A stretch of DNA of 64,000 bases from an uncultured Lacinutrix sp. (GTDB lineage: Bacteria; Bacteroidota; Bacteroidia; Flavobacteriales; Flavobacteriaceae): positions 1 through 64,000 of the forward strand of contig CAKZMU010000078.1 in assembly GCA_937129145.1 (NCBI GenBank), in the 5' to 3' direction. The translations under genes were made by a program, and so were the position numbers. Shown here piece after piece: positions 1 to 64,000 of the stretch. How positions within the stretch are numbered: position 1 is the stretch's first letter; the number at the start of each line of letters is the position of its first letter. A model generated the notes under the pieces. That model worked only from the letters and a program-made list of their open reading frames with translations. It searched no databases and was not told where the DNA came from.

Positions 1-1132
<1,132 letters not shown>

Positions 1133-1191
1133 TTATGTGTTTAATGTTTTTGCTTAAAATATAATTGAAAAACAGCTCGTTTTTCGCGCTG

Positions 1192-1199
1192 CAAATATA
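1192..1199 (-). promoter_or_regulatory. -7 promoter box for atpD
   Basis: On the minus strand this reads TATATTTG, a perfect match to the Bacteroidota consensus TAnnTTTG. It lies 62 bases before the atpD ATG, predicting a leader of roughly 58 nt. No clear -33 TTTG element is visible at the expected distance. Confidence 0.6.
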
Positions 1200-1294
1200 T
1201 GAGTTTTAATTAAAAAACCATATATAAATAGTATCAAAAAATTGAAGTTTTTTAATGTTTATAATTGAAGGTTATTTATTTAGAATTTAAAACA

Positions 1295-1323
1295 AAAAAC
1301 CCGAAACATTGTTTCGGGTTTTT
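1295..1323 (-). terminator. Rho-independent terminator after the GDSL lipoprotein gene
   Basis: A 13-bp perfect stem (1295-1307 with 1311-1323) around a 3-base loop, with an ACCCGAAAC core and A/T tails on both sides. It lies 22 bases past the stop codon of the leftward gene at 1345 and upstream of the atpD promoter, so it separates the two transcription units. Confidence 0.85.
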
Positions 1324-1344
1324 AATTATTAATTTATGTCTTTA

Positions 1345-2985
1345 TTACTGAAGCAAAGGCGAGTAATTTGTTGGGTAATCTCCAATATCAATTAAATTAC
1401 CAGAAGCTTCAAAATTCGAACCATAAGTCGCATCAATAGCTTTCATAAACTCATTTGCAATTAAAGCATAACCTCTTGAGGTTGGATGCACGCCATCTAA
1501 TGATACTGCGCCTCCCATTACTAAGTTGGCAGTTAGCGTATAATCTCCATCTGTATATCCACCAGAAGCCATTTGTTGGAATATGCTATTTGCATCTACA
1601 AAAGCCATACCTGCCGTAGATGCTGCAGACTGAATAGTTGTATTATAACCATCTATAGCCATTTTTATTTCATCTTGCTCACTTGGTATAACAACCCATT
1701 TATCTTCTAATGGTAATGATACACCTTCAACTGCAAATTGACCAGCTAATGCTGGAGGCAACCCTTGGGTGCCTAAAAAAGCAGCAAAGTCTTCGTTTAC
1801 TGTTCCAATAACAGTAGAGGAAGGAAGCACTAATAAATCGTCAGCTGTTGCTTGTCTTGCTTGTCCATAGACCAATCCTAACAATCCTGCTACGGAAGGA
1901 GCAGCAATAGGTGGTAAACCAAATTGAGCGATAAAAGCTTCAAATGCTGGAAGGTCAGATAATAAGCCGCCAGTTATTATTGCAGAAATATCTGCTAAAC
2001 TTTCATCCTTTATTACTACTGGACTAGCACTTGTTTGAGAAAATACAATAATTCGTGAAGGGTCAACTTGAGCAAATATTTGATTCAATGCTCCAAAAAT
2101 ACCGTTAAGAGTTGGTATTTGTGGGCCAAAATCTGGGTTGCTTGGGTCTAAAGGCGCGTGTGGAACAGTTGTAAAATATGGAATATCAGTAACATAAGGT
2201 ACGTTGGCCATAACACCTTGCGTGCTTCCTAGAGCCGACATTATTTGTGACATTGCATAATCAAATGTTGGTTGAGGTGTTGGTGCACCATTTGCAGCAC
2301 CTCCAGTAGCATATCCCAAAACATCATTAGCTCCAACCCATAGCGTTACAAAAGAAGGAGATTGTGCCATAGCCATTTCCATAATAGAAGCATTTGGTGT
2401 AGCTCCAGTCATTCTTACAAAATAAGGATTTGCCGCTGCTGGAAAATTAGTAATATTTCCATAACCAGGAGCGATTAAATGAAAACTTGCCGCACCAGGA
2501 ACTCCCATATTATTGAAAGGCCCTGAAGGGTTATTTAAAGCAAAATCTGTTGTAGATTCAGCACTAGGGTTTATACTTTGTAAAGGTACAGGTCCTGCAC
2601 CACCAAATACTAATCTTGGAGCAAATAACCTACCTCCTGTTGAAGGATTTATAACTGGATTTCCAGCTAGTAAAAGTCCGCCAACATTATCACTCATTAA
2701 TGGTTGCGTAAAAGTTCCTCCACCTATCATTGCGAATTTTTTCGACAATATATTTGGGAATGAATTTTCTTGACTTGCTCTAAATAAAGCGTTGTCAGTA
2801 AAACCTGCTGTTAAAGAGTTTCCTAATGACACATATGTTGAGAAATCGGCAGAACCAGCAGATAATGCAGGCAATACAACATCGGCAGTATCAATACCTT
2901 GGTCTTCTAATATATCAACAGGTTCGTTACAAGCAGTAAATCCAATTAAGATAGCTGAGAGTAATAGAAATTTTATATTTTTCAT
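1345..2985 (-). CDS. SGNH/GDSL-type hydrolase lipoprotein
   Basis: Predicted exported lipoprotein of the SGNH (GDSL) esterase superfamily. The signal peptide ends in a lipobox with Cys19 (MKNIKFLLLSAILIGFTAC). Block I is GNSL with the likely nucleophile Ser57. The block III Asn is in GAND (218-221), and block V is DGVHP with Asp497 and His500, so the full catalytic set is visible. At 546 residues it is much longer than simple GDSL esterases; the middle (about 250-450) is a Gly/Ala/Pro-rich expansion of unknown role. It starts 14 bases after the upstream TonB receptor stop, so the two are almost certainly co-transcribed and may act together at the outer membrane on a lipid or ester substrate. 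The substrate cannot be read from sequence. Confidence 0.85.
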   Translation of the reverse strand: MKNIKFLLLSAILIGFTACNEPVDILEDQGIDTADVVLPALSAGSADFSTYVSLGNSLTAGFTDNALFRASQENSFPNILSKKFAMIGGGTFTQPLMSDNVGGLLLAGNPVINPSTGGRLFAPRLVFGGAGPVPLQSINPSAESTTDFALNNPSGPFNNMGVPGAASFHLIAPGYGNITNFPAAANPYFVRMTGATPNASIMEMAMAQSPSFVTLWVGANDVLGYATGGAANGAPTPQPTFDYAMSQIMSALGSTQGVMANVPYVTDIPYFTTVPHAPLDPSNPDFGPQIPTLNGIFGALNQIFAQVDPSRIIVFSQTSASPVVIKDESLADISAIITGGLLSDLPAFEAFIAQFGLPPIAAPSVAGLLGLVYGQARQATADDLLVLPSSTVIGTVNEDFAAFLGTQGLPPALAGQFAVEGVSLPLEDKWVVIPSEQDEIKMAIDGYNTTIQSAASTAGMAFVDANSIFQQMASGGYTDGDYTLTANLVMGGAVSLDGVHPTSRGYALIANEFMKAIDATYGSNFEASGNLIDIGDYPTNYSPLLQ

Positions 2986-2999
2986 TTTAATATTTTTTA

Positions 3000-5780
3000 T
3001 TAGTTATTGATTGTCAAAGAAACATAGTACATTGACCCAATAAGACCAGTGCCATATGCAGTAAAGTACTCTTCACCTAAAAGGTTAGTTCCACCTACTT
3101 TTATTGTTGATTTTAAACTTGGAATTTTAAAATTAACTTGAGCATCTAATACATGGAATTCTGGTACAAGACCATCGCCAAATGTTGCTTCCCAATAGTA
3201 ATCATCACTAAATCTATAAGCGACATTAAATCCAACATTTTTAAATAACTCAGTATTACCTAAAGTTGCCTTGAATTTATGCTCAGGCGTATTGAAGTTT
3301 GTTACAAAATTTGGGAACTTTTCTCTATCAAAGTCTAACTTAGAATAAGTATAACTTCCGCCTAAATCAAAATTACCTAATACTTTTAAATTCAAACCAA
3401 TCGAAGCTCCATAAGAATTTACATCTGCTTCGGCATTTGTATAAGCACTATAGCCTTGGTAATCACCATTTACAATTGCTAGTACAGATAAACTACCATC
3501 GCCAGCGTTTCCGTATAAAGGAGAAGCAACAGCTTGTTGTGAAATAAAATCTTTATAACTGTTATAATACACACTAAAGTCAACTGTTAATTTATCAATT
3601 TTACCTCTATACCCTACTTCGGCTGAAGATACTTTTTCTGGCTTTATTAAATCTGGATTAGCCACTTCTAAAACTGCAGGATTACCAGAGGCTCCAAAAG
3701 CCTCTAAAGAACTTGCAGTATATGAATTATTGTATGGTGCAGCACCAGTTTGGGTAATAGTAGCAGGTTGCCCTAATAATTGCCCAGGACCACTGACTGC
3801 CAAATCTCTTGACCAACGACTTAAATTTGCTGGAGCCGACCCTACTAAAAATCCTGCACCAGAATCTAAACCAATAAATAAATCTTGCGTTGTTGGATTT
3901 CTAAACCCTGTTTGTACTGAGGCTCTAATATTATGATTTCTATTAACTGTTAAGCCAGCAGATAATCTTGGTGATATATTACCATCAAAAAACTCAGATT
4001 TATCATAACGAACAGAACCTGTTAGTTTTAACTCCAAATCATCACTTAGTTCTAAGTTTTTTTGAATTTGTGTGTATATACCATATTCTGAATAGTCTAT
4101 TGGGCCATCTGTATCAGTATATATTGTTCCTCCAGAATTTAAGCTATATTGTCTGTAAGACCCACCTACTTGAATATCGGCAACATCAGTTAAATGGCTG
4201 AAGTTATAATTACCATCAGCATGATAATATTTTGATGCATCTTGAAACTTAGAACCTGTTTTTAAGTCGGGATCGTTTATACTTTTATTGAATGCATTTT
4301 GAAAACCTACTGAACCTGGTTCATATCGTCCAGTTTCTGCTTGAGCTCTTGCTGCTGTATGTGCTTGGTCATTTGTTGCACCACCAAGTGTTGCTCCAAT
4401 ATAAGCCCCTACATATTCACCAAAATAAGTTCTGTGGTCTTTCCAATCATTTAAAATGTTAATTCCGGTAAAAACCATATCGTATGAATCTCCTGCTTTA
4501 TCTGCAACAACATATCCTCTTAAAAAGAAGTTGTCGTTTTTAACCTCTAACTTGTGTTGTTCTTGAAAGAAGCCATCAATATTATACCTATTTAGTCCTT
4601 GATAAATAGTGGTTCCAGTACCAACTTTTCCAACATAAGAAAACTCTAAATCATCTTCCCATGGGCGATAATATAATCCCCAATCTGCTTTTACACTTTG
4701 GGCATTATAATCTGTTAAATCACCTTCATCATATCCAATTCTACTAACTACCTCAGAAGGAACTAAAGCACTTGAGCCTGATGGCGCTAATCCTAATCCC
4801 TCAAGTAAAACCGCAACACTATTTATGTCTTGTGCAACTTCGTCACCATAAACATTTACACCATTGTAGTTTCGGTTAGTGGCTCTTGTGCCACCATCAG
4901 AGTTTTTATCTACTCTACTATTTGCTGCCCAATCTGTTCCTTTTAAATATCCAAAGTTTACTTTGGCTGCAAACTTATCAGAAAATTTATGTGCTGCTCT
5001 AATGCCAAAATCTGTATAGCTATTATCTCCTGCAGCTTCTTGAGATGTAATACCTTGTTTTATTGAAACACTAATTCCTTGATGATCAAAAGGACTTTTA
5101 CTGGTCATAAATAAAATACCATTAAAAGCATTTGCTCCATAAAGAGCAGAAGACGCCCCTGGAAGAAGCTCAACACTTTGTACATCGGTTTCAACCATAC
5201 CTACTAAATTCCCAATAGGGAAATTAAGAGCTGGTGTTGAATTATCCATACCATCTACCAATTGCATAAAACGGTTATTTGCAAAAGTCGCAAACCCTCT
5301 AGTATTAATAGATTTAAAAGTTAAACTATTGGTGTTTACATCTACTCCTTTCAAATTTTCTAGCCCATCGTAAAAATCGGCTGATGCAGTATTTTTAATT
5401 TCTTTAATTCCAAATCGTTCAACCGTTACTGGCGACTCAAATATACGTTCGGGAGTTCTCGAAGCAGATATTACAATTTCATCTAATTCACTTCCTTCTT
5501 TTAAAGCGAAGTCAATTACTTGGTTGTTTGATGTTGCCTCTTTTGTTTGAGTTTCAAAACCAACACTACTTACTTGAATTGTAAATGGAGGCAATTGACT
5601 TGTATTTAAGGTGTATTTACCATCAAAGTCAGTCATAGTACCAGTTGAGGTGCCTACAATAATAATGTTGGCTCCAGGGAGTGGTTGTCCGCTATCGTCG
5701 GTAACTGTACCTTTGATAGTGGTTTGCGCATAGGATGATACGCAAAAAAATAATAGAAAAATCTTTAGAATAGTTCTCAT
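3000..5780 (-). CDS. TonB-dependent outer membrane receptor with carboxypeptidase-like N-terminal domain
   Basis: A 926-residue outer-membrane active transporter. The signal peptide MRTILKIFLLFFCVSSYAQ is followed by a carboxypeptidase-regulatory-like beta-sandwich (about 20-100, with GTVTDDSGQPLPGANI). Next come a TonB-box-like stretch with DEIVISASRTPERIFESPVTV and a plug domain, including VESVELLPGASSALYG-type signatures. A large barrel with many aromatic-rich strands follows, ending in YYVSLTINN. No SusD partner is encoded; instead a GDSL-type lipoprotein follows directly. This pairing suggests import of a ligand freed or bound by that lipoprotein, but the ligand is unknown. The 163-base gap to glmS presumably holds its promoter, although no perfect -7 box was found. 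Confidence 0.9.
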   Translation of the reverse strand: MRTILKIFLLFFCVSSYAQTTIKGTVTDDSGQPLPGANIIIVGTSTGTMTDFDGKYTLNTSQLPPFTIQVSSVGFETQTKEATSNNQVIDFALKEGSELDEIVISASRTPERIFESPVTVERFGIKEIKNTASADFYDGLENLKGVDVNTNSLTFKSINTRGFATFANNRFMQLVDGMDNSTPALNFPIGNLVGMVETDVQSVELLPGASSALYGANAFNGILFMTSKSPFDHQGISVSIKQGITSQEAAGDNSYTDFGIRAAHKFSDKFAAKVNFGYLKGTDWAANSRVDKNSDGGTRATNRNYNGVNVYGDEVAQDINSVAVLLEGLGLAPSGSSALVPSEVVSRIGYDEGDLTDYNAQSVKADWGLYYRPWEDDLEFSYVGKVGTGTTIYQGLNRYNIDGFFQEQHKLEVKNDNFFLRGYVVADKAGDSYDMVFTGINILNDWKDHRTYFGEYVGAYIGATLGGATNDQAHTAARAQAETGRYEPGSVGFQNAFNKSINDPDLKTGSKFQDASKYYHADGNYNFSHLTDVADIQVGGSYRQYSLNSGGTIYTDTDGPIDYSEYGIYTQIQKNLELSDDLELKLTGSVRYDKSEFFDGNISPRLSAGLTVNRNHNIRASVQTGFRNPTTQDLFIGLDSGAGFLVGSAPANLSRWSRDLAVSGPGQLLGQPATITQTGAAPYNNSYTASSLEAFGASGNPAVLEVANPDLIKPEKVSSAEVGYRGKIDKLTVDFSVYYNSYKDFISQQAVASPLYGNAGDGSLSVLAIVNGDYQGYSAYTNAEADVNSYGASIGLNLKVLGNFDLGGSYTYSKLDFDREKFPNFVTNFNTPEHKFKATLGNTELFKNVGFNVAYRFSDDYYWEATFGDGLVPEFHVLDAQVNFKIPSLKSTIKVGGTNLLGEEYFTAYGTGLIGSMYYVSLTINN

Positions 5781-5943
5781 ATAGGGTATTAATTAAATTT
5801 TAATAATTGCTTTTAACTAGGCACTGCAATATAAAAAAATAAAACAATTATGCACGCATAGTAAGTTGTACGATACAATATAAGACTTTTTAAAGATTGA
5901 TTGTCTTAAAATTTAAATTTGGATTAATTTTAAATAAGAAATC

Positions 5944-7791
5944 TTATTCTACAGTAACCGATTTTGCCAAATTACGTGGTTGGTCCACATTTTTTTCTAA
6001 CATTACAGCAATATAATAAGAGAGCAGTTGTAACGGTATTGTTGTAAGTAATGGCGTTAGTGATTCAATTGTTTCTGGGACTTCAATAACGTGGTCAGCC
6101 AAGTTCTTAACACTCACATCTCCTTTGGTAACAATACCAATAATTTTACCTTTTCTAGCTTTAATTTCTTCAATATTACTCACAACTTTTTCGTAATGAC
6201 CTTTGTTAGTAGCAATAACCACAATAGGCATATTTTCGTCAATAAGAGCGATAGGGCCGTGTTTCATTTCGGCAGCTGGATAACCTTCTGCATGAATATA
6301 GGAGATTTCCTTTAGCTTTAAAGCACCTTCAAGTGCTACGGGAAAATTATAACCACGACCTAAATACAAGAAGTTTTTGGCATCTTTATATATTTCGGAT
6401 ACAGTTTTAACATACGCATCAGATTTTAAGGCTTCTTCAACTTTATCTGGAATCATTTCGAGTTCAACTAGATGACGTCTAAAGTCTGAGCTAGACATTG
6501 TACCTTTTGCTCTTGCAAGGCGTAAAGCCATTAAAGTTAAAACGGTAATTTGTGTTGTAAATGCTTTTGTTGATGCAACACCAATTTCTGGTCCTGCATG
6601 AGTATAAGCTCCTGCATTTGTTTCTCTTGCAATAGAAGACCCTACAACGTTACAAACACCAAATACGAATGCACCATGAGATTTTGCTAACTTAATTGCA
6701 GCTAGAGTATCGGCAGTTTCACCAGATTGTGATATAGCAATCACTACATCATTTTTATTAATAACGGGGTTTCTATATCTAAATTCTGATGCGTACTCTA
6801 CTTCAACAGGAATTCTTGCTAAGTTTTCAAATATATACTCAGCTACTAAGCCTGCGTGCCAAGACGTTCCGCAAGCAACAATAATAATTCGCTCTGCGTT
6901 AAGAAACATTTTCATGTTATCTTCAACACCAGCCATTTTTATAATTGCTTGGTTGCTTAATAAACGACCTCTGTATGTGTCTCTAATTGCATCAGGTTGT
7001 TCAAAAATTTCTTTAAGCATAAAATGCTCATAGCCACCTTTTTCTATTTGTTCAAGATTAAGCTGGAGTTCTTGCACATAAGGACTAACTAAAGAGTCAT
7101 CTTTAATTTTACGAATTTTAACATCTTTATGTCTTCTAACAACAGCCATTTCCTCATCTTCTAGATAGATGGCGTTATTCGTATATTCAATAAATGGTGT
7201 AGCATCACTAGCTATAAAAAATTCATCTTCACCAACTCCAATGGCTAGCGGACTTCCTAGTCGAGCAACTACAATTTCGTTAGGTTTTGTTTTGTCAAAA
7301 ACGGCGATGGCATAAGCCCCGATAACTTGATTTAATGCTATTTGAACTGCTTTCCCTAGTCTAACATCGTTGCTTTTTTTAATGTCTTCTATTAGGTTTA
7401 CTAGTACCTCGGTATCTGTATCAGATGTAAATGTATAGCCTCTTTTTTGTAGCTCTTTTTTTAAGGCAGCATAGTTTTCAATAATTCCATTATGAATAAT
7501 CACTAAGTTGCCAGAATTGGAATAATGTGGATGTGAGTTAATGTCATTAGGAACTCCATGTGTTGCCCAACGTGTATGACCAATTCCAAGACTTCCTTTG
7601 GTAGATATTTCGTCGGCTACTCGTTTCTCTAAATCGTCAACTTTACCTTTGGTTTTTGAGAGCTTTATGTCGTTACCATCAAACAATGCAACTCCTGCAC
7701 TATCATACCCTCTGTATTCTAAACGTTTAAGACCGTTTAAAATAATAGGGTAAGCTTCTCTATGCCCAATGTATCCAACAATGCCACACAT
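5944..7791 (-). CDS. glmS: Glutamine--fructose-6-phosphate aminotransferase (isomerizing)
   Basis: Makes glucosamine-6-phosphate from fructose-6-phosphate and glutamine, the first step toward UDP-GlcNAc for peptidoglycan and LPS. At 615 residues it is full length. It begins MCGIVGYIG, with the N-terminal Cys nucleophile of the glutaminase domain, and continues with LEYRGYDSAG, GHTRWATHG and NGIIENY (residues 1-220). Two SIS domains follow: ACGTSWHAG and ISQSGETADT in the first, and GRGYNFPVALEGALKLKE with EMKHGPIALI in the second. The C-terminus NLAKSVTVE is the usual one. It starts 5 bases after the DUF4270 gene stop, so it is the last gene of a three-gene operon with DUF4270 and a glycogen-synthase-like protein. 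No glmS ribozyme is expected or seen. Confidence 0.98.
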   Translation of the reverse strand: MCGIVGYIGHREAYPIILNGLKRLEYRGYDSAGVALFDGNDIKLSKTKGKVDDLEKRVADEISTKGSLGIGHTRWATHGVPNDINSHPHYSNSGNLVIIHNGIIENYAALKKELQKRGYTFTSDTDTEVLVNLIEDIKKSNDVRLGKAVQIALNQVIGAYAIAVFDKTKPNEIVVARLGSPLAIGVGEDEFFIASDATPFIEYTNNAIYLEDEEMAVVRRHKDVKIRKIKDDSLVSPYVQELQLNLEQIEKGGYEHFMLKEIFEQPDAIRDTYRGRLLSNQAIIKMAGVEDNMKMFLNAERIIIVACGTSWHAGLVAEYIFENLARIPVEVEYASEFRYRNPVINKNDVVIAISQSGETADTLAAIKLAKSHGAFVFGVCNVVGSSIARETNAGAYTHAGPEIGVASTKAFTTQITVLTLMALRLARAKGTMSSSDFRRHLVELEMIPDKVEEALKSDAYVKTVSEIYKDAKNFLYLGRGYNFPVALEGALKLKEISYIHAEGYPAAEMKHGPIALIDENMPIVVIATNKGHYEKVVSNIEEIKARKGKIIGIVTKGDVSVKNLADHVIEVPETIESLTPLLTTIPLQLLSYYIAVMLEKNVDQPRNLAKSVTVE

Positions 7792-7796
7792 AATTT

Positions 7797-9587
7797 TTAG
7801 TTTTCAGGTTCGGTGTAATATATAGTTAATTTAGCTTTTTTCGCTTCGTTAGTGGTATTATTTCCAAATAGCACAGTTCCTTTAGGAGATAAAAGCGTTC
7901 CGTTAGGAACTGCTTTAATAAGACCATCATTATCATCTAGGAGAGCTTGTGTATTAACAGAACCCACACCTGAAATTACAGATAAACCTAACTTTACATT
8001 TGTTGAGTCGTTAACAAAAATATTTTTTAAATGCTCGGTTAATCTTATTTTGTATTTAACACCTTCACCTTCAGGTTCGTCATCTTCTCTTTGTAGAGGA
8101 GGTAAATGGTCTATTTTTGCATTTACGGTTGTACCATTTGTAGATTGGTCTATGTAATAATCAATCAAAGGCGTGTTATCTGTTAAATTATAAATGAAAA
8201 TTCTGTCTGGCTCATTACCTTGAACAGTACTTTGGTCTACATAAAATTCTAAATAAGCTTCGTTTATTAAGCGCCTTCTAGTTATATCATCGCCATCTTG
8301 TTTTCTAAATAATCGTTTAAAATTATCAAAGGCATCTTCAGGGTCTCCATTTTCATCTTCAACTGTCCCATTAAATAAATCTATAACAGCCATATAACCT
8401 TCACCTCCTTTTAAGTATATTTTTTCGTCACCTAAATTTTCATCACCATCAGGAACTGTAATTAAATTGTTGTCTATTAAATTAATTAAATTTCTAAAAA
8501 AGTTCATGGTGTACTCACCTTTATTGGAGTCTAGAGTATCATCAATTCCGTTATTATTTAGGTCTTCACCTTGTGTTTCATCTACATCATGGACATCATT
8601 AATACCATCGCCATCTGAATCTGTTCCATTGTCGTTTACATTGTCACCATTGCTATCTACATCTGCATAGTCAGGGATGCCGTCATTATCTTCATCAGTA
8701 TTATCTTTATCGCTAGTGTAATATACAGTAACATTAGCATCAGTGGAGCTAAAATTAAGTTGCGCAATTGAACCTGACCCGCTAATGCTTTCAGCTTTAA
8801 AATAGAGCCCTCTAAAATAGTCTAGAAAATTGTTTCTGTTACTAAGTTCAGGTTCATCTTCTTTGTCAAATAATAACTGTTGCCAATAATTGTCACTTGG
8901 ATCATCTTTAATGTGTAATCTCATTGATGGTGCAACGTAAGTAGAATCTTGTTCACCATCTTCATCAAATCCTCTTAAAACAATTTGTTTTTCACTAGGG
9001 ATAAAACTTGCATCGTAAATAAGTTGCCCTTCTAAATCGGCAGGAGTAATTTGAACAGTTTCTGAAAGTGCACCGTTAGAATAATATTTTTGAGATTGGT
9101 TTAAGTCTAAATTAGGGTCAAACTCTCTTAAAAAATAATTGTTCTGATATATAGACAATTTAATAGGTGTATCTGCATATACTGAATCTAATTCATAGTC
9201 AGAACCACCTTCTTCATTAGTGCCAATAACACGACTGTAATAAGGCACAGTAAGTATAACAGAATCTAAAACAACATTCTCACCAAATTGGGGATTAAAA
9301 ATACTTGGCGATAGTTGTCCTACAAAATTTGCAGAGTAGCTTCCAAAAGCAGGGTCATTGTAATACCCAAATATATACGAAGGCATTCTACTTGATTGAA
9401 ATGGTGTGATTTTTTTGTTGTAAGCCACTATTGGATATGTTGCCACGTCTGAATTGAAATGCGTTGTGTTTTCAGAGTTTACCACATCTGAATCTAAACT
9501 TGAAAAATCTCTTTCACAAGCTGCAAATACAGTTACGATTATAGCCAAAAGTGCTATATTTTTTAATAAACTATTTTTCTTTTTCAT
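7797..9587 (-). CDS. DUF4270 lipoprotein with an inserted Asp-rich calcium-binding-like segment
   Basis: Exported lipoprotein of the DUF4270 family, typical of Flavobacteriia and of unknown molecular function. The signal peptide MKKKNSLLKNIALLAIIVTVFAAC ends at a lipid-bearing Cys followed by ERDFSSL, an acidic start compatible with surface export. The body has the usual DUF4270 features: YPIVAYNKKITPFQSSRMPSYIFG near the N-terminus, then repeated beta-rich LDSVILTVPY-type blocks. Residues about 292-354 form a dense Asp/Asn/Gly tract (DNDGIPDYADVD, DSDGDGINDVHD, LNNNGIDDTLD) that looks like thrombospondin type-3 calcium-binding repeats. The gene lies 6 bases after the glycogen-synthase-like gene and 5 bases before glmS, so it is the middle gene of an operon. 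What it binds or does is not known to me. Confidence 0.85.
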   Translation of the reverse strand: MKKKNSLLKNIALLAIIVTVFAACERDFSSLDSDVVNSENTTHFNSDVATYPIVAYNKKITPFQSSRMPSYIFGYYNDPAFGSYSANFVGQLSPSIFNPQFGENVVLDSVILTVPYYSRVIGTNEEGGSDYELDSVYADTPIKLSIYQNNYFLREFDPNLDLNQSQKYYSNGALSETVQITPADLEGQLIYDASFIPSEKQIVLRGFDEDGEQDSTYVAPSMRLHIKDDPSDNYWQQLLFDKEDEPELSNRNNFLDYFRGLYFKAESISGSGSIAQLNFSSTDANVTVYYTSDKDNTDEDNDGIPDYADVDSNGDNVNDNGTDSDGDGINDVHDVDETQGEDLNNNGIDDTLDSNKGEYTMNFFRNLINLIDNNLITVPDGDENLGDEKIYLKGGEGYMAVIDLFNGTVEDENGDPEDAFDNFKRLFRKQDGDDITRRRLINEAYLEFYVDQSTVQGNEPDRIFIYNLTDNTPLIDYYIDQSTNGTTVNAKIDHLPPLQREDDEPEGEGVKYKIRLTEHLKNIFVNDSTNVKLGLSVISGVGSVNTQALLDDNDGLIKAVPNGTLLSPKGTVLFGNNTTNEAKKAKLTIYYTEPEN

Positions 9588-9593
9588 GTATTA

Positions 9594-10403
9594 TTAACTT
9601 AAAACTTGGGTGTTATAAAATGCTGTGTAAGCTTCAGCAAACTCATCAGGGTATTGATAATCTAAGACTGGTTTTTCGCAATTTTTTAAATAGTCTTGTA
9701 ATTCGTCTGGTAAATTTTCAGAACCAACAATTAGTGCATCAGAATAATCTACAGCTACTTTCATTAAATTATTGTAAGTAGGTGTTTCTAATGTTTTTAT
9801 TGCTGATTCTTCTATGTTATCAAACTTTATTTTGTTTATCAGTTCTTTATTTAACGAGTCATCAAAACTTTGATTGTATAAAGAAGTCACTATTTTACTC
9901 TCGTTAAAAAGAGGTTCGTCTTTGTAATATTCTTTTAAATAAAGTGGAAGCAACGATGCCAGCCAACCATGAACATGGATAATATCTGGCGCCCAGTTTA
10001 ATTTTTTAACAGTTTCAATAACACCTTTTGCAAAGAAAATGGCACGTTCGTCATTATCATCAAACAGTTTTCCGTTTTCGTCAGTAAGTGTTGCTTTGCG
10101 TTTAAAATATTCTTCATTATCAATAAAATAAACTTGAATTCTTTCTTTAGGGATAGACGCCACCTTAATTATTAAAGGCATATCTAGGTCGTTAATCACT
10201 AAATTAATTCCTGATAAGCGTATGACTTCGTGAAGTTGATGCCTTCTTTCGTTAATATTACCATACCTAGGCATGAATATTCGTATTTGACCTCCTTGTT
10301 TGTTTACCATTCTTGGCGCCTCAAAGGACATTGAAGAAATCTCAGTCTCAGGTAAATATGGCACTACTTCAGAGGACACGTATAATATTCTCTTATCTTT
10401 CAT
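9594..10403 (-). CDS. Glycogen/starch synthase-like protein, N-terminal GT5 domain only
   Basis: 269 residues from the ATG at 10403 (MKDKRILYVSSEVVPYLPE). A longer in-frame reading from 10514 would add 37 hydrophobic residues, but it overlaps the divergent promoter region and panC and lacks the family start, so I reject it. The protein resembles only the N-terminal half of GT5 glycogen synthases: RIFMPRYG near residue 50 and WAPDIIHVHGWLASLLPLYLK near 125-145. It ends where the C-terminal GT1 half would begin. The ADP-glucose-binding KTGG loop near the N-terminus is replaced by a PETEISS-type sequence. A catalytically complete glycogen synthase is therefore unlikely; a sensory or scaffold role is possible. 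It is the first gene of the operon with DUF4270 and glmS. Confidence 0.75.
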   Translation of the reverse strand: MKDKRILYVSSEVVPYLPETEISSMSFEAPRMVNKQGGQIRIFMPRYGNINERRHQLHEVIRLSGINLVINDLDMPLIIKVASIPKERIQVYFIDNEEYFKRKATLTDENGKLFDDNDERAIFFAKGVIETVKKLNWAPDIIHVHGWLASLLPLYLKEYYKDEPLFNESKIVTSLYNQSFDDSLNKELINKIKFDNIEESAIKTLETPTYNNLMKVAVDYSDALIVGSENLPDELQDYLKNCEKPVLDYQYPDEFAEAYTAFYNTQVLS

Positions 10404-10439
10404 AAACGCTTCTGCTTTAATTTTAGAATAAAAAACACG

Positions 10440-10447
10440 CAAAATTA
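10440..10447 (-). promoter_or_regulatory. -7 promoter box for the glycogen-synthase-like/DUF4270/glmS operon
   Basis: The minus strand reads TAATTTTG, matching TAnnTTTG. It lies 36 bases upstream of the ATG at 10403 and supports that start over the longer one. Confidence 0.6.
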
Positions 10448-10477
10448 CAAAAATTATGCAGATTAATAGTAATATAT

Positions 10478-10485
10478 TATGTTTG
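10478..10485 (+). promoter_or_regulatory. -7 promoter box for panC
   Basis: Reads TATGTTTG, a perfect TAnnTTTG match, 23 bases before the panC ATG. It sits back-to-back with the minus-strand box at 10440-10447, giving a divergent promoter pair in a 105-base intergenic region. Confidence 0.65.
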
Positions 10486-10508
10486 CACGCTGTTAATTTT
10501 TTTATAAA

Positions 10509-11360
10509 ATGCAAGTAGCAAGCTCAAAAGAACATATAGCCAACATAGTCTTAGACTTAAGAAAAAATCACGATTCTATTGGGTTTGTGCCTACTATGGG
10601 TGCTTTACACGAAGGTCATTTGTCGTTAATAAGGAAGGCTTTGCAAGAAAATGAGGTTGTTTTTGTGAGTATTTTTGTGAATCCAACACAATTTGATAAT
10701 AAGAAAGACCTTAAAAATTACCCTCGAACTTTAGATAGAGATATTAAATTATTAAAAACAGTATCCGATTCTAAAATTTTTGTGTACGCACCAACAGTTG
10801 AAGATATTTATGGAAACCATACAAAAGCTGCTAGGTTTGATTTTGATGGATTAGAACATGAAATGGAAGGCGAATTTAGAGATGGTCATTTTGATGGTGT
10901 TGGTACTATTGTAAAACGTTTATTTGAAATTGTTACACCAGATGCTGCTTATTTTGGTGAAAAAGATTTTCAACAATTACAAATTATTAGAAAGTTAGTA
11001 GAAAAACACAAGTTACCAGTCACAATTGTTGGCTGTAAAATTCATCGTGAAACTACAGGTTTGGCAATGAGTTCAAGAAATGAGAGGTTGCTTCCGGAAT
11101 ATAAAAAAGCAGCACCATTCATTTTTAAAATCTTAAAAGATGCCAAGAAAAAATTTGGCACAAAAAGTGCTACAAAAGTAACGGAATGGGTCACTAAGCA
11201 ATTTGAAAAAAATCAACTTTTAGAGTTAGAATATTTTATAATTGCCGACATAGATACCTTAAAGCCAGTAAAAAGAAAATCACAATCAAAAAAATATCTT
11301 GCGTTTATTGCCGTTTATGCTGGAGAGATTAGGCTTATAGACAATATCGCACTAAATTAA
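10509..11360 (+). CDS. panC: Pantothenate synthetase
   Basis: Cytosolic ATP-dependent ligase joining pantoate and beta-alanine to make pantothenate (vitamin B5, CoA pathway). At 283 residues it matches the family length. Key motifs are [15 protein letters not shown] (the HIGH-like nucleotide-binding element, residues about 27-41), [23 protein letters not shown] and [12 protein letters not shown] (the KMSKS-like loop). It is followed after 13 bases by panD, which supplies beta-alanine, so the two cover consecutive steps. panB is not in the window. Confidence 0.98.
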
Positions 11361-11361
11361 T

Positions 11362-11369
11362 TACCTTTG
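11362..11369 (+). promoter_or_regulatory. -7 promoter box immediately before panD, predicted leaderless start
   Basis: TACCTTTG, a perfect consensus match, lies in the 13-base gap between panC and panD and only 4 bases before the panD ATG. If used, transcription would begin at or within a base of the start codon. It may add panD-specific expression on top of read-through from panC. Confidence 0.55.
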
Positions 11370-11373
11370 CCCA

Positions 11374-11724
11374 ATGCAAATTCAAGTTGTAAAATCTAAA
11401 ATTCACCGTGTAAAAGTTACAGGTGCAGATTTAAATTATATAGGAAGCATTACCATTGATGAAGACTTAATGGACGCTGCCAATATTATTCAAGGTGAAA
11501 AAGTTCAAATTGTAAATAATGACAATGGCGAACGCCTTGAAACCTACGTTATTCCTGGCCCTAGAAATAGTGGAGAAATCACCTTAAATGGTGCTGCTGC
11601 AAGAAAAGTTGCCGTAGGTGACACGCTTATTTTAATAACCTACGCGTTTATGGATATTGAAGAAGCCAAAACTTTTAAGCCATCGTTGGTATTTCCAGAT
11701 GAAAGTACCAATTTATTAAAATAA
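11374..11724 (+). CDS. panD: Aspartate 1-decarboxylase proenzyme
   Basis: Pyruvoyl enzyme that decarboxylates aspartate to beta-alanine for pantothenate synthesis. At 116 residues it has the normal size. The self-cleavage site Gly24-Ser25 lies in YIGSITID, where Ser25 becomes the pyruvoyl group. Other conserved features are [14 protein letters not shown], the [17 protein letters not shown] segment and the [17 protein letters not shown] core. It sits 13 bases behind panC with its own -7 box in the gap and 4 bases ahead of the flippase-like gene. Confidence 0.98.
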
Positions 11725-11728
11725 AGCA

Positions 11729-12706
11729 TTGAGCAAACAAGCAAAGAGTATTGTAAAAATAGTACTTCCGTTACTTTTGGGAGTGGTATTGGTTTGGTAT
11801 TCATTATCTCAAATTTCTTTAGCTGAATTAGCTGATTACTTTAAAAATGCGAATTATACTTGGGTAGGTTTAGGAGTTGTATTAGGTATTTTAAGTCATC
11901 TCTCAAGAGCTTATCGGTGGAAATTTATGATTAACCCATTGGGCTATAAATTGCATCTCCCCAATAGTTTTATGGCTGTGATGGCAGCATATCTTATTAA
12001 TTACACCATACCAAGAGCAGGTGAAATATCAAGAGCATCAATAGTTGCCAATTATGAAGGGATTCCATTTGAAAAAGGATTTGGAACCATCGTTGCCGAA
12101 CGCATTGCAGATTTAGTAATGATATTGCTAATAATAGCCATAACCTTGTTTTTGGAGTTTGATTACATCTATAAGTTTTTTGCCGAACGATTTGACCCTT
12201 ATAAAATCCTTTTCGGAGTTTTAGGGTTAATCATACTTTTTGTAGTGTTTGTAGTATTTATAAACCGAAGTAATTCTAAAATAGCCTTAAAAATTAAAGA
12301 TTTTGTCGCTGGATTAATTGAAGGTGTTTTAAGTATCTTTAGAATGCAACAAAAATGGGCATTTATAGGGCACACCGTGTTTATTTGGCTTATGTACGTG
12401 TTGATGTTTTACGTGACGACGTTTGCGGTAGACGAAACCTCAGGTTTACCGTTTGCAGCCATTTTAATAGGATTTATTTCTGGGAGCTTTAGTATTGCGG
12501 CTACCAATGGTGGTGTTGGCTCGTATCCTGTAGCAATATTTGCAGCATTCTCAGTTTTTGGAATTGCTAAAGAGCCAAGTATAGGTTTTGGATATATCAT
12601 GTGGGCAGCACAAACCTTAATGGTCATTGTTTTAGGGGGCTTATCGTTGCTGTTTTTACCTATTTACAACAAAAATCGAAAAACAAGCAATAAAGAGCTA
12701 ACATAA
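11729..12706 (+). CDS. Lysylphosphatidylglycerol synthase TM region / flippase-like membrane protein (UPF0104 type)
   Basis: A 325-residue polytopic inner-membrane protein with about eight hydrophobic segments. It belongs to the broad family containing the membrane half of MprF and related flippase-like proteins; the soluble aminoacyltransferase half is absent. Signatures include LSHLSRAYRWKFMI near residue 58, the AAYLINYTIPRAGEISRASIVANYEGIPFEKGFGTIVAERI segment, and the late ATNGGVGSYPVAIFAAFSVFG. The start is TTG (11729); no ATG fits, and it follows panD by 4 bases. A lipid-translocation role is inference from the family. The link to pantothenate genes appears to be gene order only. Confidence 0.85.
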   Translation: MSKQAKSIVKIVLPLLLGVVLVWYSLSQISLAELADYFKNANYTWVGLGVVLGILSHLSRAYRWKFMINPLGYKLHLPNSFMAVMAAYLINYTIPRAGEISRASIVANYEGIPFEKGFGTIVAERIADLVMILLIIAITLFLEFDYIYKFFAERFDPYKILFGVLGLIILFVVFVVFINRSNSKIALKIKDFVAGLIEGVLSIFRMQQKWAFIGHTVFIWLMYVLMFYVTTFAVDETSGLPFAAILIGFISGSFSIAATNGGVGSYPVAIFAAFSVFGIAKEPSIGFGYIMWAAQTLMVIVLGGLSLLFLPIYNKNRKTSNKELT

Positions 12707-12735
12707 AATCACTTCCTTTTTTAGCCCTAATTGTG

Positions 12736-12743
12736 TACCTTGC
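12736..12743 (+). promoter_or_regulatory. Possible imperfect -7 box before the esterase-like gene
   Basis: TACCTTGC differs from TAnnTTTG by one base, 27 bases before the ATG at 12771. It is the only candidate in the 64-base gap and is weak evidence. Confidence 0.3.
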
Positions 12744-12770
12744 CATTATAAATCTCAAATCAAAATTAAG

Positions 12771-13919
12771 ATGAAAACCAAACTAACCACTTGCATTGCC
12801 ATACTTTGTTTTAGCCTTTTAAATGCCCAAACGATTTACGAAGAGTTTCAATCAGCAAAGCTTGGTACTTCAAGAGAATTAAAAATTCAATTACCAAGAA
12901 ATTACGAAGAAAACACAGAAAAACTATACCCAATTTTTATAGTTTTCGATGGTGATTATTTATTTGAACCTGTAGCTGGAAATGTAGATTATTACTCCTA
13001 TTGGGAAGATATGCCTGAAGCCATAGTAGTGGGAATTAATCAAGTTAATTCAAGAGATGAGGATAATTATTATTCTGACCAAACGTATTTTCCAGCAGAA
13101 ACAGGTGTAAAATTCTTTGAGTTTATTGGTATGGAACTTATTCCTTATATCGAAGATAAATATAGGACAGCAAATTTTAGAGTGGCAGTTGGTCATGGTG
13201 AAACAGCTAATTTTATAAACTATTACTTGTTCAAAAAAGAACCTCTTTTTAATGCTTATGTGGCTTTAAGTCCAGATTTAGCGATGAGTATGCTTGAGAA
13301 TTTACCAACTAGACTTAGTGAATTCGAAAGGAAAATATTTTACTATTTATCAACTTCAACCAACGATATAAAACCATTAAAAGAAGACGCCAACATTTTA
13401 AATAAGCGTCTTTCAGGGCTAGAAAATAAAAATGTGTTTTTCGCTTTTAATGAGTTTGAGGGCCCAACCCATTATTCCTTACCAGCACATGCCATTCCAA
13501 ATGCTTTGGAAAACATCTTTTTTGTGTTTCAGCCTATAAGTAAAAAGGAATATTCAGAGCGTATAGTAACTTTAGAGACTTCTCCTGTAGAATATTTGAA
13601 TGAAAAATATAGCATGATTAAAGAACTGTTTAATATAGAAAAGCAGGTACTTATCAATGACTTTAGGGCAGTAGCAGCAGCAATAGAAAAAAACAAAACG
13701 TTTAATGAATATGAGGCTTTAGGTAAATTGGCTAGAAAAGAGTACCCAGATACTTTGTTAGGAAATTACTATTTAGGACGTTTTTACGAAGAAACAGGCG
13801 AACCTAAAAAAGCTATGCGAACTTATAAATCGGCTTATGTTCTAGAAGAAATTGGAGGTTATACAAAAGATGAAATGTTAGAAAGAGCTGATGCAATTAA
13901 ACGAGATTTTGGATATTAA
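12771..13919 (+). CDS. Secreted alpha/beta-hydrolase-fold (esterase D-like) protein with altered nucleophile motif and a C-terminal TPR-like segment
   Basis: A 382-residue protein with a signal peptide (MKTKLTTCIAILCFSLLNAQ), predicted periplasmic or secreted. Residues 25-270 look like the esterase D/enterochelin-esterase branch of the alpha/beta hydrolases: RELKIQLPRNYEE, YPIFIVFDGDYLFEP and EAIVVGINQVNSRDEDN. The nucleophile elbow, usually GHSxGG, reads VGHGETAN here, so the catalytic Ser is replaced by Gly. A late FEGPTHYSLP supplies a possible His. Residues about 330-375 resemble one or two TPR units (LGNYYLGRFYEETGEPKKAMRTYKSAY). It ends directly before the radA ATG with no spacer. It may be a pseudoenzyme or use different chemistry. 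Confidence 0.75.
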   Translation: MKTKLTTCIAILCFSLLNAQTIYEEFQSAKLGTSRELKIQLPRNYEENTEKLYPIFIVFDGDYLFEPVAGNVDYYSYWEDMPEAIVVGINQVNSRDEDNYYSDQTYFPAETGVKFFEFIGMELIPYIEDKYRTANFRVAVGHGETANFINYYLFKKEPLFNAYVALSPDLAMSMLENLPTRLSEFERKIFYYLSTSTNDIKPLKEDANILNKRLSGLENKNVFFAFNEFEGPTHYSLPAHAIPNALENIFFVFQPISKKEYSERIVTLETSPVEYLNEKYSMIKELFNIEKQVLINDFRAVAAAIEKNKTFNEYEALGKLARKEYPDTLLGNYYLGRFYEETGEPKKAMRTYKSAYVLEEIGGYTKDEMLERADAIKRDFGY

Positions 13920-15278
13920 ATGGCTAAAGTAAAAACAACCTTTTATTGTCAAAATTGTGGCACTCAATATTCTAAATGGCAAGGACAATGCACAGCCTGT
14001 AAAGAGTGGAATACAATAGCCGAAGAAGTGATTCAAAAAGCCGAAAAAAGCGATTGGAAAACACCTTCAAACTCATCAAAAAGAGTTTCAAAACCTTTGT
14101 TGATTAACGAGATTGACGTGTCACAAGAAGCACGAATGCAAACAAGTGATGCTGAATTTAATCGTGTGTTGGGCGGAGGTATTGTTCCTGGGTCATTAAC
14201 ACTTCTAGGTGGCGAACCAGGAATTGGCAAGAGTACTTTACTTTTACAAATTGCCTTAAAATTGTCATATAAAACGCTTTATGTGTCTGGCGAAGAAAGT
14301 CAAAAGCAAATAAAAATGCGTGCTGAACGCATTAACCCAAATAGTAATAATTGCTACATATTAACAGAAACAAAAACACAAAATATCTTTAAACAAATTG
14401 AGGCTTTAGAGCCTGATATTGTCGTGGTTGATTCTATTCAAACATTGCATAGCGATTATATCGAGTCATCATCTGGTAGTATTTCTCAAATTAAAGAATG
14501 CACCACAGAACTAATAAAATTTGCAAAAGAAACAGCAACACCTGTGGTTTTAATTGGCCATATTACAAAAGATGGCAATATTGCTGGTCCAAAAATACTG
14601 GAGCACATGGTCGATACAGTCTTGCAATTTGAAGGCGATAGAAATCATGTGTTTAGAATTCTCAGAGCCAACAAAAACCGTTTTGGCTCAACTAACGAAC
14701 TAGGTATTTATGAAATGCAAGGTTCTGGATTGCGTGAAGTTTCCAATCCAAGTGAAATACTTATTTCTAAAAAAGACGAAGAACTCTCAGGAAATGCTGT
14801 AGCTGCAACCCTAGAAGGCATGCGACCTTTAATGATTGAGGTGCAAGCCTTGGTAAGTACAGCAGTTTATGGAACACCGCAACGAAGTGCTACAGGGTTT
14901 AATGCCAAGCGACTCAATATGCTATTAGCTGTTTTGGAAAAGAGAGCAGGATTCCGTTTAGGTGCCAAAGATGTCTTTTTAAACATTACTGGAGGCATCA
15001 CAGTCGATGACCCAGCAATAGATTTAGCTGTGGTTGCAGCCATTTTATCTTCCAATGAAGATGAAGCTTTGCAAAAAGATTTTTGCTTTGCAGCTGAGGT
15101 TGGACTCTCTGGAGAAATACGTCCTGTACAACGTGTAGAGCAACGTATTTTAGAAGCTGAAAAATTAGGTTTTTCAACTATTTTTGTTTCTAAATACAAC
15201 AAGATTTCACTAAAAAATACAGCTATTAAAATTCAACTGATTTCTAAAATTGAGGATTTGGTTGAGTTTGTGGTTTAA
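13920..15278 (+). CDS. radA: DNA repair protein RadA
   Basis: RecA-related ATPase and branch-migration helicase that helps process recombination intermediates. At 452 residues it is full length. An N-terminal four-Cys zinc finger (CQNCG then CTACKEW, residues 10-31) is followed by Walker A GGEPGIGKST (about 98-107), the RadA-specific KNRFG motif in RANKNRFGSTNELGIYEM, and a C-terminal Lon-protease-like domain (VEVQALVSTA and LNITGGITVDDPAIDLAVV). The ATG is immediately after the preceding gene's stop, indicating co-transcription. Confidence 0.98.
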   Translation: MAKVKTTFYCQNCGTQYSKWQGQCTACKEWNTIAEEVIQKAEKSDWKTPSNSSKRVSKPLLINEIDVSQEARMQTSDAEFNRVLGGGIVPGSLTLLGGEPGIGKSTLLLQIALKLSYKTLYVSGEESQKQIKMRAERINPNSNNCYILTETKTQNIFKQIEALEPDIVVVDSIQTLHSDYIESSSGSISQIKECTTELIKFAKETATPVVLIGHITKDGNIAGPKILEHMVDTVLQFEGDRNHVFRILRANKNRFGSTNELGIYEMQGSGLREVSNPSEILISKKDEELSGNAVAATLEGMRPLMIEVQALVSTAVYGTPQRSATGFNAKRLNMLLAVLEKRAGFRLGAKDVFLNITGGITVDDPAIDLAVVAAILSSNEDEALQKDFCFAAEVGLSGEIRPVQRVEQRILEAEKLGFSTIFVSKYNKISLKNTAIKIQLISKIEDLVEFVV

Positions 15279-15283
15279 AATGA

Positions 15284-15754
15284 ATGAAACATACAATTTT
15301 ACTTTTTATTTGTCTTTTTTCTTGTGGAACTAATCCTTCTAAAAACTCAAGCTATATAATTAATCAAATAGACTATTATGTACAACAAACTGATAATAAT
15401 AAGAGTTTAGTAGAATCAATTATTGAGGGTGTAATAACTGATGAAAAAGGAGAAAAAGATACTGGAGGGTTTGAATATTACGAACTCTATGATGATAACA
15501 GAAAGGAATTATATAGAATTAGAGATTATGAGACTATTAATGACCTTTATTTTGAAAGGTTGTTTTATTTTAAGAAAATGAAATTGGTATTTGTTCAAAC
15601 AAAGAAATTAAGAAATAATATAGAGATAGAAAAAAGTGAAGCTTACCTCCAAAATTCTGAAGTAATTTATAAAGACAATATTAGTTCTAAAAAGATTGAT
15701 TTTTTAATTAACAGAGCAAAGACTTACGTTAATCAATTTAAAAATAGTTTATAA
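15284..15754 (+). CDS. Small predicted lipoprotein, unknown function
   Basis: 156 residues beginning MKHTILLFICLFSCGTNPSK, a short signal with a lipobox-like LFSC and Cys14. The rest is charged and rich in Tyr, Lys and Asn, with no family I recognise. It begins 5 bases after the radA stop and is probably co-transcribed with it. AT content is higher than in radA, typical of fast-evolving lineage-specific genes. Confidence 0.6.
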   Translation: MKHTILLFICLFSCGTNPSKNSSYIINQIDYYVQQTDNNKSLVESIIEGVITDEKGEKDTGGFEYYELYDDNRKELYRIRDYETINDLYFERLFYFKKMKLVFVQTKKLRNNIEIEKSEAYLQNSEVIYKDNISSKKIDFLINRAKTYVNQFKNSL

Positions 15755-15786
15755 TAATTTTACCTAGCTATTTTCCCAAAATTCCT

Positions 15787-15794
15787 TAATTTCG
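15787..15794 (+). promoter_or_regulatory. Possible -7 box for ileS
   Basis: TAATTTCG, one mismatch from TAnnTTTG, lies 24 bases before the ileS ATG, a normal leader distance. No T-box or other structured leader is seen. Confidence 0.35.
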
Positions 15795-15818
15795 CTCATC
15801 GAAATGAAATAGGATATA

Positions 15819-18800
15819 ATGGGTACTAAATTTCCTGAATATAAAGGACTTGACTTACCAAAAGTAGCGGAAGAAATTCTCAGCTATTGGCAAGAAAATA
15901 ATGTGTTTGAAAAAAGTGTAACAACACGTGAAGGAAGTAAACCTTACGTGTTTTTTGAAGGGCCTCCTTCAGCCAATGGATTACCAGGAGTTCACCACGT
16001 ATTAGCTCGTGCTATCAAAGATATTTTTCCTCGTTATAAAACCATGAAAGGTTACCAAGTAAAGCGTAAAGCAGGTTGGGATACTCATGGACTTCCAATT
16101 GAACTTGGTGTAGAAAAAGAACTTGGAATTACTAAAGAAGATATTGGTAAAACCATTTCGGTTGAAGATTATAATACTGCTTGTCGTAAAGCAGTTATGC
16201 GATATACTGATGTTTGGAATGATTTAACTCAAAAAATGGGTTATTGGGTTGATATGGATGATCCATATGTGACATACGAACCTAAATATATGGAGTCGGT
16301 TTGGTGGTTATTAAAGCAAATTTATAATAAACGTTTGCTATATAAAGGCTATACCATTCAGCCATATTCACCAAAGGCAGGAACAGGTTTGAGTTCACAT
16401 GAGTTGAATCAACCTGGAACTTATCAGGATGTGACAGATACCACAGTTGTAGCACAGTTTAAAGCTAACGAGCACTCATTACCTGAGTTTCTAAAAAAGT
16501 TTGACCATCTTCATTTTTTAGCTTGGACAACCACACCTTGGACACTTCCAAGTAACACAGCTTTAACCGTTGGTCCAAAAATCGATTATGTTGTAGTAGC
16601 AACTTATAATCAATATACGTTTGAGCCAATTCATGTGATATTAGCAAAGAATTTGGTTGAAAAACAATTTACAGGAAAGTATCATAAAACTAATGAAGTT
16701 TCTGAGCTTTCAGGTTTTTCAAAAGATGATAAAAAGATTCCATTTTTTATTGCGACTGAGTGTAAAGGAAAAGATTTAGTTGGGATAACTTATGAGCAGC
16801 TATTAACTTATGCTTTACCAAATGACAATCCAGAAAATGCTTTTAGAGTTATTTCTGGAGATTTTGTAACCACAGAAGATGGAACAGGAATTGTACATAC
16901 AGCACCAACTTTTGGAGCAGATGATGCCTTGGTTGCAAAACAAGCTACTCCAGAAATTCCGCCAATGTTAGTAAAAGATGACAATGAGAATTTAGTGCCT
17001 CTTGTAGATTTACAAGGTCGTTTTAGACCAGAACTTGGAGAGTTTGCTGGTAAGTATGTGAAGAATGAATATTATAATGATGGTGAAGCTCCAGAAAAAT
17101 CTGTGGATGTTGAGTTAGCTATTAAATTAAAAATAGAAAACAAGGCTTTTAAGGTTGAAAAATATAAACACAGTTATCCAAATTGCTGGAGAACTGATAA
17201 GCCAATTTTATACTATCCATTAGATTCTTGGTTCATCAAAGTTACAGACGTAAAAGATAGAATGGTAGAATTAAACGATACCATTAATTGGAAGCCAAAA
17301 TCTACAGGAACAGGACGATTTGGGAATTGGTTAGCAAACGCCAATGACTGGAATTTATCGCGTTCACGATATTGGGGAATTCCGTTACCAATTTGGAGAA
17401 CTGAAGATGGAAAAGAAGATATTTGTATTGGCTCAGTTGAAGAGTTAAAAGCTGAAATGGCAAAAGCTGTTGATGCTGGAGTTTTAGCTAAAGATATTTT
17501 TGAAGACTTTGAAGTTGGGAACAATTCCGAAGAGAATTACGCAAAAATAGATTTACATAAAAACATCGTAGATGAGATTGTTTTAGTATCACCAACAGGG
17601 CAACCAATGAAGCGTGAAAACGATTTAATTGATGTTTGGTTTGATTCAGGCTCGATGCCTTATGCTCAATGGCATTATCCTTTTGAAAACAAAGAAAAAA
17701 TCGATGAGAATAAATCATTCCCAGCAGATTTTATTGCAGAAGGTGTTGACCAAACCCGAGGTTGGTTCTATACACTTCATGCAATTGGAACAATGGTGTT
17801 TGACTCAGTTGCTTATAAAAATGTTGTATCAAATGGTTTAGTATTGGATAAGAATGGACAGAAAATGTCTAAACGTTTAGGGAATGCCACTGATCCGTTT
17901 GAAACTTTATCGACCTATGGAGCAGATGCCACACGATGGTACATGATAATGAATGCCAATCCATGGGATAACTTGAAATTTGATAGTGATGGAATTGAAG
18001 AAGTAAAACGCAAGTTTTTTGGAACACTTTACAATACGTATTCATTTTTCACTTTATATACAAATTTGGACAATTTCAGTTATACTGAAGCTGATATTCC
18101 GTTAAACGAACGACCAGAAATTGACCGATGGATTTTATCTGAATTACACACATTGATTCAGAAAGTTGATGTCTTTTATGCTGATTATGAACCAACAAAA
18201 GCAGCAAGAGCAATTTCAGATTTCACACAAGACTATGTAAGTAATTGGTTTGTGCGTTTAAGTAGAAGGCGATTCTGGAAAGGTGATTATCAAGAAGATA
18301 AAATTTCAGCATACCAAACGCTATACACCTGTATGGTAACCATCGCTAAGTTAGGAGCGCCAATTGCACCTTTCTTTATGGATAAGCTGTATTTGGATTT
18401 GAATTCAGTAACCAAAAAAGAATCTTTTGAGAGTGTGCATTTAGCAGAATTCCCAAAATTTGACGAAAGTTATGTTGATAAGTCATTGGAGCGTAAAATG
18501 GAAGCAGCCCAAACAATATCATCATTGGTTTTATCGTTACGAGCTAAAGAAAAGATTAAAGTACGTCAGCCACTTCAAAAAATAATGGTGCCTATTAGTA
18601 GTGACACCCAGAAAAATGAAATATTAGCGGTTGCTGACTTGATTAAGTCTGAAGTAAATGTAAAAGAAATTGAAGTTTTAGAAGATGCTTCGGATATTTT
18701 AGTAAAACAGATAAAACCAAACTTTAAAGTGCTAGGACCACGTTTTGGAAAAGACATGAAAGCGGTGGCGCAAGCAGTTAATAACTTTGAAGCTGAGGAT

Positions 18801-19223
18801 ATCAAAAATATCGAGCAAAACGGTACTTTTGACGTTGAAATTAATGGAAAAATTATTACATTGGAGAAGTCTGATGTTGAGATAACATCGCAAGATATCG
18901 AAGGATGGCTTGTGGCTAGCCAAGGAGCTTTAACAGTAGCACTGGATGTGACATTAACAGACGACTTAAAGAAAGAAGGTATTGCAAGAGAATTGGTAAA
19001 CCGAATTCAAAATTTACGTAAGGATTCTGGTTTTGAGTTGACAGATAGAATAGCAGTACAATTTAAAAAAGACGAACAAATTATTAATGCAATAAATAAA
19101 AACTTAGAGTACATAAAAACCGAGACATTAACAGATGAATTGGAGATTTTAGACGACTTAAATAATGGTATAGATATTGCCTTTGATGATGTAAATACCA
19201 AATTATTTATTCAAAAAATTTAG
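15819..19223 (+). CDS. ileS: Isoleucyl-tRNA synthetase (long, Bacteroidota type)
   Basis: Charges tRNA-Ile with isoleucine and edits mis-activated valine. At 1134 residues it is about 200 longer than E. coli IleS, matching the long eukaryote-like group. The HIGH-like element is FEGPPSANGLPGVHHVLAR (residues about 47-64). Editing-domain signatures include WTTTPWTLPSNTAL and GTGIVHTAPTFGADD. The class I second signature is KMSKR (about 682-686), with Arg instead of the second Ser of KMSKS, followed by LGNATDPF. The anticodon-binding region contains NWFVRLSRRRFW. It is followed by a DksA-like gene after 4 bases. Confidence 0.97.
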   Translation: MGTKFPEYKGLDLPKVAEEILSYWQENNVFEKSVTTREGSKPYVFFEGPPSANGLPGVHHVLARAIKDIFPRYKTMKGYQVKRKAGWDTHGLPIELGVEKELGITKEDIGKTISVEDYNTACRKAVMRYTDVWNDLTQKMGYWVDMDDPYVTYEPKYMESVWWLLKQIYNKRLLYKGYTIQPYSPKAGTGLSSHELNQPGTYQDVTDTTVVAQFKANEHSLPEFLKKFDHLHFLAWTTTPWTLPSNTALTVGPKIDYVVVATYNQYTFEPIHVILAKNLVEKQFTGKYHKTNEVSELSGFSKDDKKIPFFIATECKGKDLVGITYEQLLTYALPNDNPENAFRVISGDFVTTEDGTGIVHTAPTFGADDALVAKQATPEIPPMLVKDDNENLVPLVDLQGRFRPELGEFAGKYVKNEYYNDGEAPEKSVDVELAIKLKIENKAFKVEKYKHSYPNCWRTDKPILYYPLDSWFIKVTDVKDRMVELNDTINWKPKSTGTGRFGNWLANANDWNLSRSRYWGIPLPIWRTEDGKEDICIGSVEELKAEMAKAVDAGVLAKDIFEDFEVGNNSEENYAKIDLHKNIVDEIVLVSPTGQPMKRENDLIDVWFDSGSMPYAQWHYPFENKEKIDENKSFPADFIAEGVDQTRGWFYTLHAIGTMVFDSVAYKNVVSNGLVLDKNGQKMSKRLGNATDPFETLSTYGADATRWYMIMNANPWDNLKFDSDGIEEVKRKFFGTLYNTYSFFTLYTNLDNFSYTEADIPLNERPEIDRWILSELHTLIQKVDVFYADYEPTKAARAISDFTQDYVSNWFVRLSRRRFWKGDYQEDKISAYQTLYTCMVTIAKLGAPIAPFFMDKLYLDLNSVTKKESFESVHLAEFPKFDESYVDKSLERKMEAAQTISSLVLSLRAKEKIKVRQPLQKIMVPISSDTQKNEILAVADLIKSEVNVKEIEVLEDASDILVKQIKPNFKVLGPRFGKDMKAVAQAVNNFEAEDIKNIEQNGTFDVEINGKIITLEKSDVEITSQDIEGWLVASQGALTVALDVTLTDDLKKEGIARELVNRIQNLRKDSGFELTDRIAVQFKKDEQIINAINKNLEYIKTETLTDELEILDDLNNGIDIAFDDVNTKLFIQKI

Positions 19224-19227
19224 AACT

Positions 19228-19611
19228 ATGGCAGAAGGAAATACAGTAAGATATTCTGACAAGGATTTAGCAGAATTCAAAACGCTCATTCAAGAAAAAA
19301 TTGACAAAGCACAACACGATTTAGAATTGATTAAAAGTGCTTATATGAACGACCATAACAATGGTACAGAAGATACAGCACCAACGTTTAAAGCGTTTGA
19401 TGAAGGAAGCGCAGTTATGAGTAAAGAATCAAACTCACAATTGGCAATTCGTCAAGAAAAATTTATTCGCGATTTAAAGAATGCTTTAATTAGAATTGAA
19501 AATAAAACCTATGGTGTTTGTCGTGTCACAGGAAAACTTATCAATAAAAAACGTTTAGAGTTAGTCCCTCATGCAACTTTGAGCATAGAAGCTAAAAACA
19601 TGCAAAAATAA
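19228..19611 (+). CDS. TraR/DksA family protein with degenerate zinc finger
   Basis: 127 residues resembling the DksA/TraR family of RNA-polymerase secondary-channel factors. It has an N-terminal charged coiled-coil (about 10-80) and a C-terminal globular part YGVCRVTGKLINKKRLELVPHATLSIEAKN. Family members usually carry four zinc-binding Cys; here only one Cys (in YGVC) remains, so zinc binding is probably lost. It lies 4 bases behind ileS and ends just before a strong terminator. A transcription-regulatory role is inferred from family membership only. Confidence 0.85.
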   Translation: MAEGNTVRYSDKDLAEFKTLIQEKIDKAQHDLELIKSAYMNDHNNGTEDTAPTFKAFDEGSAVMSKESNSQLAIRQEKFIRDLKNALIRIENKTYGVCRVTGKLINKKRLELVPHATLSIEAKNMQK

Positions 19612-19633
19612 GATACAGTTATACTTATTTATA

Positions 19634-19658
19634 AAACGTCTCTTAGAGGCGTTTTTTT
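19634..19658 (+). terminator. Rho-independent terminator after the DksA-like gene
   Basis: A 9-bp stem (19634-19642 with 19646-19654, one T-G wobble), a 3-base loop and a run of T's. It separates ileS/DksA from lspA. Confidence 0.8.
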
Positions 19659-19685
19659 ATATTTACCTTTTAAACCTATTGCTTA

Positions 19686-20354
19686 ATGTCTTTAAAAAAG
19701 GCTTCGATAATAATAATTCTCATTCTACTTGTAGACCAAATTTCTAAGGTGTACATCAAAACACATTTTGAACTTGGTGAGGAAATTAAAGTGTTTGGTT
19801 GGTTTCGTATTTTATTTATCGAAAATGATGGTATGGCTTGGGGTGCAAAATTAAGTGACTTTACTTCTATGATAACCGATAGAACAGCCAAAGTAATACT
19901 TACCAGTTTTAGGTTAGTAGCCATTGTAGGTATAGGTTATTGGCTCATAAATTCAATTAAAAACAAAGGCTCTAGAGTGTTAGTGGTTGCTATTTCACTT
20001 ATATTTGCAGGTGCTTTAGGAAACATTATTGATTCGGTATTTTATGGTATAATTTTCAATGATAGTTACGGACAAATAGCCAACGCTTTTCCAGAAGGAG
20101 GAGGTTACGATAGTTTATTGCATGGTAAAGTAGTAGATATGCTTCATTTTCCGTTATGGAAAGGTGATTTACCCGAATGGATTCCTTTTTATGGAGGTGA
20201 ACATTTTATCTTTTTTAATCCTGTTTTTAATATCGCCGATGTTGCCATTAGTACAGGTGTTGGTATGTTGATTGTTTTTAATAGAAAAGCATTTCCGAAA
20301 GAGCAAAAAGTTACTAAAATCAGCAACGCAATTGAGACACCAGATATAAGTTAA
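19686..20354 (+). CDS. lspA: Lipoprotein signal peptidase (signal peptidase II)
   Basis: Inner-membrane aspartyl protease that removes lipoprotein signal peptides after lipidation. The family signatures are present: VDQISK at residues 16-21, ENDGMAWG (counterpart of the NxGAAF block), ALGNIIDSVFYG with the first catalytic Asp, and VFNIADVAIS with the second. At 222 residues it is longer than the E. coli enzyme (about 164), because of an insertion between the catalytic blocks (PEGGGYDSLLHGKVVDMLHFPLW) typical of Bacteroidota. The usual Arg after the first catalytic Asp is Ser here. Its many clients include the lipoproteins encoded around it. Confidence 0.95.
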   Translation: MSLKKASIIIILILLVDQISKVYIKTHFELGEEIKVFGWFRILFIENDGMAWGAKLSDFTSMITDRTAKVILTSFRLVAIVGIGYWLINSIKNKGSRVLVVAISLIFAGALGNIIDSVFYGIIFNDSYGQIANAFPEGGGYDSLLHGKVVDMLHFPLWKGDLPEWIPFYGGEHFIFFNPVFNIADVAISTGVGMLIVFNRKAFPKEQKVTKISNAIETPDIS

Positions 20355-20437
20355 TAGAATTTTAGTACAAATACCTATTGTGAGAAATTTTATTAACGTT
20401 TAAATTAGGCCCTTTAATTACAAACCCAAAAACCATC

Positions 20438-22333
20438 ATGCGTTACTTTAAAGAGTTCATTTTTGCAATTGTATTTATTGCCTTTTGTACCTCAAATAGT
20501 TATAGCCAAAACACATTTGATATTAAGTTTCCAACTACTGAAACTGAAAGGAATCAACAATGCAAAAGTTGTTTTCAAGTTTTTGCAAGTAAACCTAAAG
20601 AAGTTAGTTTTTCTATTAAAAGAGATAAAAACTATCTTTTTTTTGAAGTAAATGACAAGCAATGGTTTAATTCATTAATTAAAAATAGTGGAGATGGAAT
20701 AGCTGTAGATATAGTTGATAAAGAAAGATATAATTGTGATATCGTAAGTATTGAAAAATCTCAAATAAAGGGAATTCTTTTAAAGCCTGTGTATGCGCAA
20801 AAGCTAAAAGCAGGATTGCGTGCTAGAGACAAAAATGTTTTTAGAGTGCGAGTTGGAAAAATTCCAGACAACTTATTAAACAAAGAATTAGAGTTTAATA
20901 TTCTTTTCTTAAGTAATAAAACCCTTTGCAATTATTATGTCATTTATGACTTAGAATCTTACCCTTGGGATTTATTGGATATGGGAATGTACCTTGACTC
21001 CTTAACATATAAAAACAAAAAAATTAAGCCGAATAGCGAAGATGCTTTTGCAATAAAAACTAAAGCATTAAAGTTTATTATTCCATTTAAAAAAAATAAA
21101 TCGGAGTATAAACCAGAAGACATTAAACCTCTTTATGACTCTTTAAGATTAACTGATTATAACATTAAAAAAATTAATATTAGAGCCTACTCTTCGGTTG
21201 AAGGAAATCTAGAACGCAATATTGAATTACAAGAACAACGAGCAAATAGTATTGCAAATGCACTTCAAACATTTCAAAAACCAACAATAACTACTAATAT
21301 ATCTTCATCTGAAAATTGGGTTGAGTTTTTTAATGATATTTCAGGGACCGAACATGAAAATCTTAAATCATTTAGTAAAGCGCAAATAAAAGGAAAACTC
21401 GTTGGTACATTTTCAAACGACATGGAAAAGTACCTTAAAAACCACAGAAAAGCAGTTATTACATTGGACTTGGAGAAAAAGGACAAGTATAAAAACAAAT
21501 CTGAAAATGAATTGGTAACATTATTCAATTCAAATGTTGCCCAAGGAAATGAAGAAGAAGCAAGAATTATTCAAAACTCCATTTTCGAGAAAATGAAAGA
21601 GAAAAAAATATCTCCAGATTTTTTAAAGAAAATGCAAATACCTAACCAAGTTAAGTTCATTAGAATTTTTAATAAAAATGCAGCGTTTAGATATCTTGAA
21701 GATATAAGACAATCTATGATAGTATATAATGAATTAGAACGATTAGAAAAATTAGCGCCCAAAAACAAAGAGGTTAAATACAATAAAGTTGCTATTAAAC
21801 TTATTTTATGGAGACATAAAGCATTGACCGTTAATGAAAACAAACTGAAATCGGAAATTTACGCCTTAAAAAACTATAAAATATCTCCAGTTTTAATTAC
21901 AAGAATGATGGTTAATTTTCACATCATTAAAGCCGAGAATTACATGAGGCAAAGAGATTATACCAATAAAGATAAATCAGTAGATTATATAAATAAAAAC
22001 TACAAGAAATTTCCTTTATCAGATTACGATTATTTGAGTTTATCACAATTTTTTAGTTATTATGCCAACACAAAATTATCTGAAAAACTGCTAGAAAATA
22101 AAGTAAAAACCATTGATGTTGACGAAGATTTACTCTTCTATTATCTAAACTTAACTTTAATAAACAAGGAGTTAACTCAAACAGAAGATTATAGAACTAT
22201 TTTATTAAACGCTGTAAATATGAATAAAGATAGATTTTGTCGATTATTCAATTCTGTTGAAAAAGGAGGTGTCACTTTTCAGTTACTTGAAGATGAATAT
22301 TTAAGAACCAGTTATTGTGAGCTTTGTGATTAA
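20438..22333 (+). CDS. Secreted OmpA-like-domain protein with terminal CxxC motifs
   Basis: 631 residues with a signal peptide ending SNSYSQ. Residues about 40-190 form a beta-rich region starting with a CKSC motif. A middle segment (about 240-330) resembles an OmpA-like peptidoglycan-binding domain: ikkINIRAYSSVEGN, then LQEQRANSIANALQ, the usual RA-x-V alpha helix. After that the protein is Lys/Asn-rich and mostly helical, and it ends in YCELCD, giving a second CxxC at the extreme C-terminus. I do not recognise the full architecture. Its stop codon overlaps that of the convergent cyclo-ligase gene by 4 bases. A periplasmic, cell-wall-associated role is inferred only from the OmpA-like part. 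Confidence 0.65.
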   Translation: MRYFKEFIFAIVFIAFCTSNSYSQNTFDIKFPTTETERNQQCKSCFQVFASKPKEVSFSIKRDKNYLFFEVNDKQWFNSLIKNSGDGIAVDIVDKERYNCDIVSIEKSQIKGILLKPVYAQKLKAGLRARDKNVFRVRVGKIPDNLLNKELEFNILFLSNKTLCNYYVIYDLESYPWDLLDMGMYLDSLTYKNKKIKPNSEDAFAIKTKALKFIIPFKKNKSEYKPEDIKPLYDSLRLTDYNIKKINIRAYSSVEGNLERNIELQEQRANSIANALQTFQKPTITTNISSSENWVEFFNDISGTEHENLKSFSKAQIKGKLVGTFSNDMEKYLKNHRKAVITLDLEKKDKYKNKSENELVTLFNSNVAQGNEEEARIIQNSIFEKMKEKKISPDFLKKMQIPNQVKFIRIFNKNAAFRYLEDIRQSMIVYNELERLEKLAPKNKEVKYNKVAIKLILWRHKALTVNENKLKSEIYALKNYKISPVLITRMMVNFHIIKAENYMRQRDYTNKDKSVDYINKNYKKFPLSDYDYLSLSQFFSYYANTKLSEKLLENKVKTIDVDEDLLFYYLNLTLINKELTQTEDYRTILLNAVNMNKDRFCRLFNSVEKGGVTFQLLEDEYLRTSYCELCD

Positions 22334-22893
22334 AACGTATAAACCTTTTCAGGAGTAACACAATAATTTAAAGGAATATCGCCTTTGTAAACATCTTTTA
22401 TTCTATCTTCAGGTTCAAAAAGAGACAACCCAATTTTAATAGTGTTTGGATTGCAATCGCCTAAAAAATTATCGTAGTAACCTGCGCCATAACCAACACG
22501 ATGGCCTTGTTCATCGAAGCACAAAAGCGGTACAAAAACTACCTCTATTTTTGAGTTTTCAATTTTTATACCATCAATAGGCTCAGGGATGTTCCAATGG
22601 TTTGGTTTAATAATGGTACTATCTGTAAGCAAGTAATTTTCAAGAGTAATAGTATCAAAATTACTTTTAGAAATTACGGTGTGTTTGTCTTTTCCTGCAA
22701 GAATATTTAAAATGTAATCGGTGTTTATTTCTTTATGTTCAGCAATGGTTAAAAAGACGTGATAGAAGGATTTGCCCCAAATATTAAGCGTTAATAATTG
22801 ATTGGCAATGGCTAAACTTTTTTCATCAATAGCTTCAATTGACAAGGTATTTCTAAGAGCTTTATATTTTTGTCGGAGTTCCTTCTTGGTCAT
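22330..22893 (-). CDS. 5-formyltetrahydrofolate cyclo-ligase
   Basis: ATP-dependent conversion of 5-formyl-THF to 5,10-methenyl-THF, returning folate to the one-carbon pool. The 187 residues match the family. An N-terminal basic KKELRQKYKALRNTLS leads to the nucleotide-binding C-terminal signature VPLLCFDEQGHRVGYGAGYYDNFLG. Its ATG overlaps the stop of the upstream aspartoacylase-like gene (ATGA), so the two are translationally coupled. The last gene of the rimK operon. Confidence 0.95.
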   Translation of the reverse strand: MTKKELRQKYKALRNTLSIEAIDEKSLAIANQLLTLNIWGKSFYHVFLTIAEHKEINTDYILNILAGKDKHTVISKSNFDTITLENYLLTDSTIIKPNHWNIPEPIDGIKIENSKIEVVFVPLLCFDEQGHRVGYGAGYYDNFLGDCNPNTIKIGLSLFEPEDRIKDVYKGDIPLNYCVTPEKVYTF

Positions 22894-23858
22894 TCAGTAA
22901 GTTTTGTAGAAATATGAAAAATAGCATCACCTTGATAAATAATTGGCGATTCGTTAATGTTAAAAATATAACCATCGTTAGGCGCTTTTACAAAATGGTT
23001 AAAACTTCCGTAAGGGTCAGTAATATGACCAATAACATCGCCTTTGCTAACCTTAGCATTTATGGCAATAGAAGCTTTAAACATACCAGAATACTTAGCT
23101 CTTAGCCATTTACTTTCTGAGATATAAACACAAGATTTTTTAGGTTTAGAAACTTTAAATTTTGTGTTTAACATTTCTAAATGATTCAAAACACGCTTTG
23201 CGCCATTTACACCTGTATTTGTAATTCTAGAATCAATGTTAAATGACTTTCCACCTTCAAAAAGCAACATAGGAATACCCATTTTATAACTTGTGTTTCT
23301 AAACGATTTATTAAGATTTTTTGAATAGTAAACGAAAGGCGCACCAAACACTTCGGCTAATTCATTAAGTACAATTTCTCCTTTTTTAATTCTTATTTGG
23401 GCAGAATTAAATCTATCAGCTCCTCCAGTGTGAAAATCCATAATTAAATCGGCATGAGGTACAATTTCGGTAATGAGTTTATGAGCAACTCTACTTGCTA
23501 AAGAACCTCCTTTTCCGCCAGGAAATACACGGTTTAAATCACGTCCATCAGGAAACTCTCTATCCATGTGAATAAAACCAAACACATTAATAACAGGAAT
23601 ACAAATAATGGTGCCACGTTTTGGTTTATTAATGCCTTTGGCAATAATCTGTCTTACAATTTCAACACCATTTATTTCGTCGCCATGGATGCCGGCAGTA
23701 ATTAAAACCGTAGGGCCAGGTTTTTTTGAACGTTCAATAATTACAGGAACGTCTATTTTATTTTGTGTGTGTAATTTTGCGACATTAAAGTAAACCGTTG
23801 CACTTTCACCAAGTGCCACTTTTTGACCTAAAATATCTAAAACTTCTTTTTCGCTCAT
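22890..23858 (-). CDS. Succinylglutamate desuccinylase/aspartoacylase family zinc hydrolase
   Basis: 322-residue cytosolic metallohydrolase of the AstE/AspA branch of the M14-like fold. Zinc ligands are visible as H-x-x-E in TAGIHGDEINGVEIV (residues about 56-62), with the third His in DFHTGG (about 142). Family members cleave acyl or amide bonds on amino-acid-like substrates; the C-terminal beta domain (ISESKWLRAKYSGMFKASI) resembles the AstE-like subgroup. It lies between rimK and the folate cyclo-ligase, so removal of ligated glutamate (reversal of RimK) or an N-acyl amino acid substrate are both possible. The substrate cannot be determined from sequence. Confidence 0.88.
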   Translation of the reverse strand: MSEKEVLDILGQKVALGESATVYFNVAKLHTQNKIDVPVIIERSKKPGPTVLITAGIHGDEINGVEIVRQIIAKGINKPKRGTIICIPVINVFGFIHMDREFPDGRDLNRVFPGGKGGSLASRVAHKLITEIVPHADLIMDFHTGGADRFNSAQIRIKKGEIVLNELAEVFGAPFVYYSKNLNKSFRNTSYKMGIPMLLFEGGKSFNIDSRITNTGVNGAKRVLNHLEMLNTKFKVSKPKKSCVYISESKWLRAKYSGMFKASIAINAKVSKGDVIGHITDPYGSFNHFVKAPNDGYIFNINESPIIYQGDAIFHISTKLTE

Positions 23859-23864
23859 ACTTAT

Positions 23865-23882
23865 TTCCTGCTTTCGCAGGAA
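23865..23882. repeat. Short palindromic hairpin, probable dispersed intergenic repeat
   Basis: TTCCTGC / TTTC / GCAGGAA: a 7-bp perfect stem with a 4-base loop in the 33-base gap between rimK and the aspartoacylase-like gene. The form resembles short GC-richer palindromes scattered through flavobacterial genomes. It lacks a following T-run, so it is probably not a terminator. Confidence 0.5.
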
Positions 23883-23891
23883 TCTCTTTAT

Positions 23892-24767
23892 TTATTTCCT
23901 ATTTCTTTCAATAAAAGTGATGATAGCTCTCGCAATGTTTCTGTGTGTTGCTCTTTCAATGCCTTCCAATCCAGGTGTTGAATTCACTTCCAAGAGTAAA
24001 GGACCTCGAGAAGATTGCAACATATCGACACCACAAACAGGGAGTTTTAAAGCGCGTGACGCATTCATGGCTACTTTAAGTTCGGCTTCATTAAGTTTTA
24101 CAATTTCGGCATGACCACCTCGATGCAAATTGGAGCGAAATTCACCTTCTTTACCTTGGCGTTTCATGGCGCCAACTACTTGACCATCTACTACCAAAGC
24201 ACGAATATCAGCACCATTGGCTTCGGCAATATATTCTTGAACTAACGCTCTTGCTTGCAAGCCATTAAAGGCTTCTAAAACAGATTCAGCAGCATTTTTT
24301 GTTTCTGCCAACACCACTCCAAGGCCTTGTGTGCCTTCTAATAATTTGATGATTACTGGAGTTCCGCCTACGTGTGCAATCACTTCTTCAACATCTCTAG
24401 AATAATTGGTAAATACGGTTTTGGGCATACCAATTCCGGCTTTACTTAAACGCTGAAAACTCCTAAGTTTATCCCTAGACCTAATAATGGCATCAGATGT
24501 GGCAATGGTAAACACATTCATCATTTCAAATTGCCTCACCACAGCACATCCAAAAAAGGTTACCGACGCTCCAATACGTGGGATAATGGCATCAACATAG
24601 TCCAAATAACGGTCTTGATAATAGATGGTTGGTTTTTCCTTTTCAATAATGATATCACATTTTAAAGGGTCTACAATTTCTATGTCATGACCACGATTTT
24701 CACCTTCTTCTATCAACCGTTTGGTAGAGTATAAATTTTCATTTCTCGATAAAATAACAATGTTCAT
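23892..24767 (-). CDS. rimK: RimK-type alpha-L-glutamate ligase
   Basis: ATP-grasp ligase; the classic member adds glutamates to the C-terminus of ribosomal protein S6. At 291 residues it matches RimK (about 300). Visible features are [57 protein letters not shown], the ATP-binding [34 protein letters not shown] and the metal site [18 protein letters not shown]. It is the first gene of a three-gene minus-strand operon and is divergent from uvrC (88-base gap). Confidence 0.95.
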
Positions 24768-24843
24768 GCGCTTAATTGTAGCTATTATTGACGCAAGATA
24801 CTAAAAAAGCAAGATGAATTTTTACAATATCCACGAATTAATA

Positions 24844-24851
24844 TACCTTTG
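24844..24851 (+). promoter_or_regulatory. -7 promoter box for uvrC, predicted leaderless start
   Basis: TACCTTTG, a perfect consensus, lies exactly 4 bases before the uvrC ATG. This spacing is the same as at panD and thiL and predicts a transcript beginning at or next to the start codon. Confidence 0.6.
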
Positions 24852-24855
24852 AGTA

Positions 24856-26646
24856 ATGGCTCAATCTTCTTTGGAAATACAACTAAAAACCTTACCAAAT
24901 TTACCAGGTGTTTATCAATATTTTGATAAAAACGATACCATTATATATGTTGGGAAAGCCAAAAATTTAAAGAAAAGAGTCAGCTCTTATTTTACAAAAA
25001 CGCATGACAACGGAAAGACACGAATCCTCGTAAAAAAAATAGCGAACATTAAGCATATTGTGGTCGATACTGAAACTGATGCGTTGTTACTTGAAAATAA
25101 TCTAATAAAAAAATACAAACCACGATACAATGTATTGTTGAAAGATGACAAATCGTACCCATGGATTTGTATTAAAAAAGAGCGTTTCCCAAGAGTGTTT
25201 CAAACAAGACGATTAATTAAAGATGGCAGCGAGTATTTTGGACCTTACACAAACGTGAAAACGGTTTACACATTGCTGGATTTAATTAGAGGCTTGTATC
25301 AATTACGCACGTGCAATTACGATTTATCCCAAGAAAAAATTGAGGCAGGAAAATACAAAGTATGTTTGGAGTATCATTTAGGCAACTGTAAAGGTGCTTG
25401 TGAAGGCAAAGAAACGGTTGCTGAGTATGAAGAAAACATTAAAGCCATTCGCCAGATTTTAAAAGGGAATTTTAAAGATTCTTTGCAGCGTTTTAAACAA
25501 CAAATGCAAGAGCTTGCTGAAAACATGCACTTTGAGGAAGCCCAAAAAGTAAAAGAAAAAATAGAGATATTGGAGAATTACCAAGCAAAATCTACTATTG
25601 TTAATCCTAAAATTAACAATGTGGATGTTTTCTCTATTGTGAGCGATGAAAGTTATGCCTACATCAACTTTTTACAAATCTCTTTGGGCTCTATTGTGCG
25701 TTCCCATACGCTTGAAATTAAAAAGAAACTGGACGAAACAGATAAACAATTATTGGAAATTGCCATTGTTGAAATCAGGCAGCGTTTCAACTCTTTAAGT
25801 AAGGAGGTTTACGTGCCTTTTAAGATTGATATGGGCGACGATGTGAAGGTCACTATTCCTAAGTTAGGCGACAAAAAACACATTCTGGACTTATCAATTA
25901 GAAATGCTAAATATTACAGACTGGAGCAATTAAAACAGGTTAAAATTGTTGACCCAGACCGACACGCCAATCGTATTATGGCACAAATGAAAGCTGATTT
26001 AAGACTGAAAGAAGAACCACGGCATATTGAGTGTTTTGATAACAGTAACATACAAGGCACACATCCTGTGGCAGCTTGTGTGGTGTTTAAAAACGGAAAA
26101 CCAAGCAAGAAAGACTACAGACATTTTAATATAAAAACGGTTGAAGGCCCTGACGATTTTGCCTCAATGGAAGAAGTGGTTTACAGACGTTATAAACGCT
26201 TGTTGGACGAAAAACAACCATTACCACAACTTATTATTATTGATGGAGGCAAAGGGCAATTATCCTCAGCTTTAAAAAGTTTGGATGCCTTAAATTTGAG
26301 AAAAAAAATTGCCATTATCGGAATTGCAAAACGTTTAGAAGAATTATTCTATCCAAATGACCCAATTCCATTATATTTAGATAAAAAAAGCGAGACCCTT
26401 AAAATTATTCAGCAATTACGTAACGAAGCGCATCGTTTTGGGATTGAGCACCACCGAAATAAACGAAGCAAAAGTGCGTTAAATACAGAATTGGAAACCA
26501 TTCCCGGGATTGGCGAAAAAACCATTGTGGAGTTGTTGAAACATTTTAAATCAGCCAAACGTATTTCGTATGCAAAGCTGGATGAACTTGAGGATGTGGT
26601 TGGTGTGTCTAGGGCTCAGAAAATTTATGATTATTATCATGGATAA
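24856..26646 (+). CDS. uvrC: UvrABC excinuclease subunit C
   Basis: Makes both incisions in nucleotide excision repair. The 596 residues match the family. An N-terminal GIY-YIG nuclease domain (LPGVYQYFDKNDTIIYVGKAKNLKKRV, residues 15-41) is followed by the Cys-containing linker (CNYDLS and CLEYHLGNCKGACEG), a UVR domain for UvrB contact (about 205-240, MHFEEAQKVKEKIEIL), the RNase-H-like second nuclease (IECFDNSNIQGTHPVA and LIIIDGGKGQLSSAL) and a C-terminal helix-hairpin-helix pair (LETIPGIGEKTIVELLKHF). The start is fixed by the -7 box 4 bases upstream. Confidence 0.98.
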   Translation: MAQSSLEIQLKTLPNLPGVYQYFDKNDTIIYVGKAKNLKKRVSSYFTKTHDNGKTRILVKKIANIKHIVVDTETDALLLENNLIKKYKPRYNVLLKDDKSYPWICIKKERFPRVFQTRRLIKDGSEYFGPYTNVKTVYTLLDLIRGLYQLRTCNYDLSQEKIEAGKYKVCLEYHLGNCKGACEGKETVAEYEENIKAIRQILKGNFKDSLQRFKQQMQELAENMHFEEAQKVKEKIEILENYQAKSTIVNPKINNVDVFSIVSDESYAYINFLQISLGSIVRSHTLEIKKKLDETDKQLLEIAIVEIRQRFNSLSKEVYVPFKIDMGDDVKVTIPKLGDKKHILDLSIRNAKYYRLEQLKQVKIVDPDRHANRIMAQMKADLRLKEEPRHIECFDNSNIQGTHPVAACVVFKNGKPSKKDYRHFNIKTVEGPDDFASMEEVVYRRYKRLLDEKQPLPQLIIIDGGKGQLSSALKSLDALNLRKKIAIIGIAKRLEELFYPNDPIPLYLDKKSETLKIIQQLRNEAHRFGIEHHRNKRSKSALNTELETIPGIGEKTIVELLKHFKSAKRISYAKLDELEDVVGVSRAQKIYDYYHG

Positions 26647-26694
26647 ATAAATATATTTAATAGATGTTTTGAGTTTTAAAAGCCTTAAAAAGTC

Positions 26695-27426
26695 ATGCAA
26701 AAGAATATTGAAATAATTAAAAAACTTAAGACTTCTACTTTTAAGGATGAGGATGGAGAAAACTACCAACTTGATTTTCAAGAAGGATTAACTGAGTCGG
26801 AAATTGAAGAGCTATCAAAATCATTTCCAAATGAAACTATTAATCCTGAGTTAATAGAAATACTTAAGGAAACAAAAGGATGGGATGGATATGGAATAGG
26901 GCAAATAGATTTTTCATCAATTGGTCATTTCGGTTTTTATGAATTGTCACCCAACTCAGTAACTATTGGTCATGATGGTTTTGGCAATTTTTGGATATTG
27001 GATATATTGTTAGATGGAGCTCTTGGTAATGTATATTATGCATGTCATGACCCAGCAGTATTTATAAAGTACTCAAATAATTTAAATGAGTTTTTAAATA
27101 GTTTGGTTGAGTTCTATGAATCACCAACTGAAAATTATTTAGACGAAATACACGAAAAAGTTGTTTATGATATTTGGAAAAGTGGAGGGAGAATATATGA
27201 AAAACAAGATTTTTTAATTCAAAATGAGAGCTTTAATGAATTTTTAAGAGATTATGAGGGAGATGAATGGGTTATTGCAGACTTAAGAAACTCAAAAAAC
27301 AAAGATGGATTTGCTTGGGGAAAATTTGGACCAAATAACTTAGAAAAAAGACACCCTAGAGAACTAATATGGATTATTAAGAAAAAGAAAAAAAGCTTTT
27401 TTGGAAGGCTTTTTAACAAAAAATAA
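26695..27426 (+). CDS. SMI1/KNR4 (SUKH) domain protein, orphan
   Basis: 243-residue cytosolic protein. Residues 25-145 resemble the SUKH/SMI1-KNR4 fold: LTESEIEELSKSFPNETINPELIEILKETKGWDGYG, then ITIGHDGFGNFWILDI-like and VYYACHDPAVFIKYSNNLNEFLNSL. This is the standard order of the conserved acidic helix, the GDDGxGN-like turn and the final helix. SUKH proteins often serve as immunity proteins to secreted or contact-dependent toxins, but no toxin gene is adjacent. The C-terminal part ends in a basic KKKKKSFFGRLFNKK tail. It sits between uvrC and a patatin gene in the same direction. An immunity role here is inference. Confidence 0.7.
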   Translation: MQKNIEIIKKLKTSTFKDEDGENYQLDFQEGLTESEIEELSKSFPNETINPELIEILKETKGWDGYGIGQIDFSSIGHFGFYELSPNSVTIGHDGFGNFWILDILLDGALGNVYYACHDPAVFIKYSNNLNEFLNSLVEFYESPTENYLDEIHEKVVYDIWKSGGRIYEKQDFLIQNESFNEFLRDYEGDEWVIADLRNSKNKDGFAWGKFGPNNLEKRHPRELIWIIKKKKKSFFGRLFNKK

Positions 27427-27455
27427 ATTAGCAACCAGTTATCAATATTAACTAC

Positions 27456-29699
27456 TTGAAAAAATCAACTATTATATTAACTCTATTTCTACTAGTGTCG
27501 TTTTCTGCAAAAGCACAAAACAAAACTGGAGATAATGCTACACAAAAAATCGGACTAGTACTTAGCGGTGGAGGTGCCAAAGGATTGGCACATATAGGTG
27601 TTTTAAAAGCTATTGACAGTCTTGGTATAAAAATAGACCATATCGCAGGCACAAGTATGGGAGCAGTGATTGGTTCGTTGTATGCTTCAGGATATTCTGG
27701 AAAAGAATTGGAAATAATATTTAACGAGTTAGATTTCGATAAACTTATTGGCGACGATTTACCAAGAGCATCAAAAACATTTTATGAACGTGATAATGCA
27801 GAGAAATATGCTATTTCTATTCCTTTTAATAATTTTAAAATACAATTACCTTCAGCAATTTCTAGAGGGCAAAATGTGTTTAATTTATTCTCAAAACTCA
27901 CGTTGCACGTTAGCGATATAGAAGAGTTTAAAAATCTGCCAATTCCTTTTTTCTGTATAGCAACCAATGTAGAAACAGGAAAGCCTGTGGTTTTGGAAAA
28001 CGGAAGTTTAGCACAAGCCATTGCAGCAAGTGGTGCTTTTCCGTCGTTGTTTCAGCCAATTATTATTAATGACCAAATTTTAATAGATGGTGGCGTGGTT
28101 AATAATTACCCAATAGATGAGTTACGAGCCAAAGGCATGGATATTATTATTGGAGTGGATGTTCAAGATGATTTAGCTTCGAGAGAAAATTTAAAATCGG
28201 CGCCTGAAATCCTGTTACAAATCAATAATTATAGGACGATTAAGGATATGAAAGAGAAGTCTACTAGGACTGATATTTATATTAAGCCAGATATAAAAGA
28301 ATTCACGGTAGTCTCTTTTGATGATGGCGAACAAATAATTAAAAGGGGAGAAGTTGCGGCAGCTAAAAATTTAAGTGCATTAAAACAATTAGCTGCTAAA
28401 AGCACACATAATGTAATGCCAACATATTCAATACCAACCATAGATAGCCTTAAAATAAACAACATACTTTTAAAAGGAAACGAAAAATATACAAGAGCCT
28501 ATGTGCTTGGTAAATTGAAAATAAAAGGAAATGAAAAAACAACCTACCAAGAGTTTACAAGAGGTGTAAACAACTTAGTAGCAACCAATAATTTTGATAG
28601 CTTTCTATACCAGTTTAAGCCAAAAAATGATGGCTACGATTTAATTGCAAACCTAAAAGAAAGCGATACAAAAACATATTTAAAACTGGGTGCTCATTAT
28701 GACGATTTATATAAAAGTGCAGCACTATTAAACCTTACCCAAAAACGGTTGTTGTTAAAAAACGATGTAGCTAGTTTAGACCTTATTCTTGGCGATAATA
28801 TTAGATATAATTTTGAGTATTATATTGATAAAGGTTTTTACTGGAGCATAGGTTTACGCTCTAGATATAACTCGTTTCATAAAAACATAAATGCCTCATT
28901 ATTGTTGACTGAAGCTGAAATAACCACAACAGGATTAAACAAACTGGATATTCATTTAGAGGATTTGACCAATCAGTTTTACTTGCAAACACTGTTTAGA
29001 AAAGATTTATCGTTATCTCTAGGAGCGGAATTAAAAAGACTTAAAATTACTTCGGAAACTATTGTAAATAACCCAGATCCAAACGCAAATAAAACAACCT
29101 TTGAGAACAGTGATTTCTTTAGTTTGTTTGGAAACTTAAAATTTGATACTTATAGTAACAGGTTTTTTCCAAAAACCGGATTTTTATTTGACGGTGATTT
29201 TCAGTTGTATGTATCATCTTCCAATTTTAACAACAATTTCGCTCAGTTTTCATTTGCTAAAGCCAATATAGGTTATGTGGTTGGTGTGTCAGATAAATTT
29301 TCTATCCTATTTGGTTCAGAAGGTGGTTTTAGAATAGGAGACCATTCTAATCAATCTCTAAGTTTTGCTTTGGGAGGTTATGGCAATAATTTCATTAATA
29401 ATTTCATTTCATTTTATGGGTATGACCATATTTCAATAATTGGAGACAGTTTTGTTAAGGGACTTATTAATTTAGACTACGAGTTTGTAAAAAACCATCA
29501 TATTAATTTTTCAGCCAACTATGCCAATGTAGCTGACAATATTTTTATAGATGGCGAATGGCTTACAATTCCAGATTATAGTGGTTACGCCTTTGGCTAT
29601 GGGTTTGACACCATTATTGGGCCTATAGAAGCAAAATATACGTGGTCACCCGAAACCAGCCAAAGCAAGTGGTTTTTTAATATTGGCTTTTGGTTTTGA
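27456..29699 (+). CDS. Patatin-like phospholipase fused to an outer-membrane beta-barrel (type Vd autotransporter-like)
   Basis: 747 residues with a TTG start (27456) and signal peptide MKKSTIILTLFLLVSFSAKAQ. The patatin domain (about 32-270) has the oxyanion loop SGGGAKG (37-43), nucleophile Ser67 in GTSMG (65-69) and catalytic Asp211 in IDGGVVNNYP, so it should be an active lipid acyl hydrolase. A POTRA-like segment (about 325-390, INNILLKGNEKYTRAYVLGKL) leads to a C-terminal barrel of the BamA/Omp85-like type ending in WFFNIGFWF, with the expected terminal Phe. This order matches PlpD-like proteins, which secrete or display their own phospholipase. Confidence 0.9.
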   Translation: MKKSTIILTLFLLVSFSAKAQNKTGDNATQKIGLVLSGGGAKGLAHIGVLKAIDSLGIKIDHIAGTSMGAVIGSLYASGYSGKELEIIFNELDFDKLIGDDLPRASKTFYERDNAEKYAISIPFNNFKIQLPSAISRGQNVFNLFSKLTLHVSDIEEFKNLPIPFFCIATNVETGKPVVLENGSLAQAIAASGAFPSLFQPIIINDQILIDGGVVNNYPIDELRAKGMDIIIGVDVQDDLASRENLKSAPEILLQINNYRTIKDMKEKSTRTDIYIKPDIKEFTVVSFDDGEQIIKRGEVAAAKNLSALKQLAAKSTHNVMPTYSIPTIDSLKINNILLKGNEKYTRAYVLGKLKIKGNEKTTYQEFTRGVNNLVATNNFDSFLYQFKPKNDGYDLIANLKESDTKTYLKLGAHYDDLYKSAALLNLTQKRLLLKNDVASLDLILGDNIRYNFEYYIDKGFYWSIGLRSRYNSFHKNINASLLLTEAEITTTGLNKLDIHLEDLTNQFYLQTLFRKDLSLSLGAELKRLKITSETIVNNPDPNANKTTFENSDFFSLFGNLKFDTYSNRFFPKTGFLFDGDFQLYVSSSNFNNNFAQFSFAKANIGYVVGVSDKFSILFGSEGGFRIGDHSNQSLSFALGGYGNNFINNFISFYGYDHISIIGDSFVKGLINLDYEFVKNHHINFSANYANVADNIFIDGEWLTIPDYSGYAFGYGFDTIIGPIEAKYTWSPETSQSKWFFNIGFWF

Positions 29700-29706
29700 T
29701 GATTTT

Positions 29707-29732
29707 GTCATGCTGAACTTGTTTCAGTATCT
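29707..29732. repeat. Dispersed-repeat-like element with small hairpin
   Basis: In the 207-base gap before hmgA, a segment reading GTCATGCTGAACTTGTTTCA and on into GTATCT contains CTGAA/TTCAG arms (29713-29717 and 29723-29727) with a 5-base loop. I recognise this as a type of intergenic repeat common in Flavobacteriaceae, from memory rather than a search. A second small palindrome (ATTCT, then AGAAT) lies at 29765-29778. No other feature is seen in the gap except an imperfect TATCTTTA near 29836. Confidence 0.45.
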
Positions 29733-29906
29733 CATTTTAACGATATTTGTTATAATATGAAACCATTCTGGACAGAATATCTAGTGCTTCTACATTACCT
29801 TATCAAGAGAAACCCTGAATAAGGTGGCATTTTCGTATCTTTAATCAAGCAAATTATAAATCTTAAGTTATTAACTACTTAAGACTAATTTTTAAATCTT
29901 AAAACA

Positions 29907-31061
29907 ATGCCGTTTTATCATACATTAGGAAATATTCCACCTAAAAGACATACGATATTTAAAAAACCAAATGGAGATTATTATTACGAACAACTTTTTG
30001 GTACCATTGGATTTGATGGAATGTCTACAAACTCATACCACGAGCAACGACCAACACAAGTAAAAGCTATTAAAAAGCAGTATAGTGTTAAGCCAAAAGT
30101 AGCTAAAGCCAATAACATACAATCCTACAAGTTTAAAGGCTTTCAAATACAACCAGAAACCGATTATTTACAAAGTAGAAAAACCATACTCACCAATAGC
30201 GATTGTAACATCATTTTAGCAGCACCTCAAAACAAATCGCAAGAGTATTTCTATAAAAATACAGATGCAGACGAAATGATTTTTATCCATAAAGGCACAG
30301 GGAAACTGCGTACCATGTATGGAAATCTAGATTTTAAGTATGGTGATTATTTAATTATTCCAAGAGGAATGATTTACAAAATAGATTTCGATACCGATGA
30401 TAATAGACTGTTCATTGTTGAGTCATTTCATCCAATATATACACCAAAACGTTATCGAAATTGGTTTGGGCAACTCTTAGAACATTCACCTTACTGTGAA
30501 CGTGATATTCGTCGTCCTGAAGAATTAGAAACGTATAATGAAACAGGAGATTTTCTAATTAATGTAAAAAAACAAGGAGAAATTATTGAAATGGTGTATG
30601 CCTCACATCCTTTTGATGTGGTCGGGTATGACGGTTATAATTATCCGTATGCATTTTCAATTCACGATTTTGAACCTATAACAGGTCGCATACATCAACC
30701 GCCACCAGTACATCAAACCTTTGAAACTGCTGCGTTTGTAGTATGTAGTTTTGTACCTCGTTTATACGATTATCATCCAGAAGCAATTCCAGCACCTTAC
30801 AACCACAGTAATATTGATAGCGATGAGGTGTTGTATTATGTAGATGGGGATTTTATGAGTAGAAACGATATTGAAGCAGGACATATTTCGTTGCATCCAG
30901 CAGGTATTCCGCATGGACCACATCCTGGAGCAATGGAGCGAAGTATTGGCAAAAAAGACACACAAGAATTAGCTGTAATGGTCGATACATTTAAGCCATT
31001 ACAAGTCACCGAAGAGGCATTAAAAATAGCAGACGGAGATTATTATAAATCTTGGTTATAA
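29907..31061 (+). CDS. hmgA: Homogentisate 1,2-dioxygenase
   Basis: Non-haem iron dioxygenase that opens the aromatic ring of homogentisate to maleylacetoacetate in tyrosine/phenylalanine breakdown. At 384 residues it is the shorter bacterial form. Signatures are MPFYHTLGNIPPKRH at the start, DADEMIFIHKGTGKLRTMYG (cupin strand), ESFHPIYTPKRYRNWFGQLLEHSPYCERD, and the iron-site segment ISLHPAGIPHGPHPGAMERSIG with His/Glu ligands. It precedes hppD, which makes its substrate; 114 bases of repeat-like sequence lie between them. Fumarylacetoacetase and maleylacetoacetate isomerase are not in the window. Confidence 0.96.
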   Translation: MPFYHTLGNIPPKRHTIFKKPNGDYYYEQLFGTIGFDGMSTNSYHEQRPTQVKAIKKQYSVKPKVAKANNIQSYKFKGFQIQPETDYLQSRKTILTNSDCNIILAAPQNKSQEYFYKNTDADEMIFIHKGTGKLRTMYGNLDFKYGDYLIIPRGMIYKIDFDTDDNRLFIVESFHPIYTPKRYRNWFGQLLEHSPYCERDIRRPEELETYNETGDFLINVKKQGEIIEMVYASHPFDVVGYDGYNYPYAFSIHDFEPITGRIHQPPPVHQTFETAAFVVCSFVPRLYDYHPEAIPAPYNHSNIDSDEVLYYVDGDFMSRNDIEAGHISLHPAGIPHGPHPGAMERSIGKKDTQELAVMVDTFKPLQVTEEALKIADGDYYKSWL

Positions 31062-31170
31062 GCCCCTAAATCCCCAAAGGGGATTTTTTGAGGCAAGTAA
31101 ATTTATTAACAAAACTCTCCACGTCCAGTTTAGAGTTCCCTCCCTCTGGGAGGGTTAGGGTGGGCTTTTT
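31061..31170. repeat. Intergenic repeat element with two hairpins and complementary ends
   Basis: Fills the hmgA-hppD gap. The left end (AGCCCCTAA) and right end (TTAGGGTGGGCT) are nearly complementary. Inside are an 8-bp hairpin (31068-31075 with 31079-31086) and a 7-bp perfect hairpin CCCTCCC/TCT/GGGAGGG (31138-31154). This arrangement looks like a mobile palindromic element of flavobacterial genomes, not a simple terminator. The C/G-rich blocks stand out against the AT-rich background. Confidence 0.6.
31068..31089 (+). terminator. Terminator-like hairpin after hmgA, within the repeat element
   Basis: AAATCCCC/AAA/GGGGATTT followed by a T-run, starting 7 bases past the hmgA stop. It could end or attenuate hmgA transcription before hppD. 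Confidence 0.5.
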
Positions 31171-31175
31171 TATAG

Positions 31176-32324
31176 ATGGAATCAGTAAACTACGGATTAG
31201 AAAAAATATTTGAAGGAGCGCAAGATTTCTTGCCACTTCTAGGAACAGACTACGTCGAATTTTACGTAGGCAACGCAAAACAAGCAGCACATTTTTACAA
31301 AACAGCCTTTGGGTTTCAATCGTTGGCATATGCAGGATTGGAAACTGGCGTTAAGGATAGAGCGAGTTATGTGTTGGTTCAAGATAAAATTAGGTTGGTA
31401 CTTACCACACCGTTAAACAGCAGTTCACCAATTAATGACCACATTGTAAAACATGGTGATGGCGTCAAGGTAGTAGCACTTTGGGTGGATGATGCCAGAA
31501 GCGCATATCAAGAAACAACCAATAGAGGTGCAAAATCGTATCTAGAACCTATTGCTGAAAAAGATGAATTTGGTGAAGTTGTAAAAGCAGGCATTCATAC
31601 CTATGGTGAAACAGTTCACATGTTTATCGAACGCAAAAACTATAATGGCACGTTTCTTCCAGGATACCAAAAATGGGAATCTGATTATAATCCAACGTCT
31701 GTAGGATTAAAATACATAGACCACATGGTTGGTAATGTAGGTTGGGGAGAAATGAATCAATGGGTAAAATGGTATGAAGATGTTATGGGATTTGAAAATT
31801 TCTTATCGTTTGATGACAAACAAATCCATACAGAATACTCGGCTTTAATGAGTAAAGTAATGAGTAATGGTAATGGACGCATAAAATTTCCAATTAATGA
31901 ACCAGCTGAAGGAAAAAAGAAATCTCAAATTGAGGAATATTTAGATTTTTATGAAGGCCCAGGTGTTCAGCACATAGCAGTTGCGACCGATGATATTATA
32001 TCTACAGTATCCCAATTAAGAGAAAGAGGGATTGAATTTTTATCAACACCACCTGAAGAATATTACAGAGCAGTTCCAGGCAGATTAGAAGAATTTAGCC
32101 ACGAACTTAGAGAGGATATAGAAACTTTAAGAAGCTTAGGAATAATGATTGATGCCGACGAAGAAGGATACTTATTACAAATTTTCACGAAACCAGTTGA
32201 AGACAGGCCAACACTATTCTTTGAAATCATTCAACGTATGGGAGCAAGAGGTTTTGGTGCAGGGAATTTCAAGGCACTTTTTGAGTCTATAGAGCGTGAA
32301 CAAGCCAATAGAGGTACATTATAA
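31176..32324 (+). CDS. hppD: 4-hydroxyphenylpyruvate dioxygenase
   Basis: Converts 4-hydroxyphenylpyruvate to homogentisate, the step before HmgA. 382 residues made of two vicinal-oxygen-chelate halves. The iron ligands are visible as His in KYIDHMVGNVG (about 185), His in GVQHIAVATDD (about 265) and Glu in PTLFFEIIQRMG (about 345). The C-terminal GARGFGAGNFKALFESIEREQ is a family hallmark. A hairpin terminator follows the stop. Confidence 0.97.
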   Translation: MESVNYGLEKIFEGAQDFLPLLGTDYVEFYVGNAKQAAHFYKTAFGFQSLAYAGLETGVKDRASYVLVQDKIRLVLTTPLNSSSPINDHIVKHGDGVKVVALWVDDARSAYQETTNRGAKSYLEPIAEKDEFGEVVKAGIHTYGETVHMFIERKNYNGTFLPGYQKWESDYNPTSVGLKYIDHMVGNVGWGEMNQWVKWYEDVMGFENFLSFDDKQIHTEYSALMSKVMSNGNGRIKFPINEPAEGKKKSQIEEYLDFYEGPGVQHIAVATDDIISTVSQLRERGIEFLSTPPEEYYRAVPGRLEEFSHELREDIETLRSLGIMIDADEEGYLLQIFTKPVEDRPTLFFEIIQRMGARGFGAGNFKALFESIEREQANRGTL

Positions 32325-32348
32325 CAAATATTTAACTAAAATTAGCTT

Positions 32349-32382
32349 AAAAACTCTGTTGATTATATCGATAGAGTTTTTT
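32349..32382 (+). terminator. Terminator after hppD
   Basis: AAAAACTCT (32349-32357) pairs with AGAGTTTTT (32373-32381) around a loop of about 11-15 bases, with trailing T's. It is followed 9 bases later by the promoter of the next operon. Confidence 0.65.
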
Positions 32383-32390
32383 GGTTTTAA

Positions 32391-32398
32391 TACTTTTG
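32391..32398 (+). promoter_or_regulatory. -7 promoter box for the DUF3108/TDO/M23/pgi operon
   Basis: TACTTTTG, a perfect TAnnTTTG match, lies 74 bases before the ATG at 32473 and just after the hppD terminator. It supports a separate transcript and argues against the longer reading frame that would start inside hppD. Confidence 0.55.
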
Positions 32399-32472
32399 GA
32401 ACAGTAATTGTATTTTTATGTATAATAACAATAAAAACACAATATTTTGGTTTAAATATAATTACTCAAATT

Positions 32473-33252
32473 ATGAAAAAGAATCTACTTATAGTATTAG
32501 TATTACTAGCTTGTATGCCTACTTTCGCCCAAAAAGAGTCAGCATATAAGGCTGGAGAATGGTTTAAATTTAAAATGAGCTATAGTGGCTGGATGAAAGC
32601 AGGTGAGGCCACCATGGAACTTAAAGAAAAGAAACTCAAAGGAAAACCCGTATTCCATGTTGTTGGAAAAGGTAAAACAACTGGAGCTATTAGCTGGTTT
32701 TTTAAAGTAAGAGATAGATATGAAAGCTATTTCGATAAAGAAAACAATTTACCTTACAAGTTTGTAAGAGATATTAATGAAGGTGGTCATACAAAAAAAC
32801 TGGAAATAGAGTTTGACCAAGAAAACCAAAAGGCTCATGTAAATAATATCAAGAAAAAAAGAAAAACTACTCATGATACCGAACCTAGTGTTCAAGACAT
32901 GGTATCGGCTTTTTATTATTTGCGGAATAATTACGACACCACAAACATAAAACCAGGAGACGAGGTGAATCTCACCATGTTTTTTGATTATGAAAACTAC
33001 AATTTTAAACTAAAATATTTAGGTGTAGAAACCATTAAAACCAACTTCGGAAAAGTAAAATGCTTAATGTTTAGGCCTTATGTAATGGCAGGACGTGTAT
33101 TTAAAGAAGAAGAAAGTTTAACTTTGTGGGTAAGTGCAGATAAAAATAAAATACCTTTGCGCTTAAAAGCCGATTTAGCTATTGGCTCTTTACGTGCCGA
33201 TTTAGAAGCTTTTAGAGGACTAAAACATCCGTTTGAAATTCAATTTGATTAA
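32473..33252 (+). CDS. DUF3108 family secreted protein
   Basis: 259 residues from the ATG at 32473, where a clean signal peptide begins (MKKNLLIVLVLLACMPTFAQ). A reading frame extending back to 32296 overlaps the end of hppD and crosses its terminator, so I reject it. The mature protein is a single beta-rich DUF3108 domain: YKAGEWFKFKMSYSGWMKAGEATMEL at the N-terminus, DMVSAFYYLRN in the middle, and LTLWVSADKNKIPLRLKADLAIGSLRADLE near the end. DUF3108 is a periplasmic domain of unknown function. It lies 5 bases before the TDO homologue. Confidence 0.88.
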   Translation: MKKNLLIVLVLLACMPTFAQKESAYKAGEWFKFKMSYSGWMKAGEATMELKEKKLKGKPVFHVVGKGKTTGAISWFFKVRDRYESYFDKENNLPYKFVRDINEGGHTKKLEIEFDQENQKAHVNNIKKKRKTTHDTEPSVQDMVSAFYYLRNNYDTTNIKPGDEVNLTMFFDYENYNFKLKYLGVETIKTNFGKVKCLMFRPYVMAGRVFKEEESLTLWVSADKNKIPLRLKADLAIGSLRADLEAFRGLKHPFEIQFD

Positions 33253-33257
33253 TAATT

Positions 33258-34190
33258 ATGTCTAACCAACCAGATTATAGCCACTTACTAAATAAAATCA
33301 AGCAAAAGTACGACGCCGAAAGCGAAGACACCGAAAACTATTTAGAAGGTTTACTCTATTCAAATTCTATTACCTATTGGGATTATATTCATACCGATGC
33401 CCTATTGAGTCTTCAAATACAACGCACCACGTTTCCAGATGAAATGGTATTTATTACCTATCATCAAATTAACGAGCTGCTGTTTAAAATGATACTTTGG
33501 GAAATTTCTCAAGTAGCCGAAAACGAACAATTAACAGCTAAATTCTTTGAAGACAAATTAATGCGCATTAGTCGTTATTTCGATATGTTAACAACGTCAT
33601 TCAACATTATGCGTGAAGGAATGGATGTCGAGCAATACAGTAAATTCAGGCACACATTAACGCCTGCAAGCGGTTTTCAAAGTGGACAATACCGTAAAAT
33701 TGAATTTGCCTCGACCGAGCTTATTAACTTAATAGATAATAGGTTTAGAAAAACCATAGACAGAAACACACCTTTCGAGCATGCGTTTGACCATTTATAT
33801 TGGCAAGCTGCAGGAAAAGATTATAAAACTGGCAGCAAATCAAAGTTACTTATCAATTTTGAAAAGCGTTATAAAGAAGAGTTTATAACCTTCATGAAAA
33901 TATATAACACTAAAAATTTATGGTCTCGTTTTAAAGAATTACCAGAAGCCGACCAAAAAAATAAAGCCCTAGTAAAAGCCATGAGGCATTACGATTACAC
34001 GGTTAATATTACTTGGGTTATGGCACATTATAATGCAGCCGTACATTATATTTTAGGACCAGAAGGCGATGGCGAAGCAACTGGTGGAAGCGATTGGCAA
34101 AAATATATGCACCCAAAGTATCAAAAAAGAATATTTTTTCCTGAACTTTGGAGCCAACAAGAAATTGATAACTGGGGAGAAAACGTTTAA
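33258..34190 (+). CDS. Tryptophan 2,3-dioxygenase family protein
   Basis: 310-residue helical protein of the haem-dependent TDO family, which opens the indole ring of tryptophan to N-formylkynurenine. Matches include ITYWDYIHTDALLSLQ, ITYHQINELLFKMILWE (distal His in YHQ), FRHTLTPASGFQSGQYRKIE, and VMAHYNAAVHYILG with the probable proximal haem His. The canonical GTGGSSG loop reads EATGGSD, so this is a diverged branch and its exact substrate is less certain. No kynureninase or formamidase is present nearby. Two bases separate it from the M23 peptidase gene. Confidence 0.85.
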   Translation: MSNQPDYSHLLNKIKQKYDAESEDTENYLEGLLYSNSITYWDYIHTDALLSLQIQRTTFPDEMVFITYHQINELLFKMILWEISQVAENEQLTAKFFEDKLMRISRYFDMLTTSFNIMREGMDVEQYSKFRHTLTPASGFQSGQYRKIEFASTELINLIDNRFRKTIDRNTPFEHAFDHLYWQAAGKDYKTGSKSKLLINFEKRYKEEFITFMKIYNTKNLWSRFKELPEADQKNKALVKAMRHYDYTVNITWVMAHYNAAVHYILGPEGDGEATGGSDWQKYMHPKYQKRIFFPELWSQQEIDNWGENV

Positions 34191-34192
34191 AA

Positions 34193-35533
34193 ATGATTTT
34201 TAAAAACAAAACATTACGAATCGTGTTTTTAACGCTAACAATAGGTGTTGGCACAATAGCTTGTAAAGAAGAACCAAAAGAAGAGTCTGTTGCTGAAGAA
34301 TTAGTCTTAGAAGAGGTAGTTGAAAGATATGAATTTGGTTTTAACCTTGACGATTTTATAGTTATAAGAGACACCATAAAAAGCGGCGATACATTTGGTA
34401 AAATACTTGAGCGAAACAAAATAGGCTATCCTCAAATTTATAATATTGTTGAAAAAGCCAAAGACACGTTCGATATCACAAGAAGGCTTCAAGTAGGGAA
34501 ACCCTACACGCTATTGTGCTCAAAAGATTCATTACAACAGCCGCAAAGTTTTATATATCAACCTAGTAAGGAAGATTATGTGGTCATAAATTTTCAGGAT
34601 TCCATACACGCTTATACCAACAAAAAACCAATTAAGTTTGTTGATAAAGAATTAACAGGCACAATAACTTCTAGTATTTCTCAAACATTGGATAGCCTTG
34701 GTATAAGTCAAGTTTTAGCACATAAAATGGCTGATGATATCTATGCATGGACAATTGATTTTAATAGACTTTATCCAGGCGATAAATTTAAGGTTATATA
34801 TACAGACAAATATATAGACGATAGTATTTATGTAGGTGTGCATAATGTGAAAGCAGCATATTTTGAACATAAAAACGAACCTTTTTATGCATTCGAATTT
34901 GAAACAGACAGCGAAAAAGGTATTGTTGATTATTTTGATGATGAAGCCAAAAATTTACGTAGAGCATTTTTAAAAGCACCAGTACAATTTAGTCGTGTGT
35001 CTTCTCGCTATAACTTACGAAGACGAATAGCTTATTATGGGAACAAAGTACGACCACATCGAGGTACTGATTTTGCTGCAAGCATAGGCACACCAATTTT
35101 AGCAACTGCAAACGGAACAGTGACAAAGTCAAGCTATACGAGAGGTAACGGTAAATATGTAAAAATAAAACATAATGCCACATATAGCACCCAATATTTA
35201 CACATGAAAAACAGAAATGTGAAGGTTGGGCAATTTGTAAAACAAGGTGATATTATTGGTTGGGTTGGCATGACAGGAAACACAGGAGGGCCTCATGTAT
35301 GCTATCGTTTCTGGAAAAATGGAAAACAAGTGGACCCATTTAAACAGAAATTACCAGAAGCCGAACCAATTTCTGATAGTCTTAAGGTAGAATATCTAGA
35401 ATTTATTAAACCGCTTAGAGCGCAATTAGACGATATTGAATTTTTAAAAGACACATTAAAAGTTAAAATAGATAGCTTAGAGATATTAGACAAACAAATT
35501 CTAGCTGAGGACGATTTAATTACCGAAGAATAA
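34193..35533 (+). CDS. M23 family peptidase lipoprotein (LytM-like)
   Basis: 446 residues with a lipoprotein signal ending GVGTIAC, followed by an acidic KEEPKEE stretch. After an opacity-associated/LysM-like region (about 60-130, SGDTFGKILERNKIGYPQIYNIV) comes a C-terminal lysostaphin/LytM fold: RPHRGTDFAASIGTPILATANG (first zinc His and Asp), TQYLHMKN, and GNTGGPHVCYRFW. The usual HxH of M23 enzymes is H-V-C here, so Cys replaces the second His ligand. A coiled-coil-like tail follows. A role in trimming peptidoglycan cross-links or activating amidases is inferred. Its stop overlaps the pgi start (TAATG). Confidence 0.88.
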   Translation: MIFKNKTLRIVFLTLTIGVGTIACKEEPKEESVAEELVLEEVVERYEFGFNLDDFIVIRDTIKSGDTFGKILERNKIGYPQIYNIVEKAKDTFDITRRLQVGKPYTLLCSKDSLQQPQSFIYQPSKEDYVVINFQDSIHAYTNKKPIKFVDKELTGTITSSISQTLDSLGISQVLAHKMADDIYAWTIDFNRLYPGDKFKVIYTDKYIDDSIYVGVHNVKAAYFEHKNEPFYAFEFETDSEKGIVDYFDDEAKNLRRAFLKAPVQFSRVSSRYNLRRRIAYYGNKVRPHRGTDFAASIGTPILATANGTVTKSSYTRGNGKYVKIKHNATYSTQYLHMKNRNVKVGQFVKQGDIIGWVGMTGNTGGPHVCYRFWKNGKQVDPFKQKLPEAEPISDSLKVEYLEFIKPLRAQLDDIEFLKDTLKVKIDSLEILDKQILAEDDLITEE

Positions 35534-37173
35534 TGGCGTTAAAAAGCATTGACCCAACCCAAACAAAAGCTTGGAAAAAACTTGAAGAACATTTTGAAGA
35601 CATAAAAAATGTTCACATGAAGCATTGGTTTGAAGAGGATACTAATAGAGCAAATCGTTTTACTGTAAAGTGGGACGATTTTTTTGTTGATTATTCCAAA
35701 AACAGAATTACTCAAACTACCATCGACCTGTTTTTAGAGTTAGCCGAAGAAGTTGAATTAAAAAATGCTATATCCAGTTATTTTTTAGGAGACAAAATAA
35801 ATCAAACCGAACAAAGAGCGGTTCTTCATACAGCCTTAAGAGCACCAGAAACCGCTGAGATTTTTGTGGATGGTGAAAATATCATTCCAAGAATTCACGA
35901 AACAAGAGGCAAAATTAAATCGTTTACCAATAGCATTGTAAACGGTAAACATACTGGCTTTACTGGAAAATCATTTACAGATATTGTAAACATTGGCATT
36001 GGTGGTTCCGACCTTGGTCCAGCTATGGTTGTGGAAGCATTAAGCTATTATAAAAATCATTTAACCACTCATTTTGTAAGTAATGTAGATGGTGACCACG
36101 TCAACGAGGTATTAAAAAAACTAAACCCAGAAACAACCTTATTTGTAATTGTTTCTAAAACATTTACTACCCAGGAAACACTGTCTAATGCCAACACCAT
36201 TAGGCAATGGTTTTTACAATCGGCAAACAAAGACGCTATTTCTAAACACTTTGTAGCAGTATCGACCAATATTGAAAAGGTTAAAGAATTTGGCATCGCT
36301 TCAGAAAATATATTCCCAATGTGGAATTGGGTTGGTGGTCGATTTTCATTGTGGAGCGCCGTTGGATTAAGCATTAGTTTATCGGTTGGATATGATAATT
36401 TTAGTGCACTTTTATCAGGTGCTCATAAAATGGATGAGCATTTTAAAAATGAACCATTTAAAAATAATATCCCTGTTATTTCAGCTTTCTTAAGCATTTG
36501 GTATAACAATTTTTTTAAAGCTGAAAGCGAAGCCATTATACCCTACACGCAGTATTTAAATCAGTTTGCCACCTATTTGCAGCAAGCCATTATGGAAAGC
36601 AACGGTAAAACGGTTATGAGAAATGGTGACATAGTAACCTATCAAACAGGTAATATTATTTGGGGCGAACCGGGAACCAATTCGCAACATGCCTTTTTTC
36701 AATTATTACATCAAGGTACAAAATTAATTCCGGCAGATTTTATTGGTTTTAAAAAGAGTTTACATGGTAATAAAGAGCATCATAATAAACTCACATCCAA
36801 TTTTATTGCTCAAACGGAAGCATTACTTAAAGGAAAGCCTAAAACAGAGGTGAAAAGGGAACTTTTAGACACTAAATTGTCTAAAAATGCCCAAAAAACA
36901 CTAACAGCCTTTAAAATATTTGAAGGCAATGAGCCTACCACAACTTTTTTTATTGATAAATTAACGCCTCAGAGCCTTGGAAAGCTAATTGCTATGTATG
37001 AACATAAAATATTTGTACAAGGCATTATTTGGAATATTTTTAGTTACGATCAATTTGGTGTGGAGTTAGGAAAACAGTTGGCTTCAAGTATTTTGAAAGA
37101 ACTTAATTCTGTTAAAACCAAAAGTCATGATTCTTCTACAAAAAACCTCATAAATTACTACAAGAATATATAA
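35533..37173 (+). CDS. pgi: Glucose-6-phosphate isomerase
   Basis: Interconverts glucose-6-phosphate and fructose-6-phosphate in glycolysis/gluconeogenesis; its product also feeds GlmS. 546 residues, full length. Signatures are NIGIGGSDLGPAMV, SKTFTTQETLSNA, the GRFSLWSAVGLSISLSVG block, and WGEPGTNSQHAFFQLLHQGT with the catalytic His. The C-terminal QFGVELGKQLA is also conserved. Its ATG shares one base with the upstream stop, implying translational coupling. Confidence 0.98.
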   Translation: MALKSIDPTQTKAWKKLEEHFEDIKNVHMKHWFEEDTNRANRFTVKWDDFFVDYSKNRITQTTIDLFLELAEEVELKNAISSYFLGDKINQTEQRAVLHTALRAPETAEIFVDGENIIPRIHETRGKIKSFTNSIVNGKHTGFTGKSFTDIVNIGIGGSDLGPAMVVEALSYYKNHLTTHFVSNVDGDHVNEVLKKLNPETTLFVIVSKTFTTQETLSNANTIRQWFLQSANKDAISKHFVAVSTNIEKVKEFGIASENIFPMWNWVGGRFSLWSAVGLSISLSVGYDNFSALLSGAHKMDEHFKNEPFKNNIPVISAFLSIWYNNFFKAESEAIIPYTQYLNQFATYLQQAIMESNGKTVMRNGDIVTYQTGNIIWGEPGTNSQHAFFQLLHQGTKLIPADFIGFKKSLHGNKEHHNKLTSNFIAQTEALLKGKPKTEVKRELLDTKLSKNAQKTLTAFKIFEGNEPTTTFFIDKLTPQSLGKLIAMYEHKIFVQGIIWNIFSYDQFGVELGKQLASSILKELNSVKTKSHDSSTKNLINYYKNI

Positions 37174-37216
37174 GATTAAGCGCAAAATTGTATCTATAGA
37201 TGTTATTACGTTAAAA

Positions 37217-37249
37217 TTTGTTAAAATTCAACAATAGTATGTATATTTG
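37217..37249 (+). promoter_or_regulatory. Promoter for the TonB receptor at 37342 (upstream copy)
   Basis: TTTG (37217-37220) and TATATTTG (37242-37249) separated by 21 bases: the best full -33/-7 match in the window. It predicts a leader of about 88 nt. Confidence 0.65.
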
Positions 37250-37300
37250 CGGCGGTAAAAATTCTTAACTATTAGTTAATAAACAATAACAAATAATGGT

Positions 37301-37308
37301 TAATTTTG
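37301..37308 (+). promoter_or_regulatory. Second -7 box before the TonB receptor at 37342
   Basis: TAATTTTG, a perfect consensus match, 33 bases before the ATG. With the upstream box it would make a tandem promoter. Confidence 0.45.
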
Positions 37309-37341
37309 CCTAGAACTAAAAAATCAATTTAATTTTTCAGT

Positions 37342-40026
37342 ATGAAAAAAACTACTCAATTTTTATTACTTGCTTTAGCACTAGTGTTTACTACAAGCGC
37401 AATAGCTCAAAGCACAGTTACAGGAACTATTATGGATTCTGAACTGAATGCTCCGTTACCAGGAGCGAACCTCCTTGAAAAAGGAACAACCAATGGAGCA
37501 TCTACGGATTTTGATGGTAAATTTACTTTAACCACTCAAGCAGCTTCAGGACAGATAATCATATCTTATGTAGGATACGAATCTGTAACATTGACTTTTG
37601 ATGGTAATACTAACTTAGGAACAGTTACTTTGTTTCCTGACAATGCTTTAGAAGAAATTGTTGTTGTTGGTACAGGACTTATCGATTTAGCCGATGATAG
37701 AAAAACACCAGTAGCAGTATCTACAATTACAGCTAGTGAGATTCAAAAGAAAATTGGAACGCAAGATATTACAATGACGCTTGTAAATACACCTTCAGTA
37801 TATGTTGCTGGACAATCTGGTGGATTTGGAGATTCTAGAATTGCGGTTCGTGGTTTTGAGCAAGACAACACAGCATATTTACTAAACGGACAGCCAATTA
37901 ACGGTATGGAAGATGGTAAAATGTACTGGTCAAACTGGTCTGGAATTAATGACATTGCTAGTGCAGTTCAAATTCAAAGAGGATTAGGATCGTCTAAATT
38001 AGCAATCTCTTCAGTAGGTGGTACAACTAACTTTGTGACTAAAACTACCGACAAGAGAGAATCTGGATTTTTATATGCAGGTGTTGCTAACAACGATTAC
38101 ATTAAAACAACGTATCAATACAGTACAGGAAAATCTGAAAAAGGCTGGGGAGCAAGTTTCATGTTGTCTCACTGGCAAGGTGATGGTTATAACGAAGGTA
38201 ACTTTGGAGCTGGTCAAACATATTTCTTATCTGTAGGATATACGCCTAATGAAACTCATAACTTCAACTTCCTACTTACTGGAGCGCCACAATTTCATGA
38301 TCAAAACTTCTCTAAGAGATTATCTGATTATGAAAAATATGGCAGACGTTACAATAATAACTGGGGAACACGTAATGGTAAATACATGACTGAAAGAAGA
38401 AACTTTTACCATAAACCAGTAGCTAACTTAAACTGGGATTATAAAATTAGTGATGACACTAATTTATCAACTGTATTATATGCATCTTGGGGACGAGGTG
38501 GAGGAACTGGAAACAGAGGAAGTCGAATTAGAACAGCTGAAGGTCGTGTAGATTATGATGCTATTTATGCTTACAATAACAGTACTTCTGGAGCTGGAGG
38601 AAACTTTGCTGCAGAAGGTGGTTATGTTACACGTGCTTCTATGAACTTACATAGTTGGTATGGAGTTGTTTCTAACTTACAAACTGAACTAAGCGAAAAT
38701 TTATCATTTAATGTTGGATTGGATTTAAGAACGTATTATGGGAAACACTTTAGAGTTGTTGAAAACTTTCATGGTTTAACTTCTTGGCAAGAAAACATTC
38801 GTTTAAGAGACGAAAACCATCAAACTTATGGTTCTTTTGGAACTTATAAAAATGTAATTGCAACTAGAGACATATCAGCAAACCCATGGACAGTGATGTT
38901 TGCAGATTTTGATGAAGATGAAAAAATTGCTTATAGTAATGATGAGCGTATTTCATATGCAGGAATCTTTACACAGTTAGAATATTCTACTGACAGATTC
39001 TCGGCTTTCTTCCAAGGGTCATTATCTAATCAATCGCACCAACGTTTTGACCATTATCAATATGCAGACCAGTCACTTATTGATGGGACATCATCACAAT
39101 GGACAGGAACACCACTTCCGAGTGGAACAACAGATTCTGTAGATTCAGAAAAAGTTAGTAATGTAGGTTACAACATTAAAGGTGGTTTAGGTTTTGTATT
39201 AGACGAAGCTGAAGAAAATAAAGCATATGTTAATGCTGGACTTTATTCAAGACAACCTTATCATGACAATATCTTTACACAGTTTAACAATCAGGTGAGT
39301 CCAGGTCACCAAAACGAAACTATTTTTGGTTTAGAAGCTGGTTACTCATATAATACAAGACCAATTTCGGTAAATGTAAATGCTTACAGAACATCTTGGA
39401 AAGACAGAGTTGTAAGTTCTTCTAGAGTTTCTGGAGGTCTTGTTGTTAACACTGTAAACTTTGGTGTTGAGCAATTACACTCAGGTGTAGAAATAGATTT
39501 TACTGCAAGGCCGTCTGATGGGTTTAGAGTTAACGGATTTATGTCAGCAGGTAATTGGAAATTTAAAGGAACTTCTATAACAGAAGAAAGAGATGAAGAC
39601 CAAAACATTCTTTCAACTAGTGAAAACGATGTTGACGGAGGTCATGTTGGTGATGCAGCACAATTTACATTAGGATTTGGTCTTGATGTAGATTTAGCAG
39701 AAAGATTATCTTGGGATGCTGATTTTAGATTCTATGACAATTTATATGCTGATGTTGGAGCTGTAAAGCAAAACTTAAGATTGCCTGCGTACAAAATCGT
39801 AGATACAGGTGTATCATACAAAATGTTAGTTGGAAAAGATAAAGACAAGTCTATTAACATTAGAGCTAATGTTAACAATGTATTCTATGAAATTTATCTT
39901 TCAGATTTAAGAACTAATATTCAATCTACAGGAGGAGAAGCTAACTTTAAAGGTATTAGCAACCGTAACCAAGGATACTTTGGTTTAGGTAGAACGTGGA
40001 ACGTAAGTTTACGTTACAAATTCTAA
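37342..40026 (+). CDS. TonB-dependent outer membrane receptor with carboxypeptidase-like domain
   Basis: 894 residues. The signal peptide ends TTSAIAQ, followed by a carboxypeptidase-like domain (STVTGTIMDSELNAPLPGANLLEKGTTNG), a TonB-box-like LEEIVVVGTGLI, a plug (TPSVYVAGQSGGFGDSRIAVRGFEQDNTAYLLNG and VQIQRGLGSSKLAISSVGGTTNFVTK) and a barrel ending VSLRYKF with a terminal Phe. No SusD-like or enzyme partner is adjacent, so the ligand is unknown. Codon use looks more GC-balanced than that of neighbours and the promoter is strong, suggesting high expression. A strong terminator follows. Confidence 0.92.
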   Translation: MKKTTQFLLLALALVFTTSAIAQSTVTGTIMDSELNAPLPGANLLEKGTTNGASTDFDGKFTLTTQAASGQIIISYVGYESVTLTFDGNTNLGTVTLFPDNALEEIVVVGTGLIDLADDRKTPVAVSTITASEIQKKIGTQDITMTLVNTPSVYVAGQSGGFGDSRIAVRGFEQDNTAYLLNGQPINGMEDGKMYWSNWSGINDIASAVQIQRGLGSSKLAISSVGGTTNFVTKTTDKRESGFLYAGVANNDYIKTTYQYSTGKSEKGWGASFMLSHWQGDGYNEGNFGAGQTYFLSVGYTPNETHNFNFLLTGAPQFHDQNFSKRLSDYEKYGRRYNNNWGTRNGKYMTERRNFYHKPVANLNWDYKISDDTNLSTVLYASWGRGGGTGNRGSRIRTAEGRVDYDAIYAYNNSTSGAGGNFAAEGGYVTRASMNLHSWYGVVSNLQTELSENLSFNVGLDLRTYYGKHFRVVENFHGLTSWQENIRLRDENHQTYGSFGTYKNVIATRDISANPWTVMFADFDEDEKIAYSNDERISYAGIFTQLEYSTDRFSAFFQGSLSNQSHQRFDHYQYADQSLIDGTSSQWTGTPLPSGTTDSVDSEKVSNVGYNIKGGLGFVLDEAEENKAYVNAGLYSRQPYHDNIFTQFNNQVSPGHQNETIFGLEAGYSYNTRPISVNVNAYRTSWKDRVVSSSRVSGGLVVNTVNFGVEQLHSGVEIDFTARPSDGFRVNGFMSAGNWKFKGTSITEERDEDQNILSTSENDVDGGHVGDAAQFTLGFGLDVDLAERLSWDADFRFYDNLYADVGAVKQNLRLPAYKIVDTGVSYKMLVGKDKDKSINIRANVNNVFYEIYLSDLRTNIQSTGGEANFKGISNRNQGYFGLGRTWNVSLRYKF

Positions 40027-40046
40027 TAGCCTTATTTAGATATTTT

Positions 40047-40077
40047 AAAAACCTGTTCGATTCGAGCAGGTTTTTTT
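40047..40077 (+). terminator. Rho-independent terminator after the TonB receptor
   Basis: A 13-bp stem (40047-40059 with 40063-40075, one T-G wobble), a 3-base loop and a T-run, 21 bases after the stop. Confidence 0.88.
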
Positions 40078-40127
40078 ATGGATAAAATTCACTATTTTTG
40101 AAATTCAACTAACTAAAATAATTAACT

Positions 40128-40562
40128 ATGTATGATACCGTAAAAATGCTCCATTCCTATTGGGCCTATTTAGTATTAATTATACTGTTAATAGCAGTTA
40201 TAAATGCTATTATGGGACTAACAGGTAAAAAAGAGTATGATGCTAAAGCGTTTAGAATTTCATTATTTGGATTAATAGTATCTCACATACAATTGTTAAT
40301 AGGAATTATTTTGTACTTCGTTTCACCAATGTTTGATATGTGGAGTGAAATGGGTGGAGAAGTAATGGGGAATTCATTAATGCGCTTATATCTAGTAGAG
40401 CATCCTTTTGTAAATATTTTAGCAGTAGTATTAATTACAATAGGTTACTCTAAGCATAAAAAGAAATCAACTTCAGTTTCAAAGTATAAAACGATTACTA
40501 TTTTTTATGGAATTGCATTATTATTGTTCTTATCAAGAATTCCATGGGATGCATGGTTTTAA
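40128..40562 (+). CDS. Small four-helix membrane protein, unknown function
   Basis: 144 residues with four predicted transmembrane helices. Three His residues lie near membrane boundaries (MLHSYWAY, VSHIQLLIG, VEHPFVN). This His spacing is reminiscent of small b-type cytochrome-like or haem-binding membrane proteins, and homologues in this family of bacteria are common, but I cannot assign a function. It stands alone between two terminators with the same direction as the preceding receptor. Confidence 0.7.
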   Translation: MYDTVKMLHSYWAYLVLIILLIAVINAIMGLTGKKEYDAKAFRISLFGLIVSHIQLLIGIILYFVSPMFDMWSEMGGEVMGNSLMRLYLVEHPFVNILAVVLITIGYSKHKKKSTSVSKYKTITIFYGIALLLFLSRIPWDAWF

Positions 40563-40568
40563 CTTAAT

Positions 40569-40600
40569 AAAAAAGCAGCAATTTTAATTGCTGCTTTTTT
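40569..40600. terminator. Bidirectional terminator between convergent genes
   Basis: A 15-bp perfect stem (40569-40583 with 40586-40600) around a 2-base loop, flanked by A's and T's. It can end both the membrane protein gene and the leftward nuclease gene. Confidence 0.88.
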
Positions 40601-40620
40601 ATTTTACTGTTATCTTAATT

Positions 40621-41673
40621 CTACTTTACTTCTTTAATAATATGCACATACACAGGAAAGTGATCGCTATAACCATTGGTAAAGCCACCATCGGCAAAAC
40701 TCCTAAAAGGATAGCCTTTATACCTTCCTTTTTTATTTGTTAAGTATTGTTTGTTAAAAATACCTGCTTTATAAAACCTAAAAGACGAATAGTCCGTTTC
40801 TAATAAGGGTTTAGTAATTAATATTTGGTCAAACAAACTCCAAGCGTCTCGATAAGCATTAGAGCCTAAACCATTTTTAAAAAAGTTTTCCATAGGGTTA
40901 TAAATGCCTTTTAACTTTACATCTTCTTTATCTCTTTTTGCTTTTAAAATATCTTTTAAACTGGAGTTAGTTGGGTCGTCATTTAAATCTCCCATCGAAA
41001 ATATTTTGGCATAAGGGTCGATGGCTTGTAAAGAGTCTATAATGCGTTTATTTAGCTTAGCTGCAGCTATACGCTTAGGTCTACTTCTCGCTTCACCACC
41101 ACTTCTAGAAGGCCAATGGTTAACAATTACATGTATTGTTTCGCCTTCAAGTTTTCCACTAACCAATAGTTGATCTCTGGTATAGACTCGTTTACGAGTG
41201 TTATCGTCATAAATTTTTAATTCGTGGCTACTGGTATCTGTAGGTGTAAAAAACGCTTTTTGGTACATTAATGCAACGTCAATTCCTCTAGCATCAGGCG
41301 ACTCAAAATGCACAATACCATAATCTTTTTTCACCAAAGAAGAATCGTTTGCTAAATCTTCAATAACCTGTCTGTTTTCAACTTCAGACAGACCAATAAT
41401 AACAGGCGTATTTTTGGACACATCTGCGCCAATTTCCGATATAACCCGTGCCATGTTTCTAACTTTCTTTTTGTAAACATCACCTCGGTTAAAATTCAGC
41501 TCCATCATGGGACTTGCTTCATCAAATTTGTTTGGGTTATTTATGGTGTCAAATAAGTTTTCAACATTATAAAAAGCCACAGTATGCACTTTAAATTTTC
41601 GTTTTTCTTGTGCGTTAGTGTTTATAAAAGCAAAAAAGAGAAGTATTACTATTAAATAATTTAATTTTTTCAT
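40621..41673 (-). CDS. Secreted endonuclease/exonuclease/phosphatase family protein
   Basis: 350 residues with a signal peptide (MKKLNYLIVILLFFAFINTNAQ), so exported. The whole mature part is an EEP (DNase I/exonuclease III-like) domain with all catalytic signatures: FYNVENLFD, LSEVENRQV (metal Glu), ARGIDVALMY, VNHWPSRSGG (catalytic His), SMGDLNDDP and GYSDHFPVYVH. Substrates could be DNA, RNA or phosphodiesters. It is divergent from a TonB receptor and clearly paralogous to the protein at 46434-47378. The grouping suggests nucleic-acid or organophosphate use at the cell surface. Confidence 0.9.
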   Translation of the reverse strand: MKKLNYLIVILLFFAFINTNAQEKRKFKVHTVAFYNVENLFDTINNPNKFDEASPMMELNFNRGDVYKKKVRNMARVISEIGADVSKNTPVIIGLSEVENRQVIEDLANDSSLVKKDYGIVHFESPDARGIDVALMYQKAFFTPTDTSSHELKIYDDNTRKRVYTRDQLLVSGKLEGETIHVIVNHWPSRSGGEARSRPKRIAAAKLNKRIIDSLQAIDPYAKIFSMGDLNDDPTNSSLKDILKAKRDKEDVKLKGIYNPMENFFKNGLGSNAYRDAWSLFDQILITKPLLETDYSSFRFYKAGIFNKQYLTNKKGRYKGYPFRSFADGGFTNGYSDHFPVYVHIIKEVK

Positions 41674-41719
41674 TTAAATATATATTACAAGACCGTTAAG
41701 ATACAATCAAATCTTAAGC

Positions 41720-41727
41720 CAAAGGTA
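41720..41727 (-). promoter_or_regulatory. -7 promoter box for the secreted EEP nuclease gene
   Basis: The minus strand reads TACCTTTG, a perfect match, 46 bases before the ATG at 41673. It is paired with the plus-strand box at 41748-41755. Confidence 0.6.
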
Positions 41728-41747
41728 AATATTAGTGATAAATAATG

Positions 41748-41755
41748 TAAATTTG
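41748..41755 (+). promoter_or_regulatory. -7 promoter box for the TonB receptor/DUF5689 operon
   Basis: TAAATTTG, a perfect match, 55 bases before the ATG at 41811. The two divergent boxes are 20 bases apart, so a single regulator could control both. Confidence 0.6.
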
Positions 41756-41810
41756 GGAGTCTTAAAGACAAAAATTTTTAAGAAAAAGAGTATTAATTTT
41801 ATAATTGAAA

Positions 41811-44558
41811 ATGAAAAAAAACTTATTTATTTTTTTATTGGGGTTTTTTTTAGTTTCGACAACTTTTGCGCAACAAACTATTATTAAAGGTAGTGTGAAA
41901 GATGCAGTTACTAACCTACCAATTCCCGAAGTTACAATTACAATCGAAGAAACATCGTACTCAACTAAAACAGATGCAAATGGGGAGTTTAGTTTTACTA
42001 GAAATGTGCCTTTGGGAGAGCAGATTTTAAATCTATCTAAGCTTGGATTCATCACTGCTAGATACCCGATTGTTGTTAATGAAGGGAGCACTGTTAACAT
42101 CACAGATATGTCTTTAAAAATTGATGTTTCAGATGATGCCGATTTGTTTACAATAACACTATCTGACGATGAACTCAACGACGATACAAGTGGCGCCGAT
42201 AATATTTCAGGCTTATTGCAATCGTCTCAGGATGTATTTTTACGTACAGCAGCATTTGAATTTGGTTCATCCTTTTTTAGAGTTCGAGGACTAGATTCTG
42301 AAAACGGAACTATTCTCATTAACGGTGTTGAAATGAACAAAATGTTCAACGGTCGTCCTCAATGGAGCAATTGGGGAGGATTAAACGATGTAATGAGAAA
42401 TCAAGAGTTTACCAATGGTATTCCACCTTCGGCTTATAATTTTGGAGGCATTTTAGGAACTACCAATATTAACGTAAGAGCATCTAAATATAGAAAAGGT
42501 GGTCGTGTTACCTATTCGTCCTCCAATAGAAGTTATACCAATCGTATGATGGCATCTTATAATTCTGGTTTAGTAGAAAGAGGTTGGGCATATTCACTGT
42601 CTTTAGGAAGACGCTGGGGAAATGAAGGCTTTCAAGACGGAACGTTTTACGATGCCAATTCATTTTTCGCTTCGGTTGAAAAGCAAATTAATGATAAACA
42701 CAGTATTAATCTTACTGGAATTTATGCACCAAATAGAAGAGGGAAATCTTCACCTAATACGCAAGAAGTTTACGATTTAAAAGACATTAGATATAACGAG
42801 TATTGGGGGTGGCAAGATGGCGAAAAGCGCAACTCAAGAGTGAAACGTACCGATGAGCCAATAATTATGCTAAACCATTATTGGAATATTAGTGATAAAA
42901 CTACTTTAAACACAAATTTTGCTTACCAATTTGGTGAATTGGGTAATAGTAGGTTAGATTACGCTGGAGGTGCAAATCCAAGTCCAGCTTATTATCAAAA
43001 TTTACCTAGTTATTGGGTTGCAAGAGACGATTTAGAAAACGCCTACGAATTTGAACAAAACTTCATCAATAAAGGACAAATAGATTGGAACAGAATTTAC
43101 GACGCAAACATAACCAACAATATTAATGGAAACAATGCAGCGTATGTACTGTATGAAGATAGAAGTGACGACACACAGTTTACGGCAAATACTATTTTTA
43201 ACACTGAAATTTCAGATAATATTACCTTAAATGGTGCTTTAAATTTAAGACAATTAAAATCTGAAAATTTCGCACAAATAACCGATATGTTAGGTAGTAC
43301 TACGGGTTATTTAAATGTGGATTCATTTGATGGCTATCAATACGATTTAAGAAACCCAGATAGAGTGATAGATGAAGGCGATAAGTTTAGGTACAATTAT
43401 AACTTGGATGCCAATGTTTTTAGCGCCAATGTTCAAGCTTTGTTTAAGTATAATAAAATAGATTTTTATTTGGCGGCAAGTGTTACTAACACACAATACC
43501 AAAGAGAAGGTTTGTATCAACACGAAGCGTATAAAGACAATTCGTATGGTAAAGGAGAAAAAGTCAAATTTAATGGTTTAGGCGCCAAAGGAGGCTTTAC
43601 TTATAAACTTACTGGAAAGCATTTGTTTGATGTCAATGCAGCGTATATTTCTAAAGCACCAACATTACGTAATACATTTTCAAATTCAAGAGAAAACCAC
43701 AATGTTGTTGGAGACAAAAGCGGTATAGATATTACTGAAGAAAAAATAATGTCGGCAGATGCTAGTTACATATTTAGATCGCCAATAGTTAAAGCTAGAT
43801 TAACAGGGTATTATACAACCATTAAAGATGCTAATGAAATTTCATTCTTCTTTGCTGATGGTGTTGGAGGTGATAACACAGCTTTTGTACAAGAAATTCT
43901 TCAAGGAGTAAACAAGAAACATTTTGGAGGTGAATTGGGTATTGAAGCACAAGTTACACCAACTATTAAATTAAAAGGTGCTGCTTCAATTGGACAGTTT
44001 ACTTACGATAATAATCCAAACCTTATTTTAACATCTGATGATTTTGAAAACGGATTTAAAGACTTTAACCAAGCTAATTTAAAAGATTATAAAATTGCAG
44101 GAGGACCACAACGTGCGTCTTCTGTTGGGTTTGAATATCGAGACCCAGATTTTTGGTGGTTTGGTGCTACGGCCAACTTCTTTTCTAATGCGTATCTAGA
44201 TGTTAGTCCGCTAACTAGAACACAAAATTTTTATTTAGATAATGATGGATTGCCATTTAACGATTACGACCCAGATTTAGCCAGAGAGCTTTTAAAACAA
44301 GAAAAATTTGATTCGTATATGACGGTTAATGCCATTGGAGGGAAGTCATGGAAAATAGGAGATTATTTTATTGGCTTATTTGCAAGTGTCAATAATCTAC
44401 TAGACAAAGAATATAAAACAGGTGGTTTTGAACAAGGAAGAAATGCCAATTTCAGAGAGTTAAGAGACGATAGTGCCAATCCTAAACGAGTATTTGGACC
44501 TAAATATTGGTATGGCAGAGGCACTACTTATTTTCTTAACCTAAACTTCAGATTTTAA
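41811..44558 (+). CDS. TonB-dependent receptor linked to the nuclease/DUF5689 locus
   Basis: 915 residues from the ATG at 41811; a TTG two codons earlier (41805) is less likely. The signal peptide ends VSTTFAQ. It is followed by a carboxypeptidase-like domain (TIIKGSVKDAVTNLPIPEVTITIEE), a plug with FGSSFFRVRGLDSENGTILINGVEMNKMFNGRPQWSNWGGLNDVMR, and a barrel ending FLNLNFRF. It starts a three-gene unit with a DUF5689 lipoprotein (11 bases downstream). This receptor class next to EEP nucleases is recurrent in Bacteroidota. The ligand may be nucleotides, oligonucleotides or another phosphate ester (inference). Confidence 0.9.
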   Translation: MKKNLFIFLLGFFLVSTTFAQQTIIKGSVKDAVTNLPIPEVTITIEETSYSTKTDANGEFSFTRNVPLGEQILNLSKLGFITARYPIVVNEGSTVNITDMSLKIDVSDDADLFTITLSDDELNDDTSGADNISGLLQSSQDVFLRTAAFEFGSSFFRVRGLDSENGTILINGVEMNKMFNGRPQWSNWGGLNDVMRNQEFTNGIPPSAYNFGGILGTTNINVRASKYRKGGRVTYSSSNRSYTNRMMASYNSGLVERGWAYSLSLGRRWGNEGFQDGTFYDANSFFASVEKQINDKHSINLTGIYAPNRRGKSSPNTQEVYDLKDIRYNEYWGWQDGEKRNSRVKRTDEPIIMLNHYWNISDKTTLNTNFAYQFGELGNSRLDYAGGANPSPAYYQNLPSYWVARDDLENAYEFEQNFINKGQIDWNRIYDANITNNINGNNAAYVLYEDRSDDTQFTANTIFNTEISDNITLNGALNLRQLKSENFAQITDMLGSTTGYLNVDSFDGYQYDLRNPDRVIDEGDKFRYNYNLDANVFSANVQALFKYNKIDFYLAASVTNTQYQREGLYQHEAYKDNSYGKGEKVKFNGLGAKGGFTYKLTGKHLFDVNAAYISKAPTLRNTFSNSRENHNVVGDKSGIDITEEKIMSADASYIFRSPIVKARLTGYYTTIKDANEISFFFADGVGGDNTAFVQEILQGVNKKHFGGELGIEAQVTPTIKLKGAASIGQFTYDNNPNLILTSDDFENGFKDFNQANLKDYKIAGGPQRASSVGFEYRDPDFWWFGATANFFSNAYLDVSPLTRTQNFYLDNDGLPFNDYDPDLARELLKQEKFDSYMTVNAIGGKSWKIGDYFIGLFASVNNLLDKEYKTGGFEQGRNANFRELRDDSANPKRVFGPKYWYGRGTTYFLNLNFRF

Positions 44559-44569
44559 AAAAAATAATT

Positions 44570-45997
44570 ATGAAAAATATAATATCACATACAATGAAAA
44601 TAAATAGAATAGTAGCTCTATTATTTACTATGAGCTTAGTTGTTGTTTCTTGTGTTCAAGATGATGACTTTACTGTACCAACATCTTTAAATGATGAAAA
44701 TAACCAAGGCCTAGAGGCTTTATTGTCAAGCAATGCAACGTCTATGACTATAGCCGAATTAAAAGACCAATTTGTATTTCGTCAAGCTACCGAAATAGTA
44801 TCTGACGTTTATGTAAAAGGCTATGTAAGTTCATCTGATGCAACTGGAAATTTTTATAAAGAATTTTTTATCCAAGACCATCCAACAAATCCAACATCGG
44901 CTTTAAAAGTAGTGTTGAATTTAACCGATTCTTATAACCAATTTAACTTTGGTCGTGAAGTATATATTAATTTAAAAGGATTGTATCTTGGAGAAACACG
45001 CTCAGGCGATGATGTTATTGGTATTGGAGGAAAACCAAGTGACGATGGTGAAGAAATTGAAGAAATCACAGCAAACCAAATTCCAAAACATGTATTTAGA
45101 TCTGAAATAACCGAAAATATCGCGCCAAAAGTGTTGAACTTCTCTCAAATTAACGATTCGAATATAGGTATGTTTGTGATGGTTGAAAACGTACAATTTC
45201 CAAATAGTTTGCAAGGAGAATCTTATGTTGATGAAAGTGATGATTTTGATACTACAAGAATGATGGAAAGTTGTGAAGGATTCAGCTATGTTAACTTCCC
45301 ATTAGAAACAAGCTCTTTTGCGAGTTTTAAAAATGTAATTCTTCCAACTGATGCAGGCGGAACTATTGCTGGTGTAATAAGCAAAACATTTAATGGAAGC
45401 AATATCGTAATGGTTTTAAACAGTTTGGACGATGTTAACTTAACAGATTCAAAATGTGAACCCTTAAACATTAATGATTTTGATGTGATTTATGAAGAAG
45501 ATTTCGATACTGCTGTAGATAATACGAACTTAGATATTGCTGGATGGACAAATTTTGCTGAAGTAGGTGGAGAACTTTGGACAGAGCAAGTTTTTAGCGG
45601 AAATGGTTATGCTGAGTTTAGCGGCTATTTTACAGGTGATGATGTCAACATTGGTTGGTTAGTGTCACCAGGAATAGATATGGATGCTCAAGACAATGAA
45701 TTCTTAAATTTCCAAACAGCACAACACCATTTAGATTCTCCAGATAATACTTTAGAAGTATTTGTATCTACCGATTTTAATGGCACCGATGTATTGGCGG
45801 CCACATGGCAACCAATTGAAGCTAATTTGGCAAAGCAAAGCGATTCTTGGTATGCATTTCAAGACTCTGGGTTAATTGATGTTTCAGGTTACTCAGGAAC
45901 AATGTATGTGGCATTTAAAGTAACAGGTTCTGGGACGGATACGCAGCTTGATGGTGCTTATCATGTAGAAGATTTTAGAGTTTTGGGAACAAACTAA
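44570..45997 (+). CDS. DUF5689 lipoprotein with a choice-of-anchor J-like C-terminal domain
   Basis: 475 residues. The start is either 44570 or the in-frame ATG at 44594; the latter gives a more canonical signal (MKINRIVALLFTMSLVVVSC). After the Cys comes VQDDDF, close to the acidic lipoprotein export signal of Flavobacterium/Capnocytophaga, so surface display is likely. Residues 60-290 are DUF5689-like with an OB-fold core (SDVYVKGYVSSSDATGNFYKEFFIQD). Residues about 305-475 form a jelly-roll choice-of-anchor J/cleaved-adhesin-type domain (YEEDFDTAV, AGWTNFAEVGGELW, VAFKVTGSG). By position it is the surface partner of the TonB receptor, like a SusD in other systems. Confidence 0.88.
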   Translation: MKNIISHTMKINRIVALLFTMSLVVVSCVQDDDFTVPTSLNDENNQGLEALLSSNATSMTIAELKDQFVFRQATEIVSDVYVKGYVSSSDATGNFYKEFFIQDHPTNPTSALKVVLNLTDSYNQFNFGREVYINLKGLYLGETRSGDDVIGIGGKPSDDGEEIEEITANQIPKHVFRSEITENIAPKVLNFSQINDSNIGMFVMVENVQFPNSLQGESYVDESDDFDTTRMMESCEGFSYVNFPLETSSFASFKNVILPTDAGGTIAGVISKTFNGSNIVMVLNSLDDVNLTDSKCEPLNINDFDVIYEEDFDTAVDNTNLDIAGWTNFAEVGGELWTEQVFSGNGYAEFSGYFTGDDVNIGWLVSPGIDMDAQDNEFLNFQTAQHHLDSPDNTLEVFVSTDFNGTDVLAATWQPIEANLAKQSDSWYAFQDSGLIDVSGYSGTMYVAFKVTGSGTDTQLDGAYHVEDFRVLGTN

Positions 45998-46019
45998 TCC
46001 TAATTAAATTTATCCTTTT

Positions 46020-46045
46020 AAGGTCTGCCTTTAAAAGCAGGCCTT
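46020..46045 (+). terminator. Possible terminator after the DUF5689 gene
   Basis: A 9-bp stem (46020-46028 with 46037-46045, one wobble) and an 8-base loop, with only a short A/T tail. May act as a terminator or attenuator before the small membrane protein gene. Confidence 0.5.
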
Positions 46046-46059
46046 ATTATTAATCACTT

Positions 46060-46437
46060 ATGACGATTTTTGACCAATTTGCATTGAGTATTTTCAATCA
46101 CTATAAACCTAGATTTAAAAGGAAAGCGAATACCATAGCTGTTTTTTATTTGTCATTGTTGCAATGCTCAATGTTATTGCTGTTGGGAGTGTTCTTTTCT
46201 GAGTTTTTTAATCAAATGAAGGTAAATACGATGTCAGCCTCAAATGCTTGGACATTGTTTATCATTGCCTCAGTACTTATATACTTTAAAAACTGGATGT
46301 CATTTACAGGTAAAAAACGATTGTCATTAAATGCCAAATCAAATAGAAAAAAGTCGAACACCTATAATGTCTGGGTGCTTTGGTTGATACCTTTTGGCTG
46401 TATAGCAATTGCGTTGATGCTATTGGATAAATTTTAA
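46060..46437 (+). CDS. Small membrane protein, unknown function
   Basis: 125 residues with about three hydrophobic helices (VFYLSLLQCSMLLLLGVFF, WTLFIIASVLIYF, VWVLWLIPFGCIAIALMLL) separated by basic loops. I do not recognise a family. It lies 62 bases after the DUF5689 gene with a hairpin between them, and its stop overlaps the stop of the convergent cytosolic nuclease gene by 4 bases. Confidence 0.6.
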   Translation: MTIFDQFALSIFNHYKPRFKRKANTIAVFYLSLLQCSMLLLLGVFFSEFFNQMKVNTMSASNAWTLFIIASVLIYFKNWMSFTGKKRLSLNAKSNRKKSNTYNVWVLWLIPFGCIAIALMLLDKF

Positions 46438-47378
46438 GATTGCTTTAAGTGAATATACACAGGGAAGTGGTCACTATAACCACCTTTGTATTTTCTGCCC
46501 ACGTAAGTTCTAAACGGATTACCTTTATACTTTCCTTTGTATTGCCTTAAAAACTCCCTATCGAAAATATCAGCTTTTGAAAATCCATGTTCCCCTTTTT
46601 GATATTCAAAAAAGTTGGTGGTGAACAATATTTGATCAAACAAATTCCATTGTTTTCGGTGACTTAAACTGCCTCTAAAAAACGATTTTAGTTTTTCCAT
46701 TGGATTAAACAAATCTTCGGCATGTACCAATTGCTTGACACTTTTATTGAATGGACCATCATTAAAATCGCCCATGACAATAATTTTTGCATCTTGTTCT
46801 TCAGCCTTAATTTTAGAGATAACCTCAAGTGTTTTTGAAGAAGCTAACAAGCGCGTTGGCTCACTTTCCTCTGCACCTTGTCGTCTTGAAGGCCAATGGT
46901 TCACAATAAAAAACATGCGTTCATTATTTAATTTCCCCTCAACCATTAAGATATCTCTAGTGTAATCCCTAGAGCCATCTTCATCAAACAAGTCTAAAGG
47001 GAAGACTTCAGAATTAATTACTTCAAAAACTGAAGTGTCATAAATCATGGCAACATCTATTCCTCGTTCGTCAGGCGAATCATAATGTACATAGTCATAC
47101 GATGTATCTTTTAAAAATTTAGAATTCAAAAGGTCATCAATTACCAATTTATTTTCAACTTCGGCTAACCCAACAATTGCAGGAAGCTTTTTTGAAGTCT
47201 TAACACCAACATTTGAAATAGTATAGCCTAATTTCCGTACTTTTTTTCGATAACGCTTTTCTGTCCAACGTCTGTCTGATTTTGGTAAAAAATCATTATC
47301 AAAAGTAAACTTATCATCAAATGTGTCAAACAAGTTTTCTAGGTTATAAAAAGCGATGGTATGATAATTTGTGGTCAT
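46434..47378 (-). CDS. Endonuclease/exonuclease/phosphatase family protein without signal peptide
   Basis: 314 residues starting MTTNYHTIAFYNLENLFDTF directly at the EEP domain, with no signal peptide, so probably cytosolic. All catalytic blocks are intact: YNLENLFD, LAEVENKLV, ERGIDVAMIY, VNHWPSRRQG, VMGDFNDGP and GYSDHFPVYIH. It aligns along its full length with the exported protein at 40621-41673, including the shared KGKYKGNPFRT-type segment, so the two are paralogues. Together they enclose the TonB/DUF5689 genes, suggesting one works outside and the other inside the cell. Confidence 0.88.
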   Translation of the reverse strand: MTTNYHTIAFYNLENLFDTFDDKFTFDNDFLPKSDRRWTEKRYRKKVRKLGYTISNVGVKTSKKLPAIVGLAEVENKLVIDDLLNSKFLKDTSYDYVHYDSPDERGIDVAMIYDTSVFEVINSEVFPLDLFDEDGSRDYTRDILMVEGKLNNERMFFIVNHWPSRRQGAEESEPTRLLASSKTLEVISKIKAEEQDAKIIVMGDFNDGPFNKSVKQLVHAEDLFNPMEKLKSFFRGSLSHRKQWNLFDQILFTTNFFEYQKGEHGFSKADIFDREFLRQYKGKYKGNPFRTYVGRKYKGGYSDHFPVYIHLKQS

Positions 47379-47443
47379 ATATGTGAATAAGTGCGTAAAA
47401 TACTAAAATCTTGCAGTACAATTATAATATGCATTTCAATTTG

Positions 47444-47451
47444 TACCTTTG
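47444..47451 (+). promoter_or_regulatory. -7 promoter box for hflX
   Basis: TACCTTTG, a perfect match, 11 bases before the ATG at 47463. It lies inside the 5' extension of the longer reading frame starting at 47391 and so supports the later start. Confidence 0.6.
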
Positions 47452-47462
47452 CAACCTCATTT

Positions 47463-48677
47463 ATGATAGAAAAGAAAGACATAGCATTAGAAAAAGCGGT
47501 TTTAATAGGAATTATTACCCAAGACCAAAACGAAGAACAATCTAAAGAATATTTAGATGAGTTGGAGTTTTTAACATATACAGCTGGAGGAGAAGTTTTA
47601 AAACGGTTTACTCAAAAAATGGATATGCCTAATCCCAAAACGTTTATTGGTACAGGGAAAATGGAAGATGTACGTCATTTTATTGAAGAGAACGAAATAG
47701 GAACAGCTATTTTTGATGACGAATTATCGCCAGCACAAGAACGAAATATCAGTAAAATACTCAACTGCAAAGTATTGGATAGAACAAACTTAATCCTTGA
47801 TATTTTTGCACAACGTGCCCAAACCAGTTACGCTCGTACTCAAGTTGAATTGGCACAATGCCAATATTTATTACCGCGATTAAAAGGAATGTGGACCCAC
47901 CTCGAAAGACAAAAAGGTGGTATTGGTATGCGTGGTCCTGGTGAAACCGAAATAGAAACTGACAGACGTATCGTACGTGATAAAATTTCATTGCTTAAAT
48001 CCAAAATCAAGAAGATTGACAAGCAAATGGCTGTGCAACGCGGTAACAGAGGGAAGTTGGTGCGTGTGGCATTGGTAGGTTATACCAACGTTGGGAAATC
48101 AACCTTGATGAATACCATTAGTAAATCGCAAGTATTTGCCGAAAACAAACTGTTTGCAACGTTAGACACAACCGTTAGAAAAGTGGTGATTAAAAACTTG
48201 CCTTTTTTAATGAGTGACACGGTTGGATTTATTAGAAAACTGCCAACACAATTGGTAGAGTCTTTTAAAAGCACGCTTGATGAGGTACGGGAAGCTGATT
48301 TGTTATTGCACGTAGTAGATATTTCGCACCCAAATTTTGAAGAGCATATAGACTCGGTTAACCAGATTTTAGGAGAAATTGATAGTGCAGATAAAGCTAC
48401 CATAATGGTGTTTAATAAAATTGATGCTTACGAACCTGAACCTTTTGACGACACCGATTTAATTGCCGAAAGAACCAAAGCACACTACTCACTTGAGGAA
48501 TGGAAAAATACATGGATGTCTAAAATAGGTGATAATGCCTTATTTATTTCGGCATTGAATAAAGAGAATTTAGAAGAGTTTAGGAAGAGAGTTTATGATG
48601 AGGTTAGAAAAATTCATATCACTCGATTTCCTTATAACCATTTTTTGTATCCAGATTATGACGAATCTTATGAATAA
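47463..48677 (+). CDS. hflX: GTPase HflX
   Basis: Ribosome-associated GTPase that splits stalled or heat-damaged ribosomes. 404 residues from the ATG at 47463 (MIEKKDIALEKAVLIGI), which matches the family start; the 24-residue extension from 47391 is hydrophobic, overlaps the promoter and is rejected. The N-terminal HflX domain has TAGGEVLKRFTQKMDMPNPKTFIGTGK, ELSPAQERNISK, and QRAQTSYARTQVELAQ. The RLKGMWTHLERQKGGIGMRGPGETEIETDRR linker is a hallmark. The G domain follows: GYTNVGKST (G1), LDTTVRKV, DTVGFI (G3) and NKID (G4). Confidence 0.96.
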   Translation: MIEKKDIALEKAVLIGIITQDQNEEQSKEYLDELEFLTYTAGGEVLKRFTQKMDMPNPKTFIGTGKMEDVRHFIEENEIGTAIFDDELSPAQERNISKILNCKVLDRTNLILDIFAQRAQTSYARTQVELAQCQYLLPRLKGMWTHLERQKGGIGMRGPGETEIETDRRIVRDKISLLKSKIKKIDKQMAVQRGNRGKLVRVALVGYTNVGKSTLMNTISKSQVFAENKLFATLDTTVRKVVIKNLPFLMSDTVGFIRKLPTQLVESFKSTLDEVREADLLLHVVDISHPNFEEHIDSVNQILGEIDSADKATIMVFNKIDAYEPEPFDDTDLIAERTKAHYSLEEWKNTWMSKIGDNALFISALNKENLEEFRKRVYDEVRKIHITRFPYNHFLYPDYDESYE

Positions 48678-48704
48678 AAAAAGCCGCTTTAAGCGGCTTT
48701 TTTT
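48676..48704. terminator. Bidirectional terminator between hflX and the DUF3078 gene
   Basis: A 12-bp perfect stem (A7 plus GCCGC with GCGGC plus T7) around a 5-base loop, starting at the hflX stop codon itself and 18 bases from the end of the convergent gene. Confidence 0.9.
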
Positions 48705-48721
48705 ATTTGAGTTCTTTGTGA

Positions 48722-49627
48722 TTAAAACTTATAGCTCAAGCCAAAGGTGTAATAGCTTTGTAAGTCGTTATCAGCATCTTCAAGGGCAACACCTTGATAA
48801 TTGGCAGCTTCTTGTTGGTTACTTCTTAATCCTAAATCAAAACCAACACCAATCATTTTCCATAGCGTGTAACTAAATGAGTTAGTCCATGTCCAGTTTG
48901 ATAAGTCACTGGATTTATAACTTTGAAAGGTCGAGAAGTTAGTTTTAAAATTGATTGCTCCAATTTGTCTTGTATAATCTGCAACAATTTTAGCACCCAT
49001 TGACGATTCAAACACAGCATCATTGTTACTAAATACAAAGTTGTAGTTTAAAGGGTGTATCACCACAATTAAATTTTCTACAGGCGTCCAAGTACCACCA
49101 ACACCAACGTCTAAATACCCAGGGTCGTTAAAGTTGTTTAACAAAGTTGTTCGGTATTCGGCTAAACCAGATATAGCAAATTTCTCACTAAGCTTGTGTC
49201 CATAAAGTGATGATAGATTAAACACATCAGTCGTTGGGTTAAAGCTATCATCGTCTAAATTGGTGTCTTTGTTATCTAATTTTACCCAGTTTAAATTGGT
49301 TGACAATGAGTTTCTCCAAAAGAATTTATCCTCAATTAAGTTGGCATATGCATTAACAGTTATACCAATATTACCTGATGAGTTATTTGGAGTCCCTTGC
49401 GAATACCAATTTTTAAAATTGGATAAACTTCCACCAATGGTTCCAAAGGCACCAACTCTCCAACCAGGTAAAGCATCAATTTGTGCTTGTAGAGCGTTTG
49501 CTTCAGCTTGGGCAGCATCTGCTTCGGCTTGTTTTTCAGCTTTTTGAGCTTGTAATTCTTCTTTAGTTTGTGCTTGTGTAAAAGCGATACCACAAAAGAA
49601 AGTAACTAATAATACTATTTTTTTCAT
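48722..49627 (-). CDS. DUF3078 outer-membrane beta-barrel-like protein
   Basis: 301 residues. The signal peptide MKKIVLLVTFFCGIAFTQAQ is followed by an Ala/Glu/Gln-rich coiled coil (about 21-53, KEELQAQKAEKQAEADAAQ and on). Then come WRVGAFGTIGGSLSNFKNW and antiparallel strands ending in YYTFGLSYKF with a terminal Phe, as for outer-membrane barrels. This is the DUF3078 family of Bacteroidota; its transport role, if any, is unknown to me. It is a single-gene unit with its own promoter box upstream and a shared terminator downstream. Confidence 0.85.
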   Translation of the reverse strand: MKKIVLLVTFFCGIAFTQAQTKEELQAQKAEKQAEADAAQAEANALQAQIDALPGWRVGAFGTIGGSLSNFKNWYSQGTPNNSSGNIGITVNAYANLIEDKFFWRNSLSTNLNWVKLDNKDTNLDDDSFNPTTDVFNLSSLYGHKLSEKFAISGLAEYRTTLLNNFNDPGYLDVGVGGTWTPVENLIVVIHPLNYNFVFSNNDAVFESSMGAKIVADYTRQIGAINFKTNFSTFQSYKSSDLSNWTWTNSFSYTLWKMIGVGFDLGLRSNQQEAANYQGVALEDADNDLQSYYTFGLSYKF

Positions 49628-49679
49628 TTTTTAAAATTTATTGATTTGTAGGGTTTTACTAAGAATTATAATTAAGACC

Positions 49680-49687
49680 CAAAGATA
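49680..49687 (-). promoter_or_regulatory. -7 promoter box for the DUF3078 gene
   Basis: The minus strand reads TATCTTTG, a perfect match, 52 bases before the ATG at 49627. Confidence 0.6.
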
Positions 49688-49707
49688 CTAAGTAAGTCAC
49701 AAGAATC

Positions 49708-50220
49708 TTAAGGTTTTGGCTTTTTATAAAGTGGTACAGAAGAACAAGCTTCTCCATACATTATGGATTTAGCAACTGGCTTTAATTTAGTTGTTAATTG
49801 AATATAGGCATTATCTGGAATGGGTTTGTTAGAACACCCTTTAATAATAAGTGGTTTATCGTGAAATTCGGAAACATCTAAATTTGTAATGATATCTTGA
49901 TAGATTGCCGTTTCTAAGGTTTTTAAATTACCAATAACCGTTTTAGCTGCATAAGGCTCTAAATAAGTAGATAACAGCATAAATGCCCAAGCAGGAACAA
50001 TGGCATCTGTCGAACAATGTAATGCAACAAAACAATCTTTATATTGCGCCCAATTGTGTTCTTTGGCCTGCTGTCTAAAGTCTTTTTCTCGAAGTACTAA
50101 GCCTTCTAACAACCAATCTTTAATATCAAAAAGCACACGTTTACCACTTGGATAATAATCTTCCAAATCGATAGTGACCAATTTGCTATTCGCTACGCGA
50201 TTTATGATGTCGTCTGCCAT
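49708..50220 (-). CDS. DUF2480 family protein
   Basis: 170-residue cytosolic protein of the DUF2480 family. It starts MADDIINRVANSKLVTIDLEDYYPSGKRVLFDIKDWL, with FVALHCSTDAIVPAWAFMLLS in the middle and conserved Cys in LHCST, KGCSN and GEACSSVPL. Three spaced Cys and location at the end of the suf operon make a role in Fe-S assembly or as an Fe-S client attractive, but that is inference. It starts 2 bases after the preceding lipoprotein gene. Confidence 0.85.
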   Translation of the reverse strand: MADDIINRVANSKLVTIDLEDYYPSGKRVLFDIKDWLLEGLVLREKDFRQQAKEHNWAQYKDCFVALHCSTDAIVPAWAFMLLSTYLEPYAAKTVIGNLKTLETAIYQDIITNLDVSEFHDKPLIIKGCSNKPIPDNAYIQLTTKLKPVAKSIMYGEACSSVPLYKKPKP

Positions 50221-50222
50221 TT

Positions 50223-50678
50223 TTATTCGATAATAATTTTGTTTCTTACACCTATATATGTTCTGTTATCAAATTCGAAATCGAAATATTTTGCTTCTCC
50301 AGCCAAACCTTTAACGTCAATTTTTGTTCTGCCAATCTCCAGTTCATTTTTATTGAAAGCTTTGGCAGTAAGAGTCGAACTAAAATCTTTTTCAAAAATT
50401 AAATAGAGGGTAAGCAAATTGTTTTCACCACCAGATGTTTTATTCTCAATTGAGAATGACCCAGTTTTTATTCCTTTATTTTTTAAGTCTTGAGAAATAA
50501 TTATTTCGCATTCAAGTGTTTTTTCTACACCTTCTGAGACACCTTCAAAAAATTCTGTAGCAGTCTCACCAACAGCTTCTCCACCTTTATTTATGGTTTC
50601 TTTAGCTTTTTCAGTCACTCTATTACAAGAAGTAAATAAAATAGCTGAGATTAAAAATATTTTTAAAAATGATTTCAT
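50223..50678 (-). CDS. Small lipoprotein, unknown function
   Basis: 151 residues: signal peptide MKSFLKIFLISAILFTSC, then a Glu/Lys/Gly-rich amphipathic stretch (RVTEKAKETINKGGEAVGE) and a beta-rich C-terminal domain (CEIIISQDLKNKGIKTG to TYIGVRNKIIIE). I do not recognise the family. It is separated from the DUF59 gene by a 128-base repeat-containing gap and is closely coupled to DUF2480. Confidence 0.6.
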   Translation of the reverse strand: MKSFLKIFLISAILFTSCNRVTEKAKETINKGGEAVGETATEFFEGVSEGVEKTLECEIIISQDLKNKGIKTGSFSIENKTSGGENNLLTLYLIFEKDFSSTLTAKAFNKNELEIGRTKIDVKGLAGEAKYFDFEFDNRTYIGVRNKIIIE

Positions 50679-50740
50679 AGTTTTTTGTTAAGTTGAAAAA
50701 GTATGTTTAAAAACTGCCAATTGCAACTGATGACTGCAAG

Positions 50741-50787
50741 AACACCTCCCTTAATCCCTCCTTGCTCCTCCGCTAAAGCTTCGGCGG
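50741..50787. repeat. C-rich intergenic repeat remnant with imperfect palindrome
   Basis: ACACCTCCCTTAATCCCTCC followed by an imperfect palindrome CCGCTAAAGCTTCGGCGG (50770-50787) in the 128-base gap inside the suf gene group. Its GC-rich make-up contrasts with the surroundings. It resembles fragments of flavobacterial intergenic repeats such as the one at 31061-31170 but is not a copy of it. Confidence 0.45.
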
Positions 50788-50806
50788 CACGTGGAAAAGA
50801 GTGAAT

Positions 50807-51133
50807 TTAAAGCATTCCTAACTCTAACTTAGCTTCTTCGCTCATTAAGTCTTGATTCCAAGGAGGATCAAAGGTAATTTCTACTTCAGCGCTTTTAACT
50901 TCATCTATAGATTTTACTTTTTCTTCCACTTCCATTGGCAATGTTTCGGCCACAGGGCAGTTGGGTGTTGTTAAGGTCATTAAAATCTTAACCTCATAAT
51001 CTTCGTTTACAAAAACATCATATATCAATCCTAATTCGTAAATATCTACAGGAATTTCTGGGTCGAAAATGGTTTTTATAACACGAACTATTTTTTCGCC
51101 TAAGGCATTTACATCTATTTGTGTTGTACTCAT
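50807..51133 (-). CDS. DUF59/MIP18-type Fe-S cluster assembly protein (SUF-associated)
   Basis: 108-residue DUF59 protein. Features are the IKTIFDPEIPVDIYELGLIYDV start and the conserved metal-site Cys in LTTPNCPVAETLP, followed by VEITFDPPWNQDLMSEEAKLELG. Such SufT-like proteins help mature Fe-S proteins and usually lie in suf operons, as here. Its ATG overlaps the sufE stop by one base, indicating coupling. Confidence 0.93.
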   Translation of the reverse strand: MSTTQIDVNALGEKIVRVIKTIFDPEIPVDIYELGLIYDVFVNEDYEVKILMTLTTPNCPVAETLPMEVEEKVKSIDEVKSAEVEITFDPPWNQDLMSEEAKLELGML

Positions 51134-51555
51134 TATTTTACTTGCGTTTGGTATGCTATGGCATACATTTTTATTTGTTTTATCATGCTTACTAAGCCAT
51201 TTGCCCTTGTTGGAGACAAATGCTCTTTTAATCCAATCTCATCAATAAAAGCTGTATCAGCCTCAATAATTGCTTGAGGTGTTTGGTTTGAAAAGACTCT
51301 TATTAAAATAGCAATAATGCCTTTGGTAATAATGGCATCACTATCAGCTGTAAACACTACGTTATCATCTTTCATTTCGGCATGCACCCAAACCTTACTT
51401 TGGCAGCCTTTGATGATGTTGTCATCGGTTTTGTATTGGTCGTCAATAAGTGGTAAAGACTTACCAAGTTCTATCATATATTCATAGCGTTGCATCCAGT
51501 CGTCAAACATGGAGAACTCATCAATAATTTCGTTTTGTATGTCTTTAATGGTCAC
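51133..51555 (-). CDS. sufE: SufE family sulfur acceptor
   Basis: Accepts persulfide from SufS and passes it to SufBCD. At 140 residues it matches the family. The active Cys51 lies in IIKGCQSKVWV, and the C-terminal LKEHLSPTRANGLVSMIKQIK is also conserved. The start codon is GTG (51555), because the next Met is at residue 16 within conserved sequence. It lies one base into the DUF59 gene start and 32 bases after a hypothetical gene. Confidence 0.95.
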   Translation of the reverse strand: MTIKDIQNEIIDEFSMFDDWMQRYEYMIELGKSLPLIDDQYKTDDNIIKGCQSKVWVHAEMKDDNVVFTADSDAIITKGIIAILIRVFSNQTPQAIIEADTAFIDEIGLKEHLSPTRANGLVSMIKQIKMYAIAYQTQVK

Positions 51556-51587
51556 AGTAATATTGTTTTATGCAAAAATACGATTCC

Positions 51588-52046
51588 TTATTGTTTTGAA
51601 CTTAATTTTTTAAAAGATTGAAGCTTCTCAACCAAATCTTTAATCTCTTTTGGAGGATGTCCATGGTCAAATTCACTTGACCTTATTTCTTTGTCACCAT
51701 CTTTAATGATGAGTGTTGCATGTGCAGCACCATCAACATATCGATAATTTGTTGGTGCTTCTAGTTTTGATAGATTATCCAAGTCAATTTCTGATACTAA
51801 TTTTAAGCATTCATTCCAGTCTTCTTTTGAGCAGTCATACGTTTTATCGTCCTTTCTATTGATGTCATTACTAATTTTAACACTATTATTAGTAACAGAA
51901 ATCTCCTCAAAAAACCCTCTTGAAACAGCTTGATAGGTAATAGTAATGTCGTCTTGTCGTTTTTGTAAATCATTAAAACGTGAAGACATATTATTACATT
52001 CTTTTGGAAAAATAGCCAAAGTGAATATTGTAATAAGTAGTTTCAT
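51588..52046 (-). CDS. Hypothetical secreted or lipid-anchored protein within the suf operon
   Basis: 152 residues with a short hydrophobic N-terminus (MKLLITIFTLAIFPKEC), whose Cys is not in a canonical lipobox. The rest is hydrophilic: ITYQAVSRGFFEEISVTNNSVKISND, then a LSKLEAPTNYRYVDGAAHATLIIKDGDKEIRSSEFDHGHPPKEI segment with conserved-looking His/Asp/Gly. No known domain is recognised. It lies between sufS and sufE in the same direction and may be a cargo gene of the operon. Confidence 0.55.
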   Translation of the reverse strand: MKLLITIFTLAIFPKECNNMSSRFNDLQKRQDDITITYQAVSRGFFEEISVTNNSVKISNDINRKDDKTYDCSKEDWNECLKLVSEIDLDNLSKLEAPTNYRYVDGAAHATLIIKDGDKEIRSSEFDHGHPPKEIKDLVEKLQSFKKLSSKQ

Positions 52047-52100
52047 AATTAATGAATTATAGTTTCAATTTAATATGCAAAAACAAAGCCAAAAATCTTT

Positions 52101-53327
52101 TTAAGACAACATTTGCACAGCCTTTTTAAGGGCGTCCACAAAAGTGTCAACTTCTTCAAAAGTGTTATAAAACGCAAACGATGCACGAACGGTTCCTGGT
52201 ATGTTGTAAAAATCCATAATAGGTTGCGCGCAATGGTGCCCAGTTCTAACTGCAATGCCTAATTTATCGACTATAGAACCAATATCATAAGGATGAATAG
52301 CACCGACATTAAATGAAATAACCGAGGTTTTGTTTTTTGATCCCGAAGCGTCGGGACCATAAATACGCAGTCCTTCTATCTCCAGAAGTTTTTTAGTAGC
52401 ATAAGCTAATAGTTCGTTTTCGTAAGCCGCAATGTTATTAAAACCAATAGTATTCATGTAGTCAATTGCTGCTCCAAAAGCTATGCCTCCACAAATATTT
52501 GGTGTGCCTGCTTCAAACTTATGTGGTAAATCTGCATACGTGGTTTTTTCAAAAGTGACTTCGGCAATCATTTCACCACCACCTTGATAGGGTGGTAATT
52601 TGTTAAGCCATTCTTCTTTTCCGTAGAGTATTCCAACACCTGTTGGACCACACATTTTATGCGCTGATGCTACATAAAAGTCAACATCCAATTTTTGAAC
52701 ATCTGGTTTAACGTGCGGACATGCTTGAGCACCATCTATTAAAACAGCTGCACCAACGTTGTGTGCTTTTTCTATTATGTCTTTAATAGGATTAATAGTC
52801 CCAAGGGCATTAGAAATATGATTGACAAATACCAGTTTGGTTTTATTGGAAAGCAAAGCGCTATAATCACTCATAACCAATTCGCCTTCCTCATTCATTG
52901 GAATTACTTTCAGCGTCGCACCAGTTTTTTCACAAAGCATTTGCCAAGGCACAATATTGCTATGGTGCTCTAAAGCAGAAACAATAACTTCATCATCTTT
53001 TTTTAATAATGAAGCAAAGCCATTAGAAACAAGGTTGATACTATGAGTTGTTCCTGAAGTAAAGATAATTTCATGAGCCTTTTCGGCATTAAAGTGCTTT
53101 TGAATTGTGTGTCGAGCAGCTTCATACTTATCTGTAGCCTCTTGACTTAAAGTATGCACACCACGATGTATATTGGCATTATAATTACTGTAATAATCTA
53201 CAATAACATCAATTACTTGTTGAGGTGTTTGCGATGTAGCTGCATTGTCTAGATAAATTAAAGGCTTACCATTAACTTTACGAGAAAGTATTGGAAAATC
53301 TTTTCTTATCGCGGTAACATCTAACAT
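52101..53327 (-). CDS. sufS: Cysteine desulfurase SufS
   Basis: PLP enzyme that takes sulfur from cysteine for Fe-S cluster assembly. 408 residues. Features are YLDNAATSQTP at the N-terminus, NIHRGVHTLSQEAT, FTSGTTHSINLV, the PLP Lys in ASAHKMCGPTGVGILYG, and the catalytic Cys366 in RTGHHCAQP. Residues about 324-329, in IYGPDASGSKNKTSVIS, seem inserted relative to the usual IYG-x-KNK spacing and are encoded by a palindrome (see repeat at 52341). It lies 21 bases after sufD. Confidence 0.96.
   Translation of the reverse strand: MLDVTAIRKDFPILSRKVNGKPLIYLDNAATSQTPQQVIDVIVDYYSNYNANIHRGVHTLSQEATDKYEAARHTIQKHFNAEKAHEIIFTSGTTHSINLVSNGFASLLKKDDEVIVSALEHHSNIVPWQMLCEKTGATLKVIPMNEEGELVMSDYSALLSNKTKLVFVNHISNALGTINPIKDIIEKAHNVGAAVLIDGAQACPHVKPDVQKLDVDFYVASAHKMCGPTGVGILYGKEEWLNKLPPYQGGGEMIAEVTFEKTTYADLPHKFEAGTPNICGGIAFGAAIDYMNTIGFNNIAAYENELLAYATKKLLEIEGLRIYGPDASGSKNKTSVISFNVGAIHPYDIGSIVDKLGIAVRTGHHCAQPIMDFYNIPGTVRASFAFYNTFEEVDTFVDALKKAVQMLS
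52341..52356. repeat. Palindromic element within the sufS coding region
   Basis: TCCCGA/AGCG/TCGGGA: a 6-bp perfect stem with a 4-base loop, far more GC-rich than the surrounding gene. It encodes part of the GPDASGS stretch of SufS in a surface-loop position. The sequence looks like an intergenic palindromic repeat that entered a coding region in frame. Confidence 0.5.
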
Positions 53328-53348
53328 ATTTTTATTACAGAGCAGTTA

Positions 53349-54662
53349 TTATAAATCGAACCCAATATTTACACCAAGTTTATTGGCAATAAGTTTGGTG
53401 ATGCGTTTTTTAAGTTGAGGAATTTTTACACTTTCCAAAACGTTATTGGCAAAGGCATACATTAATAATGCTTTAGCTTCTTTTTCAGGAATTCCACGAG
53501 AACGTAAATAAAACATAGCACTTTCGTCCAATTGTCCAATAGTACAACCATGTGAGCATTTCACGTCATCGGCAAAAATTTCTAATTGTGGTTTTGTGTT
53601 AATGGACGCTTTATCGCTTACCAAAATATTATTATTGGCTTGAAATGCGTTGGTTTTTTGTGCTTCTTTTTCAACCACTACTTTACCATTAAAAACACCT
53701 GTAGAGTTATCACCAAAAATACCTTTGTAATCTTGATGGCTTTCACAATTAGGCTCAATGTGATGCACTAATGTGTTGTGATCTACATGCTGTTTATCGC
53801 CAATGATTGTCACACCTTTTAGGGTAGAATCAATGCGTTCTCCATTTTGATAGAAGTTTAAATTGTTTCTGGTTAATTTTCCTCCAAAAGAAAAGGTATG
53901 TAAAGATACATGACTTTGTTGCTTTTGGTTGATGTATGTATTGTCAATTAAAGACGCGTTTTGCTCATCGTTTTGTACTTTGTAATAATCTACAATGGCA
54001 CGTTTATTTGCGAAAATTTCGGTTACTGAATTTGTTAAAACAGGATTCGACGTCAAGCTTTGATGACGTTCGATAATTTGAACATGAGAGTTTTCACCAA
54101 CAACAATCAAATTCCTTGGTTGAAGCATTAGAGCTGCTTCGTTTCCAGTTGAAAAATGAATAATTTGTATTGGTTTTTCAGCAAGTTTGTTTTTTGGAAT
54201 ATTTATAAAAGCACCTTCATGAGAAAAAGCAGTATTCAACGAAGCTAAGCTATCATCTTTTGCAATTTTGTTGAAGTAATTCTCAATCACTAATCGATAT
54301 TTTGGCTTTGTTAATGCTGCAGACATTAAGCAAACGTCCATTCCCTCATGAGTCGTTTCAGACAGATGAGAAGAATACTTACCATCTATAAAAATGATTT
54401 TATAAGAATCGATGTCATGAATAAAATACTTCTTTACATCACTGTATTCTAGTGCATTTTCTTCTTTTGAAAAGACACTATAATCTTCCTTTAAAATTTT
54501 ATTTAAAGAGGTGTATTTCCAAGCTTCGTCCTTTTTATTTGGAAATCCTTTTGTTTCAAAAGCCTTAATCGCATTACTTCTAATATCATGAACATAGGTG
54601 TCCACATCTACTTGATTTTCGAATGCTAAAAATGACGATAATAATTTTTCTTTTAATTCCAT
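53349..54662 (-). CDS. sufD: Fe-S cluster assembly protein SufD
   Basis: Scaffold subunit of the SufBC2D complex. 437 residues with an N-terminal helical region (ETKGFPNKKDEAWKYTSLNKIL, typical of SufD) and a long right-handed beta-helix. The conserved C-terminal block is FADDVKCSHGCTIGQLDESAMFYLRSRGI, with its Cys and His. It starts 10 bases after sufC. Confidence 0.96.
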   Translation of the reverse strand: MELKEKLLSSFLAFENQVDVDTYVHDIRSNAIKAFETKGFPNKKDEAWKYTSLNKILKEDYSVFSKEENALEYSDVKKYFIHDIDSYKIIFIDGKYSSHLSETTHEGMDVCLMSAALTKPKYRLVIENYFNKIAKDDSLASLNTAFSHEGAFINIPKNKLAEKPIQIIHFSTGNEAALMLQPRNLIVVGENSHVQIIERHQSLTSNPVLTNSVTEIFANKRAIVDYYKVQNDEQNASLIDNTYINQKQQSHVSLHTFSFGGKLTRNNLNFYQNGERIDSTLKGVTIIGDKQHVDHNTLVHHIEPNCESHQDYKGIFGDNSTGVFNGKVVVEKEAQKTNAFQANNNILVSDKASINTKPQLEIFADDVKCSHGCTIGQLDESAMFYLRSRGIPEKEAKALLMYAFANNVLESVKIPQLKKRITKLIANKLGVNIGFDL

Positions 54663-54672
54663 TTGCTTAATG

Positions 54673-55425
54673 TTAAGCGTTCACTTCTTCTTTAATCCAG
54701 TCGTACCCTTTTTCTTCTAGCTCATGAGCCAGTTCTTTACCTCCAGACTTTACAATTCTACCATCATAAATTACATGAACATAATCTGGCACTATATAGT
54801 CCAACAAACGTTGATAATGGGTAATAACAATGGTAGCATTATCTTTGCTTTTTAGCTTGTTAACACCATTGGCCACAATACGCAACGCATCAATATCTAA
54901 CCCAGAATCGGTTTCATCAAGAATTGCCAATTTAGGTTCAAGCATTGCCATTTGAAAAATTTCGTTTCGTTTCTTTTCGCCACCAGAAAACCCTTGGTTT
55001 AATGAGCGTGATAAAAATTTTCTATCAATTTCTAGTAACTCTGCTTTTTCACGAATAAGTTTCAACATTTCATTAGCTGGCATGTCAGCTAAACCTCTTG
55101 CCTTACGAGTTTCGTTTATAGCAGTTTTCATAAAATTAGTAACCGAAACTCCTGGGATTTCAACTGGATATTGAAACGATAAAAACACACCTTTGTGTGC
55201 GCGTTCATCGGCTTCTAATTCGCCAATATCATTTCCTTCAAGAATAATATCGCCCTTGTCAACTTCGTATTCTTCTTTTCCAGCTATTACTGAGGCTAAC
55301 GTACTTTTACCAGACCCATTTGGTCCCATTATAGCATGTACTTCTCCTGCTTTAACTTCAAGGTTAATTCCTCTTAGTATGGTTTTATCTTCAACACTTG
55401 CGTGTAAATCTTTAATTTTTAACAT
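54673..55425 (-). CDS. sufC: Fe-S cluster assembly ATPase SufC
   Basis: ABC-type ATPase of the SufBCD scaffold. 250 residues. Walker A is GPNGSGKST (34-42), the signature is FSGGEKKR, Walker B is [16 protein letters not shown], and the switch His is in VITHYQRLL. It starts one base after the stop of the small lipoprotein gene, so co-translation is likely despite that gene's insertion. Confidence 0.97.
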
Positions 55426-55426
55426 A

Positions 55427-55840
55427 TTAATCTTTGCCTATGGTTATCAATTCGCCTCCTTCAGGATTTGGCTTACTAACGTTTAATATTTCAACAATTT
55501 CGATTTTATTCTCCCAAAGAATATCATCGCGTTTTTCGTTGGTGATTTTTCCTCTAATTTCAACCTGAACCATGTCTGTAGGTTTGGTCTTAAATTTTTC
55601 TGCTTGATTTTTTAATTCTTCAAACTTATTAGCTAAAATAACACCATATATTTCAGAATGGGTTTGTATAACAGCCGCATCGTTATAGTATACAAACTCA
55701 CCTTTTAAAAGCGTTAAACCGTCACTTTGTTTTTCGGTTTTTTCTTCTGATGTTTCTGTTTCTATTGATTCTGATTTAGCATCATTTTTACAACTTGCAA
55801 ATGATATTGCTAGAATTAATAAGAATACTATTTTTTTCAT
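55427..55840 (-). CDS. Small lipoprotein between sufB and sufC
   Basis: 137 residues: signal [24 protein letters not shown] with a lipobox Cys17, an acidic Glu/Thr/Ser linker (about 20-40), then a beta-rich domain ([28 protein letters not shown] and [30 protein letters not shown]) that resembles an NlpE-C-like OB fold. It lies 13 bases after sufB and 1 base before sufC, so it is co-expressed with the Fe-S machinery although it acts outside the cytoplasm. Function unknown. Confidence 0.7.
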
Positions 55841-55853
55841 AGTTTAATGATTT

Positions 55854-57302
55854 TTAACCTACTGACCCTTCTAAACTTATTTCCAATAATTTTTGAGCTT
55901 CAACAGCAAATTCCATTGGTAATTTATTTAATACTTCTTTACTAAATCCGTTAACGATTAATGCAATCGCTTTTTCGGTATCTATACCACGTTGATTGCA
56001 ATAGAAAATTTGGTCTTCACCAATTTTACTAGTTGTGGCTTCATGCTCGATTTGAGCTGTTTTATTTTTTGCTTCTATATATGGGAAGGTGTGTGCACCA
56101 CATTCATTACCCATTAATAAACTATCACATTGTGAAAAATTCCTTGCATTATCAGCACGTGAATTTATTTGTACCAGTCCACGATAGCTGTTTTGTGATT
56201 TTCCAGCTGAGATACCTTTGCTAATAATGGTCGACTTAGTGTTTTTTCCTAAGTGAATCATTTTTGTTCCTGTATCTGCTTGCTGAAAATTGTTGGTGAC
56301 AGCAATAGAATAAAATTCACCTACAGAGTTATTTCCTTTTAATACACAAGAAGGGTATTTCCAAGTCACAGCACTCCCTGTTTCAACTTGCGTCCAAGAA
56401 ATTTTAGCATTGGTTTCACACAATCCTCTTTTGGTTACAAAGTTGAAAACACCACCCTTTCCTTCGGCATTACCAGGATACCAGTTTTGTACTGTTGAGT
56501 ATTTAATTTCAGCATCATCCAAAGCAATTAACTCTACAACTGCCGCATGTAATTGGTTTTCATCTCGACTTGGTGCTGTACAGCCTTCGAGGTAACTCAC
56601 GTAACTACCTTCATCGGCGATTACAAGGGTTCTTTCAAACTGTCCAGTTCCTGCTTGGTTAATTCTAAAATACGTAGATAGTTCCATTGGGCAACGTACG
56701 CCTTTTGGAATGTAGCAAAAACTACCATCGCTAAACACAGCGCTGTTTAAGGCAGCATAGAAATTATCGGTTCTTGGAACAACGGTTCCAATATGTTTTT
56801 TCACCAATTCAGGATGTTCTTTTATAGCTTCACTAATTGAGCAAAAAATAATGCCTTTTTCAGCCAATGTTTTTTTGAATGTGGTTGCTACCGAAACAGA
56901 ATCGACCACAACATCCATAGCGACTCCAGCCAATTTCTTTTGTTCGTCTAAAGAGATACCTAATTTTTCGAAAGTTGCCAATAATTCAGGGTCAACTTCG
57001 TCGATGCTGTCGTATTTCGGTTTGCTATTTGGCGCAGAGTAATAAGAAATTGCTTGAAAATCCGGTTTTTCATAGTGTACATTTGCCCACTCAGGCTCTA
57101 TCATTTCTTTCCACACTTTAAAAGCTTCCAAGCGCCATTCGGTCATCCATTCTGGTTCTTCTTTCTTTTTGGAAATAGCTCGAACAATATCTTCATTTAA
57201 ACCAACAGGGAATGTTTCAGATTCTATATCTGTGTAAAAACCATATTCATATTCCTTGGTTTTAAGTTCTTCTCTTAAATCGTCTTCGGTATATTTGCTC
57301 AT
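55854..57302 (-). CDS. sufB: Fe-S cluster assembly protein SufB
   Basis: Core scaffold where the Fe-S cluster is built. 482 residues. Signatures are [11 protein letters not shown]-like N-terminal sequence, [50 protein letters not shown] with the key Cys, and [43 protein letters not shown] near the C-terminus. It follows sufA by 9 bases. Confidence 0.97.
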
Positions 57303-57311
57303 TTTTGTAAA

Positions 57312-57641
57312 TTATAAAGAGAAACTTTCGCCACAACCACAAGTTCGGTTTGCGTTGGGATTGTTAAACACGAATCCTGTTCCGTTTAATCCTCCAGAAT
57401 ATTCTAAGGTAGTGCCAATAAGGTATAAAAAACTCTTTTTGTCAACAATAATTTTTACGCCATTATCTTCAAAAACCTTATCTTCTTCTTGCTTTTGTTT
57501 GTCAAATTGCAAATCATATGACAATCCAGAGCATCCGCCACTTTTAACGCCTACACGCACATAATCGGTTATAGCATTATAGCCATCATCTTGCATTAGC
57601 TCAACAACCTTCTTTTTAGCTGTTTCAGAAACCTTAATCAT
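57312..57641 (-). CDS. sufA: A-type Fe-S carrier (SufA/IscA family)
   Basis: Receives and delivers Fe-S clusters. 109 residues from the ATG at 57641 (MIKVSETAKKKVVELM). A frame open to 57683 would start upstream of the promoter box and is rejected. The three cluster-ligand Cys are visible: Cys37 in SGGCSGLSYDLQ, and Cys101 and Cys103 in TCGCGESF. It is the first gene of the suf operon. Confidence 0.96.
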   Translation of the reverse strand: MIKVSETAKKKVVELMQDDGYNAITDYVRVGVKSGGCSGLSYDLQFDKQKQEEDKVFEDNGVKIIVDKKSFLYLIGTTLEYSGGLNGTGFVFNNPNANRTCGCGESFSL

Positions 57642-57672
57642 ATTCTTATGTAGATTATTTCTAAATAGAGAA

Positions 57673-57680
57673 CAAATATA
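57673..57680 (-). promoter_or_regulatory. -7 promoter box for the suf operon
   Basis: The minus strand reads TATATTTG, a perfect match, 31 bases before the sufA ATG at 57641. All following suf genes are closely spaced, so this is probably the main operon promoter. No IscR-like operator could be identified by eye. Confidence 0.6.
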
Positions 57681-57703
57681 CAATTTATGTACTGTTTTTA
57701 AAG

Positions 57704-57743
57704 AAAACCTAACATTATATTAGCTAATAGTAAGATAGGTTTT
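57704..57743 (-). terminator. Terminator after the beta-propeller-like lipoprotein gene
   Basis: Outer arms AAAACCTA (57704-57711) and TAGGTTTT (57736-57743) with an inner TTAGCTAA palindrome. It lies between the stop at 57760 and the suf promoter, with U-rich ends in both directions. Confidence 0.55.
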
Positions 57744-57759
57744 TGTTATGCGAAGTAGA

Positions 57760-59094
57760 TTAGTTATTTACCTTAATAACTAATGCATCTTTAAGGCCTT
57801 TGTTTTCTAAAATATCGTGGTCGTTACTTTCAGTTTCACCAACAATAAAGATGTTGCCTATTGTAGTTTCTATAACATCAAAAGCGAAGTCCAACCCAGA
57901 ACCACCAAAACTCTTTTGGTCTAGAAGTTTACCATTGGAGTCGATTTTAATCACCCAAAAATCGTTTTCACCATAATTGGAAGTTACATCTTTGTCACTG
58001 CTTTTTGAGTTTCCTGTAATTAGAAATCCGTTAGTTGCTGATGAAATTGATGTCGTATAATCAAAATTGGAGCCTCCATAATTTTTTCGCCATTTTACAT
58101 TGCCATCATCATCAATTTTAACGATGAAAAAATCGGAATTTCCTTTATTTGAAGTGATATCACCATCGGTACTAAAAGCATTTCCGCCTATTAAATAAGC
58201 ATTATCACCAGTTTTTACTATGGTTCTTGCTTGGTCAATTTCACTACCGCCTAAGGATTTTTCCCAAAGCAAGTTCCCAGATGTATCCAATTTAATGACC
58301 CAATAATCGTAAGAGCCATTGGCGTTGCTAATGTCAAAATCATCACTTTCAGAAAAACCTGTAATTACATAGCCTCCATCATTAGCTTGCACCACATCAA
58401 AAGAACGGTCGTTGTTAGTGCCACCAAAATATTTTCGCCATTCAATATTGCCATTAGCATCTAGTTTATGACACCAAAATTCACCAATGCCATGACGATT
58501 ATTATTTGTAGTTCGTGTATTTCCTAATCCTCCAGAAGCTGTGACATCCAAAAATCCAGTCATTAAGAAACCACCATCAGTCGTTTGTATTAAAGAATAC
58601 GCATGGTCATGACCAGAAAAGCCATAACTTTTTTCCCATTGTATTGTTCCGTTAGCGTCTAATTTTAGCAGCCAATTGTCGTGAAAACCTTCATTATTAC
58701 TAGCATCTCCATCACTACTCATACTGTAGCCCGTAATTGCAAATCCACCATCATTGGTTGCTACTATTTTTTGACCTTTATCGTCACCGCTTCCTCCATA
58801 GGTTTTGCTCCAAAGAAGTGTACCATCAGGCGCCATTTTTAGTAACCAATAATCGTTTACTTGAATTGCTTTATCTGTAATATCACCATCGATACTATTG
58901 GTGTAACCAAAAAGCGCTAGATTGCCATCGTTGGTTTCAACTATTGAAACCAAATGGTCTTCTTGCGAGCCTCCATATGTGTTTATAAAAGCTACATCGT
59001 TAAAAACCGACACATAATTATCATCAAAATCTTCTAAACAGGACGTAATGCTGAAGCTTAATACTAAGAAAAATAAATAAGTGCTTTTTTTCAT
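57760..59094 (-). CDS. Repeat lipoprotein with beta-propeller-like blades
   Basis: 444 residues from the ATG at 59094, where the lipoprotein signal MKKSTYLFFLVLSFSITSC begins. A frame from 59106 would add four residues and overlap the upstream stop. After the Cys comes LEDFDD, resembling the acidic lipoprotein export signal, so surface display is likely. The body is seven or so repeats of about 50 residues with the pattern W-x-K-x-YGGSxxD, then DGGFxITGxSxSxDGD and D-x-W-x-x-KLDxxG, a likely beta propeller. It starts one base after the choice-of-anchor B gene stop and is co-transcribed with it. Ligand unknown. Confidence 0.8.
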   Translation of the reverse strand: MKKSTYLFFLVLSFSITSCLEDFDDNYVSVFNDVAFINTYGGSQEDHLVSIVETNDGNLALFGYTNSIDGDITDKAIQVNDYWLLKMAPDGTLLWSKTYGGSGDDKGQKIVATNDGGFAITGYSMSSDGDASNNEGFHDNWLLKLDANGTIQWEKSYGFSGHDHAYSLIQTTDGGFLMTGFLDVTASGGLGNTRTTNNNRHGIGEFWCHKLDANGNIEWRKYFGGTNNDRSFDVVQANDGGYVITGFSESDDFDISNANGSYDYWVIKLDTSGNLLWEKSLGGSEIDQARTIVKTGDNAYLIGGNAFSTDGDITSNKGNSDFFIVKIDDDGNVKWRKNYGGSNFDYTTSISSATNGFLITGNSKSSDKDVTSNYGENDFWVIKIDSNGKLLDQKSFGGSGLDFAFDVIETTIGNIFIVGETESNDHDILENKGLKDALVIKVNN

Positions 59095-59095
59095 G

Positions 59096-60331
59096 TTAGG
59101 AGCCACTTTTACGCAAAATAAATAGCCCTCTATCTATATCGCTAATAATTAAGTTGCCACTTTCAAAAAATGGATATACATTCCAAGCACCATGAAAGGC
59201 CGTGTTATTGTTTTCTGGATATGTATCAAAAAAACCGATTTCAGTCATTGCATTTGTTTCAATATTAGAAATATCAATCATTCTCACACCAGCTGTGTAA
59301 TTGGCTTGATATAAAATATCTCCTTTTACATATACATTATGGTCTATGGCATTTGTTGGCCCTAAGTGTTGCATATGATAGGATGGATTATCTAAATCAG
59401 AAAAATCAAAAACGATGGTTCGAGTTCTTGTGTTATAATTAACTTCATCTATTTCATCACCAAGAATAAAATATTTTTGATTTTCAGTAAACCAACCTTG
59501 ATGCGTAAATCCAATATTTGAGTAAGATACTTTTGAGATATTTACAGGGTTATTTTTATCGGTAACGTCCACAATAACTACTTCATTTTCATTGCTTCCA
59601 ATTAAAATTTCACTACCAGTATAATCTGTATCTGGGCCATTATATGTTACTACTTGCGCGTCGTGAGAATACGAATCGGCACTATAACCACCAGCAGACA
59701 TAGGGTTTTTAGGGTCTTGAATATTTACAAAATGTGGACCGCCATTATATGTGCTAGTACCTACAGCATAAGCAAAACCACTATCTTCGTTAATCACTAT
59801 GTTGTGAGCATTTCCAAATTGTGTATAATGAGCATCATCTGTAAAGGTCTCTGGAGCAGACGTCACATCTCTTAGTCTTGTTAAATCAAAGACTTGCATA
59901 CCATGACCAGAAGCTTCACTTACCACAAAGGCATGGTCGCTGTAAACTTTTACATCTCGCCAAGAACTATTAGTCGTTGCAGTAGGTAAAGTTCCCACTA
60001 AAACAGGGTCAATAGGATTTGAAATATCTACAAAAGATACTCCAGTTGTTGTACACATTAATGCGTATTCTTTTCCTGAAACCGAATCTGTCCAACCCCA
60101 ACAATCGTTTCCTTCGACACCACCTTTAAGTTCTTCTAAAGTTATATGCGCTAGTAAATCGTAATCATTACAAGGATAAACCCCAGCAAAACCGTTGTCA
60201 CAAGTTGTATTTGTGGTTTCTCGAGGTGTAGGTTCGTCTATAAATGTATTATTTTTTGAGCAGCCCTGATTTAGAAACAATACAAAAGTTCCTAATAAAA
60301 CAGGTAAAAACCGTGCTTTAATATATGTCAT
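59096..60331 (-). CDS. Choice-of-anchor B family lipoprotein (LVIVD-repeat propeller)
   Basis: 411 residues from the ATG at 60331 (MTYIKARFLPVLLGTFVLFLNQGC, lipobox Cys24); the 13-residue upstream extension is rejected because it spoils the signal peptide. The mature part has LVIVD-type blades: YALMCTTTGVSFVDISNPIDPVLVGTLPT, HAFVVSEASGHGMQVFDLTRL, EVVIVDVTDKNNPVNISKVSY and VRMIDISNIE, with His/Asp-rich DAHYTQFGNAHNIVINEDSGFAYAVGT. This is the choice-of-anchor B family of secreted or surface proteins with unknown function. It is followed after one base by the repeat lipoprotein. Confidence 0.88.
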   Translation of the reverse strand: MTYIKARFLPVLLGTFVLFLNQGCSKNNTFIDEPTPRETTNTTCDNGFAGVYPCNDYDLLAHITLEELKGGVEGNDCWGWTDSVSGKEYALMCTTTGVSFVDISNPIDPVLVGTLPTATTNSSWRDVKVYSDHAFVVSEASGHGMQVFDLTRLRDVTSAPETFTDDAHYTQFGNAHNIVINEDSGFAYAVGTSTYNGGPHFVNIQDPKNPMSAGGYSADSYSHDAQVVTYNGPDTDYTGSEILIGSNENEVVIVDVTDKNNPVNISKVSYSNIGFTHQGWFTENQKYFILGDEIDEVNYNTRTRTIVFDFSDLDNPSYHMQHLGPTNAIDHNVYVKGDILYQANYTAGVRMIDISNIETNAMTEIGFFDTYPENNNTAFHGAWNVYPFFESGNLIISDIDRGLFILRKSGS

Positions 60332-60494
60332 GCAATTCTTTTTATTTACTAAAATACAAGAAAAAAACAAAATAGTTCAATAGTCAGTTTTATAAAAACG
60401 TACTGTTAGTTAATTTGTAATCGAAATAATTGCATAGTTATTGCTTAATAAAGTATTTTTATGCAGATAAATTTATAAACCAACCTATCTAAAA

Positions 60495-62120
60495 ATGAAA
60501 TCTTTATTACGACTCACAGTTTTATTAGTATGTTTTCAATTATCTGCTCAAAGCACACCTTGGAGTACAGATCTAATGACAACACCTGAACTTACCAACT
60601 ACCAGAAAACATCTACTTATGCTGAGGTCATGGATTTTATTAAAGCCATTCAAAGTAAGTCCAATTTAGTGCATCTTGAATTTATGGGAACAAGCAAAGA
60701 AGGAAAAGATATTCCTGTTGTGGTGATGGCTAATCCTAAAGTGAGTTCACCTGAGGAAGCAAAAAAATCAAACAAACCAGTAATGTATGTTCAAGGAAAT
60801 ATTCATTCAGGAGAAGTTGAAGGTAAAGAGATTTTGCAACAATTAATGCGAGATATTCTATTGGGAGATAAAAAGTATTTACTAGATAATCAAATAATCA
60901 TTTTTGCGCCAATATATAATACAGATTCTAATGATAAAATGGAAAAAGGCAGACGACCATCACAAGAAGATAGTCCAGTTGAAGTTGGTATTAGAGCTAA
61001 TAGCCAAGGATTTGATTTAAATAGAGATGGTGTTAAAATGGAAGCTTTTGAAACTGAAGGATTGGTCCAAAATGTTATAGTAAAATGGGACCCTGAAATG
61101 TTGGTCGATTTACATACTACAAATGGAACTTGGCATGGATATGGTGTTACATATGCACCAAGTTATCACTATGCTGGCGAAAAAGCACCTTACGATTTTA
61201 CATGGAATACTATGTTACCAAGTATTGTAGAATCTATTGATGAAAATTATGGCGTTAAATTAGGGCCTTATGGAGGCTATTCGTTACGTCAAGGGTGGCC
61301 AGCAAAAGCTATTTACACTTATAATCATCACCCAAGATATATTGTTAATCAAATGGGTTTAAGAAATAAGATAGGTATTTTAAGTGAAGCATTTGCTCAC
61401 GACCGTTTTTACAAACGAATGAATGGCACTTATGGGTTTGTAGCCGAAATTTTGGAATTCACACACAAGAACGGAAAAAAAATGGCTGAAATAAATGCTA
61501 GAGCAACTCAAGATGCTATTAATAATGTTAAGCAAAATGCAGGAACAGCAAAAAAAGGCGTGCGTTTTAAAATGGTGCCTTTAGAAGATACTTTTACATT
61601 AAGAACTTACGATTACATTGCTTATAATAATGAAGAAGGACAAAAACGATATGCACGTTCAGGGAAGATTATCGAGATACCTAATGTTCAAAACTATTCT
61701 AAGTTTGAAGCTCAGGTAGAAAGTACTTTACCACGAGGTTATTTTATACCAAAATCTATGAAGCACATTGTGGAGCATTTAAGAAAACAAGGCATTGAAG
61801 TAACCGAATTAAAAAAGAGAAAAAGAGCAGTTGGTGAAGAATTTATTATGACCGATTTAAACCTTTCTAAACGTAAATTTGAAGGACATTTTATGGCAAC
61901 AGCCAAAGGTGAATTTAAAACCAAAACCAAAAAATTTAAAAAAGGCGATTATTGGGTAGATATGGCACAACCACTTTCTAATCTTATTTTTTATATGCTT
62001 GAACCACAAAGTGATGATGGTTTGGTAACATGGAATTTCTTTGATGATTATTTTAAAGAAAAAGACATTGACAATAAACCTGTTGCCTATCCAGTTTTTA
62101 AATATTATAAGTTAAGATAA
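60495..62120 (+). CDS. Secreted M14 family zinc carboxypeptidase
   Basis: 541 residues with a signal peptide (MKSLLRLTVLLVCFQLSAQ). The M14 domain has zinc ligands His104 and Glu107 in GNIHSGEVEGKE and a third His in LVDLHTTNG. The Arg/Asn substrate-binding region is SQGFDLNRDGVKME. The C-terminal 200 residues (about 340-541) are a beta-rich extension of unknown role. Predicted to trim exported peptides or proteins; no T9SS C-terminal signal is seen. It is divergent from the choice-of-anchor B gene with a 163-base gap in which no perfect -7 box was found. Confidence 0.9.
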   Translation: MKSLLRLTVLLVCFQLSAQSTPWSTDLMTTPELTNYQKTSTYAEVMDFIKAIQSKSNLVHLEFMGTSKEGKDIPVVVMANPKVSSPEEAKKSNKPVMYVQGNIHSGEVEGKEILQQLMRDILLGDKKYLLDNQIIIFAPIYNTDSNDKMEKGRRPSQEDSPVEVGIRANSQGFDLNRDGVKMEAFETEGLVQNVIVKWDPEMLVDLHTTNGTWHGYGVTYAPSYHYAGEKAPYDFTWNTMLPSIVESIDENYGVKLGPYGGYSLRQGWPAKAIYTYNHHPRYIVNQMGLRNKIGILSEAFAHDRFYKRMNGTYGFVAEILEFTHKNGKKMAEINARATQDAINNVKQNAGTAKKGVRFKMVPLEDTFTLRTYDYIAYNNEEGQKRYARSGKIIEIPNVQNYSKFEAQVESTLPRGYFIPKSMKHIVEHLRKQGIEVTELKKRKRAVGEEFIMTDLNLSKRKFEGHFMATAKGEFKTKTKKFKKGDYWVDMAQPLSNLIFYMLEPQSDDGLVTWNFFDDYFKEKDIDNKPVAYPVFKYYKLR

Positions 62121-62133
62121 TTCATTTTTCCAT

Positions 62134-62174
62134 AACGAAATAGCACCTTATGTCGAGGTGCTATTTTCGTTTTT
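62134..62174 (+). terminator. Rho-independent terminator after the M14 peptidase gene
   Basis: A long stem: AACGAAATAGCACCT (62134-62148) with AGGTGCTATTTTCGTT (62156-62171), one bulged base, 7-base loop, followed by T's. Confidence 0.85.
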
Positions 62175-62212
62175 ATACAGAACGATTTATTAGTAAATAA
62201 AAGTAATTGCTA

Positions 62213-62220
62213 TATCTTTG
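62213..62220 (+). promoter_or_regulatory. -7 promoter box for thiL, predicted leaderless start
   Basis: TATCTTTG, a perfect match, lies exactly 4 bases before the ATG at 62225. It also shows that the TTG at 62207, which would lie upstream of the promoter, is not the start. Confidence 0.6.
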
Positions 62221-62224
62221 CTGC

Positions 62225-63277
62225 ATGATAGAAGATAAAAACCAAACGAGAACGCCATTAAGCAATTTAGGAGAGTTTAAACTTATAGACCACCTAACAA
62301 AAAACTTTAAAGTTACCCATAAAAGCACATTAAAAGGCATAGGAGATGATGCTGCTGTTCTTGGGTTTGATGATAAAAAAGTAGCTGTTTCAACAGATTT
62401 GTTGGTTGAAGGTGTTCATTTTGACTTGAGCTATATGCCTTTAAAACACTTAGGCTATAAAGCGGTTATGGTGAACCTATCGGATATTTATGCTATGAAT
62501 GCCATGGCAACTCAAATTACCGTATCGATTGCTGTGTCCAATAGATTTCCATTGGAAGCTCTTGAAGAATTGTATGCAGGAATTGAAGCTGCAGCAAAAG
62601 TGTACCAAGTAGATGTAGTAGGAGGCGACACAACATCTTCAACATCAGGATTGTTAATTTCTGTTACTGCTATTGGTGAAGCAAACGAAGAAGATTTAGT
62701 GTATAGACAAGGCGCAAAACCAAACGATTTATTAGTTGTTACTGGTGATTTGGGAGGTGCGTACATGGGACTTCAAGTATTGGAACGCGAAAAAGAAGTG
62801 TTTAAAGTCAACCCAAATAATCAACCAGACCTTGATAAATACACATATATTATTGAGCGTCAATTAAAACCAGAAGCTCGAAAAGATATAGTAACACTTT
62901 TAAAAGAGCTTGATGTAAAGCCAACATCGATGATAGATATAAGTGATGGGTTATCTTCTGAAATCATGCATTTATGCAAACATAGTGATGTAGGTTGCGA
63001 TGTATATGAAAACAAAATACCACTTGACCCTCAAGTAATTACCACTTGCGAGGAATTTAATATAGATAGCACTACTATTGCTTTAAATGGAGGAGAAGAC
63101 TACGAATTGCTCATGACAATTTCACAAGAAGATTTTCCTAAAATAAAAGCCAATCCTAATTTAACGGTTATTGGTTATATGGCAGGCAAAAGTGCAGGAA
63201 TGCATTTGGTAACAAGAGCAGATGAAAAAATACCTTTAAAAGCCCAAGGCTGGAACTCACTTAGCCAATCGGAATAG
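62225..63277 (+). CDS. thiL: Thiamine-monophosphate kinase
   Basis: Phosphorylates thiamine monophosphate to thiamine diphosphate, the active coenzyme. 350 residues from the ATG at 62225. Motifs are GEFKLIDHL, KGIGDDAAVL (metal-binding Asp pair), STDLLVEGVHFDL, AVMVNLSDIYAMNA, VVGGDTTSS, TGDLGGAYMGLQ and MIDISDGLSSEIMHLC, as in the PurM/ThiL fold. Its 3' end overlaps the convergent small Cys-rich gene by 21 bases. No other thiamine gene and no TPP riboswitch are seen here. Confidence 0.97.
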   Translation: MIEDKNQTRTPLSNLGEFKLIDHLTKNFKVTHKSTLKGIGDDAAVLGFDDKKVAVSTDLLVEGVHFDLSYMPLKHLGYKAVMVNLSDIYAMNAMATQITVSIAVSNRFPLEALEELYAGIEAAAKVYQVDVVGGDTTSSTSGLLISVTAIGEANEEDLVYRQGAKPNDLLVVTGDLGGAYMGLQVLEREKEVFKVNPNNQPDLDKYTYIIERQLKPEARKDIVTLLKELDVKPTSMIDISDGLSSEIMHLCKHSDVGCDVYENKIPLDPQVITTCEEFNIDSTTIALNGGEDYELLMTISQEDFPKIKANPNLTVIGYMAGKSAGMHLVTRADEKIPLKAQGWNSLSQSE

Positions 63278-63514
63278 AGAGTTATCGCTTAAATCGATTA
63301 CAGGAATATTTTTTTTCTTAAGTCTGTTATTGTGGATTCTTTCTAAAACAGCATTAATCTCTTTGTATTTTGGAGTTAACAAAGTTAATTTACCATTGCC
63401 GTTTGTGGTCACTTGCTCTTTGCAATGCTTGCAAGTGTATTCTTTTACATGATATGTCACGTTCTTAGTTACTGAATAATCATGACCAAAAAATGAACAG
63501 TATAAATGTTTCAA
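63257..63514 (-). CDS. Small Cys-rich (zinc-ribbon-like) protein, paralogue 1
   Basis: 85 residues with a TTG start at 63514; the only in-frame upstream codons run into a stop six codons earlier. Features are YCSFFGHDY near the N-terminus and EYTCKHCKEQVTTNGNGKLTLLTPKYKEINAVL in the middle. The single Cys near the start plus the CxxC and several His could bind zinc. It overlaps the thiL 3' end by 21 bases. A paralogue lies 243 bases upstream. I do not know the function of the family. Confidence 0.65.
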   Translation of the reverse strand: MKHLYCSFFGHDYSVTKNVTYHVKEYTCKHCKEQVTTNGNGKLTLLTPKYKEINAVLERIHNNRLKKKNIPVIDLSDNSLFRLAK

Positions 63515-63570
63515 ACCTTTTAGTTTTAGCTAATTAATTAATGAGGGAACTTTAAAAGTAATTTTTTTCG

Positions 63571-63578
63571 CAAAAATA
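63571..63578 (-). promoter_or_regulatory. -7 promoter box for the small Cys-rich gene at 63257
   Basis: The minus strand reads TATTTTTG, a match to TAnnTTTG, 57 bases before the TTG start at 63514. The remaining 243-base gap (63515-63757) shows nothing else I can support. Confidence 0.45.
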
Positions 63579-63757
63579 AAAGGATTTAACGATAAGTATT
63601 CGTTAAAGGGTTTGTTTTTTTCTTTGAATGCAACATTTTTAATTAAAAATATGTTGTAAAAACATGAATTGGGTATTTAATACGCAGAATATTGCCAATA
63701 ATTTTTAGCTAAGTAGTTGGTTTCAAAAACTATAAATAAGGAGTCTTATAGTAATAA

Positions 63758-64000
63758 TCAAGCAGCAGTAGTTGTGTACATTTTTTGTTCAACTCTGCTC
63801 TTTCTTTTAGTATGAATATATTCTAAAATCGAATTTATTTCTTGAAATTTTGGAGTAAGTTCGGTTAGGCGACCATTACCATTTGTAGTTAGTTGCTTTT
63901 TGCAGCATTTACAAGTGTATTCTTTTACGTGTTTAGTGACCAGTTTTGAGACATCATATTGGTGACCAAAAATATTACAATAAAATTTTGAAACTGGATT
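63758..64000 (-). CDS. Small Cys-rich protein, paralogue 2, 5' end beyond window
   Basis: An open frame of 80 codons running left from the window edge to a TGA at 63758-63760; no start codon is visible, so the gene begins beyond 64000. The translation contains FYCNIFGHQYD, then VKEYTCKCCKKQLTTNGNGRLTELTPKF and EINSILEYIHTKRK, aligning residue for residue with the protein at 63257-63514. This paralogue has an extra Cys (TCKCC instead of TCKHC) and a different C-terminal tail ending YTTTAA. It is a tandem duplicate in the same direction. Confidence 0.75.
   Translation of the reverse strand, partial: NPVSKFYCNIFGHQYDVSKLVTKHVKEYTCKCCKKQLTTNGNGRLTELTPKFQEINSILEYIHTKRKSRVEQKMYTTTAA

Follow-up and report, generated by a model that had tools for sequence, protein, structure and literature searches.

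Promoter boxes next to the start codons of uvrC, panD, thiL and other genes predict leaderless mRNAs in Flavobacteriaceae

In the draft genome of an uncultured Lacinutrix sp. (3.99 Mb), panD, uvrC and thiL each carry a −7 promoter box ending exactly four nucleotides before the ATG, and the same arrangement recurs in orthologues from many genera of the order. We write the number of bases between box and start codon as N4, N5 and so on. The box, its short spacing and the excess of this spacing over chance were observed in this genome, and the scarcity of boxes at N7–14 both here and among orthologues. The sequence makes it very probable that these are ordinary sigma-ABfr promoters whose position lets transcription begin on the A of the AUG or beside it, which would give a leaderless mRNA. 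The transcript ends, the translation of leaderless messages and any regulatory benefit are what we infer from this arrangement.

Results

Boxes and genes in the window

The window, the 64,000-nt stretch of DNA analysed here, is part of contig C78 of the draft. The first-pass annotation had described a perfect −7 box 4 nt before the ATG of uvrC, and this was confirmed: the box TACCTTTG lies at 24844–24851 (+ strand), followed by AGTA and by the ATG at 24856. The gene (596 aa; 24856–26646, + strand; TIGR00194, 530 bits) is predicted to be leaderless, with transcription starting on the A of its ATG. It is separated from a divergent RimK-like ATP-grasp gene on the − strand by an 88-nt intergenic region (24768–24855). 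The end of the box shares bases with an in-frame TGA, which leaves the reading frame no possible upstream extension, and the first 100 residues contain no further Met. The panD box, also TACCTTTG, lies at 11362–11369 (+ strand), one base past the panC stop codon, and is at N4 from the ATG of panD (116 aa; 11374–11724, + strand; TIGR00223), a gene located 13 nt downstream of panC whose next Met does not come before residue 33. Judged from their reading frames, the start codons of uvrC and panD can be taken as firm. For thiL (350 aa counted from the ATG; 62225–63277, + strand; TIGR01379), the box TATCTTTG is found at 62213–62220 (+ strand), again at N4, and an in-frame TTG precedes the ATG by 18 nt. 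The start codon is ATG in all three genes, whose identities are supported by NCBIfam matches above the cut-off. Among named loci, the closest uvrC (94%) comes from a Flavobacteriaceae metagenome bin, followed by two from Flavivirga (86–87%) and by those of other Flavobacteriaceae.

The pattern TANCTTTG-N4-ATG (TANCTTTGN4ATG) has exactly three matches in the window, at 11362 (panD), 24844 (uvrC) and 62213 (thiL), against a chance mean of 0.19 and with none of 100 shuffles reaching three or more; the claim that these three genes share it therefore stands. Each of the three boxes is an exact match to TAHHTTTG, the sigma-ABfr −7 element, and the other TAHHTTTG matches within 150 nt upstream of the listed starts in the window are all at least 17 nt away. 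No strict TAHHTTTG was found within 150 nt upstream of panC. For uvrC, the same distance holds no TAHHTTTG aimed at the gene besides the N4 box, and no TTTG was seen at the −33 distance.

Spacing between box and start codon in the genome

Genes were called by an ATG-only hexamer method in 864 kb, or 21.6% of the genome, comprising the window and 40 further stretches. Across 692 genes, TAHHTTTG-to-ATG spacers were distributed as N0–3 in 1, N4 in 11, N5 in 3, N6 in 2 and N7–14 in 4, followed by a broad hump at N15–36; a 675-gene version gave the same picture, and choosing the longest ATG frame left 10 at N4. When the 60 bases upstream of each of 693 genes were subjected to 200 mononucleotide shuffles, the mean at N4 was 0.39 and the maximum 3 (11 observed), and for N3–6 the mean was 1.45 and the maximum 5 (16 observed). 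With 54 hits spread over 66 positions in 692 genes, any one position has a chance level of about 0.1%. Leadered promoters set in at around N15 in this genome. The spike at N4, the sparse zone at N7–14 and the hump at N15–36 thus show that the box has two main positions, which correspond to a leader of about zero or of about 11 nt and more. Taking the N4 spike together with the conservation described below, the distance between core promoter and start codon is short and fixed in this set, with uvrC varying from N3 to N6.

An excess of N4 spacing across whole genomes had been proposed as a check, and its outcome depends on the control used. Raw counts of TAHHTTTG-N4-ATG do not exceed those at N9, either across 15 genomes from the family (1236 vs 1313) or across the complete set of 148 Bacteroidota genomes (5695 vs 6472). 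They are well below them in two families (679 vs 960 in f23 and 697 vs 1191 in f30); in family f31, the ratio is 202 to 66 over 8 genomes, a figure that calls for caution about codon phase. Raw counts vary strongly with spacing and N9 falls in another codon phase than N4, which makes N9 a poor control, and codon phase likely explains the missing raw excess. At phase-matched spacings, N4 stands out about twofold in the 864 kb of the genome (N1 11, N4 22, N7 10, N10 7, N13 13), and 80 named loci, with uvrC counted in, gave 17, 41, 18, 17 and 17 for the same spacings. Reversed patterns were a further control: TANNTTTG-N4-ATG occurs 125 times in the genome vs 104 reversed and TANCTTTG-N4-ATG 25 vs 12, while the latter summed over five relatives of the same genus gave 51 vs 59. 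Raw whole-genome counting was dropped because matches away from gene starts dominate and its controls at other spacings are not matched for codon phase. The excess thus appears once codon phase or gene starts are controlled, and is absent from the raw family count.

Conservation in orthologues

Orthologues were taken from up to 60 genomes for uvrC, panD and thiL and from 40 genomes or 10 chosen ones for the other genes, and the region before the best-aligned ATG was scanned with TANNTTTG. The rows read were 50 of 60 places for uvrC, 50 of 52 for panD, 50 of 59 for thiL and 30 of 39 for uvrB. A box at N3–6 was present in 29/50 rows for uvrC, 32/50 for panD, 35/50 for thiL and 15/30 for uvrB, or, by genus, in 23/40, 26/43, 30/44 and 11/25. 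Smaller samples gave 7/10 for rbfA, 8/10 for holB, 4/10 for recX, 3/10 for DUF3109, 5/10 for lpxD and 2/10 for rsmI. The fixed distance of 4 nt suggested by the first-pass annotation is borne out by panD, with N4 in all 32 kept rows, and closely approached by thiL (32 N4 and 3 N5 in 35 kept rows); it does not extend to uvrC, where only 16 of 29 are at N4, with 9 at N5, 3 at N6 and 1 at N3. In uvrB, 14 are at N4 and 1 at N3.

Pooling orthologues at one genome per genus over nine families, with rsmI and the epimerase left out, gave N3=4, N4=91, N5=17, N6=5, N7–14=2 and N15–40=21, 20 of the latter at N15–31. Since these genes were picked for having N3–6 in the Lacinutrix genome, the pool shows conservation and not an unbiased rate. 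No consensus box was found within 52 nt in 14/50 rows for uvrC, 15/50 for panD and 8/50 for thiL, and where the near box was lost, a box was sometimes present at N17–40 instead (5 rows for thiL, 3 for DUF3109 and 5 for uvrB).

Scanning uvrC in the 80 named loci, we found 43 with N3–6, 7 with N15–52, 29 without a box, one without an ATG and none at N7–14. Gene calls for uvrC in these loci (n=78) gave N3=3, N4=18, N5=19 and N6–14=0. Non-uvrC genes there (n=1084) gave N4=4 and N7–14=5, so that the class is rarer in these loci than in our genome sample. Six uvrC loci from Tenacibaculum and Polaribacter carry TATTTTCG at N4, a possible variant −7 box; as these are 6 of the 29 box-less loci, the strict motif may undercount.

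Sequence signs of the transcription start

Among the orthologue rows, 73/91 at N4, 15/17 at N5 and 5/5 at N6 have a pyrimidine as the fourth base past the box; these counts come from related rows and are not independent. A pyrimidine that stays four bases past the box is what would be expected if transcription always began (+1) on the fifth base, which is the A of ATG at N4 and one base upstream of it at N5. The bases at −4 to −1 before the ATG are A in 20/104 cases in the N3–6 class vs 386/844 in leadered genes, so that the initiation signal typical of leadered genes is weak in this class. About half of this depletion is attributable to promoter position, as A also makes up only 266/844 of the first four bases after the box in leadered genes (22/104 in the N3–6 class). 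A −33 TTG located 15–24 nt upstream of the box was no commoner in the N3–6 class (5/26) than in leadered genes (41/211). The pyrimidine and the A-poor stretch are consistent with a leaderless mRNA, though as sequence signs they do not replace mapped ends.

Genes that share the arrangement

Within the 864 kb sampled, the N3–6 set also includes uvrB, recX, rbfA, the methylmalonyl-CoA epimerase gene (mce), holB, DUF3109 and lpxD, as well as genes that we read from sequence as a transporter and a histidine kinase. recX and holB were identified through Pfam, as their NCBIfam scores did not reach the cut-off. A second UvrB-like gene with 47% identity was seen at G000:C17:31631-33553, the main uvrB being on contig C8; the contamination estimate of the draft is 3.36%.

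In 30 loci of relatives, uvrA has its box at N15–21 in 15, at N6 in one, at N9 in one and at N32 or more in four, with none in nine; this partner in the repair pathway thus has N3–6 in only 1/30 loci and does not share the architecture. Within the 45 nt before one of these uvrA genes (L296), the leader carries AACTTTGC repeated several times in tandem directly after the −7 box, and shorter versions occur in same-genus uvrA loci (L292–L294).

The divergent rbfA and epimerase genes (L016:2785-2852) lie 68 nt apart, each with its own N4 TAHHTTTG box. This arrangement is also present in a second genome (G001), while the epimerase N4 box is missing in the other eight rows, giving N4 in only 1/9 relatives' rows for that gene. 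Two candidates were set aside. rsmI had been considered as an N5 gene, with its box inside the end of the upstream gene and N3–6 in only 2/10 orthologues, and locus L029 would have required an alternative start that differs from the called one.

In lpxD, spacing follows the start codon: the box is at N5–6 in the five orthologues that start with ATG, and of five with a GTG or TTG start, four have boxes 28–35 nt away and one has none in 45 nt. Like the ATG starts of the three window genes, this co-variation may reflect a strict AUG requirement, within gene calls that accept ATG starts only.

Taxonomic range

A wider search covered 36 more genomes besides our own, with 50 places read. Outside the order, N3–6 was found for uvrB, uvrC or thiL in only 1/44 rows of the class or phylum, and that row is doubtful, being an N5 box at an alternative ATG that precedes the aligned start by 18 nt, in a genome of family f31 (G085). 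Four further rows from the family gave one N4 and one N13, both for thiL, and two without a box. As far as tested, the trait for uvrB, uvrC and thiL belongs to Flavobacteriales.

Two other lineages use the short spacing. One genome of the same class (G172; 400 kb, 295 genes) has an N4 peak (N3=1, N4=8, N5=2, N6=3), and its N7–14 zone, with 9 boxes, is not empty. In family f31, which belongs to another class of the phylum, 187 genes were called in 254 kb from three genomes (G201, G193 and G158; L469–L488). Of the 16 boxes found there within 45 nt of the ATG, 10 are at N3–5, suggesting mainly leaderless promoter use.

Discussion

The reading that we favour takes the box for the −7 element of an ordinary promoter of the primary sigma factor (sigma-ABfr). 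At N4, transcription would start on the A of the start codon, and at N5 or N6 one or two bases before it. A start on the A of AUG yields a leaderless mRNA, which would need translation from a 5′-terminal AUG.

It is improbable that the genes are leadered or borne on operons, read from more distant promoters, and that the N4 boxes are incidental. Such an account would suit panD, which at 13 nt after panC may be read through, and the raw genome-wide N4 counts, which do not exceed those at N9, but uvrC, divergently oriented, has an upstream region of 88 nt and no second consensus box directed towards it. The recurrence of N3–6 in more than half of the genera sampled for uvrC, panD and thiL also argues against coincidence at a chance level of only about 0.1% per position. 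A short, nearly fixed distance to the start codon could also mark TAnnTTTG-N4-ATG as a signal for translation initiation acting at the RNA level and not as a promoter, an idea to which the lack of Shine-Dalgarno sites reported for Bacteroidota (PMC6847099) lends some appeal. We consider it very improbable, as the same octamer is used at N15–36 in other genes of the genome, the pyrimidine of N5–6 genes keeps its four bases from the box while the distance to the ATG shifts, and the A-rich initiation signature is weaker in this class.

The first-pass annotation had predicted leaderless mRNAs for a defined class of DNA repair and cofactor genes. Short spacing in a restricted set is well supported, with leaderless transcription as its best reading; the functional class is not. 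A regulon of this kind, selected to be leaderless for instance for translation under stress, would account for the presence of uvrB, uvrC, recX and holB in the set, all of which keep N3–6 in relatives to varying extents, yet it is unlikely. The mostly leadered uvrA of the 30 relatives' loci, among which the Lacinutrix uvrA is not included, led us not to accept it, and with 21.6% of the genome sampled the set already extends to rbfA, lpxD, panD, thiL, mce and DUF3109. As a rule for the set, the repair and cofactor regulon was therefore rejected.

Having preferred promoters placed at the start codon, we give even weight to a broader proposal. Flavobacteriaceae may keep a housekeeping core (uvrB, uvrC, panD, thiL, rbfA and holB) leaderless through long-term selection, with leaders of about 3–10 nt being avoided, and in some Bacteroidota lineages, such as family f31, leaderless placement may be the main use of TAHHTTTG.

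Named genes whose leader is predicted to stay at about zero length across genera offer a direct test of ribosome initiation on a bare AUG. Its importance stems from the lack of Shine-Dalgarno sites in Bacteroidota and from a survey restricted to Pribnow-like boxes that reports leaderless genes in only 1 of 37 Bacteroidetes/Chlorobi genomes, while stating that this restriction may have led to an underestimate for Bacteroidetes (PMC3160421). For start annotation and expression design in this family, the spacings suggest a working rule of N4–6 or about N15 and more.

The boxes described here have the same exact −7 consensus as the sigma-ABfr −7/−33 promoters (TAnnTTTG) of Bacteroidota and the same predicted 4–5 nt to the start; as in those promoters, the −33 element may be weak or absent. 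In Flavobacterium johnsoniae, the distance from the −7 box (TAHHTTTG) to the transcription start is 4 or 5 nt, the −33 element is reported as weak and 87% of predicted leaders exceed 10 nt (PMC6847099). Unlike in usual sigma-ABfr promoters, the box is here placed so that the predicted +1 falls on the start codon. Leaderless mRNAs are already known from the phylum, and in Flavobacterium from the same family, as a minority class of similar size: 5.5% among the mRNAs of 890 coding sequences in F. psychrophilum (PMC9723704) and, in Bacteroides, 5′ UTRs shorter than 10 nt making up about 3.7% (PMC7366714). A base-composition study suggests leaderless mRNA and/or use of S1 in Bacteroidetes (PMC5397173), its consulted text naming neither the box nor the genes. 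Our literature search, which covered mostly open-access main texts without supplements, found no conserved leaderless gene set in Flavobacteriaceae. As far as that search shows, the new element is the gene-specific conservation across genera: the consulted parts of the published work on leaderless mRNAs in Flavobacterium and Bacteroides describe neither a conserved gene set nor conservation between genera, and the examples given for B. theta are transposases, sensor kinases and transporters (PMC7366714). The leaderless genes of Actinobacteria, Deinococcus-Thermus and archaea, as presented in the Pribnow-like-box survey (PMC3160421), likewise have a promoter element in a set position directly before the start codon, the placement that we describe here for the sigma-ABfr −7 box.
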